A stretch of 55,986 nucleotides of DNA, taken from a virus. The notes below the pieces were generated by a model. The model was given only the letters and a program-made list of their open reading frames with translations, was not told the origin of the DNA and ran no database searches. Below, in pieces: positions 1-55,986 of this stretch. How positions within the stretch are numbered: the first letter of the stretch is position 1; each line of letters begins with the position of its first letter. The stretch lies in the IMG/VR virus record IMGVR_UViG_3300025127_005641, positions 1-55,986 of that record; one strand, given 5' to 3'. The position numbers and the translations under genes are program-made.

Positions 1-2
1 GT

Positions 3-185
3 AGGTATGCAAATCATCCTAGTGGGAAAAAGTACGCTAGAGATGGTTCCGTATCACCGCAGTCGCCAACCGCACTACACTGTGAAAAGTCCCGTTCTGC
101 AAGCGTTTTCAAACAAATGAGAGATAAAGCTGCATATGATGAAAAGTATGTTACAATGAGAAAAGAATGGAGATCCCAAGAATGA
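3..185 (+). CDS. Hypothetical protein, C-terminal fragment
   Basis: An open frame enters from the left edge and runs about 60 codons to a TGA at 183-185. The visible part is basic and Ser/Lys-rich, with a stretch reading KKYARDGSVSPQSP. I do not recognise the family. Its stop overlaps the next gene's start in an ATGA junction, the usual arrangement here, which supports it being real. The true start lies outside the window. Confidence 0.55.
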   Translation, partial: RYANHPSGKKYARDGSVSPQSPTALHCEKSRSASVFKQMRDKAAYDEKYVTMRKEWRSQE

Positions 186-412
186 TTTTTTTAGCATGCC
201 CACCAGTTTATACTTTACCTGGCACTTGGAGTGACCCAGATAAGATTGCTAGGTGTAATGATACATTAATACCACACTTTGCATTTAATCCTGATTACAC
301 TTTTGGTATATCAATCGCAGTGATTACAATCCTATTAGCAGGCTATGGTGTATACAAAGGATTTTTTGCAAACAAAAATCTAACAGATCCATGGGATGAT
401 CATGATGACTAA
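182..412 (+). CDS. Small membrane protein, unknown function
   Basis: A 76-residue protein if started at the ATG at 182, which overlaps the upstream stop as ATGA; an in-frame ATG at 167 would add five residues. It has a hydrophobic start (MIFLAC), a cysteine-containing middle and one strong membrane segment around residues 45-64 (ISIAVITILLAGYGVY), then a short acidic tail. The FLAC near the start resembles a lipobox but is very close to the N-terminus, so lipoprotein status is doubtful. No family recognised. Confidence 0.6.
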   Translation: MIFLACPPVYTLPGTWSDPDKIARCNDTLIPHFAFNPDYTFGISIAVITILLAGYGVYKGFFANKNLTDPWDDHDD

Positions 413-629
413 ATTAATTGAAAAAAATGATCCAAAATATTTTTCAGTAACTTCTGATAAAAATTATGATCGCCATCATTATAAGATAGTCTCCTCAAGT
501 AAAACTACTTTTATTGTAGAAACTTGGCAAGAGGTTCAAGAGTGGTGGTGGAATAATTGTAATTTATTAAATTTTGATGCAGTTGTAGTTGTCCTTGATA
601 AACCACAACCAAAAAAAGGTTTTAAATAA
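396..629 (+). CDS. Hypothetical protein, 77 aa
   Basis: A small soluble protein with a Trp-rich centre (EVQEWWWNN) and a hydrophobic strand (DAVVVVLDK) before a basic C-terminus. It overlaps the preceding gene by 17 bases. Three closely spaced ATG codons (396, 402, 405) make the exact start uncertain; 405 would give MTKLIEK. It is followed directly by the next gene in a 1-base overlap. Function unknown. Confidence 0.6.
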   Translation: MIMMTKLIEKNDPKYFSVTSDKNYDRHHYKIVSSSKTTFIVETWQEVQEWWWNNCNLLNFDAVVVVLDKPQPKKGFK

Positions 630-1144
630 TGAACATATTCGTAACTGATCCAGATCCTGTTGCTTCTGCACAGGTTCTACCTGACAAGCACATTGTCAAG
701 ATGCCATTAGAAACATGTCAAATGCTTTCTATTGTTTGCTCTGACGAGTGGGGTCATAGTTATGGCAAAATACATCGTAACGATGGTCAACCATACAAAA
801 CATCTAAAGGTGCATTCCGTAATCATCCTTGCACAATATGGGCAAATGATACTTTAGAAAATGCATGGTGGTTACTCACTCACGGTCTTGCTCTGTGTGC
901 AGAATATTCTCATCGCTATGGCAAAACTCATTCTTGTCTTAGACCACTGCTAGAAGCAAAAGATATTATGCCATCAGCAGACTTTACCAACCATACACCA
1001 TTCGCATTCGCAGGTCCCGATGAGTTTAAATATGACACAAGCATTGACACTATTACTGCTTACAAGCGTTATATCGCATCCAAACCTTGGGCTGCATCTA
1101 ATTATCTTCGTGACCCATCCAGAAAACCAGATTGGGTACAATAA
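629..1144 (+). CDS. Conserved phage protein of unknown function, 171 aa
   Basis: A 171-residue soluble protein with an N-terminus (MNIFVTDPDPVASAQVLPDKHIVKMPLE) of a type I associate with a phage family in which the DKHIVKM-LE motif is conserved. Several His, Trp and Cys residues lie in the first half (CQMLSIVC, HPCTIWAN, AWWLLTHG). I cannot assign a biochemical role; a DNA-repair glycosylase-like role has been suggested for similar phage proteins but I see no catalytic signature. It is the last gene before a strong terminator. Confidence 0.7.
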   Translation: MNIFVTDPDPVASAQVLPDKHIVKMPLETCQMLSIVCSDEWGHSYGKIHRNDGQPYKTSKGAFRNHPCTIWANDTLENAWWLLTHGLALCAEYSHRYGKTHSCLRPLLEAKDIMPSADFTNHTPFAFAGPDEFKYDTSIDTITAYKRYIASKPWAASNYLRDPSRKPDWVQ

Positions 1145-1158
1145 TTAAAGTGTCCACT

Positions 1159-1181
1159 GGGGGTACCATACCCCCTTTTTT
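1159..1181 (+). terminator. Rho-independent terminator
   Basis: A perfect 7-bp stem GGGGGTA/TACCCCC with a CCA loop, followed by six T residues (1176-1181). It closes the small-gene operon that precedes cobS. An extended -10 element begins three bases beyond the T-run, giving a terminator-promoter module. Confidence 0.9.
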
Positions 1182-1183
1182 AC

Positions 1184-1192
1184 TGCTATACT
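1184..1192 (+). promoter_or_regulatory. Extended -10 promoter element (TGCTATACT)
   Basis: TGCTATACT matches the extended -10 form TGnTATAAT with one mismatch. No -35 box is seen 17 bases upstream. The same arrangement, terminator T-run followed by A-(C/T)TGCTATA, recurs at 11302-11318, which supports a functional early promoter for cobS. Confidence 0.5.
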
Positions 1193-1197
1193 ACGTA

Positions 1198-1205
1198 TAT
1201 AAATA
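1198..1205 (+). promoter_or_regulatory. T4-type late promoter (TATAAATA)
   Basis: An exact TATAAATA octamer, the late promoter of T4-type phages read by the gp55/gp33-modified host polymerase and the gp45 clamp. It lies 12 bases before the cobS ATG, so a late transcript would have a very short leader. Confidence 0.7.
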
Positions 1206-1217
1206 AATCACTAAATT

Positions 1218-2327
1218 ATGACTTTTCAATTAAAGATGACCCAACAACAAGTTATTGATGGATTAAGAAGCACTTTTGGAAATGAATTTGTTGCTGCTGA
1301 TATTCGTGGTTTCTGTAGAGCAAATGATATTGGATATTCAACAGTAACTAAAAAAATTCAGAAGTATAAAGTATCTAAAGGTAAGTGGAACCTTCAAGTA
1401 ACTACGAAAGCAGTAACAAATATTGAAAATTCATTCAATGCACCTGCTGTTACTCCAGTAGTTCAACAAAATCTTGTTCCTGTAATTGATGATACTTTTG
1501 TCAAGTTTGGCCCATTTGCTGACCTTAAAAAAATTCTTCAGTCTAAACAGTTTTATCCAACATTTATCACTGGATTATCTGGTAATGGTAAAACATTTTC
1601 TGTAGAGCAAGCATGTGCTCAATTAAAGAGAGAACTTATTCGTGTAAACATTACAATTGAAACAGATGAAGATGATCTTATTGGTGGTTTCCGTCTTGTT
1701 AATGGTGAAACCATATGGCACAATGGCCCAGTCATCGAAGCTTTACAGCGAGGAGCTATATTGCTCCTTGACGAGATCGACCTTGCCTCTAACAAAATTC
1801 TCTGCCTTCAGAGCATCCTTGAAGGAAATGGAGTTTTTCTTAAGAAAATTGGAAAATTCGTTGAACCAGCAACAGGATTTAACGTCATCGCAACCGCAAA
1901 TACGAAAGGTAAAGGTTCAGACGACGGAAGATTTATTGGAACTAACGTGCTCAACGAAGCCTTTCTCGAACGATTCCCAGTAACTTTTGAGCAAGACTAT
2001 CCAGCACCTTCAGTGGAATCTAAAATTTTAGGTGGTGTTGCTGCTAAGTTGGGTGTTACTGATACTGATTTCTGTAAGAGATTGGTTGATTGGGGTGACA
2101 TTATTCGTAAAACGTTCTATGATGGTGGTGTAGAAGAAATTATTAGTACTCGTAGATTAGTTCACATCGTTCGTGCTTTCTCTATATTTAAGGATAAGGC
2201 AAAGGCAATTCAAGTTTGTGTAAATCGTTTTGATGATGAAACTAAGCAATCCTTTATTGAGTTGTATGATAAAGTTGATGCTGATTTTAAAATTGACAAA
2301 TTGGAGGATAAGATGTATAATGATTAA
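1218..2327 (+). CDS. cobS: CobS-like AAA+ ATPase (cobaltochelatase subunit-like)
   Basis: A MoxR/CobS-type AAA+ ATPase of 369 residues, the size and type of the CobS carried by many T4-like cyanophages. In bacteria CobS works with CobT and CobN to insert cobalt into the corrin ring during B12 synthesis; the phage version is thought to act on the host pathway. Walker A is GLSGNGKT (residues 119-126), Walker B ILLLDEID (about 181-188), and a sensor-1 asparagine sits in IATANTKG (about 224-231). The first 60 residues resemble a small helical DNA- or protein-binding domain. An internal ATG at codon 7 is an alternative start. Neither CobT nor CobN is in the window, so partners must come from the host. 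Confidence 0.85.
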   Translation: MTFQLKMTQQQVIDGLRSTFGNEFVAADIRGFCRANDIGYSTVTKKIQKYKVSKGKWNLQVTTKAVTNIENSFNAPAVTPVVQQNLVPVIDDTFVKFGPFADLKKILQSKQFYPTFITGLSGNGKTFSVEQACAQLKRELIRVNITIETDEDDLIGGFRLVNGETIWHNGPVIEALQRGAILLLDEIDLASNKILCLQSILEGNGVFLKKIGKFVEPATGFNVIATANTKGKGSDDGRFIGTNVLNEAFLERFPVTFEQDYPAPSVESKILGGVAAKLGVTDTDFCKRLVDWGDIIRKTFYDGGVEEIISTRRLVHIVRAFSIFKDKAKAIQVCVNRFDDETKQSFIELYDKVDADFKIDKLEDKMYND

Positions 2328-2970
2328 TGCATGGAGTTTAGCATGGGAGGCATTAAACGGAACTATGGACGAAACTTATCCAATTAGAGAAGATATTCCC
2401 GAAGACTTATGGGGGAAAAAAATTGATATGAGTGTTGGAGCAGGTAATACTGCTTCAACTAATGATGAAGTTGAAAAAGCATATAATGATTATTATGGTT
2501 TAAATGATGGACTTGATTATGAAGTCGATTCTTATATGGCAGATGTAGATGATCAACGAGCACATCATTTTTCAACCTACGATGATGGAATGTCATTACA
2601 AGTAAAAGAAGAAACAGAAATGGATCAAGATTTTTATGAACCAAAAAGAGCACACTTTTATAAGTATCACGAGGAAGATATTCTAAAAGATATTGAAGAA
2701 TATGTCTCTGGAACATATCAAGGACATTATACAGGTAAGTCTCATGAATATCGTAATGTTCAAACTATTGATTTGATGGCATCAAAAGAACTTGCATCAA
2801 GTTTTTGTCAAGCAAACATACTGAAGTATGGAAGTAGATATGGAAATAAAGATGGAAAAAATAAAAAAGACTTGCTAAAAGTTATACATTATGCTATGCT
2901 GTTATTACATTTTGACGGACATTATGGGGAACCATCAATGCCCTCTGGCAATTTTGAACAAATGCCCTAA
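2320..2970 (+). CDS. DUF3310-like protein with acidic N-terminal extension
   Basis: About 216 residues, starting at MINAWSLAWEA; GGAGG lies upstream near 2302-2307 and the gene overlaps the end of cobS by 8 bases. The first two thirds are acidic and Asp/Tyr-rich. The C-terminal part (HYTGKSHEYRNVQTIDLM ... QANILKYGSRYGNKDGKNKKDLLK) matches the pattern of DUF3310, a small phage domain related to T7-type nucleotide kinases. The specific reaction is not known. Its place between cobS and the sliding clamp fits a nucleotide or replication role, which is inference. Confidence 0.65.
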   Translation: MINAWSLAWEALNGTMDETYPIREDIPEDLWGKKIDMSVGAGNTASTNDEVEKAYNDYYGLNDGLDYEVDSYMADVDDQRAHHFSTYDDGMSLQVKEETEMDQDFYEPKRAHFYKYHEEDILKDIEEYVSGTYQGHYTGKSHEYRNVQTIDLMASKELASSFCQANILKYGSRYGNKDGKNKKDLLKVIHYAMLLLHFDGHYGEPSMPSGNFEQMP

Positions 2971-2993
2971 TAATGAAACTAAGACCCGTGGTT

Positions 2994-3659
2994 ATGAAAC
3001 TTTCTGATAATACGCTAACAGTTCTTAAGAACTTTGCGAATATTAATAATTCTGTTCTTGTAAAAAAAGGAACAAAGTTACGAACTATTTCTGTTGCAAA
3101 AAATATTCTTGCCGAAGCAAGAATTGAAGAGGAATTTCCTCGTGATTTTGCCATCTATGATTTAAATCAATTTTTAAATGGATTAGGATTACATCAAGAT
3201 CCCGAATTAGATTTTAAAGAAGAAACTTATTTAAATATTCGTGAAGGTAAACGTAGAGTTAAATACTTTTTTGCCGATCCTGCTGTTATTGTTTCACCAC
3301 CCGAAAAAGAAATATCACTTCCAACTCAAGATGTTTGTTTTCAATTGGATAGTGTTACATTAGAAAAATTACTTAAGGCAGCAGCTGTATATCAACTTCC
3401 TGATTTATCAGCAGTTGGTGGTGCTGGTGTTGTTAAATTAGTAGTTCGTGATAAGAAAAATGATACTTCTAATGAATTTGCTATTGTAGTTGGTGAAACT
3501 GACAAAGAGTTTGTATTTAACTTTAAGGTAGAAAATATTAAAATTATTCCTGGTGCTTATAATGTAGTAGTTTCCTCAAAACTATTATCTAAATTTACTA
3601 ATGAAAGTTTAGATCTTAAATATTTCATTGCACTAGAACCTGATTCAACATTTAGTTAA
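2994..3659 (+). CDS. 45: Sliding clamp, DNA polymerase accessory protein gp45
   Basis: The trimeric processivity clamp that tethers gp43 to DNA and also activates late transcription. The start MKLSDNTLTVLKNF aligns with the T4 gp45 N-terminus (MKLSKDTTALLKNF), so I choose the ATG at 2994, although an in-frame ATG at 2973 would add seven residues. DFAIYDLNQFL and the ending IALEPDSTFS also match T4 gp45 (VAIYDLNGFL, VALEADSTHDF). Length about 221 residues, close to the T4 protein. It is followed by a tiny ORF and gp44, the usual clamp and clamp-loader order. Confidence 0.93.
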   Translation: MKLSDNTLTVLKNFANINNSVLVKKGTKLRTISVAKNILAEARIEEEFPRDFAIYDLNQFLNGLGLHQDPELDFKEETYLNIREGKRRVKYFFADPAVIVSPPEKEISLPTQDVCFQLDSVTLEKLLKAAAVYQLPDLSAVGGAGVVKLVVRDKKNDTSNEFAIVVGETDKEFVFNFKVENIKIIPGAYNVVVSSKLLSKFTNESLDLKYFIALEPDSTFS

Positions 3660-3838
3660 TGAAACTAACTCAGGAACACATTAATAGATTACAAGAGTTG
3701 ATGAACCATACTAAAATGAATGGTGACATCAACTGGCAAGATGGAGATGAATTGGATTTTTGCTTGGGCGGTACATATGCTGCTGACAAGTTTATATCTA
3801 TTATCAATCGTCGCACTAATCCTAGAGGTAAGTTATGA
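3659..3838 (+). CDS. Small hypothetical protein, 59 aa
   Basis: An ATG overlapping the gp45 stop (TAATG) opens a 59-residue frame, MKLTQEHINRLQELMNHT through a Gly-Tyr-Ala centre to RRTNPRGKL. It is soluble and mixed-charge, with an N-terminal helix. It is tightly coupled to gp45 and to the next small gene. No function recognised. Confidence 0.6.
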   Translation: MKLTQEHINRLQELMNHTKMNGDINWQDGDELDFCLGGTYAADKFISIINRRTNPRGKL

Positions 3839-3909
3839 TGTGGACAGTTATCTTTTGGACAGTTCTTACTATCTTCATACTGAAAAGTATGGGGGTATTT
3901 AAAAAATGA
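3835..3909 (+). CDS. Possible 24-residue membrane peptide
   Basis: A short frame in an ATGA overlap with its upstream neighbour and an ATGA overlap with its downstream neighbour. It encodes MMWTVIFWTVLTIF then ILKSMGVFKK: one transmembrane helix with a basic tail. Supported only by its junctions and hydrophobic pattern; it could be a real micro-protein or a coupling leader. Confidence 0.4.
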   Translation: MMWTVIFWTVLTIFILKSMGVFKK

Positions 3910-4076
3910 TAAAATGGTGGAGGATATGGAAGTATGCACTCGGATCATTCTCAGACGAAAGAACCAAAAAATATGACAATCACGTTGTTGTGGTACGTTC
4001 TTTTATACTCCTCAGCTATCTTATCACTAACTGCTTTATTATTAGCGGAGTAATCCGACATTGGAATGATTTATGA
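3906..4076 (+). CDS. Small membrane-associated protein, 56 aa
   Basis: Begins in an ATGA overlap and ends overlapping the gp44 start. The N-terminus is Trp- and Lys-rich (MIKWWRIWKYALG), followed by a charged stretch and a hydrophobic segment (SFILLSYLITNCFIISGVI). It looks like a one-pass membrane protein. Function unknown; its position suggests co-expression with the clamp loader. Confidence 0.55.
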   Translation: MIKWWRIWKYALGSFSDERTKKYDNHVVVVRSFILLSYLITNCFIISGVIRHWNDL

Positions 4077-5014
4077 GTGACTTTATATGGGTTGAAAAAT
4101 ACAGACCCAAAACAATTGATGAATGTATTCTTCCAGAGAGTATTAAGAAAACATTTAAGGAATTTCTAAATAGAGGAGAAATACCTAATATGCTTCTTGC
4201 TGGCCCTCCTGGTATAGGGAAGACTACTGTTGCTAAGGCATTGTGCAACGAATTGGGAGTAGATTCTTATGTTATCAACGGATCCGATGAAGGAAGATTT
4301 CTTGACACGGTCAGGAATAACGCAAAGAATTTTGCATCAACGGTATCTCTTACATCGGAAGCGAAGCACAAGGTCATCATCATTGATGAAGCAGACAACA
4401 CAAGCAATGATGTACAACTTTTACTCAGAGCTTTCATTGAAGAGTTTGCGGGAAATTGTAGATTCATCTTCACCTGTAACTACAAAAATAAAATACTCGA
4501 ACCCCTCCATTCAAGGTGTGCTGTCGTTGACTTTTCTATTAGAGGAAAAGAGAAGCAGAAAATCGCTGCTAATTTCTTCCAAAGGATCAATTTTATCTTG
4601 GAGCAAGAAGGGGTTGAAAGTGATAAGAAAGTATTAGTAGAATTAATTAATAAACATTTTCCAGACTGGAGAAGAGTATTAAATGAGTGTCAGAGATACT
4701 CAGTTAGTGGTAAGATAGATAGTGGAATATTAGTTGCTTTTTCAGATGTTGCTGTAAATGATCTGATTAAGAACCTTAAAACAAAAAACTTTCCTGAAGT
4801 ACGTAAGTGGGTCAATAGTAATATGGACAATGATACTTCTGTTTTATTTCGTAGGATTTATGATACTCTTTATGAGTGTTTAATTCCAAATACTATACCT
4901 GCTGCTGTTCTTGTTATTGCTAAGTATCAATATCAGATGGCATTCGTTGCAGATCAGGAAATAAACATGTTAGCATGTCTTACTGAAATCATGGTGGAAT
5001 GTGAATTCAAATAA
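4073..5014 (+). CDS. 44: Clamp loader large subunit gp44
   Basis: The AAA+ ATPase that, with gp62, opens and loads the gp45 clamp at primer-template junctions. Starts MSDFIWVEKYRPKTIDE, typical of RFC-type loaders. Walker A is GPPGIGKT (44-51), Walker B VIIIDEAD (101-108), and the arginine-finger SRC motif lies at about 147-149 (HSRCAVVDF). At 313 residues it matches the T4 family length. It overlaps the preceding small gene by 4 bases. Confidence 0.95.
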   Translation: MSDFIWVEKYRPKTIDECILPESIKKTFKEFLNRGEIPNMLLAGPPGIGKTTVAKALCNELGVDSYVINGSDEGRFLDTVRNNAKNFASTVSLTSEAKHKVIIIDEADNTSNDVQLLLRAFIEEFAGNCRFIFTCNYKNKILEPLHSRCAVVDFSIRGKEKQKIAANFFQRINFILEQEGVESDKKVLVELINKHFPDWRRVLNECQRYSVSGKIDSGILVAFSDVAVNDLIKNLKTKNFPEVRKWVNSNMDNDTSVLFRRIYDTLYECLIPNTIPAAVLVIAKYQYQMAFVADQEINMLACLTEIMVECEFK

Positions 5015-5022
5015 CAATTATT

Positions 5023-5283
5023 ATGACTAAATCAACATTTACAAAAACAAAAGCACAGATGAAATCATCAAGTTATTATCTATTCTGGGGTATAGCAACT
5101 GTAGCAGTTGTCTCTGGACAAGTTTATGTCGGTACAGGATATAGAGCAATGTCCAAATCATTAGATGCATGGTTTGATAAAACCATTAGTATCATGATAC
5201 AAAAACGTCTTATGGGAAAACCAGAAAGAGGAGGAGTAGAGTACTTAAATAATTCTGATCGTAGACCTGTTCAAAACCAATGA
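5023..5283 (+). CDS. Small membrane protein, unknown function
   Basis: An 86-residue protein with a basic N-terminus, one membrane helix at about 17-36 (YYLFWGIATVAVVSGQVYV) and a polar tail. No family recognised. It begins 8 bases after gp44 and overlaps the next gene by 4 bases, so it is part of the replication operon. Confidence 0.65.
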   Translation: MTKSTFTKTKAQMKSSSYYLFWGIATVAVVSGQVYVGTGYRAMSKSLDAWFDKTISIMIQKRLMGKPERGGVEYLNNSDRRPVQNQ

Positions 5284-5522
5284 AACAAACAGAAAACTTA
5301 GAGCAACTCTTAAAAAGATTTACTAAAAGAATTGCACAAATTCAATCACAGATTCCAACAAATACGGTAGAGGCTGAAAAGATTAAAGGCCAATTAGATT
5401 ATCTTCGTGGATGTAAAGAGACTGTTGAATATCTTATGACTGGTAAGTTACCTAATGATGGTAATCATGATGGAATGCCTCATCATAAACCACGGCATGG
5501 GTCAGATATGGATTCATTATGA
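5280..5522 (+). CDS. Hypothetical coiled-coil protein, 80 aa
   Basis: A soluble protein whose first 50 residues form a likely helix pair (LEQLLKRFTKRIAQIQSQ, AEKIKGQLDYLRGC), followed by a His/Asp/Gly-rich tail (NDGNHDGMPHHKPRHG). It starts in an ATGA overlap and ends in one. No function recognised. Confidence 0.6.
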   Translation: MKQTENLEQLLKRFTKRIAQIQSQIPTNTVEAEKIKGQLDYLRGCKETVEYLMTGKLPNDGNHDGMPHHKPRHGSDMDSL

Positions 5523-5701
5523 AATATCCTAAAAATACTTTAGATGTTATCATTGTTGCTTTTTTATGGGCAGAATGGTTTGTTAAAAAATGTCTTTGGT
5601 CTTTTTATTATATTTTTGAAAAATATGATTATTGGATTCATAATAGAGCAGTAAGAAAAGCAGAAAAAAATCCTCCTATATTTCCCGATGATAATACCTG
5701 A
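5519..5701 (+). CDS. Small aromatic-rich membrane protein, 60 aa
   Basis: Starts in an ATGA overlap. It has a Trp- and Phe-rich hydrophobic segment (DVIIVAFLWAEWFVKKCLW) then a basic, Pro-containing tail. Probably membrane-associated. It overlaps the next gene by 14 bases. Function unknown. Confidence 0.55.
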   Translation: MKYPKNTLDVIIVAFLWAEWFVKKCLWSFYYIFEKYDYWIHNRAVRKAEKNPPIFPDDNT

Positions 5702-6812
5702 AGCGGATGCCGAATGGGCTGCCGATGAATTTATTAATTATTTCAAAAACTTTACTTCTATTGAGGATTATCTTCGATATGTAAAAAGAGAAATAGTCAC
5801 TGAAGTAAATCCTTTAACTTCATTAAAGGATGAATTTTTTAATGAAGATATTCATCCTAATGAGATGGAGTTTGATATTAAGTTTGTGGGGAAACGCTTT
5901 CAAAAGTCACTTCCACAGGAACATTATATAAATCTTTTACAGGCAGTATCATCACATAATAATGAAAGCAATATACCAGGTAGAGAGCTTCGTTGGATGG
6001 TTTATGAGAAAAGGTCTCAGCAGATACTGGGATTTATTCGTTTTGGGTCTCCTACTATTAATTCTAAACCTAGAAATATTTGGTTAGGAAATCAACCTAA
6101 TCTTTCTATATTTAATCGTCATGCTGTGATGGGATTTGTAATAGTTCCATCCCAACCTTTTGGATATAATTATCTTGGAGGTAAACTTTTGGCACTTCTT
6201 TGTCTCTCTCATTTTGCAAGAGAAACTTTAAATGAAGTATTTGAGAAGGAGATTGGTTTATTTGAGACCACATCCCTTTATGGTTCCACTACATCAGCAT
6301 CACAGTATGATGGACTTAAACCTTATATGAGATATAAAGGTTTAACCGAGAGTAAATTTCTTCCTCTTCTTCATGCAGATATATTTCACAAACTTCATGA
6401 TCATTTTAGTAAGTTGAATAATAATCAACCTCTTACAGATAATAAAGCATCCTCTAAAAAAATGAAAAGACAAACTAAGATGATTTCTTGGATTAAAAAT
6501 TCTTTAAAAGAATATGGAAAAACAGAAAAATTAAAGGACTTTAATACTGTTATAGATATGGCTTTTGGACTCACTCAGAAAAAAAGATTTTATATTTCTG
6601 ATTATGGATATGCTAACATTAGAGAAGTGTTACTTGGTGAAGATGATAAATTAATAAAAGGCCAAAACTGGGACAAGTTTCAGTTGGAAAATATTATTTC
6701 TTGGTGGAAACGTAAAGCAACCAAGAGATATGAAAAACTTAAACAAGAAAATAAATTCAGAGATAAAGTCGAACTCTGGACAGAAGACAACAACATCCAA
6801 ATTATCCGATGA
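5688..6812 (+). CDS. DruA/DUF4338-like protein
   Basis: A 374-residue protein whose central part resembles the DUF4338 family, which includes DruA of the Druantia anti-phage system. Supporting motifs are GRELRWMVYEK (about 97-107), QILGFIRFGSP (about 111-121), a conserved-looking NIWLGN segment, LGGKLLALLCLSHF (about 165-178) and GLFETTSLYGST (about 194-205), in the order expected for that family. The last 120 residues are Lys-rich with Trp (NIISWWKRKATKRYEKLK) and may bind nucleic acid. The biochemical activity of the family is not established. It lies between clamp-loader genes rather than among defence genes, so a replication-linked or counter-defence role is only a guess. Confidence 0.55.
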   Translation: MIIPEADAEWAADEFINYFKNFTSIEDYLRYVKREIVTEVNPLTSLKDEFFNEDIHPNEMEFDIKFVGKRFQKSLPQEHYINLLQAVSSHNNESNIPGRELRWMVYEKRSQQILGFIRFGSPTINSKPRNIWLGNQPNLSIFNRHAVMGFVIVPSQPFGYNYLGGKLLALLCLSHFARETLNEVFEKEIGLFETTSLYGSTTSASQYDGLKPYMRYKGLTESKFLPLLHADIFHKLHDHFSKLNNNQPLTDNKASSKKMKRQTKMISWIKNSLKEYGKTEKLKDFNTVIDMAFGLTQKKRFYISDYGYANIREVLLGEDDKLIKGQNWDKFQLENIISWWKRKATKRYEKLKQENKFRDKVELWTEDNNIQIIR

Positions 6813-6985
6813 GCGAAGAATACGAACACCTTAATGATTTATGGGAAGACATGGATCGTCTCAATGCTATGTACGAAGAGTTAATGTGGGATCATATGGA
6901 TCTCTTAGAATTTGTTCCTGATTATGAAAATGATAGAATTATTATCAAGAATAAATCAAGAGAAATGAATAAGTATGAAAAATAA
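6809..6985 (+). CDS. Small acidic protein, 58 aa
   Basis: Starts in an ATGA overlap with the DUF4338-like gene. The first 35 residues are acidic and helical (MSEEYEHLNDLWEDMDRL), with Met and Trp repeats, then a basic tail. No family recognised. It ends nine bases before the glycine dehydrogenase gene. Confidence 0.55.
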   Translation: MSEEYEHLNDLWEDMDRLNAMYEELMWDHMDLLEFVPDYENDRIIIKNKSREMNKYEK

Positions 6986-6994
6986 AATTATATA

Positions 6995-9781
6995 ATGTCA
7001 GAATTTATTCAACGTCATATAGGGCCTTCTAAAAGGGAACAATCTAAAATGTTGTTAGATTTAGGTCTCTCAAGTATTGATGAACTTGTCAGGCAGATAG
7101 TTCCAGATTCTATTTTACTTCGTGGTGATAGTAAATTACCAGAAGGTTGTAGTGAGCAACAGGCACTTACAGAATTAAAAGAGATTGCTGAATTAAATGT
7201 AGTTAAAAGAAGTCTAATAGGACAAGGATATTATGGAACAATTACACCACCAGTAATACAGAGAAATGTATTTGAAAATCCTGCATGGTATACATCCTAT
7301 ACACCTTATCAGGCAGAGATATCACAAGGTAGATTAGAAGCATTATTTAATTATCAGACACTGATTACCGAACTTACGGGATTGCCAGTTGCAAATGCAT
7401 CATTATTGGATGAAGGAACTGCAGCTGCAGAGGCAATGATACTTGCATATAATCAAGGTAAGAAAAAAGATTTTATAGTTGATAGTAAAATATTTCCACA
7501 AACATTAGAAGTATTACGAACAAGAGCAAGACCATTAGGTATTAACATAATTAAGATTGATTTGGATGCAACAATCGCACTAGAAGAATTTACAAATGCA
7601 TTTGGATTATTAGTTCAATTACCAGATAGTAATGGAAGATTGAAATATCATGATGGATTGTTAAGATGTGCAGAAGTTTATAAGTGTATGAAGATTGCAG
7701 TTGTAGATCCTTTATGTCAGGTCTTGATGCAACCTGTAGGAGAAATGGGATTTGATGTTGCAGTTGGTAGTATGCAGAGGTTTGGAGTTCCTATGGGATT
7801 TGGAGGGCCTCATGCAGCATTCTTTGCAACCACTGACAAATATAAACGTAAAATTCCTGGACGTATTGTAGGGCAGTCGGTAGATAGTCAAGGTAATAAA
7901 GCACTACGATTAGCGTTGCAGACAAGGGAACAACATATAAGAAGAGACAAAGCAACGTCCAATATATGCACTGCCCAAGCACTCCTCGCAAATATGGCAG
8001 GTTTTTATGCTTGCTATCACGGTGCGGAAGGTTTGAAAAAAATAGCAAATAGAATATTAAGATATAGGCAAACTTTACTGTCAGCATTGAAATGGTGTGG
8101 AAAAGAAGTTTATGATTGTGAGGGTTTTGATACTATACGTGTCAAAGTTGATAAAGAATTTTTTGATTTTTTTAGTGAACAATTTAATGCAACTTATAAT
8201 GATGGTTGGTTAACTCTATCTATAGATGAAGTCACTACACTATCTGAACTACACGATATTATTAGATCATTAATTACTTTTAGTTCCCGTTCAGATACAA
8301 TAGGACACGTTTATAATTTAGAAAAAGAATATAAGTGGTTAGGTGTTCCAGAAAGAACTAAACCTTGGTTAAGGCAAGATGTATTTAATAAGTATCAAAG
8401 TGAAACTAATATGATGAGATATATGAATGAGTTAGTATCAAAAGATTTCTCATTAGTAAATGGTATGATGCCACTTGGCAGTTGCACTATGAAACTTAAT
8501 GCAGCATCAGAACTGATGCCAGTGTCATGGCCTGAATTTGCAAATATTCATCCATTTGCTCCTAAAATTCAGACACATGGTTATCAAAGAGTTGTAGATG
8601 ACCTAAAAGAATGGTTGTGTGATATTACAGGATTTGCTGATATTAATTTACAACCAAATGCTGGTTCTCAAGGTGAGTATGCTGGTCTTCTTGCAATTCA
8701 AGAATATCATAAAAGTCGTGGTGATGATAAAAGAAATGTATGTTTAATTCCTACAAGTGCACATGGAACAAATCCAGCATCGGCAGTGATGGCAGGTATG
8801 AAGATCGTTCCTGTTAAGTGTGACGATGAAGGTAATATCGATTTAAAAGATTTAGAAAAGCAAGCACTTATGAATTATCTTGAGTTGTCTTGTATTATGA
8901 TTACATATCCATCAACTCATGGTGTATTTGAACCAACCATCAAAGACATCTGTAAAATTATACATGAAAATGGTGGTCAAGTTTATCTTGATGGTGCAAA
9001 TTTAAATGCACAAGTTGGACTTGCAAAACCATGTAATTATGGTGCAGATGTATGTCATCTTAACTTACATAAAACATTTTGTATTCCTCATGGTGGCGGT
9101 GGGCCAGGTGTAGGCCCAATTGGTGTTGCACAACATTTAGTTCCTTTTATGAATCAAAGGGTATCAGCAGCACCTCAAGGTAGTGCATCTATTTTACCAA
9201 TCAGTTGGATGTACATAAGAATGATGGGTGCTGATGGATTAAGAAAAGCAAGTGAAGTATCTTTACTTACAGCAAACTGGTTAGTGCAACGTATTGAACC
9301 TTTCTTCAAAGTATTATACAAAGGTAATAATGGGAGAGTTGCACACGAATGTATATTTGACGTAAGACATTTTGAAGGTATCACTGCTGAAGATGTAGCG
9401 AAAAGATTAATGGATTATGGTTTTCATGCACCTACATTATCTTGGCCAGTTACAGGAACAGTTATGGTAGAACCAACTGAAAGTGAGTCATTAGAAGAAC
9501 TTGAAAGATTTGGTGTAGCAATGGTAAGTATCAGAAGAGAGATTGATAATAATAAAGATATTTTGAAAAACTCACCTCATACTGCAAGGGTTGTAAGTTC
9601 AGACAAATGGGAGTATAATTATACTCGTGAAGAAGCAGCGTATCCTGTAGACCAAACAAATAAGTTTTGGCCAGCAATATCTAGAATAGACAATGTTTAT
9701 GGAGATCGTAATCTTGTCTGCTCTTGTGCTAACTATTTTGATAATGAAGATGGATCTAAAAGACTGGTTGAATTCAATTAA
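6995..9781 (+). CDS. gcvP: Glycine dehydrogenase (decarboxylating), P protein
   Basis: The PLP enzyme of the glycine cleavage system, which decarboxylates glycine and passes the aminomethyl group to lipoyl-GcvH, leading to 5,10-methylene-THF. It is the long fused form (928 residues), close to bacterial GcvP, and looks intact from MSEFIQRHIGPSKREQ to its C-terminus. Family motifs include YTPYQAEISQGRLEAL, the MGFGGPHAAFFAT segment, LGSCTMKLNA, SAHGTNPASA, LDGANLNAQ and the PLP-lysine site NLHKTFCIPHGGGGPG (Lys about 693). No GcvH, GcvT or lipoamide dehydrogenase is in the window, so it would need host partners. Probably host-derived. It sits between gp44 and gp62 in a replication operon, which hints at supplying one-carbon units for nucleotides. 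Confidence 0.95.
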   Translation: MSEFIQRHIGPSKREQSKMLLDLGLSSIDELVRQIVPDSILLRGDSKLPEGCSEQQALTELKEIAELNVVKRSLIGQGYYGTITPPVIQRNVFENPAWYTSYTPYQAEISQGRLEALFNYQTLITELTGLPVANASLLDEGTAAAEAMILAYNQGKKKDFIVDSKIFPQTLEVLRTRARPLGINIIKIDLDATIALEEFTNAFGLLVQLPDSNGRLKYHDGLLRCAEVYKCMKIAVVDPLCQVLMQPVGEMGFDVAVGSMQRFGVPMGFGGPHAAFFATTDKYKRKIPGRIVGQSVDSQGNKALRLALQTREQHIRRDKATSNICTAQALLANMAGFYACYHGAEGLKKIANRILRYRQTLLSALKWCGKEVYDCEGFDTIRVKVDKEFFDFFSEQFNATYNDGWLTLSIDEVTTLSELHDIIRSLITFSSRSDTIGHVYNLEKEYKWLGVPERTKPWLRQDVFNKYQSETNMMRYMNELVSKDFSLVNGMMPLGSCTMKLNAASELMPVSWPEFANIHPFAPKIQTHGYQRVVDDLKEWLCDITGFADINLQPNAGSQGEYAGLLAIQEYHKSRGDDKRNVCLIPTSAHGTNPASAVMAGMKIVPVKCDDEGNIDLKDLEKQALMNYLELSCIMITYPSTHGVFEPTIKDICKIIHENGGQVYLDGANLNAQVGLAKPCNYGADVCHLNLHKTFCIPHGGGGPGVGPIGVAQHLVPFMNQRVSAAPQGSASILPISWMYIRMMGADGLRKASEVSLLTANWLVQRIEPFFKVLYKGNNGRVAHECIFDVRHFEGITAEDVAKRLMDYGFHAPTLSWPVTGTVMVEPTESESLEELERFGVAMVSIRREIDNNKDILKNSPHTARVVSSDKWEYNYTREEAAYPVDQTNKFWPAISRIDNVYGDRNLVCSCANYFDNEDGSKRLVEFN

Positions 9782-10130
9782 CCAAACAAAGAAAAATTTA
9801 ATAGATGAAGATCCTTTATTAGAAAAAGAGTATTCACCATATATTATCAATCGTATTTACTCTGGACATCTTGATGCGATTATGTTTTCTAACGAAATGA
9901 ATCAGTATCATTTTTTACCAAAGAAGATGCAATATGATTTTTATCTAAATACACTCAGATCCAAGAAGAGATTTTCTCCTTGGTTACGTAAAGATGAGAT
10001 TAAAGACCTTGACTTGGTAAAACGTTATTATGATTATAGTAACGAAAAGGCAAAACAAGCTCTAAGAATCCTATCAAAAGAACAACTTAATTTTATAAGA
10101 TCTAAATTTGAAATTGGAGGAAGACAATGA
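9750..10130 (+). CDS. 62: Clamp loader small subunit gp62
   Basis: The small subunit of the gp44/62 clamp loader. I start at MDLKDWLNSINQTKKNL, which matches the cyanophage gp62 N-terminus I know; the frame is open further upstream to 9693 but that part is antisense-free shadow of gcvP. Typical motifs are EYSPYIINR, LDAIMFSNEMN, KKMQYDFYLNTLR and KRFSPWLRK. Length about 126 residues, shorter than T4 gp62 as usual in cyanophages. It overlaps the end of gcvP by 32 bases and regA by 4, so gcvP is embedded in the replication operon. Confidence 0.85.
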   Translation: MDLKDWLNSINQTKKNLIDEDPLLEKEYSPYIINRIYSGHLDAIMFSNEMNQYHFLPKKMQYDFYLNTLRSKKRFSPWLRKDEIKDLDLVKRYYDYSNEKAKQALRILSKEQLNFIRSKFEIGGRQ

Positions 10131-10561
10131 GTGTGGTTCAAGAACCTGTAGTGAAATGGGCACCTGATCAAATGGTTGAGGTAACTCTTAATGAACCAGA
10201 TGATTTCCTAAAAGTAAGAGAGACTCTCACAAGAATTGGGGTAGCATCCCGTAAAGAGAAAAAGATATACCAGTCATGTCATATTCTTCATAAGCAAGGT
10301 AGATATTATATCGTACACTTTAAAGAACTATTTGCATTAGATGGTAAGCATGCTAATCTAACTCAGAATGATGTTCAACGTAGAAATCGTATTATTCAAC
10401 TTCTTGCTGATTGGGGATTAATTAGTATTACTGATATAAGTAAAATACAAGATATTGCTCCTTTAAATCAAATTAAAGTATTAGCATATAAAGATAAAAC
10501 TGATTGGATACTTGAAACAAAATATAATATAGGTAGTAAGAAAAAAAAATCAGAAGAGTAA
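10127..10561 (+). CDS. regA: RegA translational repressor
   Basis: An RNA-binding protein that represses translation of phage early mRNAs by covering their start regions. Residues about 16-30 (MVEVTLNEPDDFLKVRETLTRIG) and YQSCHILHKQGRYYIVHFKEL match T4 RegA closely; the DWGLI segment and the K-Y-I-G ending are also conserved. It has about 15 extra N-terminal residues before the T4-like start and a Lys-rich tail. It sits between gp62 and hsp20 as in other cyanomyoviruses. Confidence 0.92.
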   Translation: MSVVQEPVVKWAPDQMVEVTLNEPDDFLKVRETLTRIGVASRKEKKIYQSCHILHKQGRYYIVHFKELFALDGKHANLTQNDVQRRNRIIQLLADWGLISITDISKIQDIAPLNQIKVLAYKDKTDWILETKYNIGSKKKKSEE

Positions 10562-10563
10562 CC

Positions 10564-10728
10564 ATGAACGGTAGATTGGATAAAGTTGCCATGACCAATA
10601 AACTCATTCAACTCAAAAGAGAATTGCACTATAAATGTGAGATAGGAGAGATGGGTGAGTGGGAATGTGAGGGTGCAAATAAGTATTTGAATAAATCTCT
10701 AGACGTACTAGACGAGTATTGGCAGTAA
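10564..10728 (+). CDS. Small hypothetical protein, 54 aa
   Basis: A short frame two bases after regA, encoding MNGRLDKVAMTNKLIQLKRE with two cysteines in the middle (HYKCEIGEMGEWECEG) and an acidic end. Soluble, likely helical. No function recognised. Confidence 0.55.
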   Translation: MNGRLDKVAMTNKLIQLKRELHYKCEIGEMGEWECEGANKYLNKSLDVLDEYWQ

Positions 10729-10755
10729 AAACCGAACCACTATGTAAACTTAAAC

Positions 10756-10764
10756 TGTTATAAT
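10756..10764 (+). promoter_or_regulatory. Extended -10 promoter before hsp20
   Basis: TGTTATAAT fits the extended -10 form TGnTATAAT exactly. No -35 box is evident, which extended -10 promoters can tolerate. It lies about 60 bases before the hsp20 ATG and would start an independent transcript for that gene. Confidence 0.6.
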
Positions 10765-10825
10765 TAGTATTGAATGCCGTAATGGGTTCACAAAATACAA
10801 ACTCGCTTAATAAGGAGCTACTATC

Positions 10826-11257
10826 ATGGGTACACTAGCAAGATACCACGCTGCAAATCTTCCAGAATTGATGGAGAAGATTACAAGAAACAGCATAGGA
10901 ATGGATGATTATCTCAATAGATTTTGGGAAGATACATCTACATCCAATTATCCACCATATAATCTAATAAGTGTTAACAATCACGAATCAAGACTTGAGA
11001 TTGCACTTGCAGGATTTAAGAAAAAAGATGTAAATGTATATACAGAATACGGAAGATTGATTATTGATGGAAATAAAGAAGAGAAAGAAGAACCTGAGAA
11101 CTATGCTCATAGAGGGTTAGCACAACGTTCTTTCACAAGACAATGGGCACTCTCTGACGATACAAAAGTAGAGAATGTAAAATTTGAGGATGGAATGCTA
11201 ACTATTAAATTAGGTAAAGTAATTCCAGAGCATCATGCTCGTAAAGAATATCTCTAA
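10826..11257 (+). CDS. hsp20: Small heat-shock protein Hsp20
   Basis: A 143-residue small heat-shock protein with an alpha-crystallin domain: PPYNLISVNNHESRLEIALAGFKKKDVNV begins the domain, and FEDGMLTIKLGK is its characteristic end. Such proteins hold unfolding proteins as ATP-independent oligomers. Hsp20 is a common cyanophage auxiliary gene, proposed to assist head assembly or protect proteins during infection. A good Shine-Dalgarno (AAGGAGC, near 10810-10817) precedes the ATG. It has its own promoter and a terminator, so it is a single-gene unit. Confidence 0.92.
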   Translation: MGTLARYHAANLPELMEKITRNSIGMDDYLNRFWEDTSTSNYPPYNLISVNNHESRLEIALAGFKKKDVNVYTEYGRLIIDGNKEEKEEPENYAHRGLAQRSFTRQWALSDDTKVENVKFEDGMLTIKLGKVIPEHHARKEYL

Positions 11258-11282
11258 ATATAAATGAGTTCGAGATGGATCA

Positions 11283-11307
11283 GGGTTCCTTGACGGAACC
11301 CTTTTTT
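11283..11307 (+). terminator. Rho-independent terminator with promoter element in its loop
   Basis: Stem GGGTTCC/GGAACCC (7 bp) with loop TTGAC and a six-T run (11302-11307). It ends the hsp20 transcript. The loop plus the next base reads TTGACG, which is 17 bases upstream of a TATAAT, so the loop also forms a -35 box. Confidence 0.92.
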
Positions 11308-11318
11308 ATTGCTATAAT
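11290..11318 (+). promoter_or_regulatory. Sigma70-type promoter overlapping the hsp20 terminator
   Basis: TTGACG (11290-11295), a 17-base spacer, then TATAAT (11313-11318) preceded by TG in the extended -10 position (TGCTATAAT). The expected transcript start near 11325 coincides with the first base of the GCCAG hairpin. It probably drives the genes leading into DNA polymerase. Confidence 0.8.
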
Positions 11319-11324
11319 ATATGT

Positions 11325-11392
11325 GCCAGAGAGATACTGGCTGCGGTATTCCCCTTTGGTGGGTTCAGGAGTAGCGGCTATAGGAACCTACC
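11325..11392 (+). promoter_or_regulatory. Structured 5' leader RNA (unknown family)
   Basis: Two hairpins occupy the leader before the gene at 11412. The first is GCCAG (11325-11329) with CTGGC (11337-11341). The second is a 9-bp stem GGTGGGTTC (11358-11366) with GAACCTACC (11384-11392, one G-U), enclosing an internal loop and a small GTAG/CTAT hairpin with a CGG loop. The region is not coding. It could be a cis-regulatory element or RNA-stability structure; no known riboswitch family is matched with confidence. Confidence 0.5.
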
Positions 11393-11411
11393 ATATTATT
11401 AAACAAAACTA

Positions 11412-11723
11412 ATGTCAGTTAAACTTGCTTTATTAAAATCAGGTGAACATATTATCTCAGATCTTAAAGAACTTATATCTGATGATAAAGTATGTGGTTA
11501 TTTGTTTACCAAACCACATGTTGTAACTTATAAAAAAACAGCAATCGTTCTCACTGAAGAAAAAGAAACTTCTAGTGATTTGCAAGTTTCTTTAGCACCT
11601 TGGATTATTTTTTCTAAAGATGAAAAAATTCCTGTTTCACCAGAATGGATTGTATCGATTGTAGAACCTATAGATACAATTAGAAAAATGTATGAGGAAA
11701 AGATAAATGCAGAAAATAATTAA
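11412..11723 (+). CDS. Hypothetical beta-rich protein, possibly Sm-like, 103 aa
   Basis: A 103-residue protein with a pattern of short beta strands (LALLKSGEHIISDLKEL, GYLFTKPHVVTYK, LAPWIIFSKDEKIPVSPEWIVSIVEP) that resembles a small barrel of Sm/LSm type. This is inference from the strand pattern. It follows the structured leader and precedes a shorter protein with the same pattern, then DNA polymerase, in a group that appears typical of cyanomyoviruses. Confidence 0.65.
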   Translation: MSVKLALLKSGEHIISDLKELISDDKVCGYLFTKPHVVTYKKTAIVLTEEKETSSDLQVSLAPWIIFSKDEKIPVSPEWIVSIVEPIDTIRKMYEEKINAENN

Positions 11724-11961
11724 ACTTGTAGTTCTTGAGCATTATAAGTTAATTTCTAAAATTGAGGAATCTCCTTCTGAATTGGGAGAACCTGATTGTC
11801 TTTTAATTAATCCTTATGTTATTAAAGATGATAAATCTTTGGAACCATTTTTGGACGGATTAACTAAAGAGGTTGAATTTATGATGAGTTCTGATAAAAT
11901 ACTTACATTGGCTGAACCCACACCTACATTACTTGAAGATTATCAGAACATTATTAAATAA
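11707..11961 (+). CDS. Hypothetical protein, likely paralogue of its neighbour, 84 aa
   Basis: Overlaps the preceding gene by 17 bases and DNA polymerase by one base. It repeats the neighbour's layout: KLVVLEHYKLISKIEE, a LLINPYVI segment where the neighbour has LFTKPHVV, and a similar end, KILTLAEPTPTLLEDY against WIVSIVEPIDTIRKMY. The two may form a mixed oligomer. Function unknown. Confidence 0.6.
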   Translation: MQKIIKLVVLEHYKLISKIEESPSELGEPDCLLINPYVIKDDKSLEPFLDGLTKEVEFMMSSDKILTLAEPTPTLLEDYQNIIK

Positions 11962-14456
11962 TGAGATTTTATACAAATGTTCAAATGGTTGGAGATAACT
12001 TTCTGGTTCGTGGTGTTGAAAATGGTAAACACTTTGCAACCAGAGAAAAATTTTATCCAACCCTTTTTGTTCCTTCTAAAAATAAATCCAAATATAAAAC
12101 TTTGGAAGGAGATTATGTAGAATCAGTAGAACCTGGTTCTGTAAGAGATTGTCGTGAGTTTATAAAGAAGTATGACGGTGTGGAGAATTTTAGAGTATAT
12201 GGTAATGAGAGATTTATTTATCAATATATTTCTGAAAAATATCCAGAAGATGAAATTAAGTTCGATACAAGTCAGATTAAGATAACCACAATTGATATTG
12301 AGGTTGCATCAGAAAATGGATTTCCTGATGTAGAATCTGCTGCAGAAGAAATACTACTTATTTCTCTTCAAGATTATAATACCAAACAAATTCGCACATG
12401 GGGATTAGGTGCATTTAACAATAAACAAGAGAATGTAATATACAAATCATTCAAAACTGAATATGAACTTCTTCGTTCTTTTATTAATTGGTGGATGATT
12501 GAAGACAATACACCAGAGGTTATTACTGGATGGAATAGTGAATTATATGATATTCCATATTTGGCTCGTCGTTTAGATAGGATACTTGGTGAGAAGTTGA
12601 TGAAACGTTTATCACCTTGGGGTTTGGTGACTGAAAGAGAAATTCATATTATGGGTCGCAAAAATATTACATATGATATTGGTGGTGTTACTCAACTTGA
12701 TTATCTCAATCTTTATAAAAAATTTACTTACAAGGCACAAGAATCTTATAGGTTGGATTATATTGCTAGTGTTGAACTCGGACAGAAGAAACTTGACCAC
12801 TCTGAGTTTGATACGTTTAAGGACTTCTATACAAAAGGTTGGCAGAAGTTTGTTGAGTATAATATAATTGACGTGGAACTTGTTGACCGTTTGGAAGACA
12901 AGATGAAACTGATTGAACTTGCCATAGTTATGGCATATGATGCAAAGGCAAATTATGCTGATGTATTTTCTCAGGTTCGTATGTGGGATACGATAATTTA
13001 CAATTATTTAAAAAAGAAGAATATTGTTATACCTCCAAAAGAAAAAACTGATAAAGATGCAAAATATGCAGGAGCATATGTCAAAGAACCAATATCTGGC
13101 AAATATGATTGGGTGGTTAGTTTTGATCTTAATAGTCTGTATCCTCATCTTATTATGCAGTATAATATCAGTCCAGAAACACTCAGGGAAACTAGGCATC
13201 CCAGTGCGAGCGTTGAAGGGTTACTAAATCAAGAGATAAAGATTGATGGAGATTATGCAGTTTGTGCAAATGGAGCACAATATAGGAAGGATGTACGTGG
13301 GTTCCTTCCTGAACTCATGGAAAAAATTTACAAAGACCGCACCATCTACAAGAAGAAGATGCTTGCTGCAAAACAGGAGTATGAAAAAAAGAAAACGAAA
13401 ACACTTGAGAAAGAGATTGCTAGGTGTAACAACATCCAGATGGCAAGGAAAATTCAACTTAACAGTGCTTATGGTGCTATTGGTAATCAATATTTTCGCT
13501 ATTATAAACTTGCCAACGCAGAAGCTATTACACTATCTGGTCAGGTTTCTATTCGTTGGATAGAAAACAAAATGAATGCATACCTAAACAAAATACTAAA
13601 AACGGAGGGTAAAGACTATGTTATTGCTAGTGATACTGACAGTATCTATCTCAACTTGGGTGATCTTGTCGATAGGGTATACGAAGGTAGAGAAAAGAAT
13701 GCTAAAAGCATCGTGTCGTTCCTTAATAAGGTGTGTGAGGTGGAATTTGAAAAATATATTGAGAATTCTTATGAAGCGTTGGCCAAATACGTAAGTGCTT
13801 ATGATAATAAAATGGTAATGAAGAGGGAGAATATTGCCGATAGAGGTATATGGACTGCTAAGAAAAGATATATTTTAAATGTATGGGATAGTGAAGGTGT
13901 TCGATATGAAGAACCTAAACTCAAGATGATGGGTATTGAGGCGGTTAAATCTTCTACACCAGCACCTTGTCGTACAATGATTAAAGACGCACTCAAGTTG
14001 ATGATGAATGCAACTGAAGAAGATGTAATTGATTATATTGATGCTTGTCGTAAGGAATTTAAGACACTCCCACCAGAGGATATAGCATTTCCAAGGACTG
14101 CATCTGATGTTCGTAAGTATTCTGCATCTTCTACAATCTATGCAAAAGGAACTCCTATACATATACGGGGTGCATTATTATTCAACCATTATGTCAAACA
14201 GAAAAAGTTGACTAATAAATATTCACTTATCGGTAATGGAGAGAAGGTCAAGTTTCTCTATCTTAAAAAACCGAATATTATACAAGAGAATGTATTATCA
14301 TTTATTCAAGATTTTCCTCATGAACTTGGTCTTGACAAATACATCGATTATGACCTACAATTTGAGAAAAGTTTTGTAGAACCTCTCAAAGCAATTCTTG
14401 ATGCCATAGGTTGGAACATCGAAAAAACTGTAAACTTAGAACTATTTTTTACCTAA
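11961..14456 (+). CDS. 43: DNA polymerase gp43 (family B)
   Basis: The replicative polymerase, with an N-terminal 3'-5' exonuclease and C-terminal polymerase domains. Exo I is TTIDIEVASENG (about 108-119). The polymerase motif A is SFDLNSLYPHLIMQYN (about 388), motif B is in RKIQLNSAYGAIGNQYF (about 495), and motif C is ASDTDSIYLN (about 555). The C-terminus ends with a hydrophobic clamp-binding-like tail (NLELFFT). At 831 residues it is shorter than T4 gp43 (898), as in other cyanophages. It is uninterrupted, with no intron or intein. Confidence 0.97.
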   Translation: MRFYTNVQMVGDNFLVRGVENGKHFATREKFYPTLFVPSKNKSKYKTLEGDYVESVEPGSVRDCREFIKKYDGVENFRVYGNERFIYQYISEKYPEDEIKFDTSQIKITTIDIEVASENGFPDVESAAEEILLISLQDYNTKQIRTWGLGAFNNKQENVIYKSFKTEYELLRSFINWWMIEDNTPEVITGWNSELYDIPYLARRLDRILGEKLMKRLSPWGLVTEREIHIMGRKNITYDIGGVTQLDYLNLYKKFTYKAQESYRLDYIASVELGQKKLDHSEFDTFKDFYTKGWQKFVEYNIIDVELVDRLEDKMKLIELAIVMAYDAKANYADVFSQVRMWDTIIYNYLKKKNIVIPPKEKTDKDAKYAGAYVKEPISGKYDWVVSFDLNSLYPHLIMQYNISPETLRETRHPSASVEGLLNQEIKIDGDYAVCANGAQYRKDVRGFLPELMEKIYKDRTIYKKKMLAAKQEYEKKKTKTLEKEIARCNNIQMARKIQLNSAYGAIGNQYFRYYKLANAEAITLSGQVSIRWIENKMNAYLNKILKTEGKDYVIASDTDSIYLNLGDLVDRVYEGREKNAKSIVSFLNKVCEVEFEKYIENSYEALAKYVSAYDNKMVMKRENIADRGIWTAKKRYILNVWDSEGVRYEEPKLKMMGIEAVKSSTPAPCRTMIKDALKLMMNATEEDVIDYIDACRKEFKTLPPEDIAFPRTASDVRKYSASSTIYAKGTPIHIRGALLFNHYVKQKKLTNKYSLIGNGEKVKFLYLKKPNIIQENVLSFIQDFPHELGLDKYIDYDLQFEKSFVEPLKAILDAIGWNIEKTVNLELFFT

Positions 14457-14626
14457 TGGATTTGCCTATTAACGACAAAGAACTTTCCACTATTGTCAGT
14501 TCACTGACTTTGGGTGGGGATACTGCATTATATGAAAAACTTAAATTAATTAAAGATGTTAGGGATGCAAATCCTGATGGCCCTTATAAAAAAATATTAC
14601 GTGATACTTATGGAATGGTAATTTAA
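14456..14626 (+). CDS. Small hypothetical protein, 56 aa
   Basis: Start chosen at the ATG overlapping the gp43 stop (TAATG); the open frame extends upstream only inside gp43. Encodes MDLPINDKELSTIVSSLTLGGD with an amphipathic helix and a basic end (PDGPYKKILRDTYGMVI). Small proteins between gp43 and uvsX are common in this phage group. Function unknown. Confidence 0.65.
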   Translation: MDLPINDKELSTIVSSLTLGGDTALYEKLKLIKDVRDANPDGPYKKILRDTYGMVI

Positions 14627-14793
14627 TGAAAGCAGATAGACACTTTGATCCAGTAAGTAATCTTGAAAAAGAACTCTTACAGGAACTTGACCAAATTGCA
14701 AAACAATTGAGAGGAAAGATTACTTACAGTCATTATGGAAATAGTGAAGGTAAAACATCTAAAACAGTAACCATTGAATATAACATTGAATAA
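14626..14793 (+). CDS. Small hypothetical protein, 55 aa
   Basis: Starts at an ATG overlapping the upstream stop (TAATG). MKADRHFDPVSNLEKELLQE begins a helical, acidic half; the second half is Ser/Thr-rich and strand-like (KTSKTVTIEYNIE). It ends five bases before the uvsX ATG, so it is in the recombination operon. No family recognised. Confidence 0.55.
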   Translation: MKADRHFDPVSNLEKELLQELDQIAKQLRGKITYSHYGNSEGKTSKTVTIEYNIE

Positions 14794-14797
14794 TAGT

Positions 14798-15799
14798 ATG
14801 GATTTTTTAAAAGAGATAGTAAAAGAAATAGGTGATGACTACACCCAACTCGCAGCAGACATCGACGAAACCGAAAAATTCATCGACACAGGATCATACA
14901 TCTTTAATGCAGTGGTTAGCGGTTCCATTTATGGTGGTGTATCTGGTAATAAGATCACTGCTATCGCTGGTGAAAGCAGTACTGGAAAGACTTTTTTCTC
15001 CCTCGCAGTGGTTAAAAACTTCCTTGATAATAATCCTGACGGTTATTGTCTTTACTTTGATACTGAAGCCGCAGTTAATAAAGGATTACTTGAGTCTAGA
15101 GGAATTGATCTTAAAAGACTTGTTGTTGTTAATGTGGTAACTATTGAAGAGTTTAGGGTTAAAGCACTTAGAGCAGTTGATATATATTTAAAGAGTTCTG
15201 AAGAAACTCGCAAACCTTGTATGTTTGTGTTAGACTCTCTGGGTATGCTTTCCACAGAGAAAGAAATACGAGATGCTTTGGATGATAAACAAGTGAGAGA
15301 CATGACCAAATCTCAACTTGTAAAAGGTGCATTCCGTATGCTAACACTGAAACTTGGTCAAGCAAATATTCCCCTTATAGTTACAAACCATACCTATGAT
15401 GTCATCGGATCTTATGTCCCTACTAAAGAAATGGGAGGCGGCTCTGGTCTCAAATATGCGGCCTCTACAATCATTTATCTCAGCAAAAAAAAGGAAAAGA
15501 GTGAGAAAGAGGTTGTTGGAAACATTATTAAAGCTAAGACACATAAATCGAGACTCAGCAAAGAAAATAAAGAAGTAAATATACGTCTTTATTATGATGA
15601 ACGAGGATTAGATCGCTATTATGGTCTCCTAGAATTAGGAGAACTTGGAGGAATGTGGAAAAATGTGGCTGGTAGATATGAAATGAATGGAAAAAAAGTA
15701 TATGCTAAGGCAATACTTTCAGATCCAGAAACTTATTTTACCGATGATGTGATGCAAAAACTTGATACCATAGCAAAAAAAGAATTTTCTTATGGTTAA
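14798..15799 (+). CDS. uvsX: UvsX RecA-like recombinase
   Basis: The strand-exchange protein that drives recombination-dependent replication and repair. The start MDFLKEIVKEIGDDY is preferred over an in-frame ATG 24 bases upstream that lies in the preceding gene. Walker A is GESSTGKT (58-65); Walker B is in CMFVLDSLG (about 141-149); the following residues include the L2-like GGGSGLKYAAST region. 333 residues, somewhat shorter than T4 UvsX. It overlaps the next gene by 8 bases. Confidence 0.95.
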   Translation: MDFLKEIVKEIGDDYTQLAADIDETEKFIDTGSYIFNAVVSGSIYGGVSGNKITAIAGESSTGKTFFSLAVVKNFLDNNPDGYCLYFDTEAAVNKGLLESRGIDLKRLVVVNVVTIEEFRVKALRAVDIYLKSSEETRKPCMFVLDSLGMLSTEKEIRDALDDKQVRDMTKSQLVKGAFRMLTLKLGQANIPLIVTNHTYDVIGSYVPTKEMGGGSGLKYAASTIIYLSKKKEKSEKEVVGNIIKAKTHKSRLSKENKEVNIRLYYDERGLDRYYGLLELGELGGMWKNVAGRYEMNGKKVYAKAILSDPETYFTDDVMQKLDTIAKKEFSYG

Positions 15800-16319
15800 A
15801 GTATATGATAATACAATTCCTGATGAATTATGTAAAACATTAATAAAGTTATTTGAAGATAATATAAAACACCAAGAATATTTTAACGAAGATAGTTGTC
15901 CTTGTTTTACTCAAGTTAATATTAACAAAATATCTTTAAAGATTGTTAATAATTTAATACCTTATCTTGCAGATGTATATCGAAGATATCGAAAAGACAC
16001 TAAAAATTATTATTCACCACCCATGAAGGAGTTGGAGGAATTTAGAATTAAAAGATATAATACTAGTGGTGATGAAAGATTTGATAAACATGTTGATGTG
16101 AATGATATTGCATCATCGATTAGAGCAGTTGCATTTTTATTTTATTTAAACTCAAATAATGGAAATACCATTTTTCCTAATCATGAGTTGAATATTAAAC
16201 CAGAATGTGGTAGAGTGGTTGTGTTCCCACCTACTTGGGAATATCCACATGCAGGTCTTCCACCTTCAAATAATTCAAAATATATTTTGAGCACTTATAT
16301 ACATTATGGAAAGAATTGA
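15792..16319 (+). CDS. 2-oxoglutarate/Fe(II)-dependent dioxygenase
   Basis: A 175-residue protein with the prolyl-hydroxylase-like fold. The iron ligands appear as H100 and D102 in FDKHVDV and H153 in YPHAGLPP, with a basic residue (K163) about ten residues on to hold 2-oxoglutarate. Such dioxygenases are abundant in T4-like cyanophages; their substrates are mostly unknown, with peptidyl proline or a nucleic-acid base both possible. It lies between uvsX and the helicase gene with overlaps on both sides. Confidence 0.85.
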   Translation: MVKVYDNTIPDELCKTLIKLFEDNIKHQEYFNEDSCPCFTQVNINKISLKIVNNLIPYLADVYRRYRKDTKNYYSPPMKELEEFRIKRYNTSGDERFDKHVDVNDIASSIRAVAFLFYLNSNNGNTIFPNHELNIKPECGRVVVFPPTWEYPHAGLPPSNNSKYILSTYIHYGKN

Positions 16320-17682
16320 GACTACTATTCTCAGAAACTTAATTTATAATGAAGAATATTCTAGAAAGGTAATTCCTTTTATTAAATCAGAATATTTTGA
16401 ACAACGATCTGAAAAGGTGATCTTTGAAGAGATAACTCAATTTATTGTAAAATATGGTTCTTCTATTACTATTGAAGCTCTAAACATAGAGACTGAAAAT
16501 AGAACAGATCTTAATGAGGAAGAAGTAAAGCAAGTTAGAGAAATTAATAATTCTTTTGTTGATTCTGTTGTAGAAAATCAATGGTTGATTGATTCTACTG
16601 AGAAATGGTGTAGAGATCGTGCTATATATTTGGCACTGATGGAATCTATTGCACTAGCAGATGGACAGGATGACACTAAAGGAAGGGATTCTATTCCTAG
16701 TATTTTGTCTGATGCTTTATCTGTGTCTTTCGATAATCATATAGGTCATGATTATTTAAATGATTATGAGGAAAGATATGAGACATACCATAGGAAGGAG
16801 GATAAGATCCCATTCGATCTTGAATACTTTGATAAAGTTACGAAGGGTGGTCTCCCTAATAAAACACTCAATATTGCTCTTGCTGGCACTGGTGTTGGTA
16901 AGTCTTTATTCATGTGCCACATGGCTAGCAGTGTCTTACTCCAAGGAAAAAATGTATTATATATCACTCTCGAAATGGCAGAGGAAAAGATTGCAGAGAG
17001 GATTGATGCCAACTTACTTAATGTCAATATACAAAATATAACAGATTTGCCCAAACCTATGTTTGATAGTAAGGTTAATAATCTTGCTAAGAAAACACAG
17101 GGAACATTAATTATAAAGGAGTATCCAACAGCGTCAGCACACTCAGGACATTTCAAAGCATTACTTAATGAATTAGCATTGAAAAAATCATTTAGACCTG
17201 ATATAATATTTGTAGATTATTTAAACATATGTGCTTCATCCAGATACAAGGCAGGTAGTAATGTTAACTCTTACTCATACATCAAAGCAATTGCGGAAGA
17301 ACTTAGGGGGTTGGCTGTCGAAAGTAATCTACCAATCGTTAGTGCTACTCAAACCACTCGTTCTGGTTTTGGGTCTAGTGATATTGACCTTACCGATACC
17401 TCTGAGTCATTTGGTCTTCCTGCAACTGCTGACCTTATGTTCGCTCTCATATCTACTGAGGAATTGGAAAGTCTCAATCAGATAATGGTTAAACAATTAA
17501 AGAATAGATATAATGATCCTACTATTTTCAAAAGATTTATTGTGGGTATTGATCGTGCAAAAATGAGATTATATGATGTAGAACAATCTGCACAAGATGA
17601 TATTATTGACAGTGGGAAAGAAGAGGAGTATAATAGTGAAGAGAAAAAACCTAAAAAATCTTTTGGTGATTTTAAATTTTGA
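16306..17682 (+). CDS. 41: Replicative DNA helicase gp41
   Basis: The DnaB-type hexameric helicase of the phage replisome, working with primase gp61. An N-terminal helical domain (about 1-140) is followed by a RecA-like core. Walker A is GTGVGKS (194-200), and Walker B lies in DIIFVDYLNI (about 302). Further family motifs are YITLEMAEEKIAERIDAN and VSATQTTRSG. 458 residues, close to T4 gp41. The acidic, Lys-ended tail (KKPKKSFGDFKF) is common in the family. Its stop overlaps the next gene as TTGA. Confidence 0.95.
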   Translation: MERIETTILRNLIYNEEYSRKVIPFIKSEYFEQRSEKVIFEEITQFIVKYGSSITIEALNIETENRTDLNEEEVKQVREINNSFVDSVVENQWLIDSTEKWCRDRAIYLALMESIALADGQDDTKGRDSIPSILSDALSVSFDNHIGHDYLNDYEERYETYHRKEDKIPFDLEYFDKVTKGGLPNKTLNIALAGTGVGKSLFMCHMASSVLLQGKNVLYITLEMAEEKIAERIDANLLNVNIQNITDLPKPMFDSKVNNLAKKTQGTLIIKEYPTASAHSGHFKALLNELALKKSFRPDIIFVDYLNICASSRYKAGSNVNSYSYIKAIAEELRGLAVESNLPIVSATQTTRSGFGSSDIDLTDTSESFGLPATADLMFALISTEELESLNQIMVKQLKNRYNDPTIFKRFIVGIDRAKMRLYDVEQSAQDDIIDSGKEEEYNSEEKKPKKSFGDFKF

Positions 17683-17903
17683 TAGTTGAGAGAGTAAAAT
17701 GGTTTAGTGCTGTTATTGTTTTGATTGCCATGGTTTTTCATGTAATGGGATGGACTCCTTGGAATAGTATTCTACAAATGATAGGTGCTGCAGGTTGGGT
17801 CTATGTTGGTTTTAAAATGGGAGAAAGAGCAATCATCTTAAATTTTCTTCCACAATTTTTTATTATCATTCCTGGTTTGATTATTCTTTATCTTACAAAG
17901 TAA
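17679..17903 (+). CDS. Small membrane protein with TTG start, 74 aa
   Basis: The frame starts at TTG in a four-base TTGA overlap with the helicase stop; there is no in-frame ATG near the start. It has two or three membrane segments (FSAVIVLIAMVFHVMG, ILQMIGAAGWVYVGF, FFIIIPGLIILYL). The use of TTG in a position where neighbours use ATGA suggests translational coupling. Function unknown. Confidence 0.65.
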   Translation: MIVERVKWFSAVIVLIAMVFHVMGWTPWNSILQMIGAAGWVYVGFKMGERAIILNFLPQFFIIIPGLIILYLTK

Positions 17904-17906
17904 ATT

Positions 17907-18203
17907 ATGACACTTCCTGATCATTTTTATCCCTACTGGTCTGTTTATGATGGATTAGGTCAAAAATACTGTGATTGTAGTCACGAAAAATATGCAATTA
18001 AAACTTTAGAGTTGCATGAGGGTGAAGAATTTACTTACAGAAGAATAGATATTCCTAAACCATTACCACCACACATTGTTGATGTAACAGCAGAACATGA
18101 AGGTGAGTTACCTGGTCAACGTGGATTGCCTAAATCAAAAGAGAGACTTCCTTTTGAACCTATATTAGAAGAACTACCACAAAGTAATTTACATAAAATT
18201 TAA
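17907..18203 (+). CDS. Hypothetical protein, 98 aa
   Basis: A soluble protein with a Tyr-rich start (PDHFYPYWSVYDGLGQKYCDC), a basic/acidic middle and a Pro-rich second half (KPLPPHIVD, LPFEPILEELP). Two cysteines in YCDC could bind a metal, but only one pair is present. No family recognised. It precedes mazG. Confidence 0.6.
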   Translation: MTLPDHFYPYWSVYDGLGQKYCDCSHEKYAIKTLELHEGEEFTYRRIDIPKPLPPHIVDVTAEHEGELPGQRGLPKSKERLPFEPILEELPQSNLHKI

Positions 18204-18231
18204 CTATTCCTTATATACAAAAAAAATTCTA

Positions 18232-18642
18232 ATGACAAAACAAATAGATACTCAAAAATATATTGAGTTTGTAAATACTGTTACTTCTGAAGAGAGTAAG
18301 TATGGTGGCCATTTTCAAGATCGTTTAAGAGAGTTATACTCTAAAGATTTTAATACTCATAGAGCATTAACTGCTGCACTCGGACTATGTGCTGAGTCAG
18401 GTGAGTTCACTGAGATAGTTAAAAAAATTGTCTTTCAAGGTAAACCAGTTACTAAAGAAAATCTATTTCATATGAAACGTGAACTAGGTGACATTATGTG
18501 GTATTTAATTCAAGCATGTATTCTCTTAGAAACCACACCAGAAGAGATCATTGAAATGAATGTAGAGAAGTTGAAGAGTAGATATCCTGGTGGAGAGTTT
18601 GATGTTTACTTCTCAGAGAACCGTAAAGAAGGTGATTTGTAA
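18232..18642 (+). CDS. mazG: MazG-like nucleotide pyrophosphohydrolase
   Basis: A 136-residue all-alpha NTP pyrophosphatase. The metal-binding pattern is visible: ALGLCAESGEFTEIVKK (about 49-65) with E-S-G-E, and KRELGDIMWYLIQA (about 82-95) with E-L-G-D, followed by NVEKLKSRYPGG. MazG is a frequent cyanophage auxiliary gene, first proposed to lower ppGpp and later to act on deoxynucleotides; which applies here cannot be read from sequence. Confidence 0.92.
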   Translation: MTKQIDTQKYIEFVNTVTSEESKYGGHFQDRLRELYSKDFNTHRALTAALGLCAESGEFTEIVKKIVFQGKPVTKENLFHMKRELGDIMWYLIQACILLETTPEEIIEMNVEKLKSRYPGGEFDVYFSENRKEGDL

Positions 18643-18647
18643 ATAAA

Positions 18648-18809
18648 ATGAATCTTGAAACCAAATTAGTTTTTGCACTGGAACATGTTGCACATCTTGA
18701 AGATCTTATAGTAGATAATGAGTGGGAAATATATTTAACACAAAGTCTTTCAACTATGAAATATGAATTTCAAAGACAATTAGAATTAGAACAACAAAAA
18801 AATAAATGA
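18648..18809 (+). CDS. Small hypothetical protein, 53 aa
   Basis: An acidic helical protein (MNLETKLVFALEHVAHLEDL) ending in a Gln-rich stretch. It starts five bases after mazG and overlaps the next short frame as ATGA. No function recognised. Confidence 0.5.
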   Translation: MNLETKLVFALEHVAHLEDLIVDNEWEIYLTQSLSTMKYEFQRQLELEQQKNK

Positions 18810-18922
18810 AAAACTTATTTAAGCATGCAAAATTAAAAAGATTATTATCTAAATCATTTCCAAGTAAAAAAATATCTATAATAGATAATAAAGATGGTTC
18901 ACAAACTATTTTTATATTATAA
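18806..18922 (+). CDS. Possible 38-residue basic peptide
   Basis: A short ATGA-coupled frame encoding MKNLFKHAKLKRLLSKSFPS then KKISIIDNKDGSQTIFIL. It is strongly basic in the first half. Reality is supported only by the overlap and by the lack of any other use of this stretch. Confidence 0.35.
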   Translation: MKNLFKHAKLKRLLSKSFPSKKISIIDNKDGSQTIFIL

Positions 18923-18960
18923 GAGTTGGACATATATAATATAGAGTATCAAATGTTACT

Positions 18961-19164
18961 ATGAGAGAACAACTAATTAAAGCACTTTTAGCACATGCAC
19001 AAGGAGACATTCAGAAACATGTTGCGAATGTTGAGGTTTATTTAACTAATCCTGCAGGTATTGGTGAGCACTCTAATATAGTAGAGGCAATCGAACAAGA
19101 ATTAAATGAGATCGCTAAGTATCAAGATCAGATAGAAGTAATAAATAAATACTTTAAAAAGTAA
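18961..19164 (+). CDS. Small conserved-type helical protein, 67 aa
   Basis: Encodes MREQLIKALLAHAQGDIQKH followed by two helices and KYFKK. It looks like a compact three-helix protein. It follows a 38-base gap with a TATAAT-like hexamer at 18935-18940, the only candidate promoter here, and precedes the next gene by three bases. Similar small proteins occur in cyanomyoviruses, but I know no function. Confidence 0.65.
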   Translation: MREQLIKALLAHAQGDIQKHVANVEVYLTNPAGIGEHSNIVEAIEQELNEIAKYQDQIEVINKYFKK

Positions 19165-19167
19165 TAT

Positions 19168-20463
19168 ATGGCAGTCATATCCCAAGATTTATATTCAAAA
19201 TCTGTGGAGGTTATTAATAATAATCTTTACGATTTTGGTATTTCTATAGATGATAAAAAAACAAAAGGATCTTACATATATCTTGAATGTGAGGAAGATA
19301 GATCTGATACAAGATCTTCACTTGAAATGGAACTTGAAAATATTTCGGGTATAACGTGCAGTAGAAAATATATTAAATCCAGATCCTCAATGGATATGAC
19401 AGAGATTAGTGGTTTTGGTGATAATTTATTTTTAGTATATAAAGATAGAAAGGGTGGTATGAAAGAAACCACTTTAAACGCATCTATAACAGAATTATTT
19501 CCTGCCATAGCATTTGAAAAAAAAATTAGCCCTAGACTACTCACTGATAAATTTTATAATGAAATAGTTTCTGCTAATGATCCAAAGTTAAATGTATACA
19601 AAAATAAAACCGCATCTGATGCGGGTAAAGACACAATAGATAGAGCAAGTTCATCATCAAAATTTGATGATAAAGTAGAAAATGCAAAAGCAATTACAAG
19701 ATTTTTAATAGAAGAAAATAAAAGAAAAAAAATTAATAAAGTTGTTTGGGGATATCGTAATAATACAAAACCAACTGGAGTGTCTCCAAATCATAAAGGA
19801 GATATATTTCTCGTATTTGATGATGGTAATATCTTAGGTGTTTCGTTGAAAGCAGGATCTGCATCATCAGCAGAACCACAATTTAATAGTTATGTTAGAC
19901 CTATATTTACCTCTTTTAAAAAATTACCAGACTTTGCAAAACTTCAGAAAACATCCTATAAAACTTTTTATAAGGGTATCCCAAACATACCTAAAGAAAG
20001 CATGTATGGTAAACCACAAATGACTAAAGTTGTTGGAGCATTTGAAAATAGTAATATTAAAAGATATGAAGCATTGTATGATGAGCAACTTAAATTTGTT
20101 AGACAGTATCTTTGTAATATGATGAATGAATATCCAAAAAAAGCAAAACAATGGTTACTCAAAGAAGTTGCTGCTGAACAAGAGGATGTTCCTTTAATAG
20201 TTGTAAAGGCATCAGATAATATGACTAAAATTATTGACGATGAGAACGTGATAAAAGATTGTGTTCAGACTTCTAAAAAATTAAATGGTATAAAAGCATA
20301 TCCATCAAAAACATCTAAGCAAAACTGGCACATTGATTTGACTTGTAGAACACATACAACTACTTTAAATTTTTCAATTAGAACTAATAAAACTGGAATA
20401 AATCATAAGTTAGGTCAATATATAAACCTTGCTGTTAAGTTTAACGGACTTAAAAAAAAATGA
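19168..20463 (+). CDS. Conserved phage protein, possible restriction-endonuclease-like fold
   Basis: A 431-residue soluble protein. The middle contains HKGDIFLVFDDGNILGVSLKAG (about 210-231): an Asp in a strand followed 14 residues later by Ser-Leu-Lys in a strand, reminiscent of the D-x(n)-(D/E/S)xK core of restriction-endonuclease-like folds. A preceding RRNT-like WGYRNNTKPTG segment and a C-terminal WHIDLTCRTHTTTLNFSIRTN add strand-rich parts. The nuclease idea is inference from one motif. It lies upstream of probable head genes, with an ATGA overlap downstream. Confidence 0.6.
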   Translation: MAVISQDLYSKSVEVINNNLYDFGISIDDKKTKGSYIYLECEEDRSDTRSSLEMELENISGITCSRKYIKSRSSMDMTEISGFGDNLFLVYKDRKGGMKETTLNASITELFPAIAFEKKISPRLLTDKFYNEIVSANDPKLNVYKNKTASDAGKDTIDRASSSSKFDDKVENAKAITRFLIEENKRKKINKVVWGYRNNTKPTGVSPNHKGDIFLVFDDGNILGVSLKAGSASSAEPQFNSYVRPIFTSFKKLPDFAKLQKTSYKTFYKGIPNIPKESMYGKPQMTKVVGAFENSNIKRYEALYDEQLKFVRQYLCNMMNEYPKKAKQWLLKEVAAEQEDVPLIVVKASDNMTKIIDDENVIKDCVQTSKKLNGIKAYPSKTSKQNWHIDLTCRTHTTTLNFSIRTNKTGINHKLGQYINLAVKFNGLKKK

Positions 20464-20666
20464 ACCCAGAAATACTAACTCTTATAAAAAGTTTTGAACC
20501 TGATTCAAAAAATCCTAAAGAAAGGTATTCTGAGTTTTTGTATTATTGTTATTATAATCTTGATAAAATGATAAATAATTATAAGTTTAAAGATTTTGAT
20601 AGGGAATTACTTATCAAATATATTCTTGTACATAAGAAAGAGATAACTATACAATTATCCAAATGA
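20460..20666 (+). CDS. Small hypothetical protein, 68 aa
   Basis: Tyr- and Lys-rich helical protein (MNPEILTLIKSFEPDSKNPK, RYSEFLYYCYYNLDKMINNYKF). ATGA overlaps join it to both neighbours. It could be a partner of the larger upstream protein. No family recognised. Confidence 0.55.
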   Translation: MNPEILTLIKSFEPDSKNPKERYSEFLYYCYYNLDKMINNYKFKDFDRELLIKYILVHKKEITIQLSK

Positions 20667-21901
20667 AATCATTCTTACAATTTTTATCTGAATCCACAGC
20701 AGTTCAGCAAGCCACACGTATGGGTTTGACTGGTGATGGTCATGGTGGATGGTATGATAAAAATGGTGAGTTTGTAGCAAAAACAGAGAAGGGTGTATTA
20801 AAATTTTATAATAAAAGACAGAAAATTGGACAGCAAGATCCTAGACAATCTGATAAAGAAAAGAATTTATCACAGACAACATCTGCACAATCACAACAAC
20901 AGGTAGAACCACAACAACCTGTATCACAGAAAGATGATCCAGAAGGCCCAGTAGAACCAGATAAATTAACACCACCTCAAGTTGAAAAAACAAAAGGAAC
21001 TTTAACCATTGCTTTTGGTAGATTTAATCCACCCACAACAGGCCATGAAAAATTATTAGATACTGTTGCTAAATCTTCTGATGATGGGGATTATGTTATT
21101 GTTCCATCAAGGAGTCAGGATAAGAAAAAAAATCCACTAGATGCAGATCAGAAAGTTGGTGTGATGAGATCAATGTTCCCTAATCATAGTGAGAAGATTG
21201 TTAATGATCCTGCCAATAAAACTATCTTTGATGTATTAAAGAAGGCTCATAATGATGGTTACACGAATGTAAGATTAGTGGTTGGAGCTGATAGACAAAA
21301 AGAATTTGATAAATTGACTAATAATTATAATGGATTGCAATATGATTTTGATCAGGTAGAAGTTCGTTCTGCTGGTGATAGAGATCCTGATGGTGATGGT
21401 GTAGAAGGAATGTCTGCATCAAAGCAGAGAAAGTATGCTGCAGAAAATGATTTTGATAATTTCTTGAAGGGTGTTCCTACTGCCATGAATAGAAAATTAG
21501 CAAAGGATTTATTTAATAATATTCGTGCTGGTATGAATATTAAAGAAGGTTGGAACTTATGGGAAATTGCTCCTATATTTGATTGGAAAAATCTTCGTGA
21601 GAATTATGTAAACCAAAATATCTATAAGGTTGGCCAATTAGTTGAAAACCTTAATACAGGATTTATTGGTAAGATTATTCGTAGAGGTGCTAATTATTTA
21701 ATCTGTGTTACTGAAGATAAAATTATGTTCAAATCTTGGATAAAAGATGTAACTGAAGCAGTTGTTAATGGAACTACTAAATCTGGTGTTCCAGCACATC
21801 AAAGAGAAGTTGGAACTGATTCATTATTAAATTATGCTAAGTCAATGGTACCTGGAAGTGAGTGGGGAAAACATTTCATAAATAAGTATAGAAAAAAGTA
21901 A
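20663..21901 (+). CDS. Nucleotidyltransferase-domain protein with capsid-targeting-like N-terminus
   Basis: A 412-residue protein. The N-terminus MKSFLQFLSES resembles the capsid-targeting peptide of T4 internal head proteins (MKTYQEFIAE), with a hydrophobic-x-E site (L-S-E) like those cut by prohead protease gp21. A Gln/Pro-rich linker (about 60-110) leads to a cytidylyltransferase-like domain starting at LTIAFGRFNPPTTGHEKLLD (about 115-134), where TTGH is the (H/T)xGH nucleotide-binding motif. RLVVGADRQKEFDKL and the SASKQRKYAAE segment also fit that fold. The substrate is unknown. The C-terminal region is probably structural. The combination suggests an enzyme-like domain packaged in the head. 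Confidence 0.75.
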   Translation: MKSFLQFLSESTAVQQATRMGLTGDGHGGWYDKNGEFVAKTEKGVLKFYNKRQKIGQQDPRQSDKEKNLSQTTSAQSQQQVEPQQPVSQKDDPEGPVEPDKLTPPQVEKTKGTLTIAFGRFNPPTTGHEKLLDTVAKSSDDGDYVIVPSRSQDKKKNPLDADQKVGVMRSMFPNHSEKIVNDPANKTIFDVLKKAHNDGYTNVRLVVGADRQKEFDKLTNNYNGLQYDFDQVEVRSAGDRDPDGDGVEGMSASKQRKYAAENDFDNFLKGVPTAMNRKLAKDLFNNIRAGMNIKEGWNLWEIAPIFDWKNLRENYVNQNIYKVGQLVENLNTGFIGKIIRRGANYLICVTEDKIMFKSWIKDVTEAVVNGTTKSGVPAHQREVGTDSLLNYAKSMVPGSEWGKHFINKYRKK

Positions 21902-21919
21902 GTATTTCTTGGTTTTCAA

Positions 21920-24052
21920 ATGAGTAAGAATATTGTTGAAGAAAATCCTGTACAACAGTCTAGTGCACCATCTCAACCACAAGGTCAAGGTGCCACTGGT
22001 GGTCAAGATAAAATTAGAAAACAGGCTCGTCAACTTGCATATGACGTAAGATATAAAGTAAAGCAAGGATTTAAGGATGGCCAAAAGACTGATCCTGCGT
22101 CTTTAAAGAGAGCATATGCAACTCAACTTGGTAAGTCACCTGCACCAGGCCCTGTTAAATTACTTGCTAAAAAGATGCTTATTGGTGAGGAATATGATTT
22201 TGTAGATATTTCTGAAACTGTAGATAATGTTGTTTCTAGTGCCGTTAAACGAATTTTTACTAAGGTAACTAATCTTGAAGATGCTGATGGAAATCTTGCA
22301 TTTGAAGTTACTGATGTTGTTAGTGAGGAAATTGGAGAGAGAAAATATAAAATTAGAGTAAAGGATAAGAAAACTGGTAAGTCATATGTTCGTATGGCAA
22401 ACCGTGCCAAAATTTCTGAGTTAAGAAAAAATCCTAATATTGCTTCTGTAGAAATGACTGGATATGGTTCTCCATATGAAGGCGAGAAGAAGAAGGGTTC
22501 TGATACTGCAGCAGTAAAATCAGGTAAAGGTTTATCTGCAAAAGATTATGATGGTGATGGTAAGAAAGAAACACCAGAGGCAGAATATAAAGGTTCTAAA
22601 GATAAGGCAATTAAGAAAGCACTTACTAAAGAACATCATCAGAAAGATGCTGATGGTAAAGTTATAGAACATGGTGATGGTACACCAAGTTCTGTTGATG
22701 AAGCATTTATTGATGAAGTTAAGGATACTGATATTGATAATAATGTTAAAAAAGTTGATGTGATGAAAGGTAAAAATAAAGTTACTATTAACCCTAATCA
22801 ATCAGAACAAGTCGAGACAATGGAAAAACCAAAGGAAGATTCTAAGGAAAAGAGAGTTAGGTTGATGAAGCGTATGATTTTACAGAAAAAAATGCAAGCT
22901 GTAAGATCTGGTGCTGGTGCTGACATTGTTGCACATAATGAATTAAAAGGTGAGGTAGTTAATGAGAAGAAAGCTGCCAAAGACTATGATGGTGATGGTA
23001 AAATTGAATCAGGAACCGATGAATACATGGGATCTAAAGATAAGGCAATTAAAAAGGCGATGGGTAAAAAACATGATTGTGCATCTAAAGTAAAGCATGA
23101 AGAATATGGTATTGGTAATCCTGTAAAAGGAATGCACGATCTTGATGAGAGTGGAAACGTAGCACATTATGATGTGCTATTTGATCATGGTGTTGAGAAA
23201 AATGTTCCTGTTACTTCTTTAGAAATTTTGGAAGAAGGTATGCATGAGCATGTTATTCAGGGTGATGTTATTGAACAAAAGAAACCAAAAAATTGTGGTT
23301 GCGGTCAAGATCCTTGCATAACTTATGGTAAAAAAGATATGGGCGATACTATCGAAGAGGATGCTGATAAACTTTCTGATAAAGCATATGATCGAGCAAA
23401 AACACTAGGTGCTAGAAGAAGAAGTTCATATGAGTATAGAAAAAAAGGTAGTTATGGTCCTGGTAAGAACGAAAGAGCAGGTTACAACTTATCTCAATCA
23501 CAAAAAAGTCGTAATCGATCACCAGAAACACAAGGTGGTAATCAAACAGGTGGTGGTCCTAAGTCATTTGGATATGCTAGAAACAAAAGTAATCCTGTAA
23601 AATCCAAGAGTGGTTATGATTCTGGTGGTCAGGGACATCAAAAAAAGGCAGATACAAAGATCACTACCAAGAAAGATGGAAAGACACCTTTGAAGACACC
23701 TCGTTACAAATATTCCACAAAACAAAGAAGTGAAATGGGTTTCCAAGGAAGAATGGATAAGAGGGATCCTAAAAAGAATCCAAAGCATACTGCTAATACA
23801 CAAAAAGAATCATATACTACAAATCAGATTAGAAAACAAGATCTTGATTCTATGAGAGATAAAATTCGTTCTATATTAGAGAATGAATATAAAGATAGAG
23901 ATCCTAAAACTGGTGAGATGGATAATAAACCATCGGGTAGTGTAGAATTTGATGGTGGAGCAGTAATCAATCCTATTGGAGATCCAAGAGAAATGCCCAC
24001 AGCAATTAATCTTGTTAAAAATAAATTAAGAGCAAGAGGTATGAAAATATAA
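21920..24052 (+). CDS. Large charged virion-type protein with duplicated DYDGDG calcium-loop-like motifs
   Basis: A 710-residue, highly charged, low-complexity protein. Two copies of a unit of about 30 residues are present: AKDYDGDGKKETPEAEYKGS followed by KDKAIKKAL (DYDGDGK at 209-215) and AKDYDGDGKIESGTDEYMGS followed by KDKAIKKAM (355-361). DxDGDG matches the calcium-binding loop of EF-hands and dockerins. A Cys cluster (NCGCGQDPC) lies near 455-465 and the last 200 residues are Lys/Arg/Gly-rich. It resembles hypothetical virion proteins of cyanophages. It overlaps the next gene by one base. Function unknown; a head or structural role is inferred from its neighbours. Confidence 0.65.
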   Translation: MSKNIVEENPVQQSSAPSQPQGQGATGGQDKIRKQARQLAYDVRYKVKQGFKDGQKTDPASLKRAYATQLGKSPAPGPVKLLAKKMLIGEEYDFVDISETVDNVVSSAVKRIFTKVTNLEDADGNLAFEVTDVVSEEIGERKYKIRVKDKKTGKSYVRMANRAKISELRKNPNIASVEMTGYGSPYEGEKKKGSDTAAVKSGKGLSAKDYDGDGKKETPEAEYKGSKDKAIKKALTKEHHQKDADGKVIEHGDGTPSSVDEAFIDEVKDTDIDNNVKKVDVMKGKNKVTINPNQSEQVETMEKPKEDSKEKRVRLMKRMILQKKMQAVRSGAGADIVAHNELKGEVVNEKKAAKDYDGDGKIESGTDEYMGSKDKAIKKAMGKKHDCASKVKHEEYGIGNPVKGMHDLDESGNVAHYDVLFDHGVEKNVPVTSLEILEEGMHEHVIQGDVIEQKKPKNCGCGQDPCITYGKKDMGDTIEEDADKLSDKAYDRAKTLGARRRSSYEYRKKGSYGPGKNERAGYNLSQSQKSRNRSPETQGGNQTGGGPKSFGYARNKSNPVKSKSGYDSGGQGHQKKADTKITTKKDGKTPLKTPRYKYSTKQRSEMGFQGRMDKRDPKKNPKHTANTQKESYTTNQIRKQDLDSMRDKIRSILENEYKDRDPKTGEMDNKPSGSVEFDGGAVINPIGDPREMPTAINLVKNKLRARGMKI

Positions 24053-24258
24053 TGAAAACCTTTAAACAATTTGTAAGTGAAGAAGGTTATGATGTCGCAA
24101 GAGATCAAGGAAGAATAAAACCTGCGAAGGACAAGAAAGATGCAACTTCATATCCACCAAGTAAAGAAATGATGAAGACACAGAAGGTAAATAAAGGCCC
24201 TTCCGCACTTGAACTTGTCAAAAAGAAATATGGCAAGTCTATTATGAATGTAAAGTAA
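24052..24258 (+). CDS. Small basic protein with capsid-targeting-like N-terminus, 68 aa
   Basis: MKTFKQFVSEE is even closer to the T4 internal-protein targeting peptide MKTYQEFIAE than that of the nucleotidyltransferase gene, with V-S-E as a possible gp21-type cleavage site. The remaining 58 residues are Lys-rich (KDKKDATSYPPSKEM, ALELVKKKYGKS). This fits an internal head protein or core peptide packaged with DNA. One-base overlaps join it to both neighbours. Confidence 0.65.
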   Translation: MKTFKQFVSEEGYDVARDQGRIKPAKDKKDATSYPPSKEMMKTQKVNKGPSALELVKKKYGKSIMNVK

Positions 24259-26114
24259 TGCCAGCAGTATCTAAAAAACAACAAAAATTTTTTGGGATGG
24301 TTCGTGCGACCCAAAAAGGTGAAATGAAAAATCCATCTAAAGAAATTTTAGACGTTGCAAATGATATTAGCATGAAAGATGCAAAGAAATTTGCTAAAAC
24401 AAAGCATAAAGGTTTACCTGAAAAGAAAAAAATGAACGAAGACAATGTGCTTAAGAAAGTTGCAAAACAATTAGACGGTGCAAGTAAAATGCACAAGCAA
24501 CAAGCTAATAAAGTAAAAAAACATATAAAAGACATGCACAAAGAGGGGATGTATGATACAGATCCTAAAACAGGAGAATCACCTGTAGCAACTTCAGTTA
24601 GAAAAGGAAATAAAAAGAAAGGTGATGATAGACTAAAGCATTTTGCTAAACTTGCTAAAAAAATGGTAGGTGAAGAAAATATTGATGAAAAATGTTGGAA
24701 AGGATATGAGAAGAAAGGTATGAAGACAATGTTTGGTAAGAGATATCCAAACTGTGTTAAGAAAGAAGAGATTGAAAATGTGAGAGAAGGTGATGGTGAT
24801 CCTTGTTGGGATACACATAAGCAAGTTGGTATGAAAAAGAAAGGTGGTAAAATGGTTCCAAATTGTGTTCCCAAGAATGAAGAAGTTAAAAGAGATGAAT
24901 ATGGAGATCCAGTTGGAGGGCCTAAGATATCAAAGAAACAGAAAGCAAAAAATCTTTCATCAAATACACCTGATGAGCAACATACTACAACTACTTCAGA
25001 AGCAAAATATGAAAGAGGTGCATCAACTTACGGTAAAGCAACAATCAGAAATAAAAGAAAGTTTGGGACATCTGGTGAAATGCCTGATATTATGACTGGA
25101 AAGAAAATTACAAAAGATGCGACAAGAGGTGAACTAATTTCTAAGAGAAGAGAGGAACATAAGGCAAAACGTGGTGTTAAAGAAGAAATAGTAACAGAAT
25201 CAGATAAGAAAGGGAAGGGTAGTGGTAAGAAAGATGCTTGTTATCATAAGGTAAAAGCAAGTGCTAGTGTATGGCCTTCTGCATATGCATCAGGTAGATT
25301 AGTTCAGTGCCGTAAGAAGGGTGCTGCTAATTATGGTAATAGTAAGAAAGAATCATATTCTTGGAGAGAAGATTTTACCGAAGGCTCTCTTCATAAATGG
25401 TTCAAAGGATCCAAGTCTAAAGATGGTAAAGGTGGTTGGGTCAATGTAGTTACAGGTGGAACCTGTGCAAGTGATGAACCTGGTGAAGGAACACCAAAAT
25501 GTGTTTCATCTTCTAAGAGAGCAAGCATGACAAAGGCAGAAAGATTATCTGCTGCACGTCGTAAGAAAAAAGCAGATCCTGGTCAACAACAAAAGTCTGG
25601 TGCTGCAAAACCAACATACGTATCAACCGATAAACCTAAAAAGAAAAAGGTAAATGAAGCTGCTGCATGGACAAAAAAATCTGGTAAAAATCCTTCAGGT
25701 GGATTAAATGAGAAAGGTCGTAAGTCATACGAAAGAGAAAATCCTGGTAGTGATTTAAAATCACCAAGTAAAAAAGTTGGTAACAAACGTAGAGCAAGTT
25801 TCTGTGCTCGTATGAAAGGTATGAAAAAGAAACTTACAAGTGCAAAGACTGCAAGGGATCCAGATTCTAGAATTAATAAGTCACTCAGAGCATGGAATTG
25901 TGAACGTGAATTAAATGGTAATGTAATAAATGAAGAGGTTGGATATAAATCCTTTATGAAACAGACACAAGACGCAAGGGATAAAGTGAAACAAAAAGGA
26001 GAGGAAATGAAAAAAAAGGATGCTTCATATATTGATAGAGTAAGAAAAGGTATCAAGTTTTATGATAGAAAAGGATCTGGACGTATAGTAAAAGGTCAAA
26101 AAGTATATGATTGA
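24258..26114 (+). CDS. Modular lysine-rich protein (DUF3008-like N-terminus)
   Basis: A 618-residue, very basic protein that looks like a chain of small modules. It begins MPAVSKKQQKFFGMVRA, typical of DUF3008 proteins. Two copies of a Cys-paired unit follow: CWKGYEKKGMKTMFGKRYPNC (about 154-174) and CWDTHKQVGMKKKGGKMVPNC (about 188-208). Next is a DACYHKVKASASVWPSAYASG module (about 328-348), a GGWVNVVTGGTCASDEPGEG segment, and near the end an AAWTKKSGKNPSGGLNEKGR module (about 475-494) with CARMKGMKKKL. The content suggests DNA binding or packaging in the capsid. The assignment of each module is from memory of phage families. Confidence 0.65.
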   Translation: MPAVSKKQQKFFGMVRATQKGEMKNPSKEILDVANDISMKDAKKFAKTKHKGLPEKKKMNEDNVLKKVAKQLDGASKMHKQQANKVKKHIKDMHKEGMYDTDPKTGESPVATSVRKGNKKKGDDRLKHFAKLAKKMVGEENIDEKCWKGYEKKGMKTMFGKRYPNCVKKEEIENVREGDGDPCWDTHKQVGMKKKGGKMVPNCVPKNEEVKRDEYGDPVGGPKISKKQKAKNLSSNTPDEQHTTTTSEAKYERGASTYGKATIRNKRKFGTSGEMPDIMTGKKITKDATRGELISKRREEHKAKRGVKEEIVTESDKKGKGSGKKDACYHKVKASASVWPSAYASGRLVQCRKKGAANYGNSKKESYSWREDFTEGSLHKWFKGSKSKDGKGGWVNVVTGGTCASDEPGEGTPKCVSSSKRASMTKAERLSAARRKKKADPGQQQKSGAAKPTYVSTDKPKKKKVNEAAAWTKKSGKNPSGGLNEKGRKSYERENPGSDLKSPSKKVGNKRRASFCARMKGMKKKLTSAKTARDPDSRINKSLRAWNCERELNGNVINEEVGYKSFMKQTQDARDKVKQKGEEMKKKDASYIDRVRKGIKFYDRKGSGRIVKGQKVYD

Positions 26115-26144
26115 TGTATATATAGATTAGATATTCGTAACATT

Positions 26145-26339
26145 ATGTTTTCATTCTTACTTCCTTTAGCATCCAAAATTATCGGTGATGCAGTAAATAA
26201 AATTCCAGACGATGCAGAACTCGGTGAAAAACTTGTCGATCTGTGTTTAATCATTCTCAAAAAAGCAGTTAAGTTAACTAAGACTGATATGGATGATAAA
26301 TTATTAGAACAGGTTGAGAAAGCAATTCAGACTCGTTAA
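26145..26339 (+). CDS. Small hydrophobic-start protein, 64 aa
   Basis: MFSFLLPLASKIIGDAVNKI is an amphipathic, hydrophobic N-terminus, followed by two helices with acidic and basic patches. It could be membrane-active but there is no clear full transmembrane helix. It lies in its own unit before a late promoter. Function unknown. Confidence 0.6.
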   Translation: MFSFLLPLASKIIGDAVNKIPDDAELGEKLVDLCLIILKKAVKLTKTDMDDKLLEQVEKAIQTR

Positions 26340-26350
26340 TATTAGAGATA

Positions 26351-26358
26351 TATAAATA
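26351..26358 (+). promoter_or_regulatory. T4-type late promoter (TATAAATA)
   Basis: Exact TATAAATA octamer 33 bases before the ATG of the next gene, the classic spacing for T4-type late genes. It marks that gene as late and probably structural. Confidence 0.8.
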
Positions 26359-26391
26359 TCTTTAGAAAAGAATTTTTAATAGGTAAAAAAC

Positions 26392-26949
26392 ATGGCTCTT
26401 TGGGGAAATAACGATAATGTAACCTCAGCTGGAGTGGTAACAGTGAGTTATGATGATTTGACTGTTACTGGAGATGGAACTGCTTTTGGTGCTGTCGGAT
26501 CCGCTAAAACTGGTGATGTAATAAGATTTGGTTTTAGAGGTGATAAAGTCAGTGCTGGAACTACATATTTTGGTGATGCTGTTATTAGTGGTATTACGAG
26601 TGCTACCTTATTGAGCATTGCTTCCACTGCAGGTCTTAGTGGGGCTGCAATTGGTGGTGCTGGTGGTACTGCTTTTTATATAAGTGAACTTCCATCATCT
26701 ACCGTAGGTGATTTTAGTTATAGTGAGAAAAATTCTGGATACGATAAAGTAGTCTATGGTATTAGTGATGCAACCTCCCAACTATATGATGGAAGTAGTA
26801 GTGAATTTAGAACAAGTGGTTCTGGTTGGGTAGGTGTTACAACTTATATTGACAGACATAATAATCTCAGAGTTAAATCTGAAATATTAGTTGCTACATC
26901 TGGTATCACAACTGGTTCTAACGGAATTGCTTATCCAACTAACGAATAA
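26392..26949 (+). CDS. Probable virion protein, Gly/Ser/Thr-rich, 185 aa
   Basis: A 185-residue beta-rich protein starting MALWGNNDNVTSAGVVTVSY, with long Gly/Ser/Ala-rich stretches (LSGAAIGGAGGTAFYIS) and a Thr/Gly-rich end. The composition and the exact late promoter upstream fit a structural protein. A good Shine-Dalgarno is not obvious; an AATAGGTAAAAAAC stretch precedes the ATG. No named family recognised. Confidence 0.7.
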   Translation: MALWGNNDNVTSAGVVTVSYDDLTVTGDGTAFGAVGSAKTGDVIRFGFRGDKVSAGTTYFGDAVISGITSATLLSIASTAGLSGAAIGGAGGTAFYISELPSSTVGDFSYSEKNSGYDKVVYGISDATSQLYDGSSSEFRTSGSGWVGVTTYIDRHNNLRVKSEILVATSGITTGSNGIAYPTNE

Positions 26950-26965
26950 TTTAATATAATATGAT

Positions 26966-27337
26966 ATGAAGTTTAATGAATTGAATGAGAGCAATTATAT
27001 GCTCTTTGCTATAAAATTCTATGATAATCCACAGGCATTAACAAAAGAAGATTTTGAGGATGATTTAAAACGTATTAAATATATTAAAAGATTATTTAAA
27101 CGCTATAAAAATACAGGTGAACTTAAAGTTCATCTCATATTAAATCATCTCACAGTTTTATTTAATGTTTTTAATGATGCTGCGGTACCTTTACTATTCT
27201 ATAATTTAGAAGAAGAACTTTGGCCTTATTTGAAAAGTTTTCTCGTATTTTTGAATAGAATATCTGAATACCCTAAAACTGAAATTAATTTAATAGAAAC
27301 AGATAATAATTGTTTATCTTTACTAAAGGCAATTTAA
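26966..27337 (+). CDS. Conserved phage protein, 123 aa
   Basis: MKFNELNESNYMLFAIKFYDNPQ, with LKRIKYIKRLFKRYKNTGELK and LILNHLTVLFNVF, matches a family I recall as widespread in T4-like marine phages. All-helical, no catalytic signature. Its exact role is not known. One-base overlap with the following gene. Confidence 0.75.
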   Translation: MKFNELNESNYMLFAIKFYDNPQALTKEDFEDDLKRIKYIKRLFKRYKNTGELKVHLILNHLTVLFNVFNDAAVPLLFYNLEEELWPYLKSFLVFLNRISEYPKTEINLIETDNNCLSLLKAI

Positions 27338-27564
27338 TGGATAATAATATTAAATCTCCCATAGAAAATGTAAGTGATATAGTTCGTAAGTATCGTCTTC
27401 AAGAAGATGCACCTACAAATTCTGTTGGAGGAGGTGCCATTGCTGGAACCTCTCAAGCTGGCGATGATCCACCAGTTGATTTGAGAAAAAAGAAAATGAG
27501 AGACTGGAATCCATTTTTTAAAGACCTAGCAAGAATTCAAAGAAGAACAAAGAATAAAAAATAA
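27337..27564 (+). CDS. Small conserved-type phage protein, 75 aa
   Basis: Start at the ATG overlapping the upstream stop (TAATG). It has a Gly-rich centre (TNSVGGGAIAGTSQAGDDPPVDL) and a basic end (RRTKNKK). The Gly-Ala stretch suggests a flexible structural or scaffold role, which is inference. It is the last gene before a terminator. Confidence 0.6.
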   Translation: MDNNIKSPIENVSDIVRKYRLQEDAPTNSVGGGAIAGTSQAGDDPPVDLRKKKMRDWNPFFKDLARIQRRTKNKK

Positions 27565-27570
27565 AAATTT

Positions 27571-27600
27571 AAAAAAGATCTTTTCGGAGGTCTTTTTTTT
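27571..27600 (+). terminator. Rho-independent terminator
   Basis: AAAAAAGATC (27571-27580) pairs with GGTCTTTTTT (27589-27598) with one T-G pair, loop TTTTCGGA, and the T-run continues to 27600. It ends the late unit that begins at 26351. Confidence 0.85.
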
Positions 27601-27602
27601 GT

Positions 27603-27619
27603 CTAAATAATTATATAAT
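27603..27619 (+). promoter_or_regulatory. Promoter region: CTAAATA and TATAAT
   Basis: CTAAATA (27603-27609) is one of several copies of this late-promoter-like heptamer in the window, and TATAAT occurs at 27614-27619. They lie directly after a terminator and 14-30 bases before the ATG at 27633. Which one is used cannot be told. Confidence 0.5.
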
Positions 27620-27632
27620 AATTGAGGTCATT

Positions 27633-27896
27633 ATGGCAAAAGGTACAGCAGCAAAGTCTGCAAGCGGAGCAGCAATGTCTAAGTATGATGTTGAAGTAGA
27701 AGCAAGACTTAAAGCATTAGAAGCACAAGCACATCCAATACCTACTGGTGCTACTCAGAAAAAAGTTGATGATAGACTTACTGCTTTAGAGAATGCAGTT
27801 AAGGAACTTCAATCATCTGGTGGTGGTAGTAGTGATGCATCTGATCATGATAAAATTATTGAACTTGAAGAAAAAATAAACAAACTCTGGAATTGA
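27633..27896 (+). CDS. Coiled-coil protein, Ala-rich, 87 aa
   Basis: MAKGTAAKSASGAAMSKYDV starts a basic Ala-rich region, then heptad-like stretches (VEVEARLKALEAQ, DDRLTALENAVKEL, KIIELEEKINKLWN) broken by a Ser/Gly linker. It looks like a small oligomeric structural or chaperone-type protein. Function unknown. Confidence 0.65.
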   Translation: MAKGTAAKSASGAAMSKYDVEVEARLKALEAQAHPIPTGATQKKVDDRLTALENAVKELQSSGGGSSDASDHDKIIELEEKINKLWN

Positions 27897-27927
27897 CAAA
27901 TGTCTAATATTTCAAATAAACTATAGA

Positions 27928-28317
27928 ATGGAAAATAATAATTCAAATGCTAACGCTGCTTTATTAGAACGATTAGAGAAAGTAATTGATACTCTTAGTG
28001 ATAATTCTATTAAGATGGGGCAGATGCTTGCTGTCCATGATGAAAAATTAGACAAACAGGATAGAATAGATGCGGTATTATTTGAGAAGATTGAATCGTT
28101 ACACAAGGACTTGGAAAGGTCAACTACAGAGATTAAGAAGGGGTGTGAGAGAGATATTCGTAAGGTAGATGACAGACTTCGTGTAATGGAAAAAAAGATG
28201 TGGAGTATATTCGGTGCATTAAGTATAATAAGTTTTCTTGTTAGTCCAGTGGGACAAAGAATTTTAGGTTCGGTATTGACACCATCAGTAGAAACAAGTA
28301 TAATACAGAAAAAATAA
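27928..28317 (+). CDS. Coiled-coil protein with C-terminal membrane segment, 129 aa
   Basis: An Asn-rich start (MENNNSNANAALLERLEKV) leads to a long coiled coil (about 12-85) and a hydrophobic stretch near the end (MWSIFGALSIISFLVSPVG), followed by a polar tail. The shape fits a tail-anchored membrane protein, as in some phage lysis or membrane proteins. There is no specific motif to prove a lysis role. Confidence 0.6.
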   Translation: MENNNSNANAALLERLEKVIDTLSDNSIKMGQMLAVHDEKLDKQDRIDAVLFEKIESLHKDLERSTTEIKKGCERDIRKVDDRLRVMEKKMWSIFGALSIISFLVSPVGQRILGSVLTPSVETSIIQKK

Positions 28318-28327
28318 TTACTATAGA

Positions 28328-28801
28328 ATGAGTGAAGTTGAATTTAGGAAACATCGTGTGTTCCGTGAAACACAGGATGTTATTTTTTATGATATATCTG
28401 TAGATGAATCAAATGCAGCTGACCTTGTTGTTCATACTGATGCTGCTATATCACCTCCAGATGACACTGTAGGAGCAAAACAATTTTACCTACACAAATA
28501 TCAAGATGACTATAATCGAGTAGTCTCAGGGGAAAGAACCTTTGAATTAGTTAACTTTGGTTGGAAGTATCGCTATCATATTGTTCATTTAAATCGTCAG
28601 AGTGGTGCATTGGTCATACCACGGAATACATATCATCGTTCAATATCAGGAGAGAAAGGTTCAATTGTAATTAATCAGGCAAAAAGATATGAAGGTTTTA
28701 AGGCATCAGAGGAATTTATACCAAGATCTTGTGCTATTAATCCAGATTTATATGCTATACTATTAACAGAAAAACCTGTCATTCATACTTTAGGTGAGTA
28801 A
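28328..28801 (+). CDS. Cupin-like conserved protein, 157 aa
   Basis: MSEVEFRKHRVFRETQDVIFYD begins a beta-rich protein with a cupin-like strand pattern: QFYLHKYQDDYNRVVSGERTFELV, YRYHIVHLNRQSG, LVIPRNTYHRSISGEKG. Resemblance to cupins is in pattern only. It overlaps the primase gene by one base. Function unknown. Confidence 0.6.
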   Translation: MSEVEFRKHRVFRETQDVIFYDISVDESNAADLVVHTDAAISPPDDTVGAKQFYLHKYQDDYNRVVSGERTFELVNFGWKYRYHIVHLNRQSGALVIPRNTYHRSISGEKGSIVINQAKRYEGFKASEEFIPRSCAINPDLYAILLTEKPVIHTLGE

Positions 28802-29772
28802 TGGATATTATTGATTCCAAATATATTGGTCTCGTATCTTCAAGACTTCAGAAATTTAAAAGAGTTAAAGCAGATCTTTTTAATTTTCGTTGTCCAATCT
28901 GTGGTGATTCTCAGAAGCACAAAAATAAAGCAAGAGGGTATTTTTACCAAATCAAGACAAACACTAATTACAAGTGTCATAACTGCGGTGCTAGTTTGTC
29001 GTTTAATAATTTTCTTAAACAGATTGATACAACACTTCATAAACAATATTGTCTTGAGAAGTTTAAAGAGGGTCATACTGGTAAAAATTTTGTTATTGAT
29101 GAACCTAAGTTTGATTTTAAGAAACCAGTCTTTGAAAAAAAATTAGATTTACCAAAGGCATCAGAGGTTCCTATTGCTAAACAATATCTTGAAAAAAGAA
29201 AATTAGATCCCACTAAGTTTTACTTTGCTCATAAGTTTAAGAAGTGGGTAAACACTCAAAAACAAACATTTGATACCATTACTAGAGATGAAAGTAGAAT
29301 CATTATACCAATGTATGATGTGGAAAGTAACCTTATCGGTTTTCAGGGAAGAAGTCTAGGCCCAAACTTTGTTAAATATATTACCATCATGATTAATGAT
29401 GATGCTCCAAAAATTTACGGATTAGATAAAATCAATGAAACAAAACCGATTTACATTGTTGAAGGACCGTTTGACTCCCTCTTCGTGGATAATTCCGTGG
29501 CGATGTGTGGGAGTGACCTTGATCCTCGGACGTTTGGTTGGAGCAATTATATTTGGGTTTATGATAACGAACCTCGTAACAGAGAAATCCTCAACAGAAT
29601 CTCAAAAACAATTGATAGAGGAGATAAGGTTATCATCTGGCCAGATGAAATAGTTGAAAAAGATATTAATGATATGATACTCTCTGGACATAATATAATG
29701 TCTATATTAAAATTAAATACATATTCAAACTTAGAAGCAAAAGTAAAATTTAACAACTGGAAAAAGGTATGA
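28801..29772 (+). CDS. 61: DNA primase gp61
   Basis: The primase partner of helicase gp41. An N-terminal zinc finger is formed by C31, C34, C59 and C62 (CPICGDSQKHKN, YKCHNCG). The TOPRIM-type core contains IYIVEGPFDSLFV (about 222-234), with the Glu and Asp of the metal site, and the downstream WVYDNEPRN. 323 residues, close to T4 gp61. It overlaps nrdA by four bases. Confidence 0.9.
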   Translation: MDIIDSKYIGLVSSRLQKFKRVKADLFNFRCPICGDSQKHKNKARGYFYQIKTNTNYKCHNCGASLSFNNFLKQIDTTLHKQYCLEKFKEGHTGKNFVIDEPKFDFKKPVFEKKLDLPKASEVPIAKQYLEKRKLDPTKFYFAHKFKKWVNTQKQTFDTITRDESRIIIPMYDVESNLIGFQGRSLGPNFVKYITIMINDDAPKIYGLDKINETKPIYIVEGPFDSLFVDNSVAMCGSDLDPRTFGWSNYIWVYDNEPRNREILNRISKTIDRGDKVIIWPDEIVEKDINDMILSGHNIMSILKLNTYSNLEAKVKFNNWKKV

Positions 29773-32102
29773 GCAACGGCACCAAAGTTAAGAAAAGGAA
29801 TGGTTCAATTGAACCTCTTAACCTTGAAAAAATGCATGTTATGGTAGAACAGGCATGTGATGGATTAGCAGCAGTTTCTGCTAGTCAAGTAGAAATTCAA
29901 TCAGGTCTTCAACTCTATGATGGGATTACGACACAAGAAATACAGGACATACTTATTCGTAGTGCCTCTGATCTTATAGATTTAGATCATCCTAATTATC
30001 AGTTTGTTGCTGCTAGGCTTCTTCTTTTTGCTTTAAGAAAACAATTATATGGTAGGATACATGAAAATCCTTTAGTCAAAGATCATGTTGCAAAATGTGT
30101 AGAGAAGGGTGTATATGATCCAGAATTAATGGTATTATATACAGATGAAGAATTTGAGAAACTTCAATCATTTATAGATCATGATCGTGATTATCTTTTT
30201 ACTTATGCAGGTCTTCGTCAGGTAGTTGACAAATATCTAGTACAAGATAGAAGCACTGGAAATGTGTATGAAACACCACAGTTCATGTATCTTTTGATAT
30301 CTGCAACCATATTCTCTAAATATCCAAAAGAAACAAGATTAGACTACGTTAAAAAGTATTATGACGCAATCTCCAAACACAGAATCAACATCCCAACCCC
30401 AATCATGGCAGGGGTCAGAACACCCATTCGTCAGTTTGCATCTTGTGTTCTGGTTGATATTGATGACACCCTCGATAGTATCTTTAGCAGTGATATGGCT
30501 ATTGGCAAATATGTCGCACAGAGGGCTGGTATCGGTATCAACGCAGGTAGGATCAGGGGTATCAACAGTAAAATCAGGGGTGGAGAAGTTCAACACACAG
30601 GTGTTGTTCCCTTCCTTAAAAAGTTCGAGGCAACTGTTCGGTGCTGTACTCAAAACGGCATTAGAGGGGGATCAGCCACTGTCCACTTTCCTATCTGGCA
30701 TCAGGAAATCCAAGACATCCTCGTGCTCAAAAACAACAAAGGAACAGAAGACAACAGAGTTAGAAAGTTAGATTACAGTATACAAATATCAAAATTATTT
30801 TATGAACGTTTCTGTAACAACCAAGAGATATCTCTTTTTAGTCCACATAACGTACCTGGTCTCTATGATAGTTTTGGGACTGATAGCTTCGACGATCTTT
30901 ACACACAATTTGAAAGAGACTTATCAATTCCAAGAACAAAAATTAGTGCTCAAGAACTTATATTAGACCTCTTGAAAGAAAGAGCAGAAACTGGTAGAAT
31001 ATACATTATGAATATTGACCATTGTAATTCTCACTCATCCTTCTTGGATAAGGTAGAGATGAGCAACTTGTGTCAAGAAATTACGTTACCAACTAAACCT
31101 ATTAATCATATTGACGATGAAAATGGAGAAATTGCTCTCTGCATTCTTTCTGCTATTAATCTTGGCAAAATTAGGGATGTTTCGGATCTTGAAAGCCTTT
31201 GTGATCTTACTGTTAGGAGCCTTGATGAACTTATTGATTTTCAAGGATATCCCGTCAGGGCAGCAGAAATCGCTACAAAGTCACGTAGATCCCTCGGAGT
31301 TGGTTTTATAGGTCTAGCACATTATCTTGCTAAGAATGGTGTTAAATATGAAGATAAGCAAGCATGGGAGTTAGTGCATCAAGTAACAGAAGCATTCCAA
31401 TATAATCTTATCAAAGCATCAGTTAACCTTGCAAAAGAAAAAGGTAGGTGTGATTATTCTGATAGGACAAAGTATGCTCAAGGTATTCTTCCAATAGATA
31501 CTTATAAAATAGATGTTAATGATATAGTTTCCAATGAACTTAAATGTGATTGGGAATTTCTTAGAGAAGAAGTTATGAAATATGGTATTCGTAATAGCAC
31601 ATTATCTGCTCAGATGCCCTCAGAATCCTCCTCTGTAGTTTGTAATGCCACCAATGGTATTGAACCTCCAAGAGGTTATTTGTCTATTAAAAAATCAAAG
31701 AAAGGACCACTTAAGCAGATAGTTCCATCTTATGGAACTTTGAAAAATAATTATACGTTGCTGTGGGATATGCCTAGCAATACTGGTTATATTAACATAG
31801 TTGCAGTTATGCAAAAGTTTTTTGATCAAGCAATTAGTGGGAACTGGAGTTATAATCCAGAACATTATCCAGATAATGAAGTTCCTGTTAGTGTGATGGC
31901 ACAAGATCTTCTAACCACTTATAAGTTAGGGTGGAAAACATCATACTATCAAAATACTTATGATGTAAAGACTGATGAAATTGATTTATCAGTTTCTAAT
32001 AATGAAGACGGTGTTGGTATTCAAGGACATACACAATTACAATCTTTGGTTGATGATATACTAAATTCTGAAGAGGAGGTTTGTGAAAGCTGTGCCATCT
32101 AA
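29769..32102 (+). CDS. nrdA: Ribonucleotide reductase class Ia, large subunit NrdA
   Basis: Reduces ribonucleoside diphosphates to deoxy forms, aerobically, with NrdB supplying the tyrosyl radical. An N-terminal ATP-cone-like part (KKRNGSIEPLNLEKM) is followed by the catalytic barrel. FASCVLVDIDDTLDSIFS carries the first redox Cys, and MSNLCQEITLPTKP is the N-x-C-x-E active-site motif; ALCILSAINLGKI follows. The C-terminal CESC holds the thioredoxin-contact pair. 777 residues, complete, with no intron or intein. It is followed by nrdB. Confidence 0.96.
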   Translation: MSNGTKVKKRNGSIEPLNLEKMHVMVEQACDGLAAVSASQVEIQSGLQLYDGITTQEIQDILIRSASDLIDLDHPNYQFVAARLLLFALRKQLYGRIHENPLVKDHVAKCVEKGVYDPELMVLYTDEEFEKLQSFIDHDRDYLFTYAGLRQVVDKYLVQDRSTGNVYETPQFMYLLISATIFSKYPKETRLDYVKKYYDAISKHRINIPTPIMAGVRTPIRQFASCVLVDIDDTLDSIFSSDMAIGKYVAQRAGIGINAGRIRGINSKIRGGEVQHTGVVPFLKKFEATVRCCTQNGIRGGSATVHFPIWHQEIQDILVLKNNKGTEDNRVRKLDYSIQISKLFYERFCNNQEISLFSPHNVPGLYDSFGTDSFDDLYTQFERDLSIPRTKISAQELILDLLKERAETGRIYIMNIDHCNSHSSFLDKVEMSNLCQEITLPTKPINHIDDENGEIALCILSAINLGKIRDVSDLESLCDLTVRSLDELIDFQGYPVRAAEIATKSRRSLGVGFIGLAHYLAKNGVKYEDKQAWELVHQVTEAFQYNLIKASVNLAKEKGRCDYSDRTKYAQGILPIDTYKIDVNDIVSNELKCDWEFLREEVMKYGIRNSTLSAQMPSESSSVVCNATNGIEPPRGYLSIKKSKKGPLKQIVPSYGTLKNNYTLLWDMPSNTGYINIVAVMQKFFDQAISGNWSYNPEHYPDNEVPVSVMAQDLLTTYKLGWKTSYYQNTYDVKTDEIDLSVSNNEDGVGIQGHTQLQSLVDDILNSEEEVCESCAI

Positions 32103-32112
32103 AGTAGAAAAT

Positions 32113-33243
32113 ATGACGGTATTTAATACCAACGAGGTTAATACTAAGAAACAACCAATGTTTTTTGGTGCTCCATTAGGAGTGCAACGCTATGATACCT
32201 ACAAGTATCCTGCATTTGAAAATTTAACTAAGTCTCAGTTAGGATATTTCTGGAGACCCGAAGAGGTTTCATTACAAAAAGATAGAGGAGACTATCAACA
32301 GTTACGTCCAGAACAGAAACATATCTTTACTTCTAACTTGAAGTATCAGACTATGCTTGATAGTGTTCAGGGTAGAGCACCTGGTATGGCATTTGCTCCA
32401 TACTGTTCTCTTCCTGAATTGGAGGGGTGTATGAATGTGTGGCAACTTATGGAGATGATCCACAGTCGTTCTTATACATATATTATTAAAAATATATACT
32501 CAGATCCTTCTGAGGTATTTGATACTATTCTTAATGATGAAAAAATCTTAGAACGTGCTGGAAGTGTTACTAAAGCATATGATGATTTTATCAACTATGC
32601 ACAGGAATGGGCTAGTGGTAATTTATGGAGAAAAGATAGTCAAGGATCTCCATCTGCTGATTGGACACGTAAAGATCTTAAAAAACATTTATACAGGGCA
32701 GTCGCTAATGTCAACATCTTGGAGGGTATTCGTTTTTACGTATCTTTTGCTTGCTCTTTTGCTTTCGGTGAACTCAAGCTCATGGAAGGATCCGCAAAAA
32801 TCATATCCCTCATTGCGAGAGATGAGAACCAACACCTTGCAATCACCCAAAACATATTAAACAATTGGAGAAAAGGTGATGATCCAGAAATGATTGAAAT
32901 TGTTAAGGAAGAAGAACCTTGGTTAATTCAGGCATTTAAGAATACTGTAGATGAGGAAAAAAGATGGGCACAATATCTTTTTAAAGATGGATCTATGATT
33001 GGATTGAATGATAAACTCCTTCATCAATATGTTGAATGGGTTGCTAATCGTAGAATAAAAGCATTAAAAATTAAACCAATCTATGATATACCTGCAAAAA
33101 ATAATCCATTACCTTGGACAGAACATTGGATATCTTCTAAGGGTCTTCAAGTGGCACCACAAGAAACAGAAGTTGAATCCTACATTGTTGGAGGAATCAA
33201 ACAAGATGTCAAAAAAGACACTTTCTCAGGATTTAAACTCTAA
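32113..33243 (+). CDS. nrdB: Ribonucleotide reductase class Ia, small subunit NrdB
   Basis: The diiron/tyrosyl-radical subunit. I start at MTVFNTNEVNTKKQPMFFG because that matches cyanophage NrdB; a GTG at 32083 preceded closely by AGGAGG is an alternative that adds ten residues and overlaps nrdA. Metal-site regions are RPEQKHIF, LEGCMNVWQLMEMIHSRSYTYI (Glu, Glu-x-x-His, Tyr) and ISLIARDENQHLA. About 376 residues, normal for the family. Confidence 0.95.
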   Translation: MTVFNTNEVNTKKQPMFFGAPLGVQRYDTYKYPAFENLTKSQLGYFWRPEEVSLQKDRGDYQQLRPEQKHIFTSNLKYQTMLDSVQGRAPGMAFAPYCSLPELEGCMNVWQLMEMIHSRSYTYIIKNIYSDPSEVFDTILNDEKILERAGSVTKAYDDFINYAQEWASGNLWRKDSQGSPSADWTRKDLKKHLYRAVANVNILEGIRFYVSFACSFAFGELKLMEGSAKIISLIARDENQHLAITQNILNNWRKGDDPEMIEIVKEEEPWLIQAFKNTVDEEKRWAQYLFKDGSMIGLNDKLLHQYVEWVANRRIKALKIKPIYDIPAKNNPLPWTEHWISSKGLQVAPQETEVESYIVGGIKQDVKKDTFSGFKL

Positions 33244-33325
33244 AGAGATTGTCTGGGATATTGAAGAACTTAAAAAATCAATTCGTGATGCTGCGGATGA
33301 TTATGATAAACTAGTTGGAGGTTAA
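33206..33325 (+). CDS. Small acidic protein, 39 aa
   Basis: MSKKTLSQDLNSKEIVWDIE then an acidic helix to LVGG. It overlaps the end of nrdB by 38 bases and has GGAGGAA about ten bases before its ATG. The overlap and ribosome site make it likely real. Function unknown. Confidence 0.5.
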   Translation: MSKKTLSQDLNSKEIVWDIEELKKSIRDAADDYDKLVGG

Positions 33326-33326
33326 A

Positions 33327-33488
33327 ATGATGAGCCCTTTCGGTAATGTATTAAACACAAGAGAAACTTATAGTAAATTTTATCAAAAAATTTATACTGA
33401 GGTTGAAGTGCAGTTTAAGAATGAAAATCCTACTTGGATTCCTTTAGATACTTTGTTAGCAATTAAAGAACTAAATAACGAAGAATGA
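33327..33488 (+). CDS. Small hypothetical protein, 53 aa
   Basis: Follows the previous gene by one base, with TTGGAGG just ahead of the ATG pair. MMSPFGNVLNTRETYSKFYQ continues to an acidic end. Soluble, no family recognised. Confidence 0.55.
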   Translation: MMSPFGNVLNTRETYSKFYQKIYTEVEVQFKNENPTWIPLDTLLAIKELNNEE

Positions 33489-33501
33489 TATAAATTATGA
33501 A

Positions 33502-33951
33502 ATGGAAGGAGATTATGAAAATCCCTGGTACTACAAAGGTACAACTTTCACTTCTGACGATATTGGCAATTTCTTCGGTTACGTCTACAGGATTACTAAT
33601 ATACAAAATGGTAGACAATACATCGGAAGAAAGTATTTCTACCAGAAACGAAAACCTAAAGGAGGCAAGCGACGTGTTACGTCAGAGTCTGACTGGAAGC
33701 GGTATTACGGAAGCTCTGACGAACTTAAACAAGACGTTAAAGAATACGGTAAAGATAATTTCAGAAGAGAAATCATATCCCTCCACAAAACCCTTGGAAA
33801 AGTAAACTACGAAGAGACAAAACAGTTATTCCTACACAATGTGTTGATGGAAGCACTTGACGACGGGACACCGATGTATTATAATAGTAACATTCTTGGT
33901 AGATATATGAAAAAAGATTATGGAAACTTTGGAACAAATACTTCAACATAA
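33502..33951 (+). CDS. GIY-YIG-type nuclease
   Basis: A 149-residue protein with FFGYVYRITNIQNGRQYIGRKYF (about 24-46), where GYVY and YIG give the GIY-YIG pair, a conserved Arg follows in GRKYFYQ, and an acidic residue is available in VNYEETKQLFL. The WKRYYGSSDELKQDVKEYG segment also fits. Such nucleases include phage homing endonucleases and repair nucleases; the location just after nrdB, a favoured site of homing genes in T4-like phages, is suggestive. Starts at the ATG at 33502 in the GGAG-preceded leader. A longer frame in another register covers the same DNA and is rejected. Confidence 0.8.
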   Translation: MEGDYENPWYYKGTTFTSDDIGNFFGYVYRITNIQNGRQYIGRKYFYQKRKPKGGKRRVTSESDWKRYYGSSDELKQDVKEYGKDNFRREIISLHKTLGKVNYEETKQLFLHNVLMEALDDGTPMYYNSNILGRYMKKDYGNFGTNTST

Positions 33952-34114
33952 TCATACATGGGTTCTTGATAGAGTTGCTAAATTAAGTGTGGCTAAGAAA
34001 CATGATGATGCATTTAGTATTGTTCAAGAATTTGAAGAATGGTTAGATCCTGATGCAAAAGATCATGCTATTTTTTCTTTAGAGTATATTGGAGAAGGTA
34101 GTGAGTATGACTAA
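33920..34114 (+). CDS. Small acidic protein, 64 aa
   Basis: METLEQILQHNHTWVLDRVAK continues to an acidic helix (VQEFEEWLDPDAKDHAIFS) and end. It overlaps the nuclease gene by 32 bases. Similar small acidic proteins occur in cyanophages near nrd genes. Function unknown. Confidence 0.6.
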   Translation: METLEQILQHNHTWVLDRVAKLSVAKKHDDAFSIVQEFEEWLDPDAKDHAIFSLEYIGEGSEYD

Positions 34115-34117
34115 ATA
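34111..34117 (+). promoter_or_regulatory. Late-promoter-like CTAAATA
   Basis: CTAAATA overlaps the stop codon of the upstream gene and lies 22 bases before the ATG at 34139. It is the same heptamer seen at other late-looking starts in the window. Confidence 0.4.
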
Positions 34118-34138
34118 AAATACTTGAAAAATAAAAAA

Positions 34139-34402
34139 ATGCAAAAATTAATTAATGTACTTGCTCTTGCGTCTTTCGCTGTATCTGGTGCCGTTGTTGG
34201 TGGTGGGGTATATCTATATCTCAATAGGGCATCCATCATTGATGGAGTTAAATCTCAAATTATGGAATCAGTTACTGGATCTTTGGGAGGTTTTGGAGGA
34301 TTGGGTGGTGAGTCTACACTCCCACTAGGATCTGACAATTCACCATCTATACCACAAACTGGAATTGGTCTTCCTACTCCAAGTTCTGGTCTTGGTTTTT
34401 AA
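34139..34402 (+). CDS. Membrane-anchored Gly/Pro-rich protein, 87 aa
   Basis: An N-terminal signal or anchor segment (MQKLINVLALASFAVSGAVVG then VYLYLN) followed by a Gly/Pro/Ser-rich exterior (GSLGGFGGLGGE, SGLGF). It looks like a protein with its tail outside the inner membrane. A TTG 15 bases upstream is a less likely start. Function unknown. Confidence 0.6.
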   Translation: MQKLINVLALASFAVSGAVVGGGVYLYLNRASIIDGVKSQIMESVTGSLGGFGGLGGESTLPLGSDNSPSIPQTGIGLPTPSSGLGF

Positions 34403-34410
34403 TTTGAATA

Positions 34411-34430
34411 TACCTATATATCAATAGGTA
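34411..34430 (+). other. Small hairpin
   Basis: TACCTAT (34411-34417) and ATAGGTA (34424-34430) form a 7-bp stem with a six-base loop, between two genes. There is no T-run, so it is not a clear terminator. It may set mRNA ends or stability. Confidence 0.4.
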
Positions 34431-34441
34431 TTAATATTCTC

Positions 34442-34858
34442 ATGGCTGAAGCAGTTAAAAAAGAAGAACCAAAAAAGAAAGGTATCATTAGTAAAATCAA
34501 AGAAGGTATTGATGATAAGGAAGAGCAACTGGCATTCTTATCTACAATCGTAAGACTTTCTGTTCTTGTATGGTCTGCAGGAATCCTAACTTTAGCATAT
34601 GTTAAGTTGCCAACTGCATTTAATATACCAGAGCAAAAACTGGATCCGACATTTATAGCCTCAGTTTTCACAGGAACCTTGGCTACTTTCGGAGTTCAAG
34701 CAGCAGGTAAGAAGAAAAATGGTGCTGATGGTAGTGGTAGTGCAAATATTTCTAAGAAAGATATGGAGTTTCTGATTGCAAAAGCATCTGAAACTGCACC
34801 TGCACAGACTATTCGTATCGAACAAGGTCCTGTAAAAATTGTTCCTGATGTAAAATAG
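34442..34858 (+). CDS. Membrane protein with two transmembrane helices, 138 aa
   Basis: A Lys/Glu-rich N-terminus (AVKKEEPKKKGIISKIKEG) precedes two hydrophobic segments (VRLSVLVWSAGILTLAYVKL; FIASVFTGTLATFGVQAAG), then a polar tail with coiled-coil potential. The basic start suggests the N-terminus stays in the cytoplasm. The pattern resembles holin-type proteins but a lysis role is not proven. Confidence 0.6.
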   Translation: MAEAVKKEEPKKKGIISKIKEGIDDKEEQLAFLSTIVRLSVLVWSAGILTLAYVKLPTAFNIPEQKLDPTFIASVFTGTLATFGVQAAGKKKNGADGSGSANISKKDMEFLIAKASETAPAQTIRIEQGPVKIVPDVK

Positions 34859-34859
34859 T

Positions 34860-35015
34860 ATGTGGAATTTTAATTTAAAAAAATCTTTTCACGATCTTAA
34901 AGAATGGGATAAAAAATGGACAAAAAAATTTCAAGACAAGTTTAACTTGACTGATTATCAAATGCTTTGTTTGGCATTTGTAAAAGGATTTGCTATTGGT
35001 GCAATTATACTTTAA
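34860..35015 (+). CDS. Small protein with C-terminal hydrophobic segment, 51 aa
   Basis: MWNFNLKKSFHDLKEWDKKW is a Lys/Trp-rich amphipathic start; the end (MLCLAFVKGFAIGAIIL) is hydrophobic. Probably membrane-associated. One-base overlap with the next gene. Confidence 0.5.
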   Translation: MWNFNLKKSFHDLKEWDKKWTKKFQDKFNLTDYQMLCLAFVKGFAIGAIIL

Positions 35016-35245
35016 TGGAATTAAATGATGAAAATATAATAACAGTCCTTGAAGAACTTTTACCTTACATAGAGGCAGATGGTGGGTATTTACAGTATGT
35101 TGAGACTGAAGATAGTTATGTTAAGGTAAGACTTGGCGGTGCATGTGAGACATGTGCCATGAGTGTTATGACTTTGAAACAGGGTATAGAAAAAAAATTA
35201 ATGATGGAGATTCCTGATGTAAAAGGGGTTATTCAGGTTCTCTAA
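35015..35245 (+). CDS. NifU-like iron-sulfur cluster scaffold protein
   Basis: A 76-residue protein matching the C-terminal (Nfu) domain of NifU: ELLPYIEADGGYLQYV (about 11-26), VKVRLGGACETCAMSVMTLK with the CxxC cluster site (C45, C48), and IPDVKGVIQV at the end. Nfu domains hold and pass 4Fe-4S clusters to client proteins. The start is the ATG overlapping the upstream stop. It may help build host or phage Fe-S proteins during infection; the client is unknown. Confidence 0.9.
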   Translation: MELNDENIITVLEELLPYIEADGGYLQYVETEDSYVKVRLGGACETCAMSVMTLKQGIEKKLMMEIPDVKGVIQVL

Positions 35246-35294
35246 CATAGTCAGGAAGTCCACACTAAACTAAGCAAAATTACTCATTCTATGC

Positions 35295-35302
35295 TATAAA
35301 TA
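35295..35302 (+). promoter_or_regulatory. T4-type late promoter (TATAAATA)
   Basis: Exact TATAAATA octamer 25 bases before the ATG at 35328. It would start a unit of two small genes and perhaps PTOX. Confidence 0.75.
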
Positions 35303-35327
35303 TTTTTTAGTACGGGATTGAAAGATC

Positions 35328-35504
35328 ATGCCCCTAACACAACAAAAGCATTACATAGTCGGTTATCACGACCTACAAAACAATCATTACGAAATCTGCG
35401 AGTACGCAGATGATGCATATCACGCAATAAAACAAGCAAAAGAGGATCTGCCTAGCATAAAGGCAAGTCCTCTTTCTTGTGAGTATTGTATTAAGGAGGA
35501 TTAA
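35328..35504 (+). CDS. Small hypothetical protein, 58 aa, with internal hairpin
   Basis: MPLTQQKHYIVGYHDLQNNH to SCEYCIKED, with a C-terminal pair of cysteines (CEYC). Inside the coding sequence GAGGATCTGCC (35442-35452) and GGCAAGTCCTC (35462-35472) form a hairpin followed by TTTCTT, so the gene may hold an attenuator-like structure. Close to a late promoter. Function unknown. Confidence 0.55.
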   Translation: MPLTQQKHYIVGYHDLQNNHYEICEYADDAYHAIKQAKEDLPSIKASPLSCEYCIKED

Positions 35505-35506
35505 TA

Positions 35507-35611
35507 ATGAAAAACCTCCCCATCAGATCAACCTGTATTATCTTTGGTTTGATTTGTGGAACAGCAGCGTTCCTTATACCAATGGCATGGGCCCATCCAA
35601 TATTAGTATAA
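35507..35611 (+). CDS. Possible 34-residue secreted or membrane peptide
   Basis: AAGGAGG (35493-35499) ends eight bases before the ATG. The frame encodes MKNLPIRSTCIIFGLICGTA then AFLIPMAWAHPILV, a basic start, a hydrophobic core and AWA-HP, a good signal-peptidase site. If cleaved only five residues would be left, so it may instead stay as a membrane peptide. Confidence 0.45.
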   Translation: MKNLPIRSTCIIFGLICGTAAFLIPMAWAHPILV

Positions 35612-35640
35612 GTATATATACTCATAGATACTAATTTAGA

Positions 35641-36144
35641 ATGAAAAAATTTAATACAACAGTTTTAGATATCACAATCTATATCTTAGACTTTCTTTAT
35701 AGAGGTAGAGACTTTCAAAGGTTCTGGGTATTAGAAGTAATTGCAAGAGCACCTTACTTTGCATTCATATCTGTGTTACATTTTCGTGAAAGTCTTGGAC
35801 TGCGTGGAGAAGAACACGTATATCTAATGAAGGAACACTTCTATCAGGCACTCAATGAAACAGAACATCTGGAAGAAATGGAGCTTAGAGAAGGTAACAA
35901 GTATTGGGTTGACCGCTTCTTTGCCAAACATCTTGTTTTACTTTATTATTGGATTATGGTTGGGTACTATCTTTTCAATCCTGTTAACGCTTACGACATC
36001 AACATGAAGATTGAGAAACATGCATTTGAAACCTATACAAAATACAGTGCATACCATCCCTTAGATACTAAGATTGCAGAGATTGCTCAAGATGAATATG
36101 AGCATTCCAAAGAATTACAAAAAGCGATGATGATGGTTGCATAG
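35641..36144 (+). CDS. Plastoquinol terminal oxidase PTOX
   Basis: A 167-residue diiron oxidase of the alternative-oxidase family that transfers electrons from plastoquinol to oxygen. The iron ligands are visible in RFWVLEVIARAPYFAF (Glu about 32), NETEHLEEM (Glu/His about 75-78), KIEKHAFETYT (Glu about 128) and QDEYEHSKE (Glu/His about 157-160). PTOX is a known cyanophage auxiliary gene, thought to relieve electron pressure on photosystem II. The phage form is much shorter than plant PTOX, but the ligand set is complete. Confidence 0.92.
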   Translation: MKKFNTTVLDITIYILDFLYRGRDFQRFWVLEVIARAPYFAFISVLHFRESLGLRGEEHVYLMKEHFYQALNETEHLEEMELREGNKYWVDRFFAKHLVLLYYWIMVGYYLFNPVNAYDINMKIEKHAFETYTKYSAYHPLDTKIAEIAQDEYEHSKELQKAMMMVA

Positions 36145-36170
36145 ATAATACTAATCACATATATTAGTTT

Positions 36171-36473
36171 ATGTTATCAACCGCATATCGCCTTCGGTTA
36201 GAAGGTATCTGTAAATCTATTGCAGCAAATCAAGAAGTAAGTTTAGATGATATGATATGGGCAGAAAAATTAGCAAAGGCAAACACATCAGCGAGAGGTA
36301 TGTTGTCATCAGCAAGAAGATTAACAACGGATACAGACTCAACTTTTCTTAAGTACTTGGATATAGGAGACTCGGATCCAAGGAAACATAAAAAGGGTTT
36401 CGGTGGTGCAGATGATATAGCAGATTGGTTCCGTAATGATAAGAGATCAGATGATTGGAGACAACGTGACTAA
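36171..36473 (+). CDS. Hypothetical helical protein, 100 aa
   Basis: MLSTAYRLRLEGICKSIAANQ, then helical segments (DDMIWAEKLAKANTSARGM) and a charged Gly-rich end (RKHKKGFGGADDIADWF). Soluble. It overlaps the next frame by 8 bases. No family recognised. Confidence 0.65.
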   Translation: MLSTAYRLRLEGICKSIAANQEVSLDDMIWAEKLAKANTSARGMLSSARRLTTDTDSTFLKYLDIGDSDPRKHKKGFGGADDIADWFRNDKRSDDWRQRD

Positions 36474-36792
36474 AGGATATGATTTATTTGGAGATCATGG
36501 TATAAACTTACCTACTCCTCACGGTAGTGGTAAGACACCCATGTATGCGAACATGGGTAAGTCAACCAAACCAGATCCTAATCGTAAGATTACATATCCT
36601 CATATGCTTGCTTGTTTTTGTCTTGACTCACATAACACCAGTTATTTTTATAAGAGAGAAGATAGCACATATTATTGGTTACATTGTCGTAAGAATAAGG
36701 ATGATGTTGAGGTAGACGCAGATCAAATACAATTAGATCTGTTTGATGATCCTATATTATCTAAAGAATTCATAATGGAGGCAATTTTATGA
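36466..36792 (+). CDS. Hypothetical protein, about 108 aa
   Basis: The start is uncertain: a GTG at 36466 with GGAGA seven bases upstream (giving TKGYDLFGDHG), or an ATG at 36451 in the same frame. The protein has a Pro/Gly/His-rich first third (NLPTPHGSGKTPMY), two cysteines and a His (LACFCLDSHN), and an acidic end. Overlaps both neighbours. Function unknown. Confidence 0.6.
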   Translation: MTKGYDLFGDHGINLPTPHGSGKTPMYANMGKSTKPDPNRKITYPHMLACFCLDSHNTSYFYKREDSTYYWLHCRKNKDDVEVDADQIQLDLFDDPILSKEFIMEAIL

Positions 36793-37091
36793 AAATCGAA
36801 TTTGAAAAACAATTTGGCAAGGGTGTGGATCCTTGGTATGATAAAGCTGAAAGATGGGTTAAGAAAAAATTTAAAAACCCATTTGTACAACACCTTGCAT
36901 TAGGTTTTATTGAATGGTTAAAACAAAAATGGATTGATGTTAAGGTTGCAAATACAATGAGAGATATTGATATTCAGGCAGAAGAAATTAAAAAAATTTG
37001 GGATGAGAAAGAGAAAAAACAATTTGCTCCTGAAGTTATAGAAACTCCTTCTGAAGTTAAGGGATTAAATGATATGGAGATAAAATCTTAG
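36789..37091 (+). CDS. Hypothetical basic-helical protein, 100 aa
   Basis: MKIEFEKQFGKGVDPWYDKA, a Lys/Trp-rich amphipathic region (WVKKKFKNPFVQ, WLKQKWIDVK) and an acidic C-terminal helix. Probably soluble or peripheral to membranes. ATGA overlap with the upstream gene; the spacing to the next gene is one base. Confidence 0.6.
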   Translation: MKIEFEKQFGKGVDPWYDKAERWVKKKFKNPFVQHLALGFIEWLKQKWIDVKVANTMRDIDIQAEEIKKIWDEKEKKQFAPEVIETPSEVKGLNDMEIKS

Positions 37092-37092
37092 T

Positions 37093-37389
37093 ATGATTTT
37101 TTGGATTGGATTTTTTGTTATGTTTTTTAATGAAGGATTTGTTATGATGCGACATGTATCACCATGGTTCGCAAGACAAAGAAATAAATTTATTAAAAAA
37201 TTTGGTGAAAATATTTGGTATAGGTTCCATGGTACATTAGATTATGTTTGGATGATATTTGTAGGTCTTGGATTAATATTCAATTCTTACAGATTATTTC
37301 ATTTAGCAGTATTGATGACTTTTTGGGGTGTTTCATTTTCAATATTTTATTTACCAAGGTGGATAAGAAGATGGATAAGAGATGATTGA
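37093..37389 (+). CDS. Membrane protein, 98 aa
   Basis: Three hydrophobic stretches (MIFWIGFFVMFFNEGFVMM; YVWMIFVGLGLIF; LAVLMTFWGVSFSIFYL) with basic loops (ARQRNKFIKKFGE). The end is Arg/Trp-rich (RWIRRWIRDD). Likely an inner-membrane or thylakoid protein of unknown role. Its last 8 bases overlap the next gene. Confidence 0.65.
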   Translation: MIFWIGFFVMFFNEGFVMMRHVSPWFARQRNKFIKKFGENIWYRFHGTLDYVWMIFVGLGLIFNSYRLFHLAVLMTFWGVSFSIFYLPRWIRRWIRDD

Positions 37390-37558
37390 AGTTGTTCAAG
37401 GTGTAAATATTATGATAGCTATACTTTTAGTAGGAGTATGTGTTACAATATACTGGATATTTAAATACGATGATTGGAATCCTAACCCCGTTATTCATAG
37501 TAACATCCCCCATAAATCCAAACACAATGATTCAGGAAATGAGAAATTGGAAATCTGA
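37382..37558 (+). CDS. Small membrane protein, 58 aa
   Basis: MIEVVQGVNIMIAILLVGVC starts one transmembrane helix, followed by a polar, His/Asn-rich tail. It overlaps the upstream gene by 8 bases. Function unknown. Confidence 0.5.
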   Translation: MIEVVQGVNIMIAILLVGVCVTIYWIFKYDDWNPNPVIHSNIPHKSKHNDSGNEKLEI

Positions 37559-37676
37559 ACAAGAAAGAACTCCAGTTGAAGAAATGCTAAATAATACACT
37601 TATGGAGTATGAAGATGGGTGCGATGGTTCCACCAAATCGGAAGAGTTGTTACAACTTCCGAGTAACGAAGATTAA
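37527..37676 (+). CDS. Possible small acidic protein overlapping the SNase gene
   Basis: An alternative-frame ORF starting MIQEMRNWKSEQERTPVEEM, 49 residues, acidic and helical. It overlaps the upstream gene by 32 bases and the nuclease gene by 62 bases. It may be real, or a by-product of the dense coding. Confidence 0.35.
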   Translation: MIQEMRNWKSEQERTPVEEMLNNTLMEYEDGCDGSTKSEELLQLPSNED

Positions 37677-38079
37677 TCGTGTTGTTGACGGGGATACTAT
37701 TGATGTCACCATTGATCTTGGGTTTGATCTATACAAGAAAGAAAGAGTTAGAATTGCAGGAGTTGATACACCAGAGAAGAGAACAAGAGACTTGGAAGAG
37801 AAAGCATTGGGATTAGATGCTACTAACTGGATGAAAGAAGAGTTAAATGCTGCCATTAAAGGAGACGACGAACTTACTATTAGAACCGAACTTAAGGGTG
37901 GCATGGGTAAGTATGGTAGGCTTCTTGGTTGGTTATATGTTGGCGAAGATGATGTATCACTCAACGAAAAAATGATTGTTCAAGGTTATGCGTGGTCATA
38001 TGATGGAGGAACTAAAAAGAAAGATTTTGAAGAATTGCGTGAGATACGTAGGTCATTCGGTACATTAGATGCTGGATAA
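37615..38079 (+). CDS. Staphylococcal-nuclease-like (thermonuclease) protein
   Basis: An OB-fold nuclease domain of about 150 residues. The core is VVDGDTIDVTIDLGFDLYKKERVRIAGVDTPE (about 22-53), with the Arg of RVRIAGVDTPE, acidic residues following, and MGKYGRLLGWLYV carrying the second Arg. The catalytic Arg/Glu/Arg set appears present. SNase proteins are common in T4-like cyanophages. The start is uncertain: ATG at 37609, 37615 or 37624 all fit. No signal peptide is seen, so it would act inside the cell. Confidence 0.85.
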   Translation: MGAMVPPNRKSCYNFRVTKINRVVDGDTIDVTIDLGFDLYKKERVRIAGVDTPEKRTRDLEEKALGLDATNWMKEELNAAIKGDDELTIRTELKGGMGKYGRLLGWLYVGEDDVSLNEKMIVQGYAWSYDGGTKKKDFEELREIRRSFGTLDAG

Positions 38080-38429
38080 TGTCTGAAATATTTGGTATTC
38101 TATTAATAATTCTATTCATCGTAACAGTAGTATATGTTTGTCTTAGATGGAGTAAACAAATTAAGTGGTTATTGACACCTCTTATTTGGTTAAAGGATAT
38201 ACTTGATGTACAATGGTGGGCAAATCTTATTGGTAATAAAACAGGATTATTTCAACGTGCAAGAAATAATTCATATAGACGATGGTTAGAAACATTGCCT
38301 ATGAAAAAGAAAATTGCTATTGAATTACTTATTGGTGTACCTGTGTTAATTTTAATGGATCACTATTTTCTTATGCCTTATTTTGGTCTAGCAATTTTGC
38401 CTTGGAATTGGGATTGGAGTGGAGGATGA
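38079..38429 (+). CDS. Membrane protein, 116 aa
   Basis: MSEIFGILLIILFIVTVVYV forms the first helix, IAIELLIGVPVLILMDHYFL the second; the middle is Arg/Trp/Lys-rich. Trp-rich end (ILPWNWDWSGG). Probably two-pass with both ends on one side. Function unknown. Confidence 0.65.
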   Translation: MSEIFGILLIILFIVTVVYVCLRWSKQIKWLLTPLIWLKDILDVQWWANLIGNKTGLFQRARNNSYRRWLETLPMKKKIAIELLIGVPVLILMDHYFLMPYFGLAILPWNWDWSGG

Positions 38430-38647
38430 TGAAAAGAACTATTATTGATATTTGTGCAATGACATCTTTTATTATTGTTGTTATGTTAGGAGCATCTGCT
38501 CTAAGAGTATATTTTACTAGAGAATCTACAATTAAAGAAAATAGAGATTGGATGCAGAAGGTAATAGAAGATGAGGTCATTAAACAAATTAAATTCATGA
38601 TGCCTAAAGAGACAGGTGGTGTAAATGTCGGAAATAAAACAAATTAA
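38426..38647 (+). CDS. Small membrane protein, 73 aa
   Basis: Start chosen at the ATG overlapping the upstream stop; GGAGTGGAGG lies just before it. MMKRTIIDICAMTSFIIVVM gives a transmembrane helix, then an amphipathic charged tail (IKENRDWMQKVIEDEVIKQI). Overlaps the next gene by 23 bases. Function unknown. Confidence 0.6.
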   Translation: MMKRTIIDICAMTSFIIVVMLGASALRVYFTRESTIKENRDWMQKVIEDEVIKQIKFMMPKETGGVNVGNKTN

Positions 38648-39389
38648 TGTTCCAAATATTGTAATACCAAAATTTGGTACAAATGAGGTATGGTTAAATG
38701 GTGTGCCTTTTGTTCCTAATAATGATCCACCTATAACTTTACAGATTGGATTCCCGATTGTAGAGATACCTGGTTGTGTCAAGATGCACAAGGACAATCA
38801 GGATAAAGTTACTCGATTACCTTTTGATAAAGATCTTGTAAATCAAGATGAAAAAGGCACAACAACTTTATGCCCACATGGTGAATATCCAACATATGAT
38901 GCAATGAATTATGAACCAGAGCAATTAATAATCACAAGAGAAACTCCACCACCACCTGTTGCACCACCACCCACACCACCAGAGTTCACACCTGATGAAA
39001 TACCAGATCCAAAACAAGAAGTGCCTTGTCCTGGCCCAGGCCAATTAAGGATTGGTGATATAACTCAGTCAGGTGATGAAAGAGTTATTGGTCATCGACT
39101 TATTGAGGGTGGCAAAACCTGTGAGACATTATATGAACCAACTACAACTGTTGAAAAATTTCTCCCACCACTAAATCAAACATCAACTGTGACAGCACTT
39201 GCAGTGGTGGCTACAGCAGGTGCAGCAGCGACACCATTATTGATAAGAATTATAAGACCTGTAATCAAAAAGATATGGACTACTATTCAGAAAAAATTAG
39301 GTAAAAACGTTAGACAATTATCTAAATCAGAAATTGAAACAAATAAGTATCGTGAAAAGAAAGGACTACCACCTATCAAGAGGAAGTAA
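38625..39389 (+). CDS. Probable structural or membrane-linked protein with Pro-rich linker, 254 aa
   Basis: MSEIKQINVPNIVIPKFGTN begins a beta-rich N-terminal domain, followed by a Pro-rich linker (PPPPVAPPPTPPEFTPDEIPDP, about 109-130), a second small domain, one hydrophobic segment (VTALAVVATAGAAATPLLIRII) and a basic tail. The shape suggests a membrane-anchored or virion protein. It ends convergently, one base from the minus-strand gene's stop, with no terminator between them. Confidence 0.65.
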   Translation: MSEIKQINVPNIVIPKFGTNEVWLNGVPFVPNNDPPITLQIGFPIVEIPGCVKMHKDNQDKVTRLPFDKDLVNQDEKGTTTLCPHGEYPTYDAMNYEPEQLIITRETPPPPVAPPPTPPEFTPDEIPDPKQEVPCPGPGQLRIGDITQSGDERVIGHRLIEGGKTCETLYEPTTTVEKFLPPLNQTSTVTALAVVATAGAAATPLLIRIIRPVIKKIWTTIQKKLGKNVRQLSKSEIETNKYREKKGLPPIKRK

Positions 39390-39390
39390 T

Positions 39391-40092
39391 CTATCTCTTA
39401 GTTCTTCCGATTGAAATGGTTTTTAAAACACTCGCATCCTTACTGATGGGTGGTTTTGTTTTAATTTTATGAGTATGCTCTGCAACAACACCTGGTGGAT
39501 TAACTAATACTACGTCTGCACATACCTTATAGTATGGTGATTTTTTATGGAACATGATACCAGCTTTCATTAATTCACCACAGTTCTTCAAACGAGCTAT
39601 CTCAAAATCTAATCTTTTATTTGCGACTGCCTGATTCATTAAATTAATATTTGCTGCTGCTGCCTGTTTACATTGCTCTTGTAACTTCTTATCTAATGGT
39701 TTAGACCATGTAGCAGAGACACCAAGTGACACTGTACTACTGTCTTTCTGACCTGTTCTTGTTGGTTTATAAAACAAAATTTCCCCTGGATTGTCTGGTA
39801 CATCATCATCATTTGCGTCAACATTATTGTACACGGGATCCATCCAATAATCCTCATACGGCCGCTTTATGGCGATATTTCCTGTGGCGAAGGGGGTAAC
39901 GTTCATGGTAGGACCTTGGCATTGTATCCCATTACCATATGTGTTAGTTATATACGGTCCTTGTAATACTTGTATAGCTTGATTCGTTACTGAGCCTGAA
40001 GAGTTGGCTACTGGGTTTGCTGTTGCTGATACACCACCTATGTCACTCGCAAACGTAGGTGTTACTGATCCAAGTAAACAGATTGAAATCAG
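39391..40092 (-). CDS. Secreted protein with a non-canonical (CTG) start
   Basis: Starting at a CTG at 40092-40090 in a four-base CTGA overlap with the upstream gene's stop, the sequence reads (M)ISICLLGSVTPTFASDIGG: a short signal peptide with cleavage after TFA. No ATG, GTG or TTG is in frame near there; the only long frame starts at 40260 in shadow of the neighbour and would lack a leading signal. The mature part, about 220 residues, has a GPYITNTYGNG segment, an acidic stretch (DANDDDVPDNPG), an Ala/Gln/Lys-rich helical part and an end with KVCADVVLVNPP. No family recognised. Confidence 0.65.
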   Translation of the reverse strand: MISICLLGSVTPTFASDIGGVSATANPVANSSGSVTNQAIQVLQGPYITNTYGNGIQCQGPTMNVTPFATGNIAIKRPYEDYWMDPVYNNVDANDDDVPDNPGEILFYKPTRTGQKDSSTVSLGVSATWSKPLDKKLQEQCKQAAAANINLMNQAVANKRLDFEIARLKNCGELMKAGIMFHKKSPYYKVCADVVLVNPPGVVAEHTHKIKTKPPISKDASVLKTISIGRTKR

Positions 40093-40523
40093 TTTGAGAA
40101 AGTGCTGGTTGTATTTGTTACGCTTTGGATAGTGGTCGTGCGATTTATTATTGTGTGATTTTTCAGGCCTGGCCCAGAATAGCTTTCCGTGAATTGAAAG
40201 GGATCTCCTGGTGTTACCATTGTGAAGTTTGGCTTTTGTGTGTGATCTAAACCAGTCCATGTCGAAGTCACTCCATTCAGTGTATTACTATTTTGGTTAG
40301 TGTTAGGTGCCGAAATAGTGCTTCCATCGTGTTGTATGTTTGTGCCCGTTATTACATACTGATAGCCCGTATCGTATTGCATCGAATTTATCGTCTCCGT
40401 CACGGTGGAAGTCGTTTCCGTGTTTGAAGTCATTGAGCCCTGTGTAAAATTTGGGACCACGGGCACTGCATACGCAGATGGTATGATACTAAAAAGAAGT
40501 AGTAGTATACTATATCTTTTCAT
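40089..40523 (-). CDS. Secreted Thr/Ser/Asn-rich protein, 144 aa
   Basis: Signal peptide MKRYSILLLLFSIIPSAYAV with cleavage near AYA. The mature part is strand-rich and unusually high in Thr, Ser and Asn (SNTETTSTVTETINS, NTNQNSNTLNG, RTTTIQSVTNTTSTFSN). Second of three minus-strand secreted genes. Possibly an outer-surface or virion-fibre component. No family recognised. Confidence 0.65.
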   Translation of the reverse strand: MKRYSILLLLFSIIPSAYAVPVVPNFTQGSMTSNTETTSTVTETINSMQYDTGYQYVITGTNIQHDGSTISAPNTNQNSNTLNGVTSTWTGLDHTQKPNFTMVTPGDPFQFTESYSGPGLKNHTIINRTTTIQSVTNTTSTFSN

Positions 40524-40535
40524 GATATCACAAAT

Positions 40536-41036
40536 CTAATTTATTGTCAACTCGTTTACAAATTGCCCAACAGCCACAGTACCAGCTCCACCACTTGTTA
40601 CCGTCATCGCTCCAGCAGTTGTGATAGTACCAGCTAGAGTACCTGCTGTACCAGCTGATGTTGAAACTTGATCTGATAGAGCACTTACAGCACCAGTAGT
40701 TGGAGCACTTGTTACTAATGCATCACCAGCAACGAATGACTGACTTAAGCTGAAACTTGCACCTGGAACATCTTGTGTAAATGTAGTTGCCGTAGGATCA
40801 CCTACACCTGAAGAAAATGTCATTGCACCGATACCATTGGTTACAGCACTGTCACCAGAACCATATGTGCTATCGAGACCATTTCCACTTACCGCATAGG
40901 TGTTACCAACTCTCTCAACTTGAGTGGCTGCAGCATTCACGGTTAACTGAACACTTGAACTTAGTTTATGTGTAATATCCGCAAATGCAGGAGAACTAAA
41001 ACCCGCAAACAATAATAAGGTAAATAGTTTCTTCAT
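40536..41036 (-). CDS. Secreted Gly/Thr/Ala-rich protein, 166 aa
   Basis: Signal peptide MKKLFTLLLFAGFSSPAFAD, cleavage after AFA. The mature part is low-complexity beta-type (STSAGTAGTLAGTITTAGAM, VTSGGAGTVAVG), like adhesins or fibre proteins. It is the first gene of the minus-strand module, behind a CTAAATA late-like promoter. No family recognised. Confidence 0.65.
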   Translation of the reverse strand: MKKLFTLLLFAGFSSPAFADITHKLSSSVQLTVNAAATQVERVGNTYAVSGNGLDSTYGSGDSAVTNGIGAMTFSSGVGDPTATTFTQDVPGASFSLSQSFVAGDALVTSAPTTGAVSALSDQVSTSAGTAGTLAGTITTAGAMTVTSGGAGTVAVGQFVNELTIN

Positions 41037-41064
41037 GTGTAAAAATACTTATTACTTACTGCTC

Positions 41065-41071
41065 TATTTAG
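41065..41071 (-). promoter_or_regulatory. Late-promoter-like CTAAATA on the minus strand
   Basis: The minus-strand sequence CTAAATA lies 28 bases before the ATG at 41036 of the first secreted gene. With the plus-strand late site at 41090 it forms a divergent pair. Confidence 0.5.
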
Positions 41072-41089
41072 GATAAAAAAAACTGTATA

Positions 41090-41097
41090 TATAAATC
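41090..41097 (+). promoter_or_regulatory. Late promoter, TATAAATC (one mismatch)
   Basis: TATAAATC differs in one base from the TATAAATA late octamer, with TATA just before it. It lies 27 bases before the ATG at 41125. Confidence 0.55.
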
Positions 41098-41124
41098 AGT
41101 ACAAATATTAATTAATTACTTATT

Positions 41125-41364
41125 ATGTCTGAGCAACAACAACATCTTGCAAGTTTGCTAGAACAAAGGCAAACTCTTGTTAATGAAATAAATGAATTGA
41201 ATAATAAGGCAGCAGCAAAAAAAGAATTAGTTCTTCGTGCATTGGGTGCAATAGAATACTTACAGCAAATTGGTGTAACTCTTCCAAAAGAAGGAGAAGA
41301 AGCACCATTACCAGAACCACAAATACCAGTGGAACCAGAAGTGGTAAAACAATCAGCAGAATAA
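41125..41364 (+). CDS. Coiled-coil protein, 79 aa
   Basis: MSEQQQHLASLLEQRQTLVN starts a coiled coil (about 1-50) with heptads through AAKKELVLRALGAIEYL, then a Pro/Glu-rich tail. Probably a small oligomeric structural protein; it faces the minus-strand secreted module. Function unknown. Confidence 0.65.
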   Translation: MSEQQQHLASLLEQRQTLVNEINELNNKAAAKKELVLRALGAIEYLQQIGVTLPKEGEEAPLPEPQIPVEPEVVKQSAE

Positions 41365-41370
41365 TAAATA

Positions 41371-41390
41371 TGCCAGTTAGCAAACTGGCA
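41371..41390 (+). other. Perfect 8-bp hairpin
   Basis: TGCCAGTT (41371-41378), loop AGCA, and AACTGGCA (41383-41390). It follows the coiled-coil gene and precedes the talC promoter. There is no T-run, so it is a weak or factor-aided terminator, or an RNA-processing signal. Confidence 0.6.
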
Positions 41391-41398
41391 CATAAGGG

Positions 41399-41427
41399 TT
41401 GACAATAATCTAAAATTGTAATATATT
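41399..41427 (+). promoter_or_regulatory. Sigma70-type promoter for talC leader
   Basis: TTGACA (41399-41404), a 17-base spacer, then TATATT (41422-41427). The -35 is perfect and the -10 has one mismatch. Transcription would start near 41434, at the first hairpin of the structured leader. Confidence 0.75.
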
Positions 41428-41433
41428 ATATTT

Positions 41434-41623
41434 GTTGGACGCAACATGGGAGTGACTGAATAAACTTACTGGCAACCGCTAGTTAAGGTGATGAGACACA
41501 GGTGGTGCTGCTGCAGCGATGCAGAACCGATTCAACCAATCGGGTCTCAGGCAATAACGTTTTTACTTCTGTAGTAATGCCCGTTATTTGTTGGTACACA
41601 GGAACCCAACCTCCCTCTTTTTT
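41434..41623 (+). ncRNA. Structured RNA upstream of talC, unknown family
   Basis: A non-coding stretch of about 190 bases that folds well by eye. Hairpins: GTTG/CAAC (41434-41445); CTTACTGGC with GCTAGTTAAG, loop AACC (41465-41487); a three-way junction closed by TGAGAC (41492-41497) and GTCTCA (41544-41549) containing GCTG/CAGC and CCGATT/AATCGG (41527-41543); AATAACG/CGTTATT (41553-41588) enclosing TTACT/AGTAA; and GTTGG/CCAAC (41590-41610). GGGAG (41448-41452) can pair with CTCCC (41611-41615), sealing the domain, and a six-T run follows at 41618-41623. It is either a terminating small RNA or a cis-regulatory leader of talC. Confidence 0.65.
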
Positions 41624-41643
41624 GACTATATAAGAGAAATAAT

Positions 41644-42327
41644 ATGAACAATTCATCAAAGACTATGAAAATTTTTCTTGATACCGCAGATACTCAAGCA
41701 ATTAAAGAAGGATATGATACTGGATTGGTAGATGGAATTACTACCAATCCTTCTTTAATTATGAAGAGTGGTAGAAATCCCGAAGATGTATACCAAGAGT
41801 TAATTGACTTGGGTATACCCGATATAAGTATGGAGGTGGTGGGTAATGCTCCCTCTATGGCTTTAGAAGGAGCAAGACTTGTTAAAAAATTTGGTAAAGA
41901 TCAAACTACAATTAAAGTTCCTTGTACACCAGATGGTTTATGGGTATGTAAACAGTTATCAAAAGACTTGATAAAAGTAAATGTAACTCTTATATTTTCA
42001 CCAGCACAGGCAATACTTGCTGCAAAAGCAGGTGCAACATATGTTTCACCATTTGTAGGTAGAGTTGATGATAATTCATATGGTGGTCTATGTCTTATAA
42101 AAGATATTGCGAATGTATATGCAAAACAAAATTGGAAACAGACTGAAATATTAGCAGCTTCTATCAGAAATGTAAGAGATGTAGGTAGAGCATTTGAGTA
42201 TGGTGCTAACATATGTACTATACCAACAGGAGTATTTGATAAGATGTATAAGCATGTATTAACTGATGCTGGATTGGCACAGTTTGATAGGGATTGGGCA
42301 GAGGTACAGATCGGATTGACTGATTAA
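41644..42327 (+). CDS. talC: Transaldolase TalC
   Basis: A small transaldolase of the TalC/fructose-6-phosphate aldolase type, moving three-carbon units in the pentose phosphate pathway. MKIFLDTADTQAIKEGYDTGLVDGITTNPSL is the standard N-terminus, and TIKVPCTPDGL carries the Schiff-base lysine (about residue 90 by the longer start). GANICTIPTGVFDKMYKH follows near the end. The longer start (MNNSSKT, ATG at 41644) has AAGAGA upstream; the ATG at 41665 would match other cyanophage TalC. TalC is a known cyanophage auxiliary gene, thought to push carbon to nucleotide precursors. Confidence 0.93.
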   Translation: MNNSSKTMKIFLDTADTQAIKEGYDTGLVDGITTNPSLIMKSGRNPEDVYQELIDLGIPDISMEVVGNAPSMALEGARLVKKFGKDQTTIKVPCTPDGLWVCKQLSKDLIKVNVTLIFSPAQAILAAKAGATYVSPFVGRVDDNSYGGLCLIKDIANVYAKQNWKQTEILAASIRNVRDVGRAFEYGANICTIPTGVFDKMYKHVLTDAGLAQFDRDWAEVQIGLTD

Positions 42328-42557
42328 TGTCTAAAATAGATACTCAAGGAATGTCATATGGAGATGGCATTAGTGGCAGAAGTATCGAAGAACAACGTGC
42401 TGCCATACCACCTTTACAGGTAAACAAAAGAAACATTATATCAGATGCACTTAAGATTGAATTGAAAGATCTTATTAATGAAGTTTTAGATGAGAGGGAT
42501 CATGAAAAGAAACTTCAAGGCCCTTATGATTTTCCAGAAAATAATTCATATGAATAG
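42327..42557 (+). CDS. Small hypothetical protein, 76 aa
   Basis: MSKIDTQGMSYGDGISGRSI begins a polar region, followed by an acidic helix (ALKIELKDLINEVLDERDHEK) and a short tail. One-base overlap with talC, so it is co-translated with it. No match to CP12, the Calvin-cycle inhibitor sometimes found with talC in phages. Function unknown. Confidence 0.6.
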   Translation: MSKIDTQGMSYGDGISGRSIEEQRAAIPPLQVNKRNIISDALKIELKDLINEVLDERDHEKKLQGPYDFPENNSYE

Positions 42558-42573
42558 TTTGATTTCGTAACAC

Positions 42574-42607
42574 TTGACACATTCTTAACCTTGTGTTAAA
42601 CTAAATA
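42574..42607 (+). promoter_or_regulatory. Overlapping sigma70 and late-like promoters
   Basis: TTGACA (42574-42579), a 17-base spacer and TAAACT (42597-42602) form a sigma70-type promoter. CTAAATA (42601-42607) overlaps the -10. Either could start the RNA described next. Confidence 0.6.
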
Positions 42608-42608
42608 C

Positions 42609-42694
42609 CATTACATAGAACAAAGGCCCGAAAGATCGTCCCCTGCGTAGAATGTAAAATTCTAGTCGAAAGAATTTCCATCCGCAGGTTTTTT
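42609..42694 (+). ncRNA. Short terminator-capped RNA before the porin gene
   Basis: A non-coding leader. Outer stem CCTGCG (42642-42647) and CGCAGG (42683-42688), inner hairpin TAGAAT/ATTCTA with loop GTAAA (42648-42664), then six T residues (42689-42694). This is a rho-independent terminator 28 bases before the porin ATG. The RNA is therefore either a small RNA of about 85 bases or an attenuated leader (riboswitch-like). Confidence 0.6.
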
Positions 42695-42722
42695 AATGCC
42701 TTGCGAGATACTATAAACAAAA

Positions 42723-43079
42723 ATGATTAAATCAACAATCGCTGCAGTAGCAGCATCTCCATTCCTATTCGCTGGTGCAGCCTTTGCTGGTCCATACGTT
42801 AATTTGGAAGCAAGTGGTTCATATCCTGATGGTGCATACACATCTGGTGGACTTGAAGCAGTAGTTGGATACGAAGGAGCAACAGAATCAGGTATCGGTT
42901 GGTACGTGTCTGGTGGCCCAACAGTAACTCATACAGAAACTGCTGATGAGTTCGGTGATGTAGAATTCATTGGATACGTCGGTGGATCTTATGATAAGTT
43001 CTACGGAGAAATCTCTGGTGTAACTGCAGAAGACGATGTTGACTGGTCTGCTAAAGCAGGTGTTAAGTTCACATTCTAA
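42723..43079 (+). CDS. Secreted porin-like beta-barrel protein, 118 aa
   Basis: Signal peptide MIKSTIAAVAASPFLFAGAA ending AFA before GPYVNLE. The mature 95 residues alternate hydrophobic and polar positions (GGLEAVVGYEGATESGIGWYV, GDVEFIGYVGGSYDKFYGEIS) and end in KAGVKFTF; the final Phe is the outer-membrane assembly signature. This is a small beta-barrel of porin or OmpA type. Phage-encoded porin-like proteins occur in T4-like cyanophages. It could alter host outer-membrane permeability or receptor access. It is a single-gene unit between two terminators. Confidence 0.75.
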   Translation: MIKSTIAAVAASPFLFAGAAFAGPYVNLEASGSYPDGAYTSGGLEAVVGYEGATESGIGWYVSGGPTVTHTETADEFGDVEFIGYVGGSYDKFYGEISGVTAEDDVDWSAKAGVKFTF

Positions 43080-43098
43080 GGTTCAGTAACAACTTTAC

Positions 43099-43128
43099 AA
43101 AGACCTCTACATAGTAGGGGTCTTTTTT
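43099..43128 (+). terminator. Rho-independent terminator
   Basis: AAAGACCTCTAC (43099-43110) pairs with GTAGGGGTCTTT (43114-43125), one T-G pair, loop ATA, then T to 43128. A 12-bp stem ending the porin-like gene. Confidence 0.9.
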
Positions 43129-43133
43129 ATATA

Positions 43134-43277
43134 ATGAATTTACTCAAACATCCGTTGTTTCAGATCAATATGATATTGGTTTGTTCTCTTGTGTTTATAG
43201 AGTTAATGCATATCAACTATCACAGAACAACACCACCTTGTCCTGCACAGCAAATAGAGATGGAGGATGATTGGTGA
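43134..43277 (+). CDS. Small membrane protein, 47 aa
   Basis: MNLLKHPLFQINMILVCSLV begins a transmembrane helix, followed by HINYHRTTPPCPAQQ and an acidic end. Its stop overlaps the next frame as GTGA. Function unknown. Confidence 0.45.
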   Translation: MNLLKHPLFQINMILVCSLVFIELMHINYHRTTPPCPAQQIEMEDDW

Positions 43278-43345
43278 TAGTAGTTTACTCTATACTATTT
43301 GTTTTAATTATACTTCTTGCCAATTATCTTTATCCAGATTGGTAA
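43274..43345 (+). CDS. Possible 23-residue membrane peptide with GTG start
   Basis: GTG in a four-base GTGA overlap, with GGAGG six bases upstream (43262-43267). The frame reads MIVVYSILFVLIILLANYLY then PDW, one transmembrane helix. The good ribosome site and coupled start support it despite the length. Confidence 0.45.
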   Translation: MIVVYSILFVLIILLANYLYPDW

Positions 43346-43378
43346 ATGATATATATAAGTTAAGGTTTGGAAACATTT

Positions 43379-43528
43379 ATGGAAATTAAGTCTAAAGATA
43401 TATTAAAATATTTGTTTCCAATTATCATAATTGTTCAATTATCTGTAGTTATGGTATTGATGTCAAAGAAAACAGTAACTGAATGTAGAGCTGTTACTCC
43501 TCGTTCTTTAGTTTGTGCTCAAATTTAA
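43379..43528 (+). CDS. Small membrane protein, 49 aa
   Basis: MEIKSKDILKYLFPIIIIVQ gives a basic start and one transmembrane helix, then a polar tail with two cysteines (ECRAVTPRSLVC) that would face the periplasm or lumen. Function unknown. Confidence 0.5.
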   Translation: MEIKSKDILKYLFPIIIIVQLSVVMVLMSKKTVTECRAVTPRSLVCAQI

Positions 43529-43532
43529 TAAA

Positions 43533-44123
43533 ATGAATAAGTGGATTGGAATTAGTTTAGGAACTCTTATAGGTGTATCACATATATCTATGATAGGTCT
43601 CTTATCAACTAGACAACAAAATAAATTACCAGATTTAAAATTACCTGTAGGTGATTACACCACTTATCAGGCAGAAGTGACTAAGGATGGATATAAGATA
43701 GCTTACAAAGCAAACGATCCCAAGACTGCTTTTGTCACTAAAGATATTAAAGAGAAGGGTGGTTTCTTAGGTCTTGCAAATGAGACAACTCAAATTACTG
43801 AAGAATACTTTATGGATGGTTCAACCAACCAAGGTGGTGCAGTTTCAAATCATAGATCTTGGTTAGATGGTAAACCTGGTTTGACTGACGAACAGGCAAA
43901 GGAGATAACTGCAGCAAAATCAGAAGCTTGTATTAAAGCAATCGGGTCAGCAGAAGGAACGGGTAGACTTGTAGGTACTAGCGTTGGTGCAGCAGCAGCA
44001 CCTACTCTTAGCACTATACCATTCGTAGGATGGGTAGCAGCAGGATGGGTAGCAATGTTTGGTGGTAACCAAGGTGCAGAGATCGGTGGAAATATGGCAG
44101 AGGACATGTCTAAAGATTGTTAA
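43533..44123 (+). CDS. Membrane-anchored protein with Gly-zipper-like C-terminus, 196 aa
   Basis: MNKWIGISLGTLIGVSHISM forms an N-terminal anchor; the middle is soluble with many Lys/Asp; the end (VGTSVGAAAAPTLSTIPFVG then WVAAGWVAMFGGNQGAEIGG) is a Gly/Ala-rich hydrophobic hairpin. The start is the ATG at 43533 rather than the GTG six codons upstream. The Gly-zipper pattern resembles proteins that insert in membranes. Function unknown. Confidence 0.65.
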   Translation: MNKWIGISLGTLIGVSHISMIGLLSTRQQNKLPDLKLPVGDYTTYQAEVTKDGYKIAYKANDPKTAFVTKDIKEKGGFLGLANETTQITEEYFMDGSTNQGGAVSNHRSWLDGKPGLTDEQAKEITAAKSEACIKAIGSAEGTGRLVGTSVGAAAAPTLSTIPFVGWVAAGWVAMFGGNQGAEIGGNMAEDMSKDC

Positions 44124-44126
44124 AAA

Positions 44127-44411
44127 GTGAATGAAGTAAAAGTAAGAATGTTAAAAATGGAACCAATTAGAGTAAGATGCAAATCCTGTGGTAAGGAGAT
44201 AAAGGCTGCTGCAGGAAAGTCAGTATGTTGTGGTTGTGTAAATATGACAACCATTAAAGGACATGTAATATCAGCTGTTGATTTAGGTCAAGTTACTATG
44301 TTGAATACTTATACTACTAAGAAAGATGAAGGTCTTTCGACAGAGCAAATTGAATGGCAAAAAGAGCGTAGCAAACGTAAAATACGCAAGTTAGACTTTG
44401 AAGTCCGCTAA
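44127..44411 (+). CDS. Zinc-ribbon protein, 94 aa
   Basis: VRCKSCGKEIKAAAGKSVCCGCVN carries the C-x2-C and C-C-x-C pairs (C18, C21 and C34-C37 region), a zinc-ribbon pattern. The start is GTG at 44127 (NEVKVRMLK); ATG codons at 44148 and 44157 are alternatives that keep the zinc site. The basic, helical C-terminus (EWQKERSKRKIRKL) could bind nucleic acid. Similar small zinc proteins occur in T4-like cyanophages. Confidence 0.7.
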   Translation: MNEVKVRMLKMEPIRVRCKSCGKEIKAAAGKSVCCGCVNMTTIKGHVISAVDLGQVTMLNTYTTKKDEGLSTEQIEWQKERSKRKIRKLDFEVR

Positions 44412-44489
44412 ATAATTACACTTAGACCAGAACTCACTACTCTTTTCATTTTGTGGGGAGGTCATAAGGGAAGCATTTAAAAAACCAAA

Positions 44490-44651
44490 ATGACTGACAG
44501 ATCTATAGAGTCTGAGTTAAAAAAAGTTCAAAAGAAATTAGATAATATTGAAAAAAAACAAGAGATGATGAGAAAGTTATATGATTTGGAAAGAAAACAA
44601 CAAGAAAAGATGGGCAAACGACCATTAAACTATGTTCATGAGATGACTTGA
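44490..44651 (+). CDS. Small coiled-coil protein, 53 aa
   Basis: MTDRSIESELKKVQKKLDNI and the following EKKQEMMRKLYDLERKQQEK give an almost pure charged helix, then GKRPLNYVHEMT. The preceding 78 bases hold CTAAATA (44408-44414) and TGGGGAGG but nothing else clear. Likely an oligomeric helix. Function unknown. Confidence 0.5.
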   Translation: MTDRSIESELKKVQKKLDNIEKKQEMMRKLYDLERKQQEKMGKRPLNYVHEMT

Positions 44652-44675
44652 CACTCTTGTTATAATAGATATAGA
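44648..44675 (+). promoter_or_regulatory. Sigma70-type promoter (TTGACA, TATAGA)
   Basis: TTGACA (44648-44653), a 16-base spacer, TATAGA (44670-44675). A TATAAT at 44661-44666 is nearer and may be the true -10 without a -35. It lies about 40-50 bases before the ATG at 44716. Confidence 0.55.
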
Positions 44676-44715
44676 AATAATCATACTTTGATTATGATAG
44701 CAGGGAGTATAACCT

Positions 44716-45093
44716 ATGGTAGAACTAATAAAAGAATTTCCCCTTAGTGACATAGGAGGTCAAATGATGGAAGAAAAGATACGTAAAGTAGCTTACACAA
44801 AACAAGAAGTAAACATCATGATTGACCGTGCTGTGAAAGTAGCAGTAGATGAAGCAAGAAGAATAGATGCTGAGTCAATGGCAAAGCATAATAGAGACGC
44901 AACCGTTATCTCTATGATTCTTGGGTTCACTGCTCTTGCATTGTTTGTAGATGGTTTACTTCGTTTACTTGGTATCATTCCACCATTCATGCAGATTGAT
45001 ATAGATGTTCTTGATAAAATTGTTGAAAGAGTAGAGAATGATGTTATAGATAAAGTAAGGCAAGTACCAATTAGAAGATTAATTAATCGATAG
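44716..45093 (+). CDS. Membrane protein with coiled-coil, 125 aa
   Basis: MVELIKEFPLSDIGGQMMEE leads to a charged helix, one transmembrane region (ATVISMILGFTALALFVDGLLRLL) and an acidic C-terminal helix (DVLDKIVERVENDVIDKVR). CAGGGAG lies 10 bases before the ATG. An internal ATG pair at residue 17 is an alternative start. Function unknown. Confidence 0.6.
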   Translation: MVELIKEFPLSDIGGQMMEEKIRKVAYTKQEVNIMIDRAVKVAVDEARRIDAESMAKHNRDATVISMILGFTALALFVDGLLRLLGIIPPFMQIDIDVLDKIVERVENDVIDKVRQVPIRRLINR

Positions 45094-45096
45094 TAA

Positions 45097-45465
45097 ATGA
45101 ACCCTGTATCTGAAATTATTTTTGCAACATGTTGGGTTATTTTATTAGTATATGCTGTAAGATATTCTCTCATGATGCTTAGGGTATGGAATAATGATGA
45201 AATGCCTGGTGGATATACTATAGAAAAAAGAAAAATAACTAAATTACCTCACCCAGAAATGACTGATGTTAAACCTGGTGATGAATTGATGGTGGTTAAA
45301 TTTGATGAACCCGAAAAAGAGATGGATCCTAGATTTAAACTAGATTCACCAGAACTTCATAATCTTGGAGATCCATTACATAGATCATTACAAGATAGAA
45401 TTGATGAATTGAATGATGACGAAGACGACGATGATGAAGAGGGAGGATTGATTATTCGTTCTTAG
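45097..45465 (+). CDS. Membrane-anchored acidic protein, 122 aa
   Basis: MNPVSEIIFATCWVILLVYA forms an N-terminal anchor; the remainder is soluble with an extremely acidic end (NDDEDDDDEEGG). It follows the previous gene by three bases. Function unknown. Confidence 0.6.
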   Translation: MNPVSEIIFATCWVILLVYAVRYSLMMLRVWNNDEMPGGYTIEKRKITKLPHPEMTDVKPGDELMVVKFDEPEKEMDPRFKLDSPELHNLGDPLHRSLQDRIDELNDDEDDDDEEGGLIIRS

Positions 45466-45468
45466 TGC

Positions 45469-45497
45469 TTGACTAGATAACAAATATCTACTATAAT
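45469..45497 (+). promoter_or_regulatory. Sigma70-type promoter (TTGACT-17-TATAAT)
   Basis: TTGACT (45469-45474), exactly 17 bases, TATAAT (45492-45497). It lies 24 bases before the ATG at 45521. Confidence 0.75.
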
Positions 45498-45520
45498 GTA
45501 AGGGTAAACCAATTAAAGTA

Positions 45521-45733
45521 ATGAAACTTACTTCAAAATTCAAGAAAGACATAGGTATCCTTAAGGCTGCCGTAAACAACGAACTTTTGCTTGACATTAG
45601 AAATCCTAAATTGTATAAAAAATTAAAAAGATATTATCAAGATGAAATATCTTACAACAATGAAGATCCAGATGCTGATTATGGTCTTATAATAGAATGT
45701 ATCAGACAAGATCTTGAAGGAGTTGAAGTATAA
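45521..45733 (+). CDS. Small hypothetical protein, 70 aa
   Basis: MKLTSKFKKDIGILKAAVNN, a basic N-terminal helix (NPKLYKKLKRYYQDE) and an acidic second half. Soluble. It is the first gene behind a sigma70 promoter, and overlaps the next gene by one base. Function unknown. Confidence 0.6.
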   Translation: MKLTSKFKKDIGILKAAVNNELLLDIRNPKLYKKLKRYYQDEISYNNEDPDADYGLIIECIRQDLEGVEV

Positions 45734-46134
45734 TGAAAATTTTATTTGCTGCTGCTTTGCTTTTGTCATCTGTTCCTGTAGTCGCAGATGATTATCAAGC
45801 AGGCTATTCATCTTCTAAGACTTGTTATAGATCTGAATATAGAGAAGAATATGTACCAGGTACAGAAGATAATCCTGGTTATGTAAGATCTTGGAAGGAA
45901 ACTATTGAGTTCCCTTGTGAGAGAAATAAAGCCACAATTACAACACCAACAAGAACAGTGATTGAAAGACACTATGAAGTTGATGATAATGATTGCACTG
46001 ATGGTAAAATTGCTGGTGGTATTTTAGGTGGTGGACTTGCTGCTGCTGTATCAAGAGGTGATGGCCGTTGGTGGGCAATTCCATTAGGTGTTGTTGCTGG
46101 TAGTAAAATTGGATGCGATGCTGCTGGAGGATGA
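45733..46134 (+). CDS. Secreted protein with glycine-zipper C-terminus, 133 aa
   Basis: Signal peptide MKILFAAALLLSSVPVVADD. The mature part has Cys pairs (TCYRSEYREEYVPGT, EFPCERNKAT) and ends in DGKIAGGILGGGLAAAVSRGDG followed by a second Gly/Ala-rich segment, a glycine-zipper hairpin like those of periplasmic or outer-membrane 17-kDa type antigens. Likely in the periplasm or outer membrane. Function unknown. Confidence 0.7.
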   Translation: MKILFAAALLLSSVPVVADDYQAGYSSSKTCYRSEYREEYVPGTEDNPGYVRSWKETIEFPCERNKATITTPTRTVIERHYEVDDNDCTDGKIAGGILGGGLAAAVSRGDGRWWAIPLGVVAGSKIGCDAAGG

Positions 46135-46135
46135 T

Positions 46136-46363
46136 ATGATTGAAGTATTAGTACAGAATGAACCATACAGGTATGTAAAAATGCCTGATCTCTTGGAGAA
46201 TGGACAACCAGACTATCGCATTCAAAAGTGGAACAACCACAATGGATACAAAGACATGTATCTCTGTGATAATTATATGCAGTTTAAAACTGCCATTGAT
46301 GATTTTGAATACACAAAATGGTTAGATCCTGCAGGTGTTCCATGTTATGTGAAAGATGACTAA
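46136..46363 (+). CDS. Small hypothetical protein, 75 aa
   Basis: [20 protein letters not shown] continues with Tyr/Trp/Asn-rich sequence ([20 protein letters not shown]). GGAGG (46126-46130) lies six bases before the ATG. It overlaps the cupin gene by 8 bases, so it may be linked with sugar metabolism. Function unknown. Confidence 0.6.
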
Positions 46364-46715
46364 AGAAGAAAGACCATGGGGATCCTATGAAGTTATAAAC
46401 GAAGGGTCAAGATATAAAGTAAAATGTATAGAGGTTGCTGCTGGATCGAGTTTGTCTCTTCAAAGACATACTCATCGAGCAGAACATTGGGTTGTTGTTG
46501 AAGGTACGGCACTTGTACATATTGATGGTAAAAAATCATTGGTTCTTGAAAACCAAAGTACATTTATTCCTGTTGGTATTAAACATAGATTAGAAAATCC
46601 TGGTAAAATACCTTTAAAAATAATTGAAGTACAGAGTGGTGCTTATTTAGAAGAAGATGATATAGAAAGATTTGATGATGATTATGGTAGAATTGACAAT
46701 AAAAATATAATTTAG
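46356..46715 (+). CDS. Mannose-6-phosphate isomerase type II cupin (ManC C-terminal-like)
   Basis: A 119-residue cupin matching the isomerase domain at the C-terminus of bifunctional ManC proteins: [10 protein letters not shown] (about 5-14), [20 protein letters not shown] (metal-binding His/Glu, about 32-51), [20 protein letters not shown] (about 68-87) and [23 protein letters not shown]. It converts fructose-6-phosphate to mannose-6-phosphate, feeding GDP-mannose. It stands alone here, without the pyrophosphorylase domain, and lies just before the GDP-mannose epimerase gene. Its end contains the -35 of the next operon's promoter. Confidence 0.88.
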
Positions 46716-46721
46716 TATAAT
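46693..46721 (+). promoter_or_regulatory. Consensus sigma70 promoter of the glycan operon
   Basis: TTGACA (46693-46698), 17-base spacer, TATAAT (46716-46721): both boxes are perfect and the spacing ideal. The -35 lies in the coding end of the cupin gene. The leader to the ATG at 46746 would be only about 18 bases. It is the strongest-looking host-type promoter in the window. Confidence 0.88.
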
Positions 46722-46745
46722 ATATACTATGAGAATTATTAAGTT

Positions 46746-47795
46746 ATGAGTGAGTATAAAAAAACGGCATTGGTATTAGGTGCTGGTGGTTTTATTGGTA
46801 GTCATATGGTTAAAAGACTGCGTAAAGAAGGTTATTGGGTGCGTGGTGTTGATCTTAAGTTTCCAGAATTTTCAGATACTGAAGCAAATGAATTTATTCA
46901 AGGAGATCTGCGTGACCCTGATTTTGTAAAAAAGGTATTACAATTTAAAGGATATCTAGGTAACTTTTATAATTCAATACCTTACAAAATGATAGGATCA
47001 TTTGATGAGATCTATCAGTTTGCTGCTGATATGGGTGGTGCAGGTTTTGTATTCACTGGTGAGAATGATGCTGAGATCATGCAGAATTCAGTCACTATCA
47101 ATCTAAATGTGTTAGAAAAACAGAGAGAACATAATTATGATTATGAAGTAAATAAGACTAAGATATTTTATTCTGGATCAGCATGTATGTATCCAGAGTA
47201 TAATCAACTTGACCCTGACAATCCAGATTGTCGTGAAGAGTCAGCATATCCAGCAGCACCAGATTCAGAATATGGATGGGAGAAACTTTTTTCAGAGAGA
47301 TTGTACTTGGCTTACAATCGTAACCATGGCATTCCTGTTAGGATTGCCCGTTATCATAATATCTTTGGCCCCGAAGGAACTTGGGACGGTGGAAGAGAAA
47401 AAGCACCTGCTGCAATCTGCCGTAAAGTCGCTCTCGCAGAGGAGGAAGGTGGATCCATCGATGTGTGGGGAGATGGCTTACAAACTCGTTCCTTCTTGTA
47501 CATTGATGAATGCATTGAAGCAACTAGAAGACTAATGGATTCTGATTTTTTAGGGCCTGTTAATATAGGTTCTGAAGAAATGGTTACTATTAATCAGTTA
47601 GTAGATACTGCTGCCAAGGTTGCTCATAAGACTATTAAAAAAAATCATATAGATGGGCCTCTTGGTGTTCGTGGTCGTAATTCTAATAATGATCTTGTAA
47701 GAGAAAAGTTAGGATGGGATTATTCACAATCACTTGAAGAAGGTATTCATAAAACTTATGTATGGATTAGTGAGCAAATAAATGCTGGCATTTAA
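46746..47795 (+). CDS. GDP-mannose 3,5-epimerase-like sugar epimerase
   Basis: An extended-SDR enzyme of 349 residues. The NAD-binding loop is LGAGGFIGSH (about 11-20); the catalytic region is SGSACMYPE with Y-G-W-E-K (EYGWEKLFSERLY). NIFGPEGTWDGGREKAPAAI and WGDGLQTRSFLYIDE are the residues typical of plant-like GDP-mannose 3,5-epimerase, which makes GDP-L-galactose or GDP-L-gulose. The epimerase identity is by family motif; related SDRs could have other substrates. First gene of the operon; it overlaps the next by 14 bases. Confidence 0.85.
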   Translation: MSEYKKTALVLGAGGFIGSHMVKRLRKEGYWVRGVDLKFPEFSDTEANEFIQGDLRDPDFVKKVLQFKGYLGNFYNSIPYKMIGSFDEIYQFAADMGGAGFVFTGENDAEIMQNSVTINLNVLEKQREHNYDYEVNKTKIFYSGSACMYPEYNQLDPDNPDCREESAYPAAPDSEYGWEKLFSERLYLAYNRNHGIPVRIARYHNIFGPEGTWDGGREKAPAAICRKVALAEEEGGSIDVWGDGLQTRSFLYIDECIEATRRLMDSDFLGPVNIGSEEMVTINQLVDTAAKVAHKTIKKNHIDGPLGVRGRNSNNDLVREKLGWDYSQSLEEGIHKTYVWISEQINAGI

Positions 47796-48573
47796 TCATA
47801 TTGGTAGATTGGGTCAACTAGGTAATCAAATGTTTCAATATGCCTCCTTAAAAGGTATTGCAAAACATCGTGGATTTGATTATGTTATTCCTAAACATGG
47901 AGTAGAGGTTGATTCTTTAGGAAATCATCTTAGGACAGAATTATTTGATCCATTTGATCTGGATGTAACTGTAGGTACATTAGATGTGGAGTATATACAG
48001 GAACCTCATTTTGAATTTAGTGAAAATTTATTTAATACTTGTCCTGATAATGTATCTTTGTATGGATTTTTTCAAACAGAAAAATATTTTAAACATATTC
48101 GTGATGAAATAATAAAAGATTTTTCTTTTAAAAATGAAATTGTAAATGAATGTCAAGATATCTTGGATGTATTTGAAAATCCTATTGCACTACATCTTCG
48201 TCGAGGAGATTTTTTAATAAATTATAAAAACCATCATAATCAAACACTTCAATATTATTCAAAAGCACTTAAATACTTTCCTAAAGATCAACAGGTAATA
48301 ATTTTTTCTGACGATTCAACGTGGTGTAAAGAACAGAAATTATTTTCTGATGATAGATTTTTAATTTCTGAGGGTAATAGTCCATATCATGATTTATATT
48401 TGATGTCTAGATGTAAAGATTTTATTATTGCCAACTCATCATTCTCTTGGTGGGGTGCATGGTTATCTAATTATAATAAAGTTATTGCACCTTCCACATG
48501 GTTTGGCCCCAATAATAAAGATAAAAATACCAATGATATTTATTGTTCTGATTGGATTAAATTAGGAGATTAG
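47782..48573 (+). CDS. Fucosyltransferase-like glycosyltransferase (GT11), first copy
   Basis: A GT11-family protein of 263 residues. GRLGQLGNQMFQYASLKG (about 8-25) and ALHLRRGDF (about 135-143, the HxRRGD nucleotide-sugar site), then NSSFSWWGAWLS (about 216-227), are the family signature. GT11 enzymes mostly transfer L-fucose from GDP-fucose in alpha-1,2 linkage; L-galactose is another possible donor given the neighbour. Soluble, so it would act in the cytoplasm on lipid-linked glycan. Confidence 0.85.
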   Translation: MLAFNHIGRLGQLGNQMFQYASLKGIAKHRGFDYVIPKHGVEVDSLGNHLRTELFDPFDLDVTVGTLDVEYIQEPHFEFSENLFNTCPDNVSLYGFFQTEKYFKHIRDEIIKDFSFKNEIVNECQDILDVFENPIALHLRRGDFLINYKNHHNQTLQYYSKALKYFPKDQQVIIFSDDSTWCKEQKLFSDDRFLISEGNSPYHDLYLMSRCKDFIIANSSFSWWGAWLSNYNKVIAPSTWFGPNNKDKNTNDIYCSDWIKLGD

Positions 48574-48574
48574 T

Positions 48575-49363
48575 ATGAACATAGGAATTATCGGTTTAGG
48601 AGTGGTTGGCACTGCTATTAAATTTGGATTTGAAAGATTAGGCCATGATATCTTTTATCATGATGTAGTAAAAGATACATCAATTACTGATGTTTTGAAT
48701 ACTAGAGTATGTTATATTTGTGTGCCAACTCCAGAGAGTGAAGATGGTAGTTGTGATACAAGTATTGTAGAGAGTGTTCTTGATGAATTGATAGAATATA
48801 ACTATAAAGGAATTGCTTGTATTAAATCAACTGTTGTGCCAGGCACGACAGAGAGATTGCAAAAAAAATTTAAATCACTAGCTTTTGTTCCAGAATTTTT
48901 AAGAGAAAGATGTGCTATTACAGATTTCATGGAGAACCATGAAGTTTGCATAATTGGAACTGATGATAATCATGTATTTGAATTAATTAAAGAAAGTCAT
49001 GGAGATTATCCTAAACAATTTTCACAATGCAGTCCAACTGAGGCAGAGTTTGCAAAATATTTTCATAACGTGTATAATGCTAATCAGATCACTTTAGCAA
49101 ATAGTTTTTATGAAATTTGTGATAGTATGGGTATTGATTATAATAAAATGAAAAATACTTTAAAAGGTAGAAGTAATATTAACTTCCAATACTTAGAATG
49201 TAATAAAAATTTTAGAGGATTTGGTGGAGTATGTCTTCCAAAAGATACTAAAGCAATGGATCATTTATCAAAGAAATTAAATCTTAATGTTCAATTTTTT
49301 GATCATATTCTTACAGAAAATGAAAAATATAGTACAACTGTCCCTAATGGTATGAGATTATGA
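48575..49363 (+). CDS. UDP-glucose/GDP-mannose dehydrogenase-like protein, short form
   Basis: An N-terminal NAD-binding region (IGIIGLGVVGTA, about 3-14) and CYICVPTPESEDGSCDTS followed by the KSTVVPGTTERL loop match sugar-nucleotide 6-dehydrogenases. FGGVCLPKDTKAM (about 218-230) contains the catalytic Cys. The length, 262 residues, is far below the usual 430: the C-terminal nucleotide-sugar domain is missing. It is still complete-looking with a good Shine-Dalgarno. It may form an active short enzyme with an altered substrate range, or use a partner. Confidence 0.75.
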   Translation: MNIGIIGLGVVGTAIKFGFERLGHDIFYHDVVKDTSITDVLNTRVCYICVPTPESEDGSCDTSIVESVLDELIEYNYKGIACIKSTVVPGTTERLQKKFKSLAFVPEFLRERCAITDFMENHEVCIIGTDDNHVFELIKESHGDYPKQFSQCSPTEAEFAKYFHNVYNANQITLANSFYEICDSMGIDYNKMKNTLKGRSNINFQYLECNKNFRGFGGVCLPKDTKAMDHLSKKLNLNVQFFDHILTENEKYSTTVPNGMRL

Positions 49364-50298
49364 AAAAAGTATTAGTAACTGGTGGGTGTGGATTTATAGG
49401 ACATCATCTTGTTAAAAAATTATTGAAAACAGGTTATGAAGTTTCTGTTTTTGATAATCAACAAAGAGGGAGTATTGAAAATTTAAAAGACGTTGAAAAG
49501 GATATCAAATACTATGAAGGTGATATTACTAGAATTACTGATTTGAATAAAGCAGTAAATGGTGTGGATAGTATTATTCATCTAGCATTTATAAATGGAA
49601 CAAAAAACTTTTATTCTATGCCAAGTAAGGTAATTGATATTGGAATATGTGGATTATTGAATGTTTATAACTGTGCTAAGTGGTATGATGTTAAAGAGTT
49701 ATTAATAGCATCTTCATCAGAAACATACCAAAAACCTTCAATTATTCCTACACCAGAGAATGTTCCTTTAATTATTCCTGACGTTACTAATCCAAGATAT
49801 TCATATGGAGGGACAAAGATTTTATATGAATTAATGGCTCAACATTATCATCGAGAAGATTTTGATAGAGTAATAACTTTTAGACCACATAACATCTACG
49901 GCACAAATATGGGAAAAGATCATGTTATACCAGAGTTGATAGATAAGATAAAAAATTGTAATCATATACTTCCATGGAAAAGAAAACCAGTTACTCTTTT
50001 AGGTGATGGAACACAAACAAGAGCATTTTGTCATATTGATGATTTTTGTGATGGTATTAATATACTTTTAGACCATGGTAAAGATGGTAATATATATCAT
50101 ATAGGAAATGAAGAAGAAATCACCATCGGTGATTTGTGTAAAAAACTTTTTAATAAAATGGGGTGTGATTTGGAGATTGAATATTCTGAAGCACCTAAAG
50201 GAGAAACTAATCGTCGATGCCCTGATATTTCAAAATTAAAAAAATTAGGTTATTCTCCTAAAATAAACCTTGATATTGGATTAAAAACTATCTTATGA
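49360..50298 (+). CDS. NAD-dependent sugar-nucleotide epimerase/dehydratase
   Basis: Extended SDR, 312 residues: VTGGCGFIGHHL (about 5-16), SSSETYQKP (Ser) and YSYGGTKILYE (YxxxK, about 147-157), with RPHNIYGTNMG and LGDGTQTRAFCHIDD later. Close to the UDP-glucose 4-epimerase group but the exact substrate is not clear. Starts in an ATGA overlap and ends in one, so it is translationally coupled. Confidence 0.8.
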   Translation: MKKVLVTGGCGFIGHHLVKKLLKTGYEVSVFDNQQRGSIENLKDVEKDIKYYEGDITRITDLNKAVNGVDSIIHLAFINGTKNFYSMPSKVIDIGICGLLNVYNCAKWYDVKELLIASSSETYQKPSIIPTPENVPLIIPDVTNPRYSYGGTKILYELMAQHYHREDFDRVITFRPHNIYGTNMGKDHVIPELIDKIKNCNHILPWKRKPVTLLGDGTQTRAFCHIDDFCDGINILLDHGKDGNIYHIGNEEEITIGDLCKKLFNKMGCDLEIEYSEAPKGETNRRCPDISKLKKLGYSPKINLDIGLKTIL

Positions 50299-51224
50299 AC
50301 AAACATTCTAAAATTTTTATAGCAGGACACAATGGATTAGTTGGTTCTGCAATTTTTCGTAACCTAAAAGAAAAAGGTTTTACTAATATAATAACTCAAA
50401 CAAGAAATGAATTAGACCTTACAGATTTAAATGCTGTAAAATGTTATTTTATGAATGAACAACCTGAGTATATTTTTCTAGCAGCAGCAAAGGTTGGTGG
50501 TATTGGTGCAAATTCAGATTCACCTGCTGATTTCATATATCAAAATTTAATGATTCAGTCAAATGTTATTCATTCTGCATACATTTCAGGTGTTAAAAAA
50601 TTATTATTTTTAGGTTCATCATGCATCTATCCTAAGTTTACTGAACAACCAATTACTGAAAACCAATTATTATCTGGATATTTAGAATCAAGTAATGATG
50701 CATATGCTATTGCTAAAATTGCTGGTATTAAAATGTGTCAGGCATATCGTAAGCAATATGGATTTAATGCTATATCATTGATGCCTTGTAATTTATATGG
50801 CCCTAATGATAATTTTGATATTAATAGTGGACATGTTCTTTCATCATTGATTGCTAAGTTTCATGGTTCATTAGAAAAGAGTAAGTATTGGGTTGTTAAG
50901 TTATGGGGTGATGGTTCTCCAATGAGAGAGTTTTTACATGTTGATGATTTGGCAGAAGCATGTCATACTTGTATGGAAAAATATGATAATGGTGAAATTA
51001 TTAATGTTGGCACGGGTGAGGATGTGACTATTAAAGAACTTGCAGAAACTATTGTAGATGTAGTTGGTTATGAGAATGATTATGAGTGGGATATATCAAA
51101 ACCAAACGGTACTCCACGTAAGGTTCTTAATGTTGATAAAATTAAATCATTAGATTGGCAACCTAATATTACGCTCAAAAAAGGTATTGAATCTACTTAT
51201 GAGTGGTACAAAAATTCATTATGA
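50295..51224 (+). CDS. fcl: GDP-L-fucose synthase
   Basis: Matches GDP-4-keto-6-deoxymannose epimerase/reductase (Fcl/WcaG): IFIAGHNGLVGSAIFRNL (about 7-24), the AAAKVGGIGANSDSPADFIY segment (about 63-82), GSSCIYPKF, YAIAKIAGIKMCQ (catalytic YxxxK) and NLYGPNDNFD. It makes GDP-L-fucose. The preceding enzyme, GDP-mannose 4,6-dehydratase, is not in the window, so the substrate must come from the host or from a gene outside. Confidence 0.92.
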   Translation: MNKHSKIFIAGHNGLVGSAIFRNLKEKGFTNIITQTRNELDLTDLNAVKCYFMNEQPEYIFLAAAKVGGIGANSDSPADFIYQNLMIQSNVIHSAYISGVKKLLFLGSSCIYPKFTEQPITENQLLSGYLESSNDAYAIAKIAGIKMCQAYRKQYGFNAISLMPCNLYGPNDNFDINSGHVLSSLIAKFHGSLEKSKYWVVKLWGDGSPMREFLHVDDLAEACHTCMEKYDNGEIINVGTGEDVTIKELAETIVDVVGYENDYEWDISKPNGTPRKVLNVDKIKSLDWQPNITLKKGIESTYEWYKNSL

Positions 51225-51988
51225 ACCTATATGTTTATTTACAAGGAGGATTGGGAAACCAGATGTTCCAGTATGCAGCTGGAGTGTCTGCCTTAAAGGA
51301 ATATTCTCAATTCACTAATTTAAAACTTGACACTTCTTTTTATCATGAACAAAAAGTAAAGGTTGTCAAAGATGGACATACTGGTAGAAGTTATGATTTA
51401 GATGTTTTTAATATATCTTATTCTGATGTTGAAGAAACACCTGAAGGAGCAACAATGCTTGAAGGATGGTTTCAAAATATTAAAGAGTTTAAAAATGTTA
51501 GTGATAAAATTAGAAAAGAATTTACATTCAATGTAAATTTTTCAGAAGAAACAAAAAGAATTGAAAATAAAATATCTTTAGAAGATAATCCGATTGCAAT
51601 TCATGTTAGAAGAGGTGATTATATTTACAATCCAAATTGTTTTTCTTATCATGGTGTTTTAGATAAAGAATATTATGATAAAGCAATTAGTATTATGAAT
51701 TCAAAATATAGTAATCCTCATTATTTTGTTTTTTCAGAAGATGTTGATTGGTGTAAAGATAACATTAATGCTTCTAACATTACTATTGTTGGGGATGAAT
51801 GTAATGACTATAAAGATACTGGACATTTTTATCTAATGACTAAATGTAAAAGTCATATTATTGCTAACTCAACATTCTCTTGGTGGGGTGCTTGGTTGGG
51901 TAATACTGAATTGGCAATTGGACCTAAGCAATGGAAGACAGATGGAACAGGATATGATATAATGTTGGATGATTGGGTTAAAATATAG
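51221..51988 (+). CDS. Fucosyltransferase-like glycosyltransferase (GT11), second copy
   Basis: The start MNLYVYLQGGLGNQMFQYAA is in an ATGA overlap with GDP-fucose synthase. IAIHVRRGDYIYNP (HxRRGD) and IIANSTFSWWGAWLG are the GT11 signature, as in the first copy at 47782-48573. 255 residues, cytoplasmic. The direct coupling to GDP-fucose synthase strongly suggests a fucosyltransferase. The two copies are clearly diverged, so they likely make different linkages. Confidence 0.88.
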   Translation: MNLYVYLQGGLGNQMFQYAAGVSALKEYSQFTNLKLDTSFYHEQKVKVVKDGHTGRSYDLDVFNISYSDVEETPEGATMLEGWFQNIKEFKNVSDKIRKEFTFNVNFSEETKRIENKISLEDNPIAIHVRRGDYIYNPNCFSYHGVLDKEYYDKAISIMNSKYSNPHYFVFSEDVDWCKDNINASNITIVGDECNDYKDTGHFYLMTKCKSHIIANSTFSWWGAWLGNTELAIGPKQWKTDGTGYDIMLDDWVKI

Positions 51989-51994
51989 AATTAT

Positions 51995-52870
51995 ATGTAT
52001 AAAGGTATTATACTTGCAGGTGGTAGAGGTACAAGATTGTATCCGACAACTTCTGTTGTCTCAAAACAATTATTGAATGTATATGATAAACCTTTAATCT
52101 ATTATCCACTTAGCACACTGATGCTTGCAGGTATTAGAGAGATATTAATTATTAGTGCAGAAGATCAATATCCACAGTATGAAAGATTGTTTGGTGATGG
52201 TTCACATCTTGGTATTTCAATACAATATAAGATACAACCAAAACCAAATGGATTACCAGAAGCATTTATATTAGGAGAAGAATTTATAGGTGATGATAAT
52301 GTTTGCATGATACTTGGAGATAATATAATATTTGGAAATGAATTAGATACAATATTAAAGAAATCTCAAACAGGAACAGGTGGTACAGTCTTGACATATC
52401 CTGTAAAGGATGCAGAAAGATTTGGTGTTGTAGAGTTTGAGGGTTTTGATAGAGGTAGAGTGATATCTATTGAGGAAAAACCAACGTATCCTAAATCAAA
52501 TTGTGCTTTGGTTGGCATATACTTTTTTGATAATCGTTGTATAGAATATGCAAAACAACTTACACCGTCAAAGAGAAAAGAAATTGAAATCGTAGACCTA
52601 TGTAAGAAATATCTTGATAAAGGTGAACTTACTGTTAATAATTTAACAAGAACCATGACTTGGATAGATGCAGGTACATTCAAGTCATTATTATTAGCAT
52701 CTAATTTAATTTTTAATTTAGAAGAGATACAATCATATAAGATATCGTGTCCTGAAGAGGTTGCTTTTAAAAATAATTGGATAGATAAAAAACAATTATC
52801 TAAGCTTGCTGATAATTTTCCAAAAGGTGAGTATCAGGATTATATTAACTTATTAATTTCATACGAATGA
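51995..52870 (+). CDS. rmlA: Glucose-1-phosphate thymidylyltransferase RmlA
   Basis: GIILAGGRGTRLYPTTSVVS (about 4-23) is the nucleotide-binding loop, with SKQLLNVYDKPLIYYPLSTLMLAGI, MILGDNIIFG, and TYPVKDAERFGVVEFE typical of RmlA. It makes dTDP-glucose, the first step of dTDP-rhamnose and many dTDP-deoxysugars. 291 residues, full length. Confidence 0.95.
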   Translation: MYKGIILAGGRGTRLYPTTSVVSKQLLNVYDKPLIYYPLSTLMLAGIREILIISAEDQYPQYERLFGDGSHLGISIQYKIQPKPNGLPEAFILGEEFIGDDNVCMILGDNIIFGNELDTILKKSQTGTGGTVLTYPVKDAERFGVVEFEGFDRGRVISIEEKPTYPKSNCALVGIYFFDNRCIEYAKQLTPSKRKEIEIVDLCKKYLDKGELTVNNLTRTMTWIDAGTFKSLLLASNLIFNLEEIQSYKISCPEEVAFKNNWIDKKQLSKLADNFPKGEYQDYINLLISYE

Positions 52871-53799
52871 CAAGATTTATTACTGGTGGTGCAGGATTTA
52901 TAGGTAGCAATTTTGCACATTATATTTCTGATATATGTAAGGATGTAGTAATATTAGATAAACTTACTTATGCTGGAGATATGGATAATCTTTATCCTTT
53001 AACATATCCTGTGAAAGGTGTAGACCTTGCATATGAAAGTAGATTAGAAGAGTTGTTCAAGCAATATAAACCAAAGACGATATTCAACTTTGCTGCAGAG
53101 ACACACGTTGATAATTCGATTGACAATGTTGCACCATTTATTGATACTAATATTATAGGTACTATTAATTTACTTAAGTTGTCTGTCAAGTATGATGTTC
53201 AGATGTTTCATCATATATCAACAGATGAAGTTTATGGTGCATTGGAATTAGATGAACCACCATTTACAGAAAACTCACCATACAATCCGCAAAATCCATA
53301 CGCAGCATCGAAAGCAGCGAGTGATCATTTTGTAATGTCATATCATAATACTTATGGTTTACCTGTGATGATTACAAACTGTTCTAATAATTACGGACCA
53401 AGACAGCATCGTGAGAAACTGATACCAAAAACTATTAATAATATATTAGAAGGAAAGAAGATACCAATATACAGTCAAGGTGAAAATATAAGAGATTGGA
53501 TATACGTTGAAGATCATTGTGCAGGAATATTAGGTATATCATATGCTGGTGATGTGGGGCAAAAATATAATATTGGTGGTGAATGTGAAATGACAAATCT
53601 GGAACTTGTTAAGATGATTATCAAGTTGATGAATGCAAGTGAAGATTTGATTGAGTTTGTAGATGATAGACCAGGACACGACTTGCGATATGCCATAGAT
53701 AATGCTAAGATATATAAAACGATTTCTTTCCAACCAGAATATAGTATTGAGGATGGATTGAAAAAAACGATTGAATGGTATGAAAAAAACAGAGACTAG
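52867..53799 (+). CDS. rmlB: dTDP-glucose 4,6-dehydratase RmlB
   Basis: ITGGAGFIGSNF (about 5-16), NFAAETHVDNSID, STDEVYGAL (about 118-126), and YAASKAASDHFVMSY (catalytic YxxxK), with NNYGPRQHREKLIPK, identify RmlB. It forms dTDP-4-keto-6-deoxyglucose from the RmlA product. 310 residues. ATGA overlap with rmlA; overlaps rmlC by 20 bases. Confidence 0.95.
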   Translation: MTRFITGGAGFIGSNFAHYISDICKDVVILDKLTYAGDMDNLYPLTYPVKGVDLAYESRLEELFKQYKPKTIFNFAAETHVDNSIDNVAPFIDTNIIGTINLLKLSVKYDVQMFHHISTDEVYGALELDEPPFTENSPYNPQNPYAASKAASDHFVMSYHNTYGLPVMITNCSNNYGPRQHREKLIPKTINNILEGKKIPIYSQGENIRDWIYVEDHCAGILGISYAGDVGQKYNIGGECEMTNLELVKMIIKLMNASEDLIEFVDDRPGHDLRYAIDNAKIYKTISFQPEYSIEDGLKKTIEWYEKNRD

Positions 53800-54343
53800 T
53801 ATTGACGGTGCATACGTCATACAAGTAGAAAAGTTTGGTGATGATAGAGGTTTCTTTATGGAGACTTTTAATCATAAACAATTTCAGGAAGTGGTAGGAG
53901 ATTTTACTTTTGTTCAGGACAATCATTCACTATCAACAGAGGGAGTATTAAGAGGACTACATTATCAGATCAAACATCCACAAGGAAAGTTAGTTAGATG
54001 TACAAGAGGTGAAATATTTGATGCCATTGTTGATTTAAGAGTGAACTCTCCAACATATAAGAAAAATTTTACATTTAAGTTGAATAGACCTGATTTAATG
54101 CTATGGGTTCCACCAGGTTTAGCACATGGATTTTTTACCATGTCTGAGGAAGCAGAGTTTGAATATAAGGTTACAGATTATTATTATCCACAATATGATC
54201 GCACTTTAATGTGGAATGATAAAGAGGCATCAATTATGTGGCCATTTTATGAATACTGGGGATATGTTCCACCAACTTTATCGAAAAAAGATGAGAGGGG
54301 ATTATCATTTGACGATTGCCAAAAATATGATAATTTCTTATGA
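53780..54343 (+). CDS. rmlC: dTDP-4-dehydrorhamnose 3,5-epimerase RmlC
   Basis: A cupin-fold enzyme of 187 residues. DDRGFFMETF, VQDNHSLSTEGVLRGLHYQ (catalytic His in RGLHYQ), KLVRCTRGEIFDAIVDLR and WVPPGLAHGFF are family signatures. The start is MKKTETSIDG; an upstream TTG is rejected. It gives dTDP-4-keto-rhamnose; the last enzyme, RmlD, is not seen here. Confidence 0.93.
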   Translation: MKKTETSIDGAYVIQVEKFGDDRGFFMETFNHKQFQEVVGDFTFVQDNHSLSTEGVLRGLHYQIKHPQGKLVRCTRGEIFDAIVDLRVNSPTYKKNFTFKLNRPDLMLWVPPGLAHGFFTMSEEAEFEYKVTDYYYPQYDRTLMWNDKEASIMWPFYEYWGYVPPTLSKKDERGLSFDDCQKYDNFL

Positions 54344-54981
54344 AGAATAAAATAATTATTGAACTTCGAGCAGCAATTAATGTTTCTGGTAATAATTTTT
54401 TACCATTGTGTCATGGTGAGAAAAGAATACAACAATATGTTGATGGATTAACTCAGTTTTATAAGCATATAAAACATTTTGAAAATTGTGATATTATTTT
54501 TGTAGACAATACTTTGGAAAATACATCTAAAATACCTTCAGAGATAAAAAAATGTTTAAGTAATAATACGATTTTTCATGTTAAAATTAAAAATAATTAC
54601 GGACAGTATAATAAAGGTGCTGGCATTATTGATATGTGGAAAGATTATTCAAATATCATGAGTAAATATGATTATATCTTTTATTTTGAACCAAGATTAA
54701 TTTTAAAAAATTTTTCTTTTATCAAATCATTTTTAGATAACCCAAGAAATTATTTTACATTATGTAGAGATGATCAAGTTAGAACTGGATATTTTGGTGC
54801 TTCTGTAAAAGATCTTTTTGAGTTTTACAGTCAGATAGATTTGAATTATATGGTAAATAATTTTATATCCTTAGAGGATATTATGTTTCATTTTTTTAAA
54901 CATAAAGATACTGAGTTTGATAGTAATACATATTGTCTTTGGCATGATGTAGCTTATGGAGATAAATATGTCAACTATTAA
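54340..54981 (+). CDS. Possible glycosyltransferase-like protein, 213 aa
   Basis: A 213-residue soluble protein in an ATGA overlap with rmlC. It has strand-like hydrophobic segments each ending in acidic residues: CDIIFVDNTLEN (about 49-60) and YDYIFYFEPRLIL (about 110-122), with NNYGQYNKGAGIIDMW between, like a nucleotide-diphospho-sugar GT-A core. No clear DxD, so the assignment is weak. The operon context supports a sugar-transfer role. Confidence 0.5.
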   Translation: MKNKIIIELRAAINVSGNNFLPLCHGEKRIQQYVDGLTQFYKHIKHFENCDIIFVDNTLENTSKIPSEIKKCLSNNTIFHVKIKNNYGQYNKGAGIIDMWKDYSNIMSKYDYIFYFEPRLILKNFSFIKSFLDNPRNYFTLCRDDQVRTGYFGASVKDLFEFYSQIDLNYMVNNFISLEDIMFHFFKHKDTEFDSNTYCLWHDVAYGDKYVNY

Positions 54982-55507
54982 ATCATCATATAAAAGACAT
55001 AATTATGATAAAGTATTTAAATCTTTATGTTTCTGTTTAGATCCAAAGTTGATTGTGGAATTTGGCATCTTGGAGGGGTATTCGTTAGATTGTTTTATAA
55101 ACTATAGTAATGCATCTACTATAGAAGCTAATGATCTTTTTGATGATTTTCCCTATAATGCAGCAGATAGAACTCATGTTGAAGAAAAATATAAAGGGGT
55201 AAATAATCTTAGAATTAAAAAGAAAAATTTTTACGAATCAGTAAATGATTATAGTGAAAACTCTATAGATATTCTCCATATCGATATTGCAAATAATGGA
55301 GATACCTATGATTTTGCAATTAAAAATTATTTACCAAAAGTGAGGGGAATTATGATTCTAGAAGGTGGATCTGAAGAGAGAGATAATGTAGAATGGATGA
55401 TTAAGTACAGTAAACCTAAAATACAACCAGTATTGAAAAAATATGATGATAGTGCTATAATTACAGTGTTTAAAGATTACCCATCACTTACTTTGATTAA
55501 AAAATGA
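54968..55507 (+). CDS. SAM-dependent methyltransferase-like protein, 179 aa
   Basis: Start MSTIKSSYKRHNYDKVFKSL, with GGAG nine bases upstream, inside a 14-base overlap. LIVEFGILEGYSLDCF (about 28-43) is the Gly-containing first motif, and SIDILHIDIANNGDTYDFAI followed by GIMILEGG gives the acidic motif IV, a pattern of class I methyltransferases of the Methyltransf_24 type. It may methylate a sugar. The Gly motif is not fully canonical, so the call is moderate. Confidence 0.6.
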   Translation: MSTIKSSYKRHNYDKVFKSLCFCLDPKLIVEFGILEGYSLDCFINYSNASTIEANDLFDDFPYNAADRTHVEEKYKGVNNLRIKKKNFYESVNDYSENSIDILHIDIANNGDTYDFAIKNYLPKVRGIMILEGGSEERDNVEWMIKYSKPKIQPVLKKYDDSAIITVFKDYPSLTLIKK

Positions 55508-55986
55508 TTCCGCTATTTAAAGTCTTTATGAGTGATAATATCTCTCATGAAATATCAAAAGTATTAACCTCTGGATTTATAGGTCAAGGTCCTCAAGTTG
55601 AAAAATTTGAGGGATTGTTGAAAGATTATTTCGGTAATCAAAATGTAGCTACTACAAATTCTGCCACATCAGCCGAGCATCTTGCCATTCACATGTTAAA
55701 AAAACCATTAGGAAACATAGGTGTAGGGGATGAAATTCTTTCTACACCTTTAACATGCACTGCGACTAATTGGCCGATACTTACAAATGGTATTGATATA
55801 AAATGGGTTGATGTTGATACAAATAACTGTAATATGAATTTAGATGATTTAGAGAGAAAAATAACTCCTAAAACTAAAGCTATTATGGTTGTGCATTGGG
55901 GTGGATATCCCATTGACATTGATAGGTTGAAAGACATTCAAACCAAGACAGAAAAATTATATGGATTCAAACCTATAATTATTGAA
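55504..55986 (+). CDS. DegT/DnrJ/EryC1/StrS-type aminotransferase (N-terminal part, cut by window end)
   Basis: MIPLFKVFMSDNISHEISKV, then SGFIGQGPQVEKFEGLLKDY (about 18-37), VATTNSATSAEHLAIHML (about 44-61, cofactor phosphate loop) and GDEILSTPLTCTATNWPIL. This matches the N-terminal half of PLP-dependent sugar aminotransferases, which convert keto-sugar nucleotides to amino sugars. The catalytic Lys lies beyond the window. ATGA overlap with the upstream gene. A natural substrate would be the dTDP-4-keto sugar made by RmlA and RmlB. Confidence 0.85.
   Translation, partial: MIPLFKVFMSDNISHEISKVLTSGFIGQGPQVEKFEGLLKDYFGNQNVATTNSATSAEHLAIHMLKKPLGNIGVGDEILSTPLTCTATNWPILTNGIDIKWVDVDTNNCNMNLDDLERKITPKTKAIMVVHWGGYPIDIDRLKDIQTKTEKLYGFKPIIIE

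Follow-up and report, generated by a model that had tools for sequence, protein, structure and literature searches.

The window analysed here, the whole 55,986-nucleotide stretch of IMG/VR virus record IMGVR_UViG_3300025127_005641, carries on its plus strand two ATG-initiated open reading frames whose products open with a short leader (Table 1), namely a 412-aa nucleotidyltransferase beginning MKSFLQFLSESTAVQ and a 68-aa basic protein beginning MKTFKQFVSEEGYDV. They are the only two matches to the pattern MKx[FY]xx[FY][ILVMF]xE among the 116 plus-strand ATG open reading frames of at least 50 aa in the window, compared with a chance expectation of 0.001 per shuffle of residues 2–40 (0.004 when residue 2 is kept in place). 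An earlier note on this DNA had read both starts as resembling a T4 targeting peptide, and this is borne out by their positions and by the excess over chance. Applied to T4 as a positive control, the same pattern gives three matches: ipII, ipIII and 61.1.

Table 1. Features of the leader-bearing locus and its surroundings, in window coordinates.
Feature	Position	Strand	Evidence or relation
Late-promoter-like ATAAATA, two overlapping copies	19141..19151	+	23–27 nt before ORF at 19168
412-aa nucleotidyltransferase of PHROG395 (T4-GC190 family), predicted to be packaged in the head	20663..21901	+	Profiles; homologues in virions
Leader 1, MKSFLQFLSE, candidate targeting peptide for the capsid, with cleavage predicted after Glu10	20663..20692	+	Pattern, conservation
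Small post-leader module, QQATRMGL.GDGHGGWYD..GEFVAKT..G.LKFY	20705..20821	+	By eye plus tblastn
Adenylyltransferase-fold catalytic domain, residues 111–294 (GRFNPPTTGH; SASKQRK)	20993..21544	+	Profile, fold search
C-terminal module, about residues 310–371, common to other phage proteins (PHROG4808, PHROG22379)	21590..21775	+	
Late-promoter-like ATAAATA	21878..21884	+	42 nt before ORF at 21920
Basic modular protein of 710 aa lacking a leader, with 18 hydrophobic-x-Glu sites; putative virion component	21920..24052	+	
68-aa basic protein, EEGYD..RD module	24052..24258	+	Translation, relatives
Leader 2, MKTFKQFVSE, candidate targeting peptide for the capsid, with cleavage predicted after Glu10	24052..24081	+	Pattern
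618-aa basic mosaic protein, no leader, DUF6321 at residues 476–546	24258..26114	+	
618-aa protein, module 1–68 (MPAVSKKQQKFFGM...)	24258..24461	+	56% identity to free-standing S-SCSM1_93, annotated virion protein
618-aa protein, module A (CWKGYEKKG...)	24675..24758	+	I-D-E just before
618-aa protein, module B (DACYHKVK...WPSAYASG)	25233..25376	+	V-T-E just before
618-aa protein, module C (SLHKWFKGSKSKDG...)	25386..25646	+	94% identity to part of S-SCSM1_29; F-T-E just before
618-aa protein, module D (AAWTKKSGK...GGLNEKGRKSYE; DUF6321)	25647..25901	+	91% identity to part of S-SCSM1_29; V-N-E just before
Late-promoter-like ATAAATA	26352..26358	+	40 nt before ORF at 26392
185-aa protein, end of putative late virion cluster	26392..26949	+	59% identity to S-SCSM1_95, whose annotation reads tail fiber and virion protein

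The leaders share with the capsid-targeting sequence (CTS) of the T4 internal proteins IPI, IPII and IPIII a length of ten residues at the N-terminus, aromatic residues at positions 4 and 7, a hydrophobic residue at position 8 and Glu10. The S77 protease occurs in phages of this type (each of 15 T4-like phage records and 3 of 6 contigs of relatives; a search of P-SSP7 gave no S77), and it exceeded the cut-off in 8 of 24 leader-bearing IMG/VR records, which were picked from 119 loci chiefly for their size. The present case differs from T4 in that its phage, from the ocean, resembles cyanophages, not enterobacterial phages, that the cargo is a 412-aa nucleotidyltransferase together with a 68-aa protein, and that processing is predicted. 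The hydrophobic-x-Glu site described in the earlier note holds as L-S-E in the enzyme. In the 68-aa protein, whose leader has both F4 and F7, the corresponding V-S-E is hydrophobic but lies outside the T4 consensus of L/I-x-E at residues 8–10 (most free-standing relatives carry I), so that for this protein the claim is limited to a leader that works like a CTS.

Across 12 divergent homologues of the enzyme, M1, F4 and F7 are invariant and K2 and E10 are kept in at least 90%, while among 80 homologues from IMG/VR F7 is present in every one, position 4 is F in 70 and L in 10, and the predicted cleavage site takes the form hydrophobic-x-Glu at residues 8–10 in 67 and F-x-E at residues 7–9 in 13. 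Genetic work in T4 assigns residues 4 and 7 of the CTS to targeting and residues 8 and 10 to processing. Since conservation thus falls on positions with a known role in T4, we infer with good support that the leader directs proteins to the head.

Sequence comparison also suggests that the leader is an element appended to the enzyme. Three homologues were found in other phages, and those of GAP32 and PA5oct have no leader and start at the catalytic motif. Counting against a targeting role, the S-PM2 enzyme has no leader, and that of HTVC008M starts MKTLKELLRKK, with no Glu. It might be argued that the leader is simply an N-terminal helix conserved in nucleotidyltransferases of this family, with its likeness to T4 arising by convergence on a common amphipathic helix. 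The shortness of the MK-aromatic-rich start and its conservation alongside the enzyme in most of the cyanophages examined would fit such an explanation, which we nevertheless regard as very improbable given the GAP32 and PA5oct enzymes, the coincidence of the conserved residues with those needed in T4, and the occurrence of a narrower form of the leader ahead of 58 cargo clusters. This narrower pattern was found in at least 120 viral stretches versus 3 for its reversed form, which is thus at least 40 times rarer. The strict pattern gave 28 matches in 22 records, one of which (HTVC008M) opens a 30-aa frame that is probably no gene, and its reversed form gave none. The residue following the predicted cut (P1') is A, S or G in 33 of the 58 clusters, against a background of 24%. 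Copies of the leader inside long proteins (50 forward vs. 18 reversed) were dropped as a main argument, as many of the forward matches look unrelated; among the few convincing ones are ITYREFIAE in S-SZBM1_194 and MSFQQFQE before module A.

Behind its leader, the 412-aa protein carries a small module similar to sequences that follow leader-like starts in S-CREM2 gp12 and gp14 and S-CRM01 g128 (by eye plus tblastn). Its FGRFNPPTTGH motif occupies residues 118–128, and PF01467, the profile of the HIGH-superfamily nucleotidyltransferases, covers residues 116–216 with 35.5 bits (cut-off 21). GRFNPPTTGH and SASKQRK, the two catalytic motifs of the HIGH superfamily, are largely kept across the 12 divergent homologues. 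A profile of the enzyme found no match by sequence among solved structures up to an E of 0.1, and a fold search was therefore needed. In this search PPAT (Z 13.4, rmsd 2.9, 150 residues aligned) and a bifunctional NMN adenylyltransferase (Z 12.8, rmsd 4.2, 166 aligned) were tied. The cytidylyltransferase-like domain named in the earlier note is hence valid at the level of the superfamily only, the fold resembling adenylyltransferases. An identity as NMNAT was considered and rejected because the NCBIfam matches all fall below cut-off (TIGR00482, 23.9 bits vs. 112.45; TIGR01526, 22 vs. 341.15). The protein would be an enzyme of adenylyltransferase fold, with NMN/NAD as plausible substrates. It belongs to the family of the T4-GC190 "cytitidyltransferase" of cyanomyoviruses (PHROG395), with which it shares a similar position between gp41/mazG and nrdA, and one member of this family is a virion protein of S-SM1; in the literature searched we found no description of the T4-GC190 leader as a targeting sequence.

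Mass spectrometry of published virion preparations detected homologues of the enzyme in S-SM1, S-SCSM1, S-SZBM1 and S-CREM2. All four S-CREM2 leader genes (gp6, gp13, gp14 and gp154) appear in its virion table of 52, while S-SZBM1 191 and 192 and S-SCSM1 30 are leader genes without detection by mass spectrometry. Over three phages, the strict pattern, fixed beforehand, places 3 of 6 leader proteins in virions (p = 0.07), and a relaxed pattern 6 of 9 (p = 0.0014), a value that is optimistic because S-CREM2 gp13 and gp14 were already known when this second pattern was devised. Counting also the 69-aa S-SCSM1 match at 131704, which lies outside the 6 of 9, gives p = 0.003. The CDS totals behind these statistics (219, 218 and 282) are approximate, as they derive from the feature counts of the records and the numbering of tags. 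Other relaxed matches were dropped since they start within other genes or at starts not annotated in the tables used. An abundant cytoplasmic enzyme might co-purify with virions in CsCl and the leader serve another role, a doubt voiced by the S-CREM2 and S-SCSM1 proteomics authors themselves and in keeping with the few peptides of the enzyme (3 in S-CREM2, 2 in S-SZBM1). We think this improbable, as the enzyme recurs in four separate preparations from different phages and the S-CREM2 leader genes are in its virion table without exception. Of the head packaging suggested in the earlier note, targeting is thus well supported through the conserved residues, the T4 control, the add-on leader and the four virion preparations, this last line concerning homologues of the enzyme and not the 68-aa protein.

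Two large neighbours, the junctions between their modules and the many further cargos sharing the leader were absent from the first reading. The 618-aa protein is pieced together from modules that also occur in virion proteins, and hydrophobic-x-Glu sites stand where its modules begin. The EEGYD..RD module of the 68-aa protein recurs inside larger proteins, again after hydrophobic-x-Glu. A hydrophobic P3 is found at 91 of 97 junction Glu residues compared with 1013 of 3938 (26%) of other Glu, in a test that is mildly circular because the offsets were picked from the module profile itself, that leaves modules F, G and I (no clear junction signal) out of the count and that enters multi-module proteins more than once among the other Glu. 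As for expression, the window has fewer copies of ATAAATA than expected (12 vs. 38.5), and only the position of the motif was used: 5 of the 10 plus-strand copies lie 10–55 nt ahead of a gene start, where such positions make up 6.4%, which is supporting evidence at most because the list of gene starts was chosen by eye. No link was found between the window ORF at 19168 and S-SCSM1_90.

It is likely that these starts are capsid-targeting leaders of the T4 type, removed by the prohead protease S77, with the cargo perhaps injected. The leader-bearing proteins would be made late, aromatic residues 4 and 7 would bind the prohead core and so bring the protein inside, and S77 would cut after Glu10 of the hydrophobic-x-Glu site. 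Such a cut would release the mature protein into the head interior beside the DNA, so that it may pass into the host when the phage infects. Carriage in the head would make the nucleotidyltransferase available within the first minutes, the 68-aa protein would be a small basic internal protein, and the 618-aa protein, perhaps the 710-aa protein too, would be strings of basic modules with protease-like junction sites that are cut up in the prohead. The leader could instead be a general virion- or core-binding peptide whose carriers bind scaffold or shell in a structural or core role and are not injected. The association is indeed with virions, and several leader cargos are small and basic as core proteins are, but others (SAM lyase, GNAT, HNH, kinase-like) have no obvious structural use, T4 injects its internal protein IPI*, and IPIII-leader fusions are delivered into the host; we hold this explanation to be unlikely, though it carries more weight than the alternatives above. 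T4 Alt, other head-packaged effectors and polyvalent proteins are likewise enzymes carried in heads and believed to act as soon as infection begins; the present system differs in its short portable leader on many separate genes and in the protease-like sites between modules.

We lean slightly toward a pan-phage set of head cargo, readable from the start MK[ST]FxQFhxE in T4-like phages of many environments and accompanied by polyproteins of shuffled modules cut in the prohead at hydrophobic-x-Glu junctions. If true, SAM lyase (counter-restriction), acetyltransferase, HNH nuclease and enzymes that are kinase-like or related to NAD would be among the cargo, and one polyprotein gene would deliver many small basic proteins; the module junctions suggest this second route, in which a string of cargo is cut apart inside the prohead. 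The leader would also offer a test of why enzymes of the nucleotidyltransferase type recur in cyanophage virion proteomes. The non-DNA material injected by T4-like phages is known for few of them. Found on dozens of unrelated phage proteins, the leader may mark what phages pack and perhaps deliver into cells, and a ten-residue label readable from sequence would turn the question of injected cargo into a genome search that predicts early-acting genes among those of no known function.

With genes for a DNA polymerase, a UvsX-like recombinase, a DnaB-like helicase and MazG, the 55,986-base IMG/VR virus record resembles T4-like cyanophages, and the nearest relatives of its nucleotidyltransferase are marine cyanophage enzymes. 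The two N-termini resembling the T4 capsid-targeting sequence (CTS) that the earlier note had picked out are present: 2 of 116 plus-strand ATG ORFs match MKx[FY]xx[FY][ILVMF]xE, against 0.001 for shuffled N-termini, so the observation stands and the pair is not due to chance. The first ten residues of T4 IPIII are reported to be enough for packaging, with targeting resting mainly on residues 4 and 7 and processing on residues 8 and 10, and gp21 to cleave after L/I-x-E (PMC9026906). The proposed likeness to this leader holds as well, in that the same DNA pattern retrieves ipII and ipIII from the T4 record; the third match there is 61.1, whose product would be predicted from its leader to be an internal head protein. 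Over 22 records the pattern gives 28 matches in 18 records and its backwards version none. It is absent from P-SSP7 (T7-like), S-PM2, S-RSM4 and one ACG-2014f isolate, the last having a leader, MAMRSFLTFLTEA, one step outside the pattern.

Leader-related features (L-numbers denote other phage or viral DNA stretches, in their own coordinates)
Feature	Record	Position	Strand	Remark
Enzyme, 412 aa	window	20663-21901	+	MKSFLQFLSES; ORF translation
68-aa protein	window	24052-24258	+	MKTFKQFVSEE; ORF translation
T4 gene 61.1	AF158101	18966-19130		54 aa, hypothetical; MKTFKEFIKE
Four adjoining genes	L287	6505-9422	-	MKTFKQF[IL]xE starts; unrelated bodies
S-CRM01 g185	L198	43046-43441		GNAT-like acetyltransferase; CTS-like leader
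GNAT-like acetyltransferase	L223	4149-4532		CTS-like leader
Commonest leader-bearing family, example	L282	1953-2297
S-CREM2 gp12	L145	7704-10313		LRFASFMAEA
C-terminal leader-like peptides	L140; L145	11627-11836; 7704-10313		RTFKEFLEYIE; KTFRDFLN
S-CREM2_160	L139	13343-14236		GFTG.AA..GP.AGYDPLM arm; virion protein
S-SCSM1_97	L140	13122-13307		GFTG.AA..GP.AGYDPLM arm; virion protein

In an alignment of 12 enzymes (38-79% identity to the window protein), M1, F4 and F7 are invariant and K2 and E10 at least 90% conserved, while the segment between leader and catalytic domain is absent or unalignable in several. Residues 8-10 are hydrophobic-x-Glu in 67 of the best 80 of 242 IMG/VR homologues, and in the other 13 the leader is one residue shorter and ends F-x-E. 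The leader seems to behave as an add-on to the enzyme, since, of three other-phage homologues compared, those of GAP32 and PA5oct begin near the catalytic motif without it and only that of DLP_6 has an N-terminus (MKNIKDILEA) that may be a variant. The S-PM2 enzyme, which follows another domain in a fusion protein, lacks the leader; this agrees with T4-GC190 having been seen in S-SM1 virions and, in the account of Sullivan et al. (PMC3037559), not previously in those of S-PM2, with the caveat that eight further S-SM1 virion proteins were also missed in the S-PM2 study (PMC3037559). As to chemistry, a cytidylyltransferase-like domain had been suggested, which holds at superfamily level; by fold, adenylyl transfer is likelier than cytidylyl transfer. 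The structure model has a mean pLDDT of 62 and is poor outside residues 111-294, most of which score 64-89. As a fold match to it, PPAT (Z 13.4 over 150 aligned residues, rmsd 2.9) ties with a bifunctional NMN adenylyltransferase (Z 12.8 over 166 aligned residues, rmsd 4.2).

Enzyme homologues are reported in virions of S-CREM2 (ORF154, 3 peptides; PMC10665884), S-SZBM1 (140, 2 peptides; PMC9146016, Table 1), S-SCSM1 (ORF91; PMC9602691 and record note) and S-SM1 (PMC3037559). A relaxed-pattern scan of the first three genomes gives nine annotated leader genes: S-CREM2 gp6, gp13, gp14 and gp154, all among the 52 entries of its virion table; S-SZBM1 140, in the virion list, and 191 and 192, which are not; and S-SCSM1 91, listed, and 30, not listed. 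This is 6/9 against 121/710 other genes (p=0.0014, with a pattern devised after some were seen); the strict pattern gives 3/6 (p=0.07), and the proteomics authors themselves warn of possible co-purification. Residues 37-170 of gp6, behind its leader, match a SAM lyase domain (PF23780) at 2.3e-19, and gp14 has kinase-like matches below cut-off. S-CREM2 gp12, annotated as a CRISPR-Cas9 nuclease and found in virions, matched no Pfam family at E 0.01 and has its leader-like peptide and a DGHG module close to the N-terminus. The tabulated arm, which also sits just past the point where the major capsid protein is predicted to be cut, is possibly a second means of docking in the head.

By its matches, the 618-aa protein (24258) is a mosaic. 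Its residues 1-68 correspond to S-SCSM1_93, a free-standing protein; four more stretches have counterparts, differently ordered, in S-SCSM1_29 (74-94% identity); and three are common to S-CREM2_160. S-SCSM1_93, S-SCSM1_29 and S-CREM2_160 are each listed or annotated as virion proteins. In the 68-aa family, most copies that stand alone start with the leader; copies within larger proteins have unrelated upstream sequence, yet keep hydrophobic-x-Glu directly before EGYD. Over five module types, in distinct upstream contexts, P3 is hydrophobic at 91/97 junction Glu against 1013/3938 other Glu of the same proteins. The simplest reading is that such modular proteins are chains of small basic proteins separated by putative prohead-protease sites; the protease would cut at the junctions, of which the leader would be one type. 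The 710-aa protein, for which no virion homologue came up, is basic and modular as well.

Among viral contigs, MK[ST]FxQFhxE is found in at least 120 stretches against 3 for its reversal. The 125 leader ORFs among the matches listed fall into 58 clusters (54 for ORFs of at least 40 aa) left unjoined by blastp at E 1e-4 with the first 12 residues removed. Position 11, which the pattern leaves free, is A/S/G in 33/58 of these clusters against a 24% background (p=7e-8), as a protease site predicts. Leader genes can be close-set (four on L287, two on L286), and the L287 group is a cassette of putatively tagged cargos. Among 20 cargos, 6 had Pfam matches above cut-off (SAM lyase, zeta-toxin/AAA kinase-like, GNAT, HNH, DPBB lytic transglycosylase domain and DUF6267), 3 (an ADP-ribosyltransferase among them) only below it, and the remaining 11 had no match at E 0.05. 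The commonest leader-bearing family (30 members among the matches listed, about 105-115 aa, V.I.GDFNG.L.V; also S-SCSM1_30 and S-SZBM1_191) has no Pfam match and lies near terL in two phages. S77 (PF03420) is above cut-off in 8/24 leader-bearing IMG/VR records and 15/15 T4-like phage records.

The reported S-PM2 late promoter is NATAAATA, with the core ATAAATA (PMC2984593). This core lies 23-42 nt upstream of window ORFs 19168, 21920 and 26392, and these candidate late promoters fit what a head-assembly protein would need, as supporting evidence only.

Known already were the CTS, the variety of proteins that it carries in T-even phages (PMC9026906, PMC3012670) and the T4-GC190-type enzyme in cyanophage virions. 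The putative CTS on a cyanophage enzyme, the apparent tagging of dozens of unrelated environmental-phage cargos by one leader, and the protease-like module junctions in virion proteins, none of which we found in the open-access literature (few subscription papers, no bioRxiv preprints), are apparently new.

Follow-up and report, generated by a model that had tools for sequence, protein, structure and literature searches.

A manA RNA upstream of talC in a cyanophage genome: evidence suggesting a portable RNA that brings its own promoter, and not a dedicated transaldolase switch

What might a structured RNA lying immediately ahead of a viral transaldolase gene control, if it controls that gene at all? 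The question is raised by a 55,986-nucleotide stretch of viral DNA (IMG/VR record IMGVR_UViG_3300025127_005641, hereafter the window), in which a first-pass annotation placed a large structured RNA between a sigma70 promoter and talC and proposed that it could be either a terminated small RNA or a switch controlling the transaldolase gene. The gene itself occupies positions 41665 to 42327 of the plus strand and matches PF00923 (172 bits) and phrog_440. It more likely starts at MKIFLDT than at the ATG at 41644; the record AG-345-L05, in which the same RNA-talC arrangement is found, has no ATG equivalent to that at 41644 and reads TAATAAG there.

Identity and fold of the RNA

A covariance-model search of the whole window (cmscan) identifies positions 41433 to 41620 (plus strand) as manA RNA (Rfam RF01745), with a score of 187.2 bits (gathering threshold 55.2) and a match covering the full length of the model (positions 1-192). 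The interval originally marked, 41434 to 41623, corresponds to this RNA plus three bases, and the accompanying statement that it resembles no nameable family was mistaken. manA is the sole Rfam family found in the window. The wcaG, PhotoRC (including PhotoRC-II) and glutamine (glnA) RNAs, which had been suggested for comparison, are likewise structured RNAs of cyanophages, and PhotoRC-II and Glutamine RNAs share some contigs with manA (L033, L096, L022), but none of them matches the window at gathering score; other Rfam families appear at the manA locus only as sub-threshold noise. The marine phage origin expected of a manA member is found as well, the window being a virus record and its BLAST relatives being cyanophages and marine single-cell viruses. 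The talC-side element is a copy of manA from a T4-like marine cyanophage.

manA was first reported in 2010 as a riboswitch candidate from marine metagenomes and cyanophages, and it is classed as cis-regulatory both by its original authors and by Rfam (Weinberg et al., PMC2864571). Its structure was updated in Rfam 14.3 with a ZWD-based alignment containing 48 significantly covarying pairs (PMC7779021), and its regulatory role was still termed unverified in 2023 (PMC9964418); no functional study of manA RNA was found in the literature searched. The window copy matches the motif end to end in sequence and structure and shares with it a cyanophage source and a position upstream of a sugar-phosphate gene. 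It is structurally ordinary, differing in that it lacks the extra 3' hairpin trailing many relatives.

The prediction of a large structured RNA was borne out, and every stem named on first inspection is present; two further hairpins, at the 5' and 3' ends, also belong to the fold. Specifically, the RNA (all features on the plus strand) opens with the hairpin TGTTG-GACG-CAACA (41433 to 41446), which varies in length and has 65% of cells paired in the MAFFT alignment. There follows the 5' strand of a long-range closing helix, GGGAG (41448 to 41452), whose partner CTCCC (41611 to 41615) is placed by the Rfam alignment and covariation, and which is 100% paired in 64 sequences. Within this helix lie an AACC-loop hairpin (ACTGGC/GCTAGT, 41468 to 41483, strands 41468-41473 and 41478-41483; 97% of cells paired) and a junction spanning 41492 to 41549. 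Because the stem closing the latter, TGAGAC/GTCTCA (41492-41497/41544-41549; 99% paired, with double changes at all 6 pairs), encloses three hairpins, this is a cloverleaf-like four-way junction; the three-way version described earlier had the correct closing stem but overlooked a CAG/CTG hairpin. The AATAACG/CGTTATT stem (41553-41559/41582-41588, within the element at 41553 to 41588) is 98% paired, with double changes at 7 of 7 outer pairs, and encloses a nested TTAC/GTAA stem (41563-41566/41574-41577; 71% of cells paired) that aligns poorly. Finally, the hairpin GTTGG/CCAAC (41590 to 41610; 100% paired) adjoins the closing helix. Only the opening hairpin and the TTAC/GTAA stem fall short of the 93-100% pairing seen in every other helix, probably because these two vary in length and are poorly aligned by MAFFT.

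The evidence that decides for this structure is covariation. Among the matches listed, 176 manA sequences from viral contigs and isolates were reduced to 64 with less than 93% identity, the window included, and the Rfam helices together with a proposed loop contact were projected onto their alignment. Standard pairs make up 93.2% of the result and 34 pairs are changed on both sides, versus 35-44% pairing and 9-13 double changes when the structure is slid by 1-3 columns; no shuffle control was as high as the real structure on any measure. The compensatory changes sought in related phages are thus present, as would be expected of a conserved manA structure, and they extend to the closing helix, where an A-T to T-A swap in GGGAG is seen in two of the 64 sequences and where P-HM1 and MED4-213, with RNAs 96-97% identical to that of the window, carry the compensatory pair GGGTG/CACCC.

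More than 50 columns are invariant among the 64 sequences, many of them located in loops. Two such loops, TGGT (41503-41506) and ACCA (41535-41538), could pair, and 173 of the 176 matches listed keep both GTGGTG and ACCA as loop sequences. Since these loops are nearly invariant, their conservation is compatible with a putative loop-loop contact rather than a demonstration of it. The tentative pseudoknot marked in the 2010 figure (PMC2864571) may be this same contact.

The fold shares several features with tRNA: a four-way junction, a 6-bp closing stem that runs on into a 5-bp hairpin, and first and third loops that may touch each other. Similarly, a low-scored cloverleaf link between the manA and tRNA models has been reported (PMC3692125). 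In contrast to a tRNA, the third loop (NNACCA) is no T-loop and a free CCA end is absent. With the T-loop consensus and CCA end lacking and 0 tRNAs found by ARAGORN in the window, tRNA identity was rejected, and the likeness is one of resemblance only.

The 5' and 3' ends

A sigma70-type promoter, TTGACA-N17-TATATT, does lie ahead of the RNA as initially proposed, at positions 41399 to 41427 of the plus strand; it matches 11 of 12 consensus positions and ends 5 nt before the RNA. Among relatives, a promoter-like pair of elements with at least 10 of 12 matches precedes the RNA in 147 of the 150 distinct upstream sequences, versus 15 of 880 random stretches from the same loci. Given this recurrence, the 5' end of manA probably coincides with the start of transcription, and the RNA would, as far as sequence can tell, possess the promoter of its own that is expected of a stand-alone small RNA. 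At two loci that lack a clear promoter, L109 and L058, a tRNA gene seems to sit immediately upstream of the RNA (tRNA-Thr by ARAGORN in L109; judged by eye in L058).

At some sites a terminator-like hairpin carries TTGACA in its arm or loop while its T run serves as the promoter spacer, producing a combined terminator and promoter. Such sites occur at position 11290 (plus strand) of the window and upstream of manA in L012, L013, L036 and L054. Overlap of this kind was rejected as a hallmark of manA (18 of 104 manA promoters), since it is not specific to the family and is also seen at 17 of 235 other promoter-like sites. A perfect hairpin at 41368 to 41393, between the upstream open reading frame (41125 to 41364) and the talC-side promoter, is terminator-like on the minus strand only.

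The run TTTTTT noted after the closing pair is present (41618 to 41623, plus strand), but it is no conserved terminator: at the matching locus AG-345-L05 reads CTCCCACCCTAATATTTTG in its place, many relatives lack it, and it is lineage-specific. A free small RNA, as once envisaged, is the preferred reading, though the T run no longer serves as its basis. Canonical terminators lie between the RNA and the next gene at 11 of 106 loci, versus 0 of 106 after shuffling. Among 139 distinct 3' ends, 7 are followed by a tRNA 4-18 nt past the RNA, with additional downstream tRNAs recognized by Rfam (e.g., in L017 and L047), and 61 have an open frame within 120 nt. In S-SSM7 (L212:2504-2775) the manA match stops one base short of an annotated tRNA-Gly, an arrangement in which maturation of the tRNA 5' end would free manA as a discrete RNA. 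By eye, TATATAAGAGAA (41627 to 41638, plus strand) is common to the RNA-talC spacers of the window and AG-345-L05.

Many relatives carry a second hairpin, GACCTAAGATGCA..GGGCAGATGGTC, which was found by pattern in 98 contigs (e.g., L015:3492-3528) and lies directly 3' of manA RNA in 97 of them, the remaining one (L154) starting too close to judge. The 5' part of manA is seen just upstream in 84 of these contigs, and 13 are cut or diverged there with the 3' end of manA visible. This hairpin precedes several different genes. Its outer stem has one compensatory version (AACC/GGTT, present in L022 and L115), its inner stem varies, and its internal-loop bases are conserved and kink-turn-like (UAA bulge, GA/GA). 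It has no matching family in Rfam 15 and is missing from the manA locus of the window. Because the relatives comprise the matches listed by a first scan together with those of a second scan that required this hairpin, frequencies within the family depend on the sample.

Genomic neighbours and copy number

Among isolates, manA is found after pstS (P-SSM4, P-RSM3, P-SSM3), after the major head gene gp23 (P-HM1, MED4-213, P-RSM4, S-TIM4, MbCM1, S-SSM5), between regA and purL (P-SSM2), before gp32 and not talC (P-HM2), before a Nol-like carbamoyltransferase gene (P-SSM7) and against tRNA-Gly (S-SSM7), as well as directly before talC (P-RSM6) or shortly before it with one gene between (P-TIM68). 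For its part, talC has been reported at variable positions, often near tRNAs (PMC3037559). Measured round the circularly permuted genome, talC and the RNA are separated by about 44 kb in P-SSM2, 10 kb in P-HM2 and 62 kb in both P-HM1 and MED4-213. In the last two phages the RNA adjoins gp23, yet it is their RNAs that are 96-97% identical to the window RNA; in AG-345-L05, where the arrangement is the same and talC is 87% identical in DNA, the RNA is only about 80% identical.

Exactly one copy of manA is present in each of 16 of 16 manA-bearing phage records searched whole with the covariance model, records that were chosen via BLAST matches to the RNA, include some near-duplicates and one fragment (AG-345-L05), and were searched under stricter filters by which weak matches can be lost. 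No manA match was detected in ten other cyanomyoviruses. S-TIM5, S-SM1 and S-SM2, in which no manA was detected, show talC among the tblastn matches listed. In this small, non-random sample, the manA-bearing records are mostly Prochlorococcus phages and the ten without a match were isolated on Synechococcus according to their records.

In isolate genomes, several annotated hypothetical proteins overlap manA RNA (L197:2591-2764 and L208:2505-2711, both T4-GC 428; L198:2483-2659, L203:2556-2660 and L205:2647-2838). Some of these are probably artefacts, and the T4-GC 428 cluster in P-SSM4 and S-SSM5 may itself be artefactual, reflecting conservation of the RNA. When bacterial genomes were scanned with a strict pattern, two hits emerged, one on a contig with gp46/gp47- and UvsW-like proteins (L224) and one on a contig with virion-type proteins (L223); both contigs thus carry genes that are phage-type by eye, and neither hit was retained as a bacterial member. 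Gamma-proteobacterial copies were reported in 2010, and a strict pattern may miss such copies.

At 173 loci the downstream genes fall into 35 clusters, a count made approximate by one cluster in which talC and a DUF6561-like gene are merged. In a tree built from 107 RNAs, in which only 14 of 103 inner branches are well supported, the label of the downstream gene changes 77 times, versus 80.7 when shuffled (8 of 200 shuffles as low) and a minimum of 34. The talC label changes 11 times for 12 rows (11.6 shuffled), and the well-supported branches alone force at least 6 talC changes. The exception is gp32, which is clustered on the tree (13 versus 20.4 changes). RNA lineage is therefore nearly independent of the downstream gene, and the consistent regulon or gene function expected of a riboswitch is not seen among these clusters, though talC and gp32 recur. 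The recurring neighbours are gp32 (22 of 107), talC (12), a phosphomannomutase-like gene (6) and Hsp20 (5), with mannose-6-phosphate isomerase and thyX (the latter by motif only) also found repeatedly; this pattern agrees with insertion-prone sites surrounding mobile genes, and no less well with a cis role of broad scope.

Stand-alone RNA or leader

A switch controlling the transaldolase gene finds no support in this survey: relatives precede 35 clusters of downstream genes, lineage hardly tracks the neighbour, and several phages with talC carry the RNA elsewhere (at least 10 kb away) or have none detected (S-SM1, S-SM2, S-TIM5). A talC-specific switch is disfavoured by the one-copy census, the RNA tree and the talC phages without detected manA alike, and dedicated control of talC by manA is poorly supported. 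These data suggest instead a portable RNA with its own promoter. A promoter of its own, an interchangeable neighbour and one copy per genome lead us to read manA as a stand-alone phage RNA whose product would be the RNA itself, acting as a discrete molecule, a reading to which we assign about an even chance (roughly 0.5). The broader proposal, that the family now filed as a cis-regulatory riboswitch candidate consists of stand-alone, relocatable, trans-acting RNAs, part of them extended by the second hairpin, is more tentative and falls somewhat short of even odds.

Under the stand-alone reading, a host-type sigma70 promoter would start transcription at the 5' end of manA. The RNA folds compactly over about 190 nt, with the cloverleaf-like junction described above, and it occurs as a relocatable unit, one per genome in the phages examined, that freely exchanges the gene beside it. 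The main product, made by host polymerase, would be the RNA itself, which would act, perhaps in trans, on a partner from host or phage. A downstream terminator or the processing of an adjoining tRNA could define the 3' end of the RNA, or transcription could run on into the next gene, here talC, which would then be affected only incidentally, if at all. Several observations weigh against the stand-alone reading: the open frames within 120 nt of 61 of 139 3' ends are consistent with a leader, neighbours are non-random, with several genes recurring and gp32 clustered on the tree, the RNA tree is weak, and manA is filed as cis-regulatory both in Rfam and by its discoverers.

The locus itself adds just another copy to an RNA already catalogued. 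Of more consequence is the survey of its relatives, which provides a testable reason to doubt manA RNAs as gene-specific switches and names what might be sought instead, a discrete RNA in infected Prochlorococcus. If this is true, ocean cyanophages carry a conserved non-coding RNA, and in either case the data sharpen the cis-versus-trans question for the family.

Less probable, though the most serious competitor, is a cis-acting leader (a riboswitch, or one sensing a protein or the ribosome) that lets a signal useful to many phage genes govern whichever gene comes after it, in this case talC. Such a leader would account for the usual place of manA shortly before an open frame, its riboswitch-like size and conservation, and the recurrence of talC, gp32, phosphomannomutase-like, mannose-6-phosphate isomerase, Hsp20 and thyX genes, as first reported in the 2010 paper (PMC2864571). 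It is harder to reconcile with the single manA copy in all 16 records searched, with an RNA lineage almost independent of the downstream gene, with talC lacking detected manA in other phages, and with tRNAs and terminators that intervene before the next gene; nor do the terminators, at 11 of 106 loci, or the lineage-specific T run suggest an expression platform shared among relatives. Improbable in turn is a general-purpose 5' leader that would stabilise or insulate any transcript from its promoter, for example against host RNase E, without sensing: manA probably makes up the extreme 5' end of its transcript and any neighbour would suit such a role, but the more than 50 invariant columns, many in loops, far exceed the needs of a protective hairpin. 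Chance hairpins in an intergenic spacer can be dismissed: in their favour, folding energy on its own is only mildly unusual (z -1.6, with 15 of 200 shuffles folding equally well, and for this reason dropped as evidence of structure), but the full-length Rfam match and the strong covariation against both controls already refute them. Folding of the opposite strand is no better than that of shuffled sequence.

Two minor observations were made by eye. Firstly, CTCCC could form an antiterminator pairing with downstream GAGGG-type terminator arms in L089 and L093, which is probably due to chance. Secondly, the stretches GGTGAT and ACCTCC resemble ribosomal SD and anti-SD sequences.
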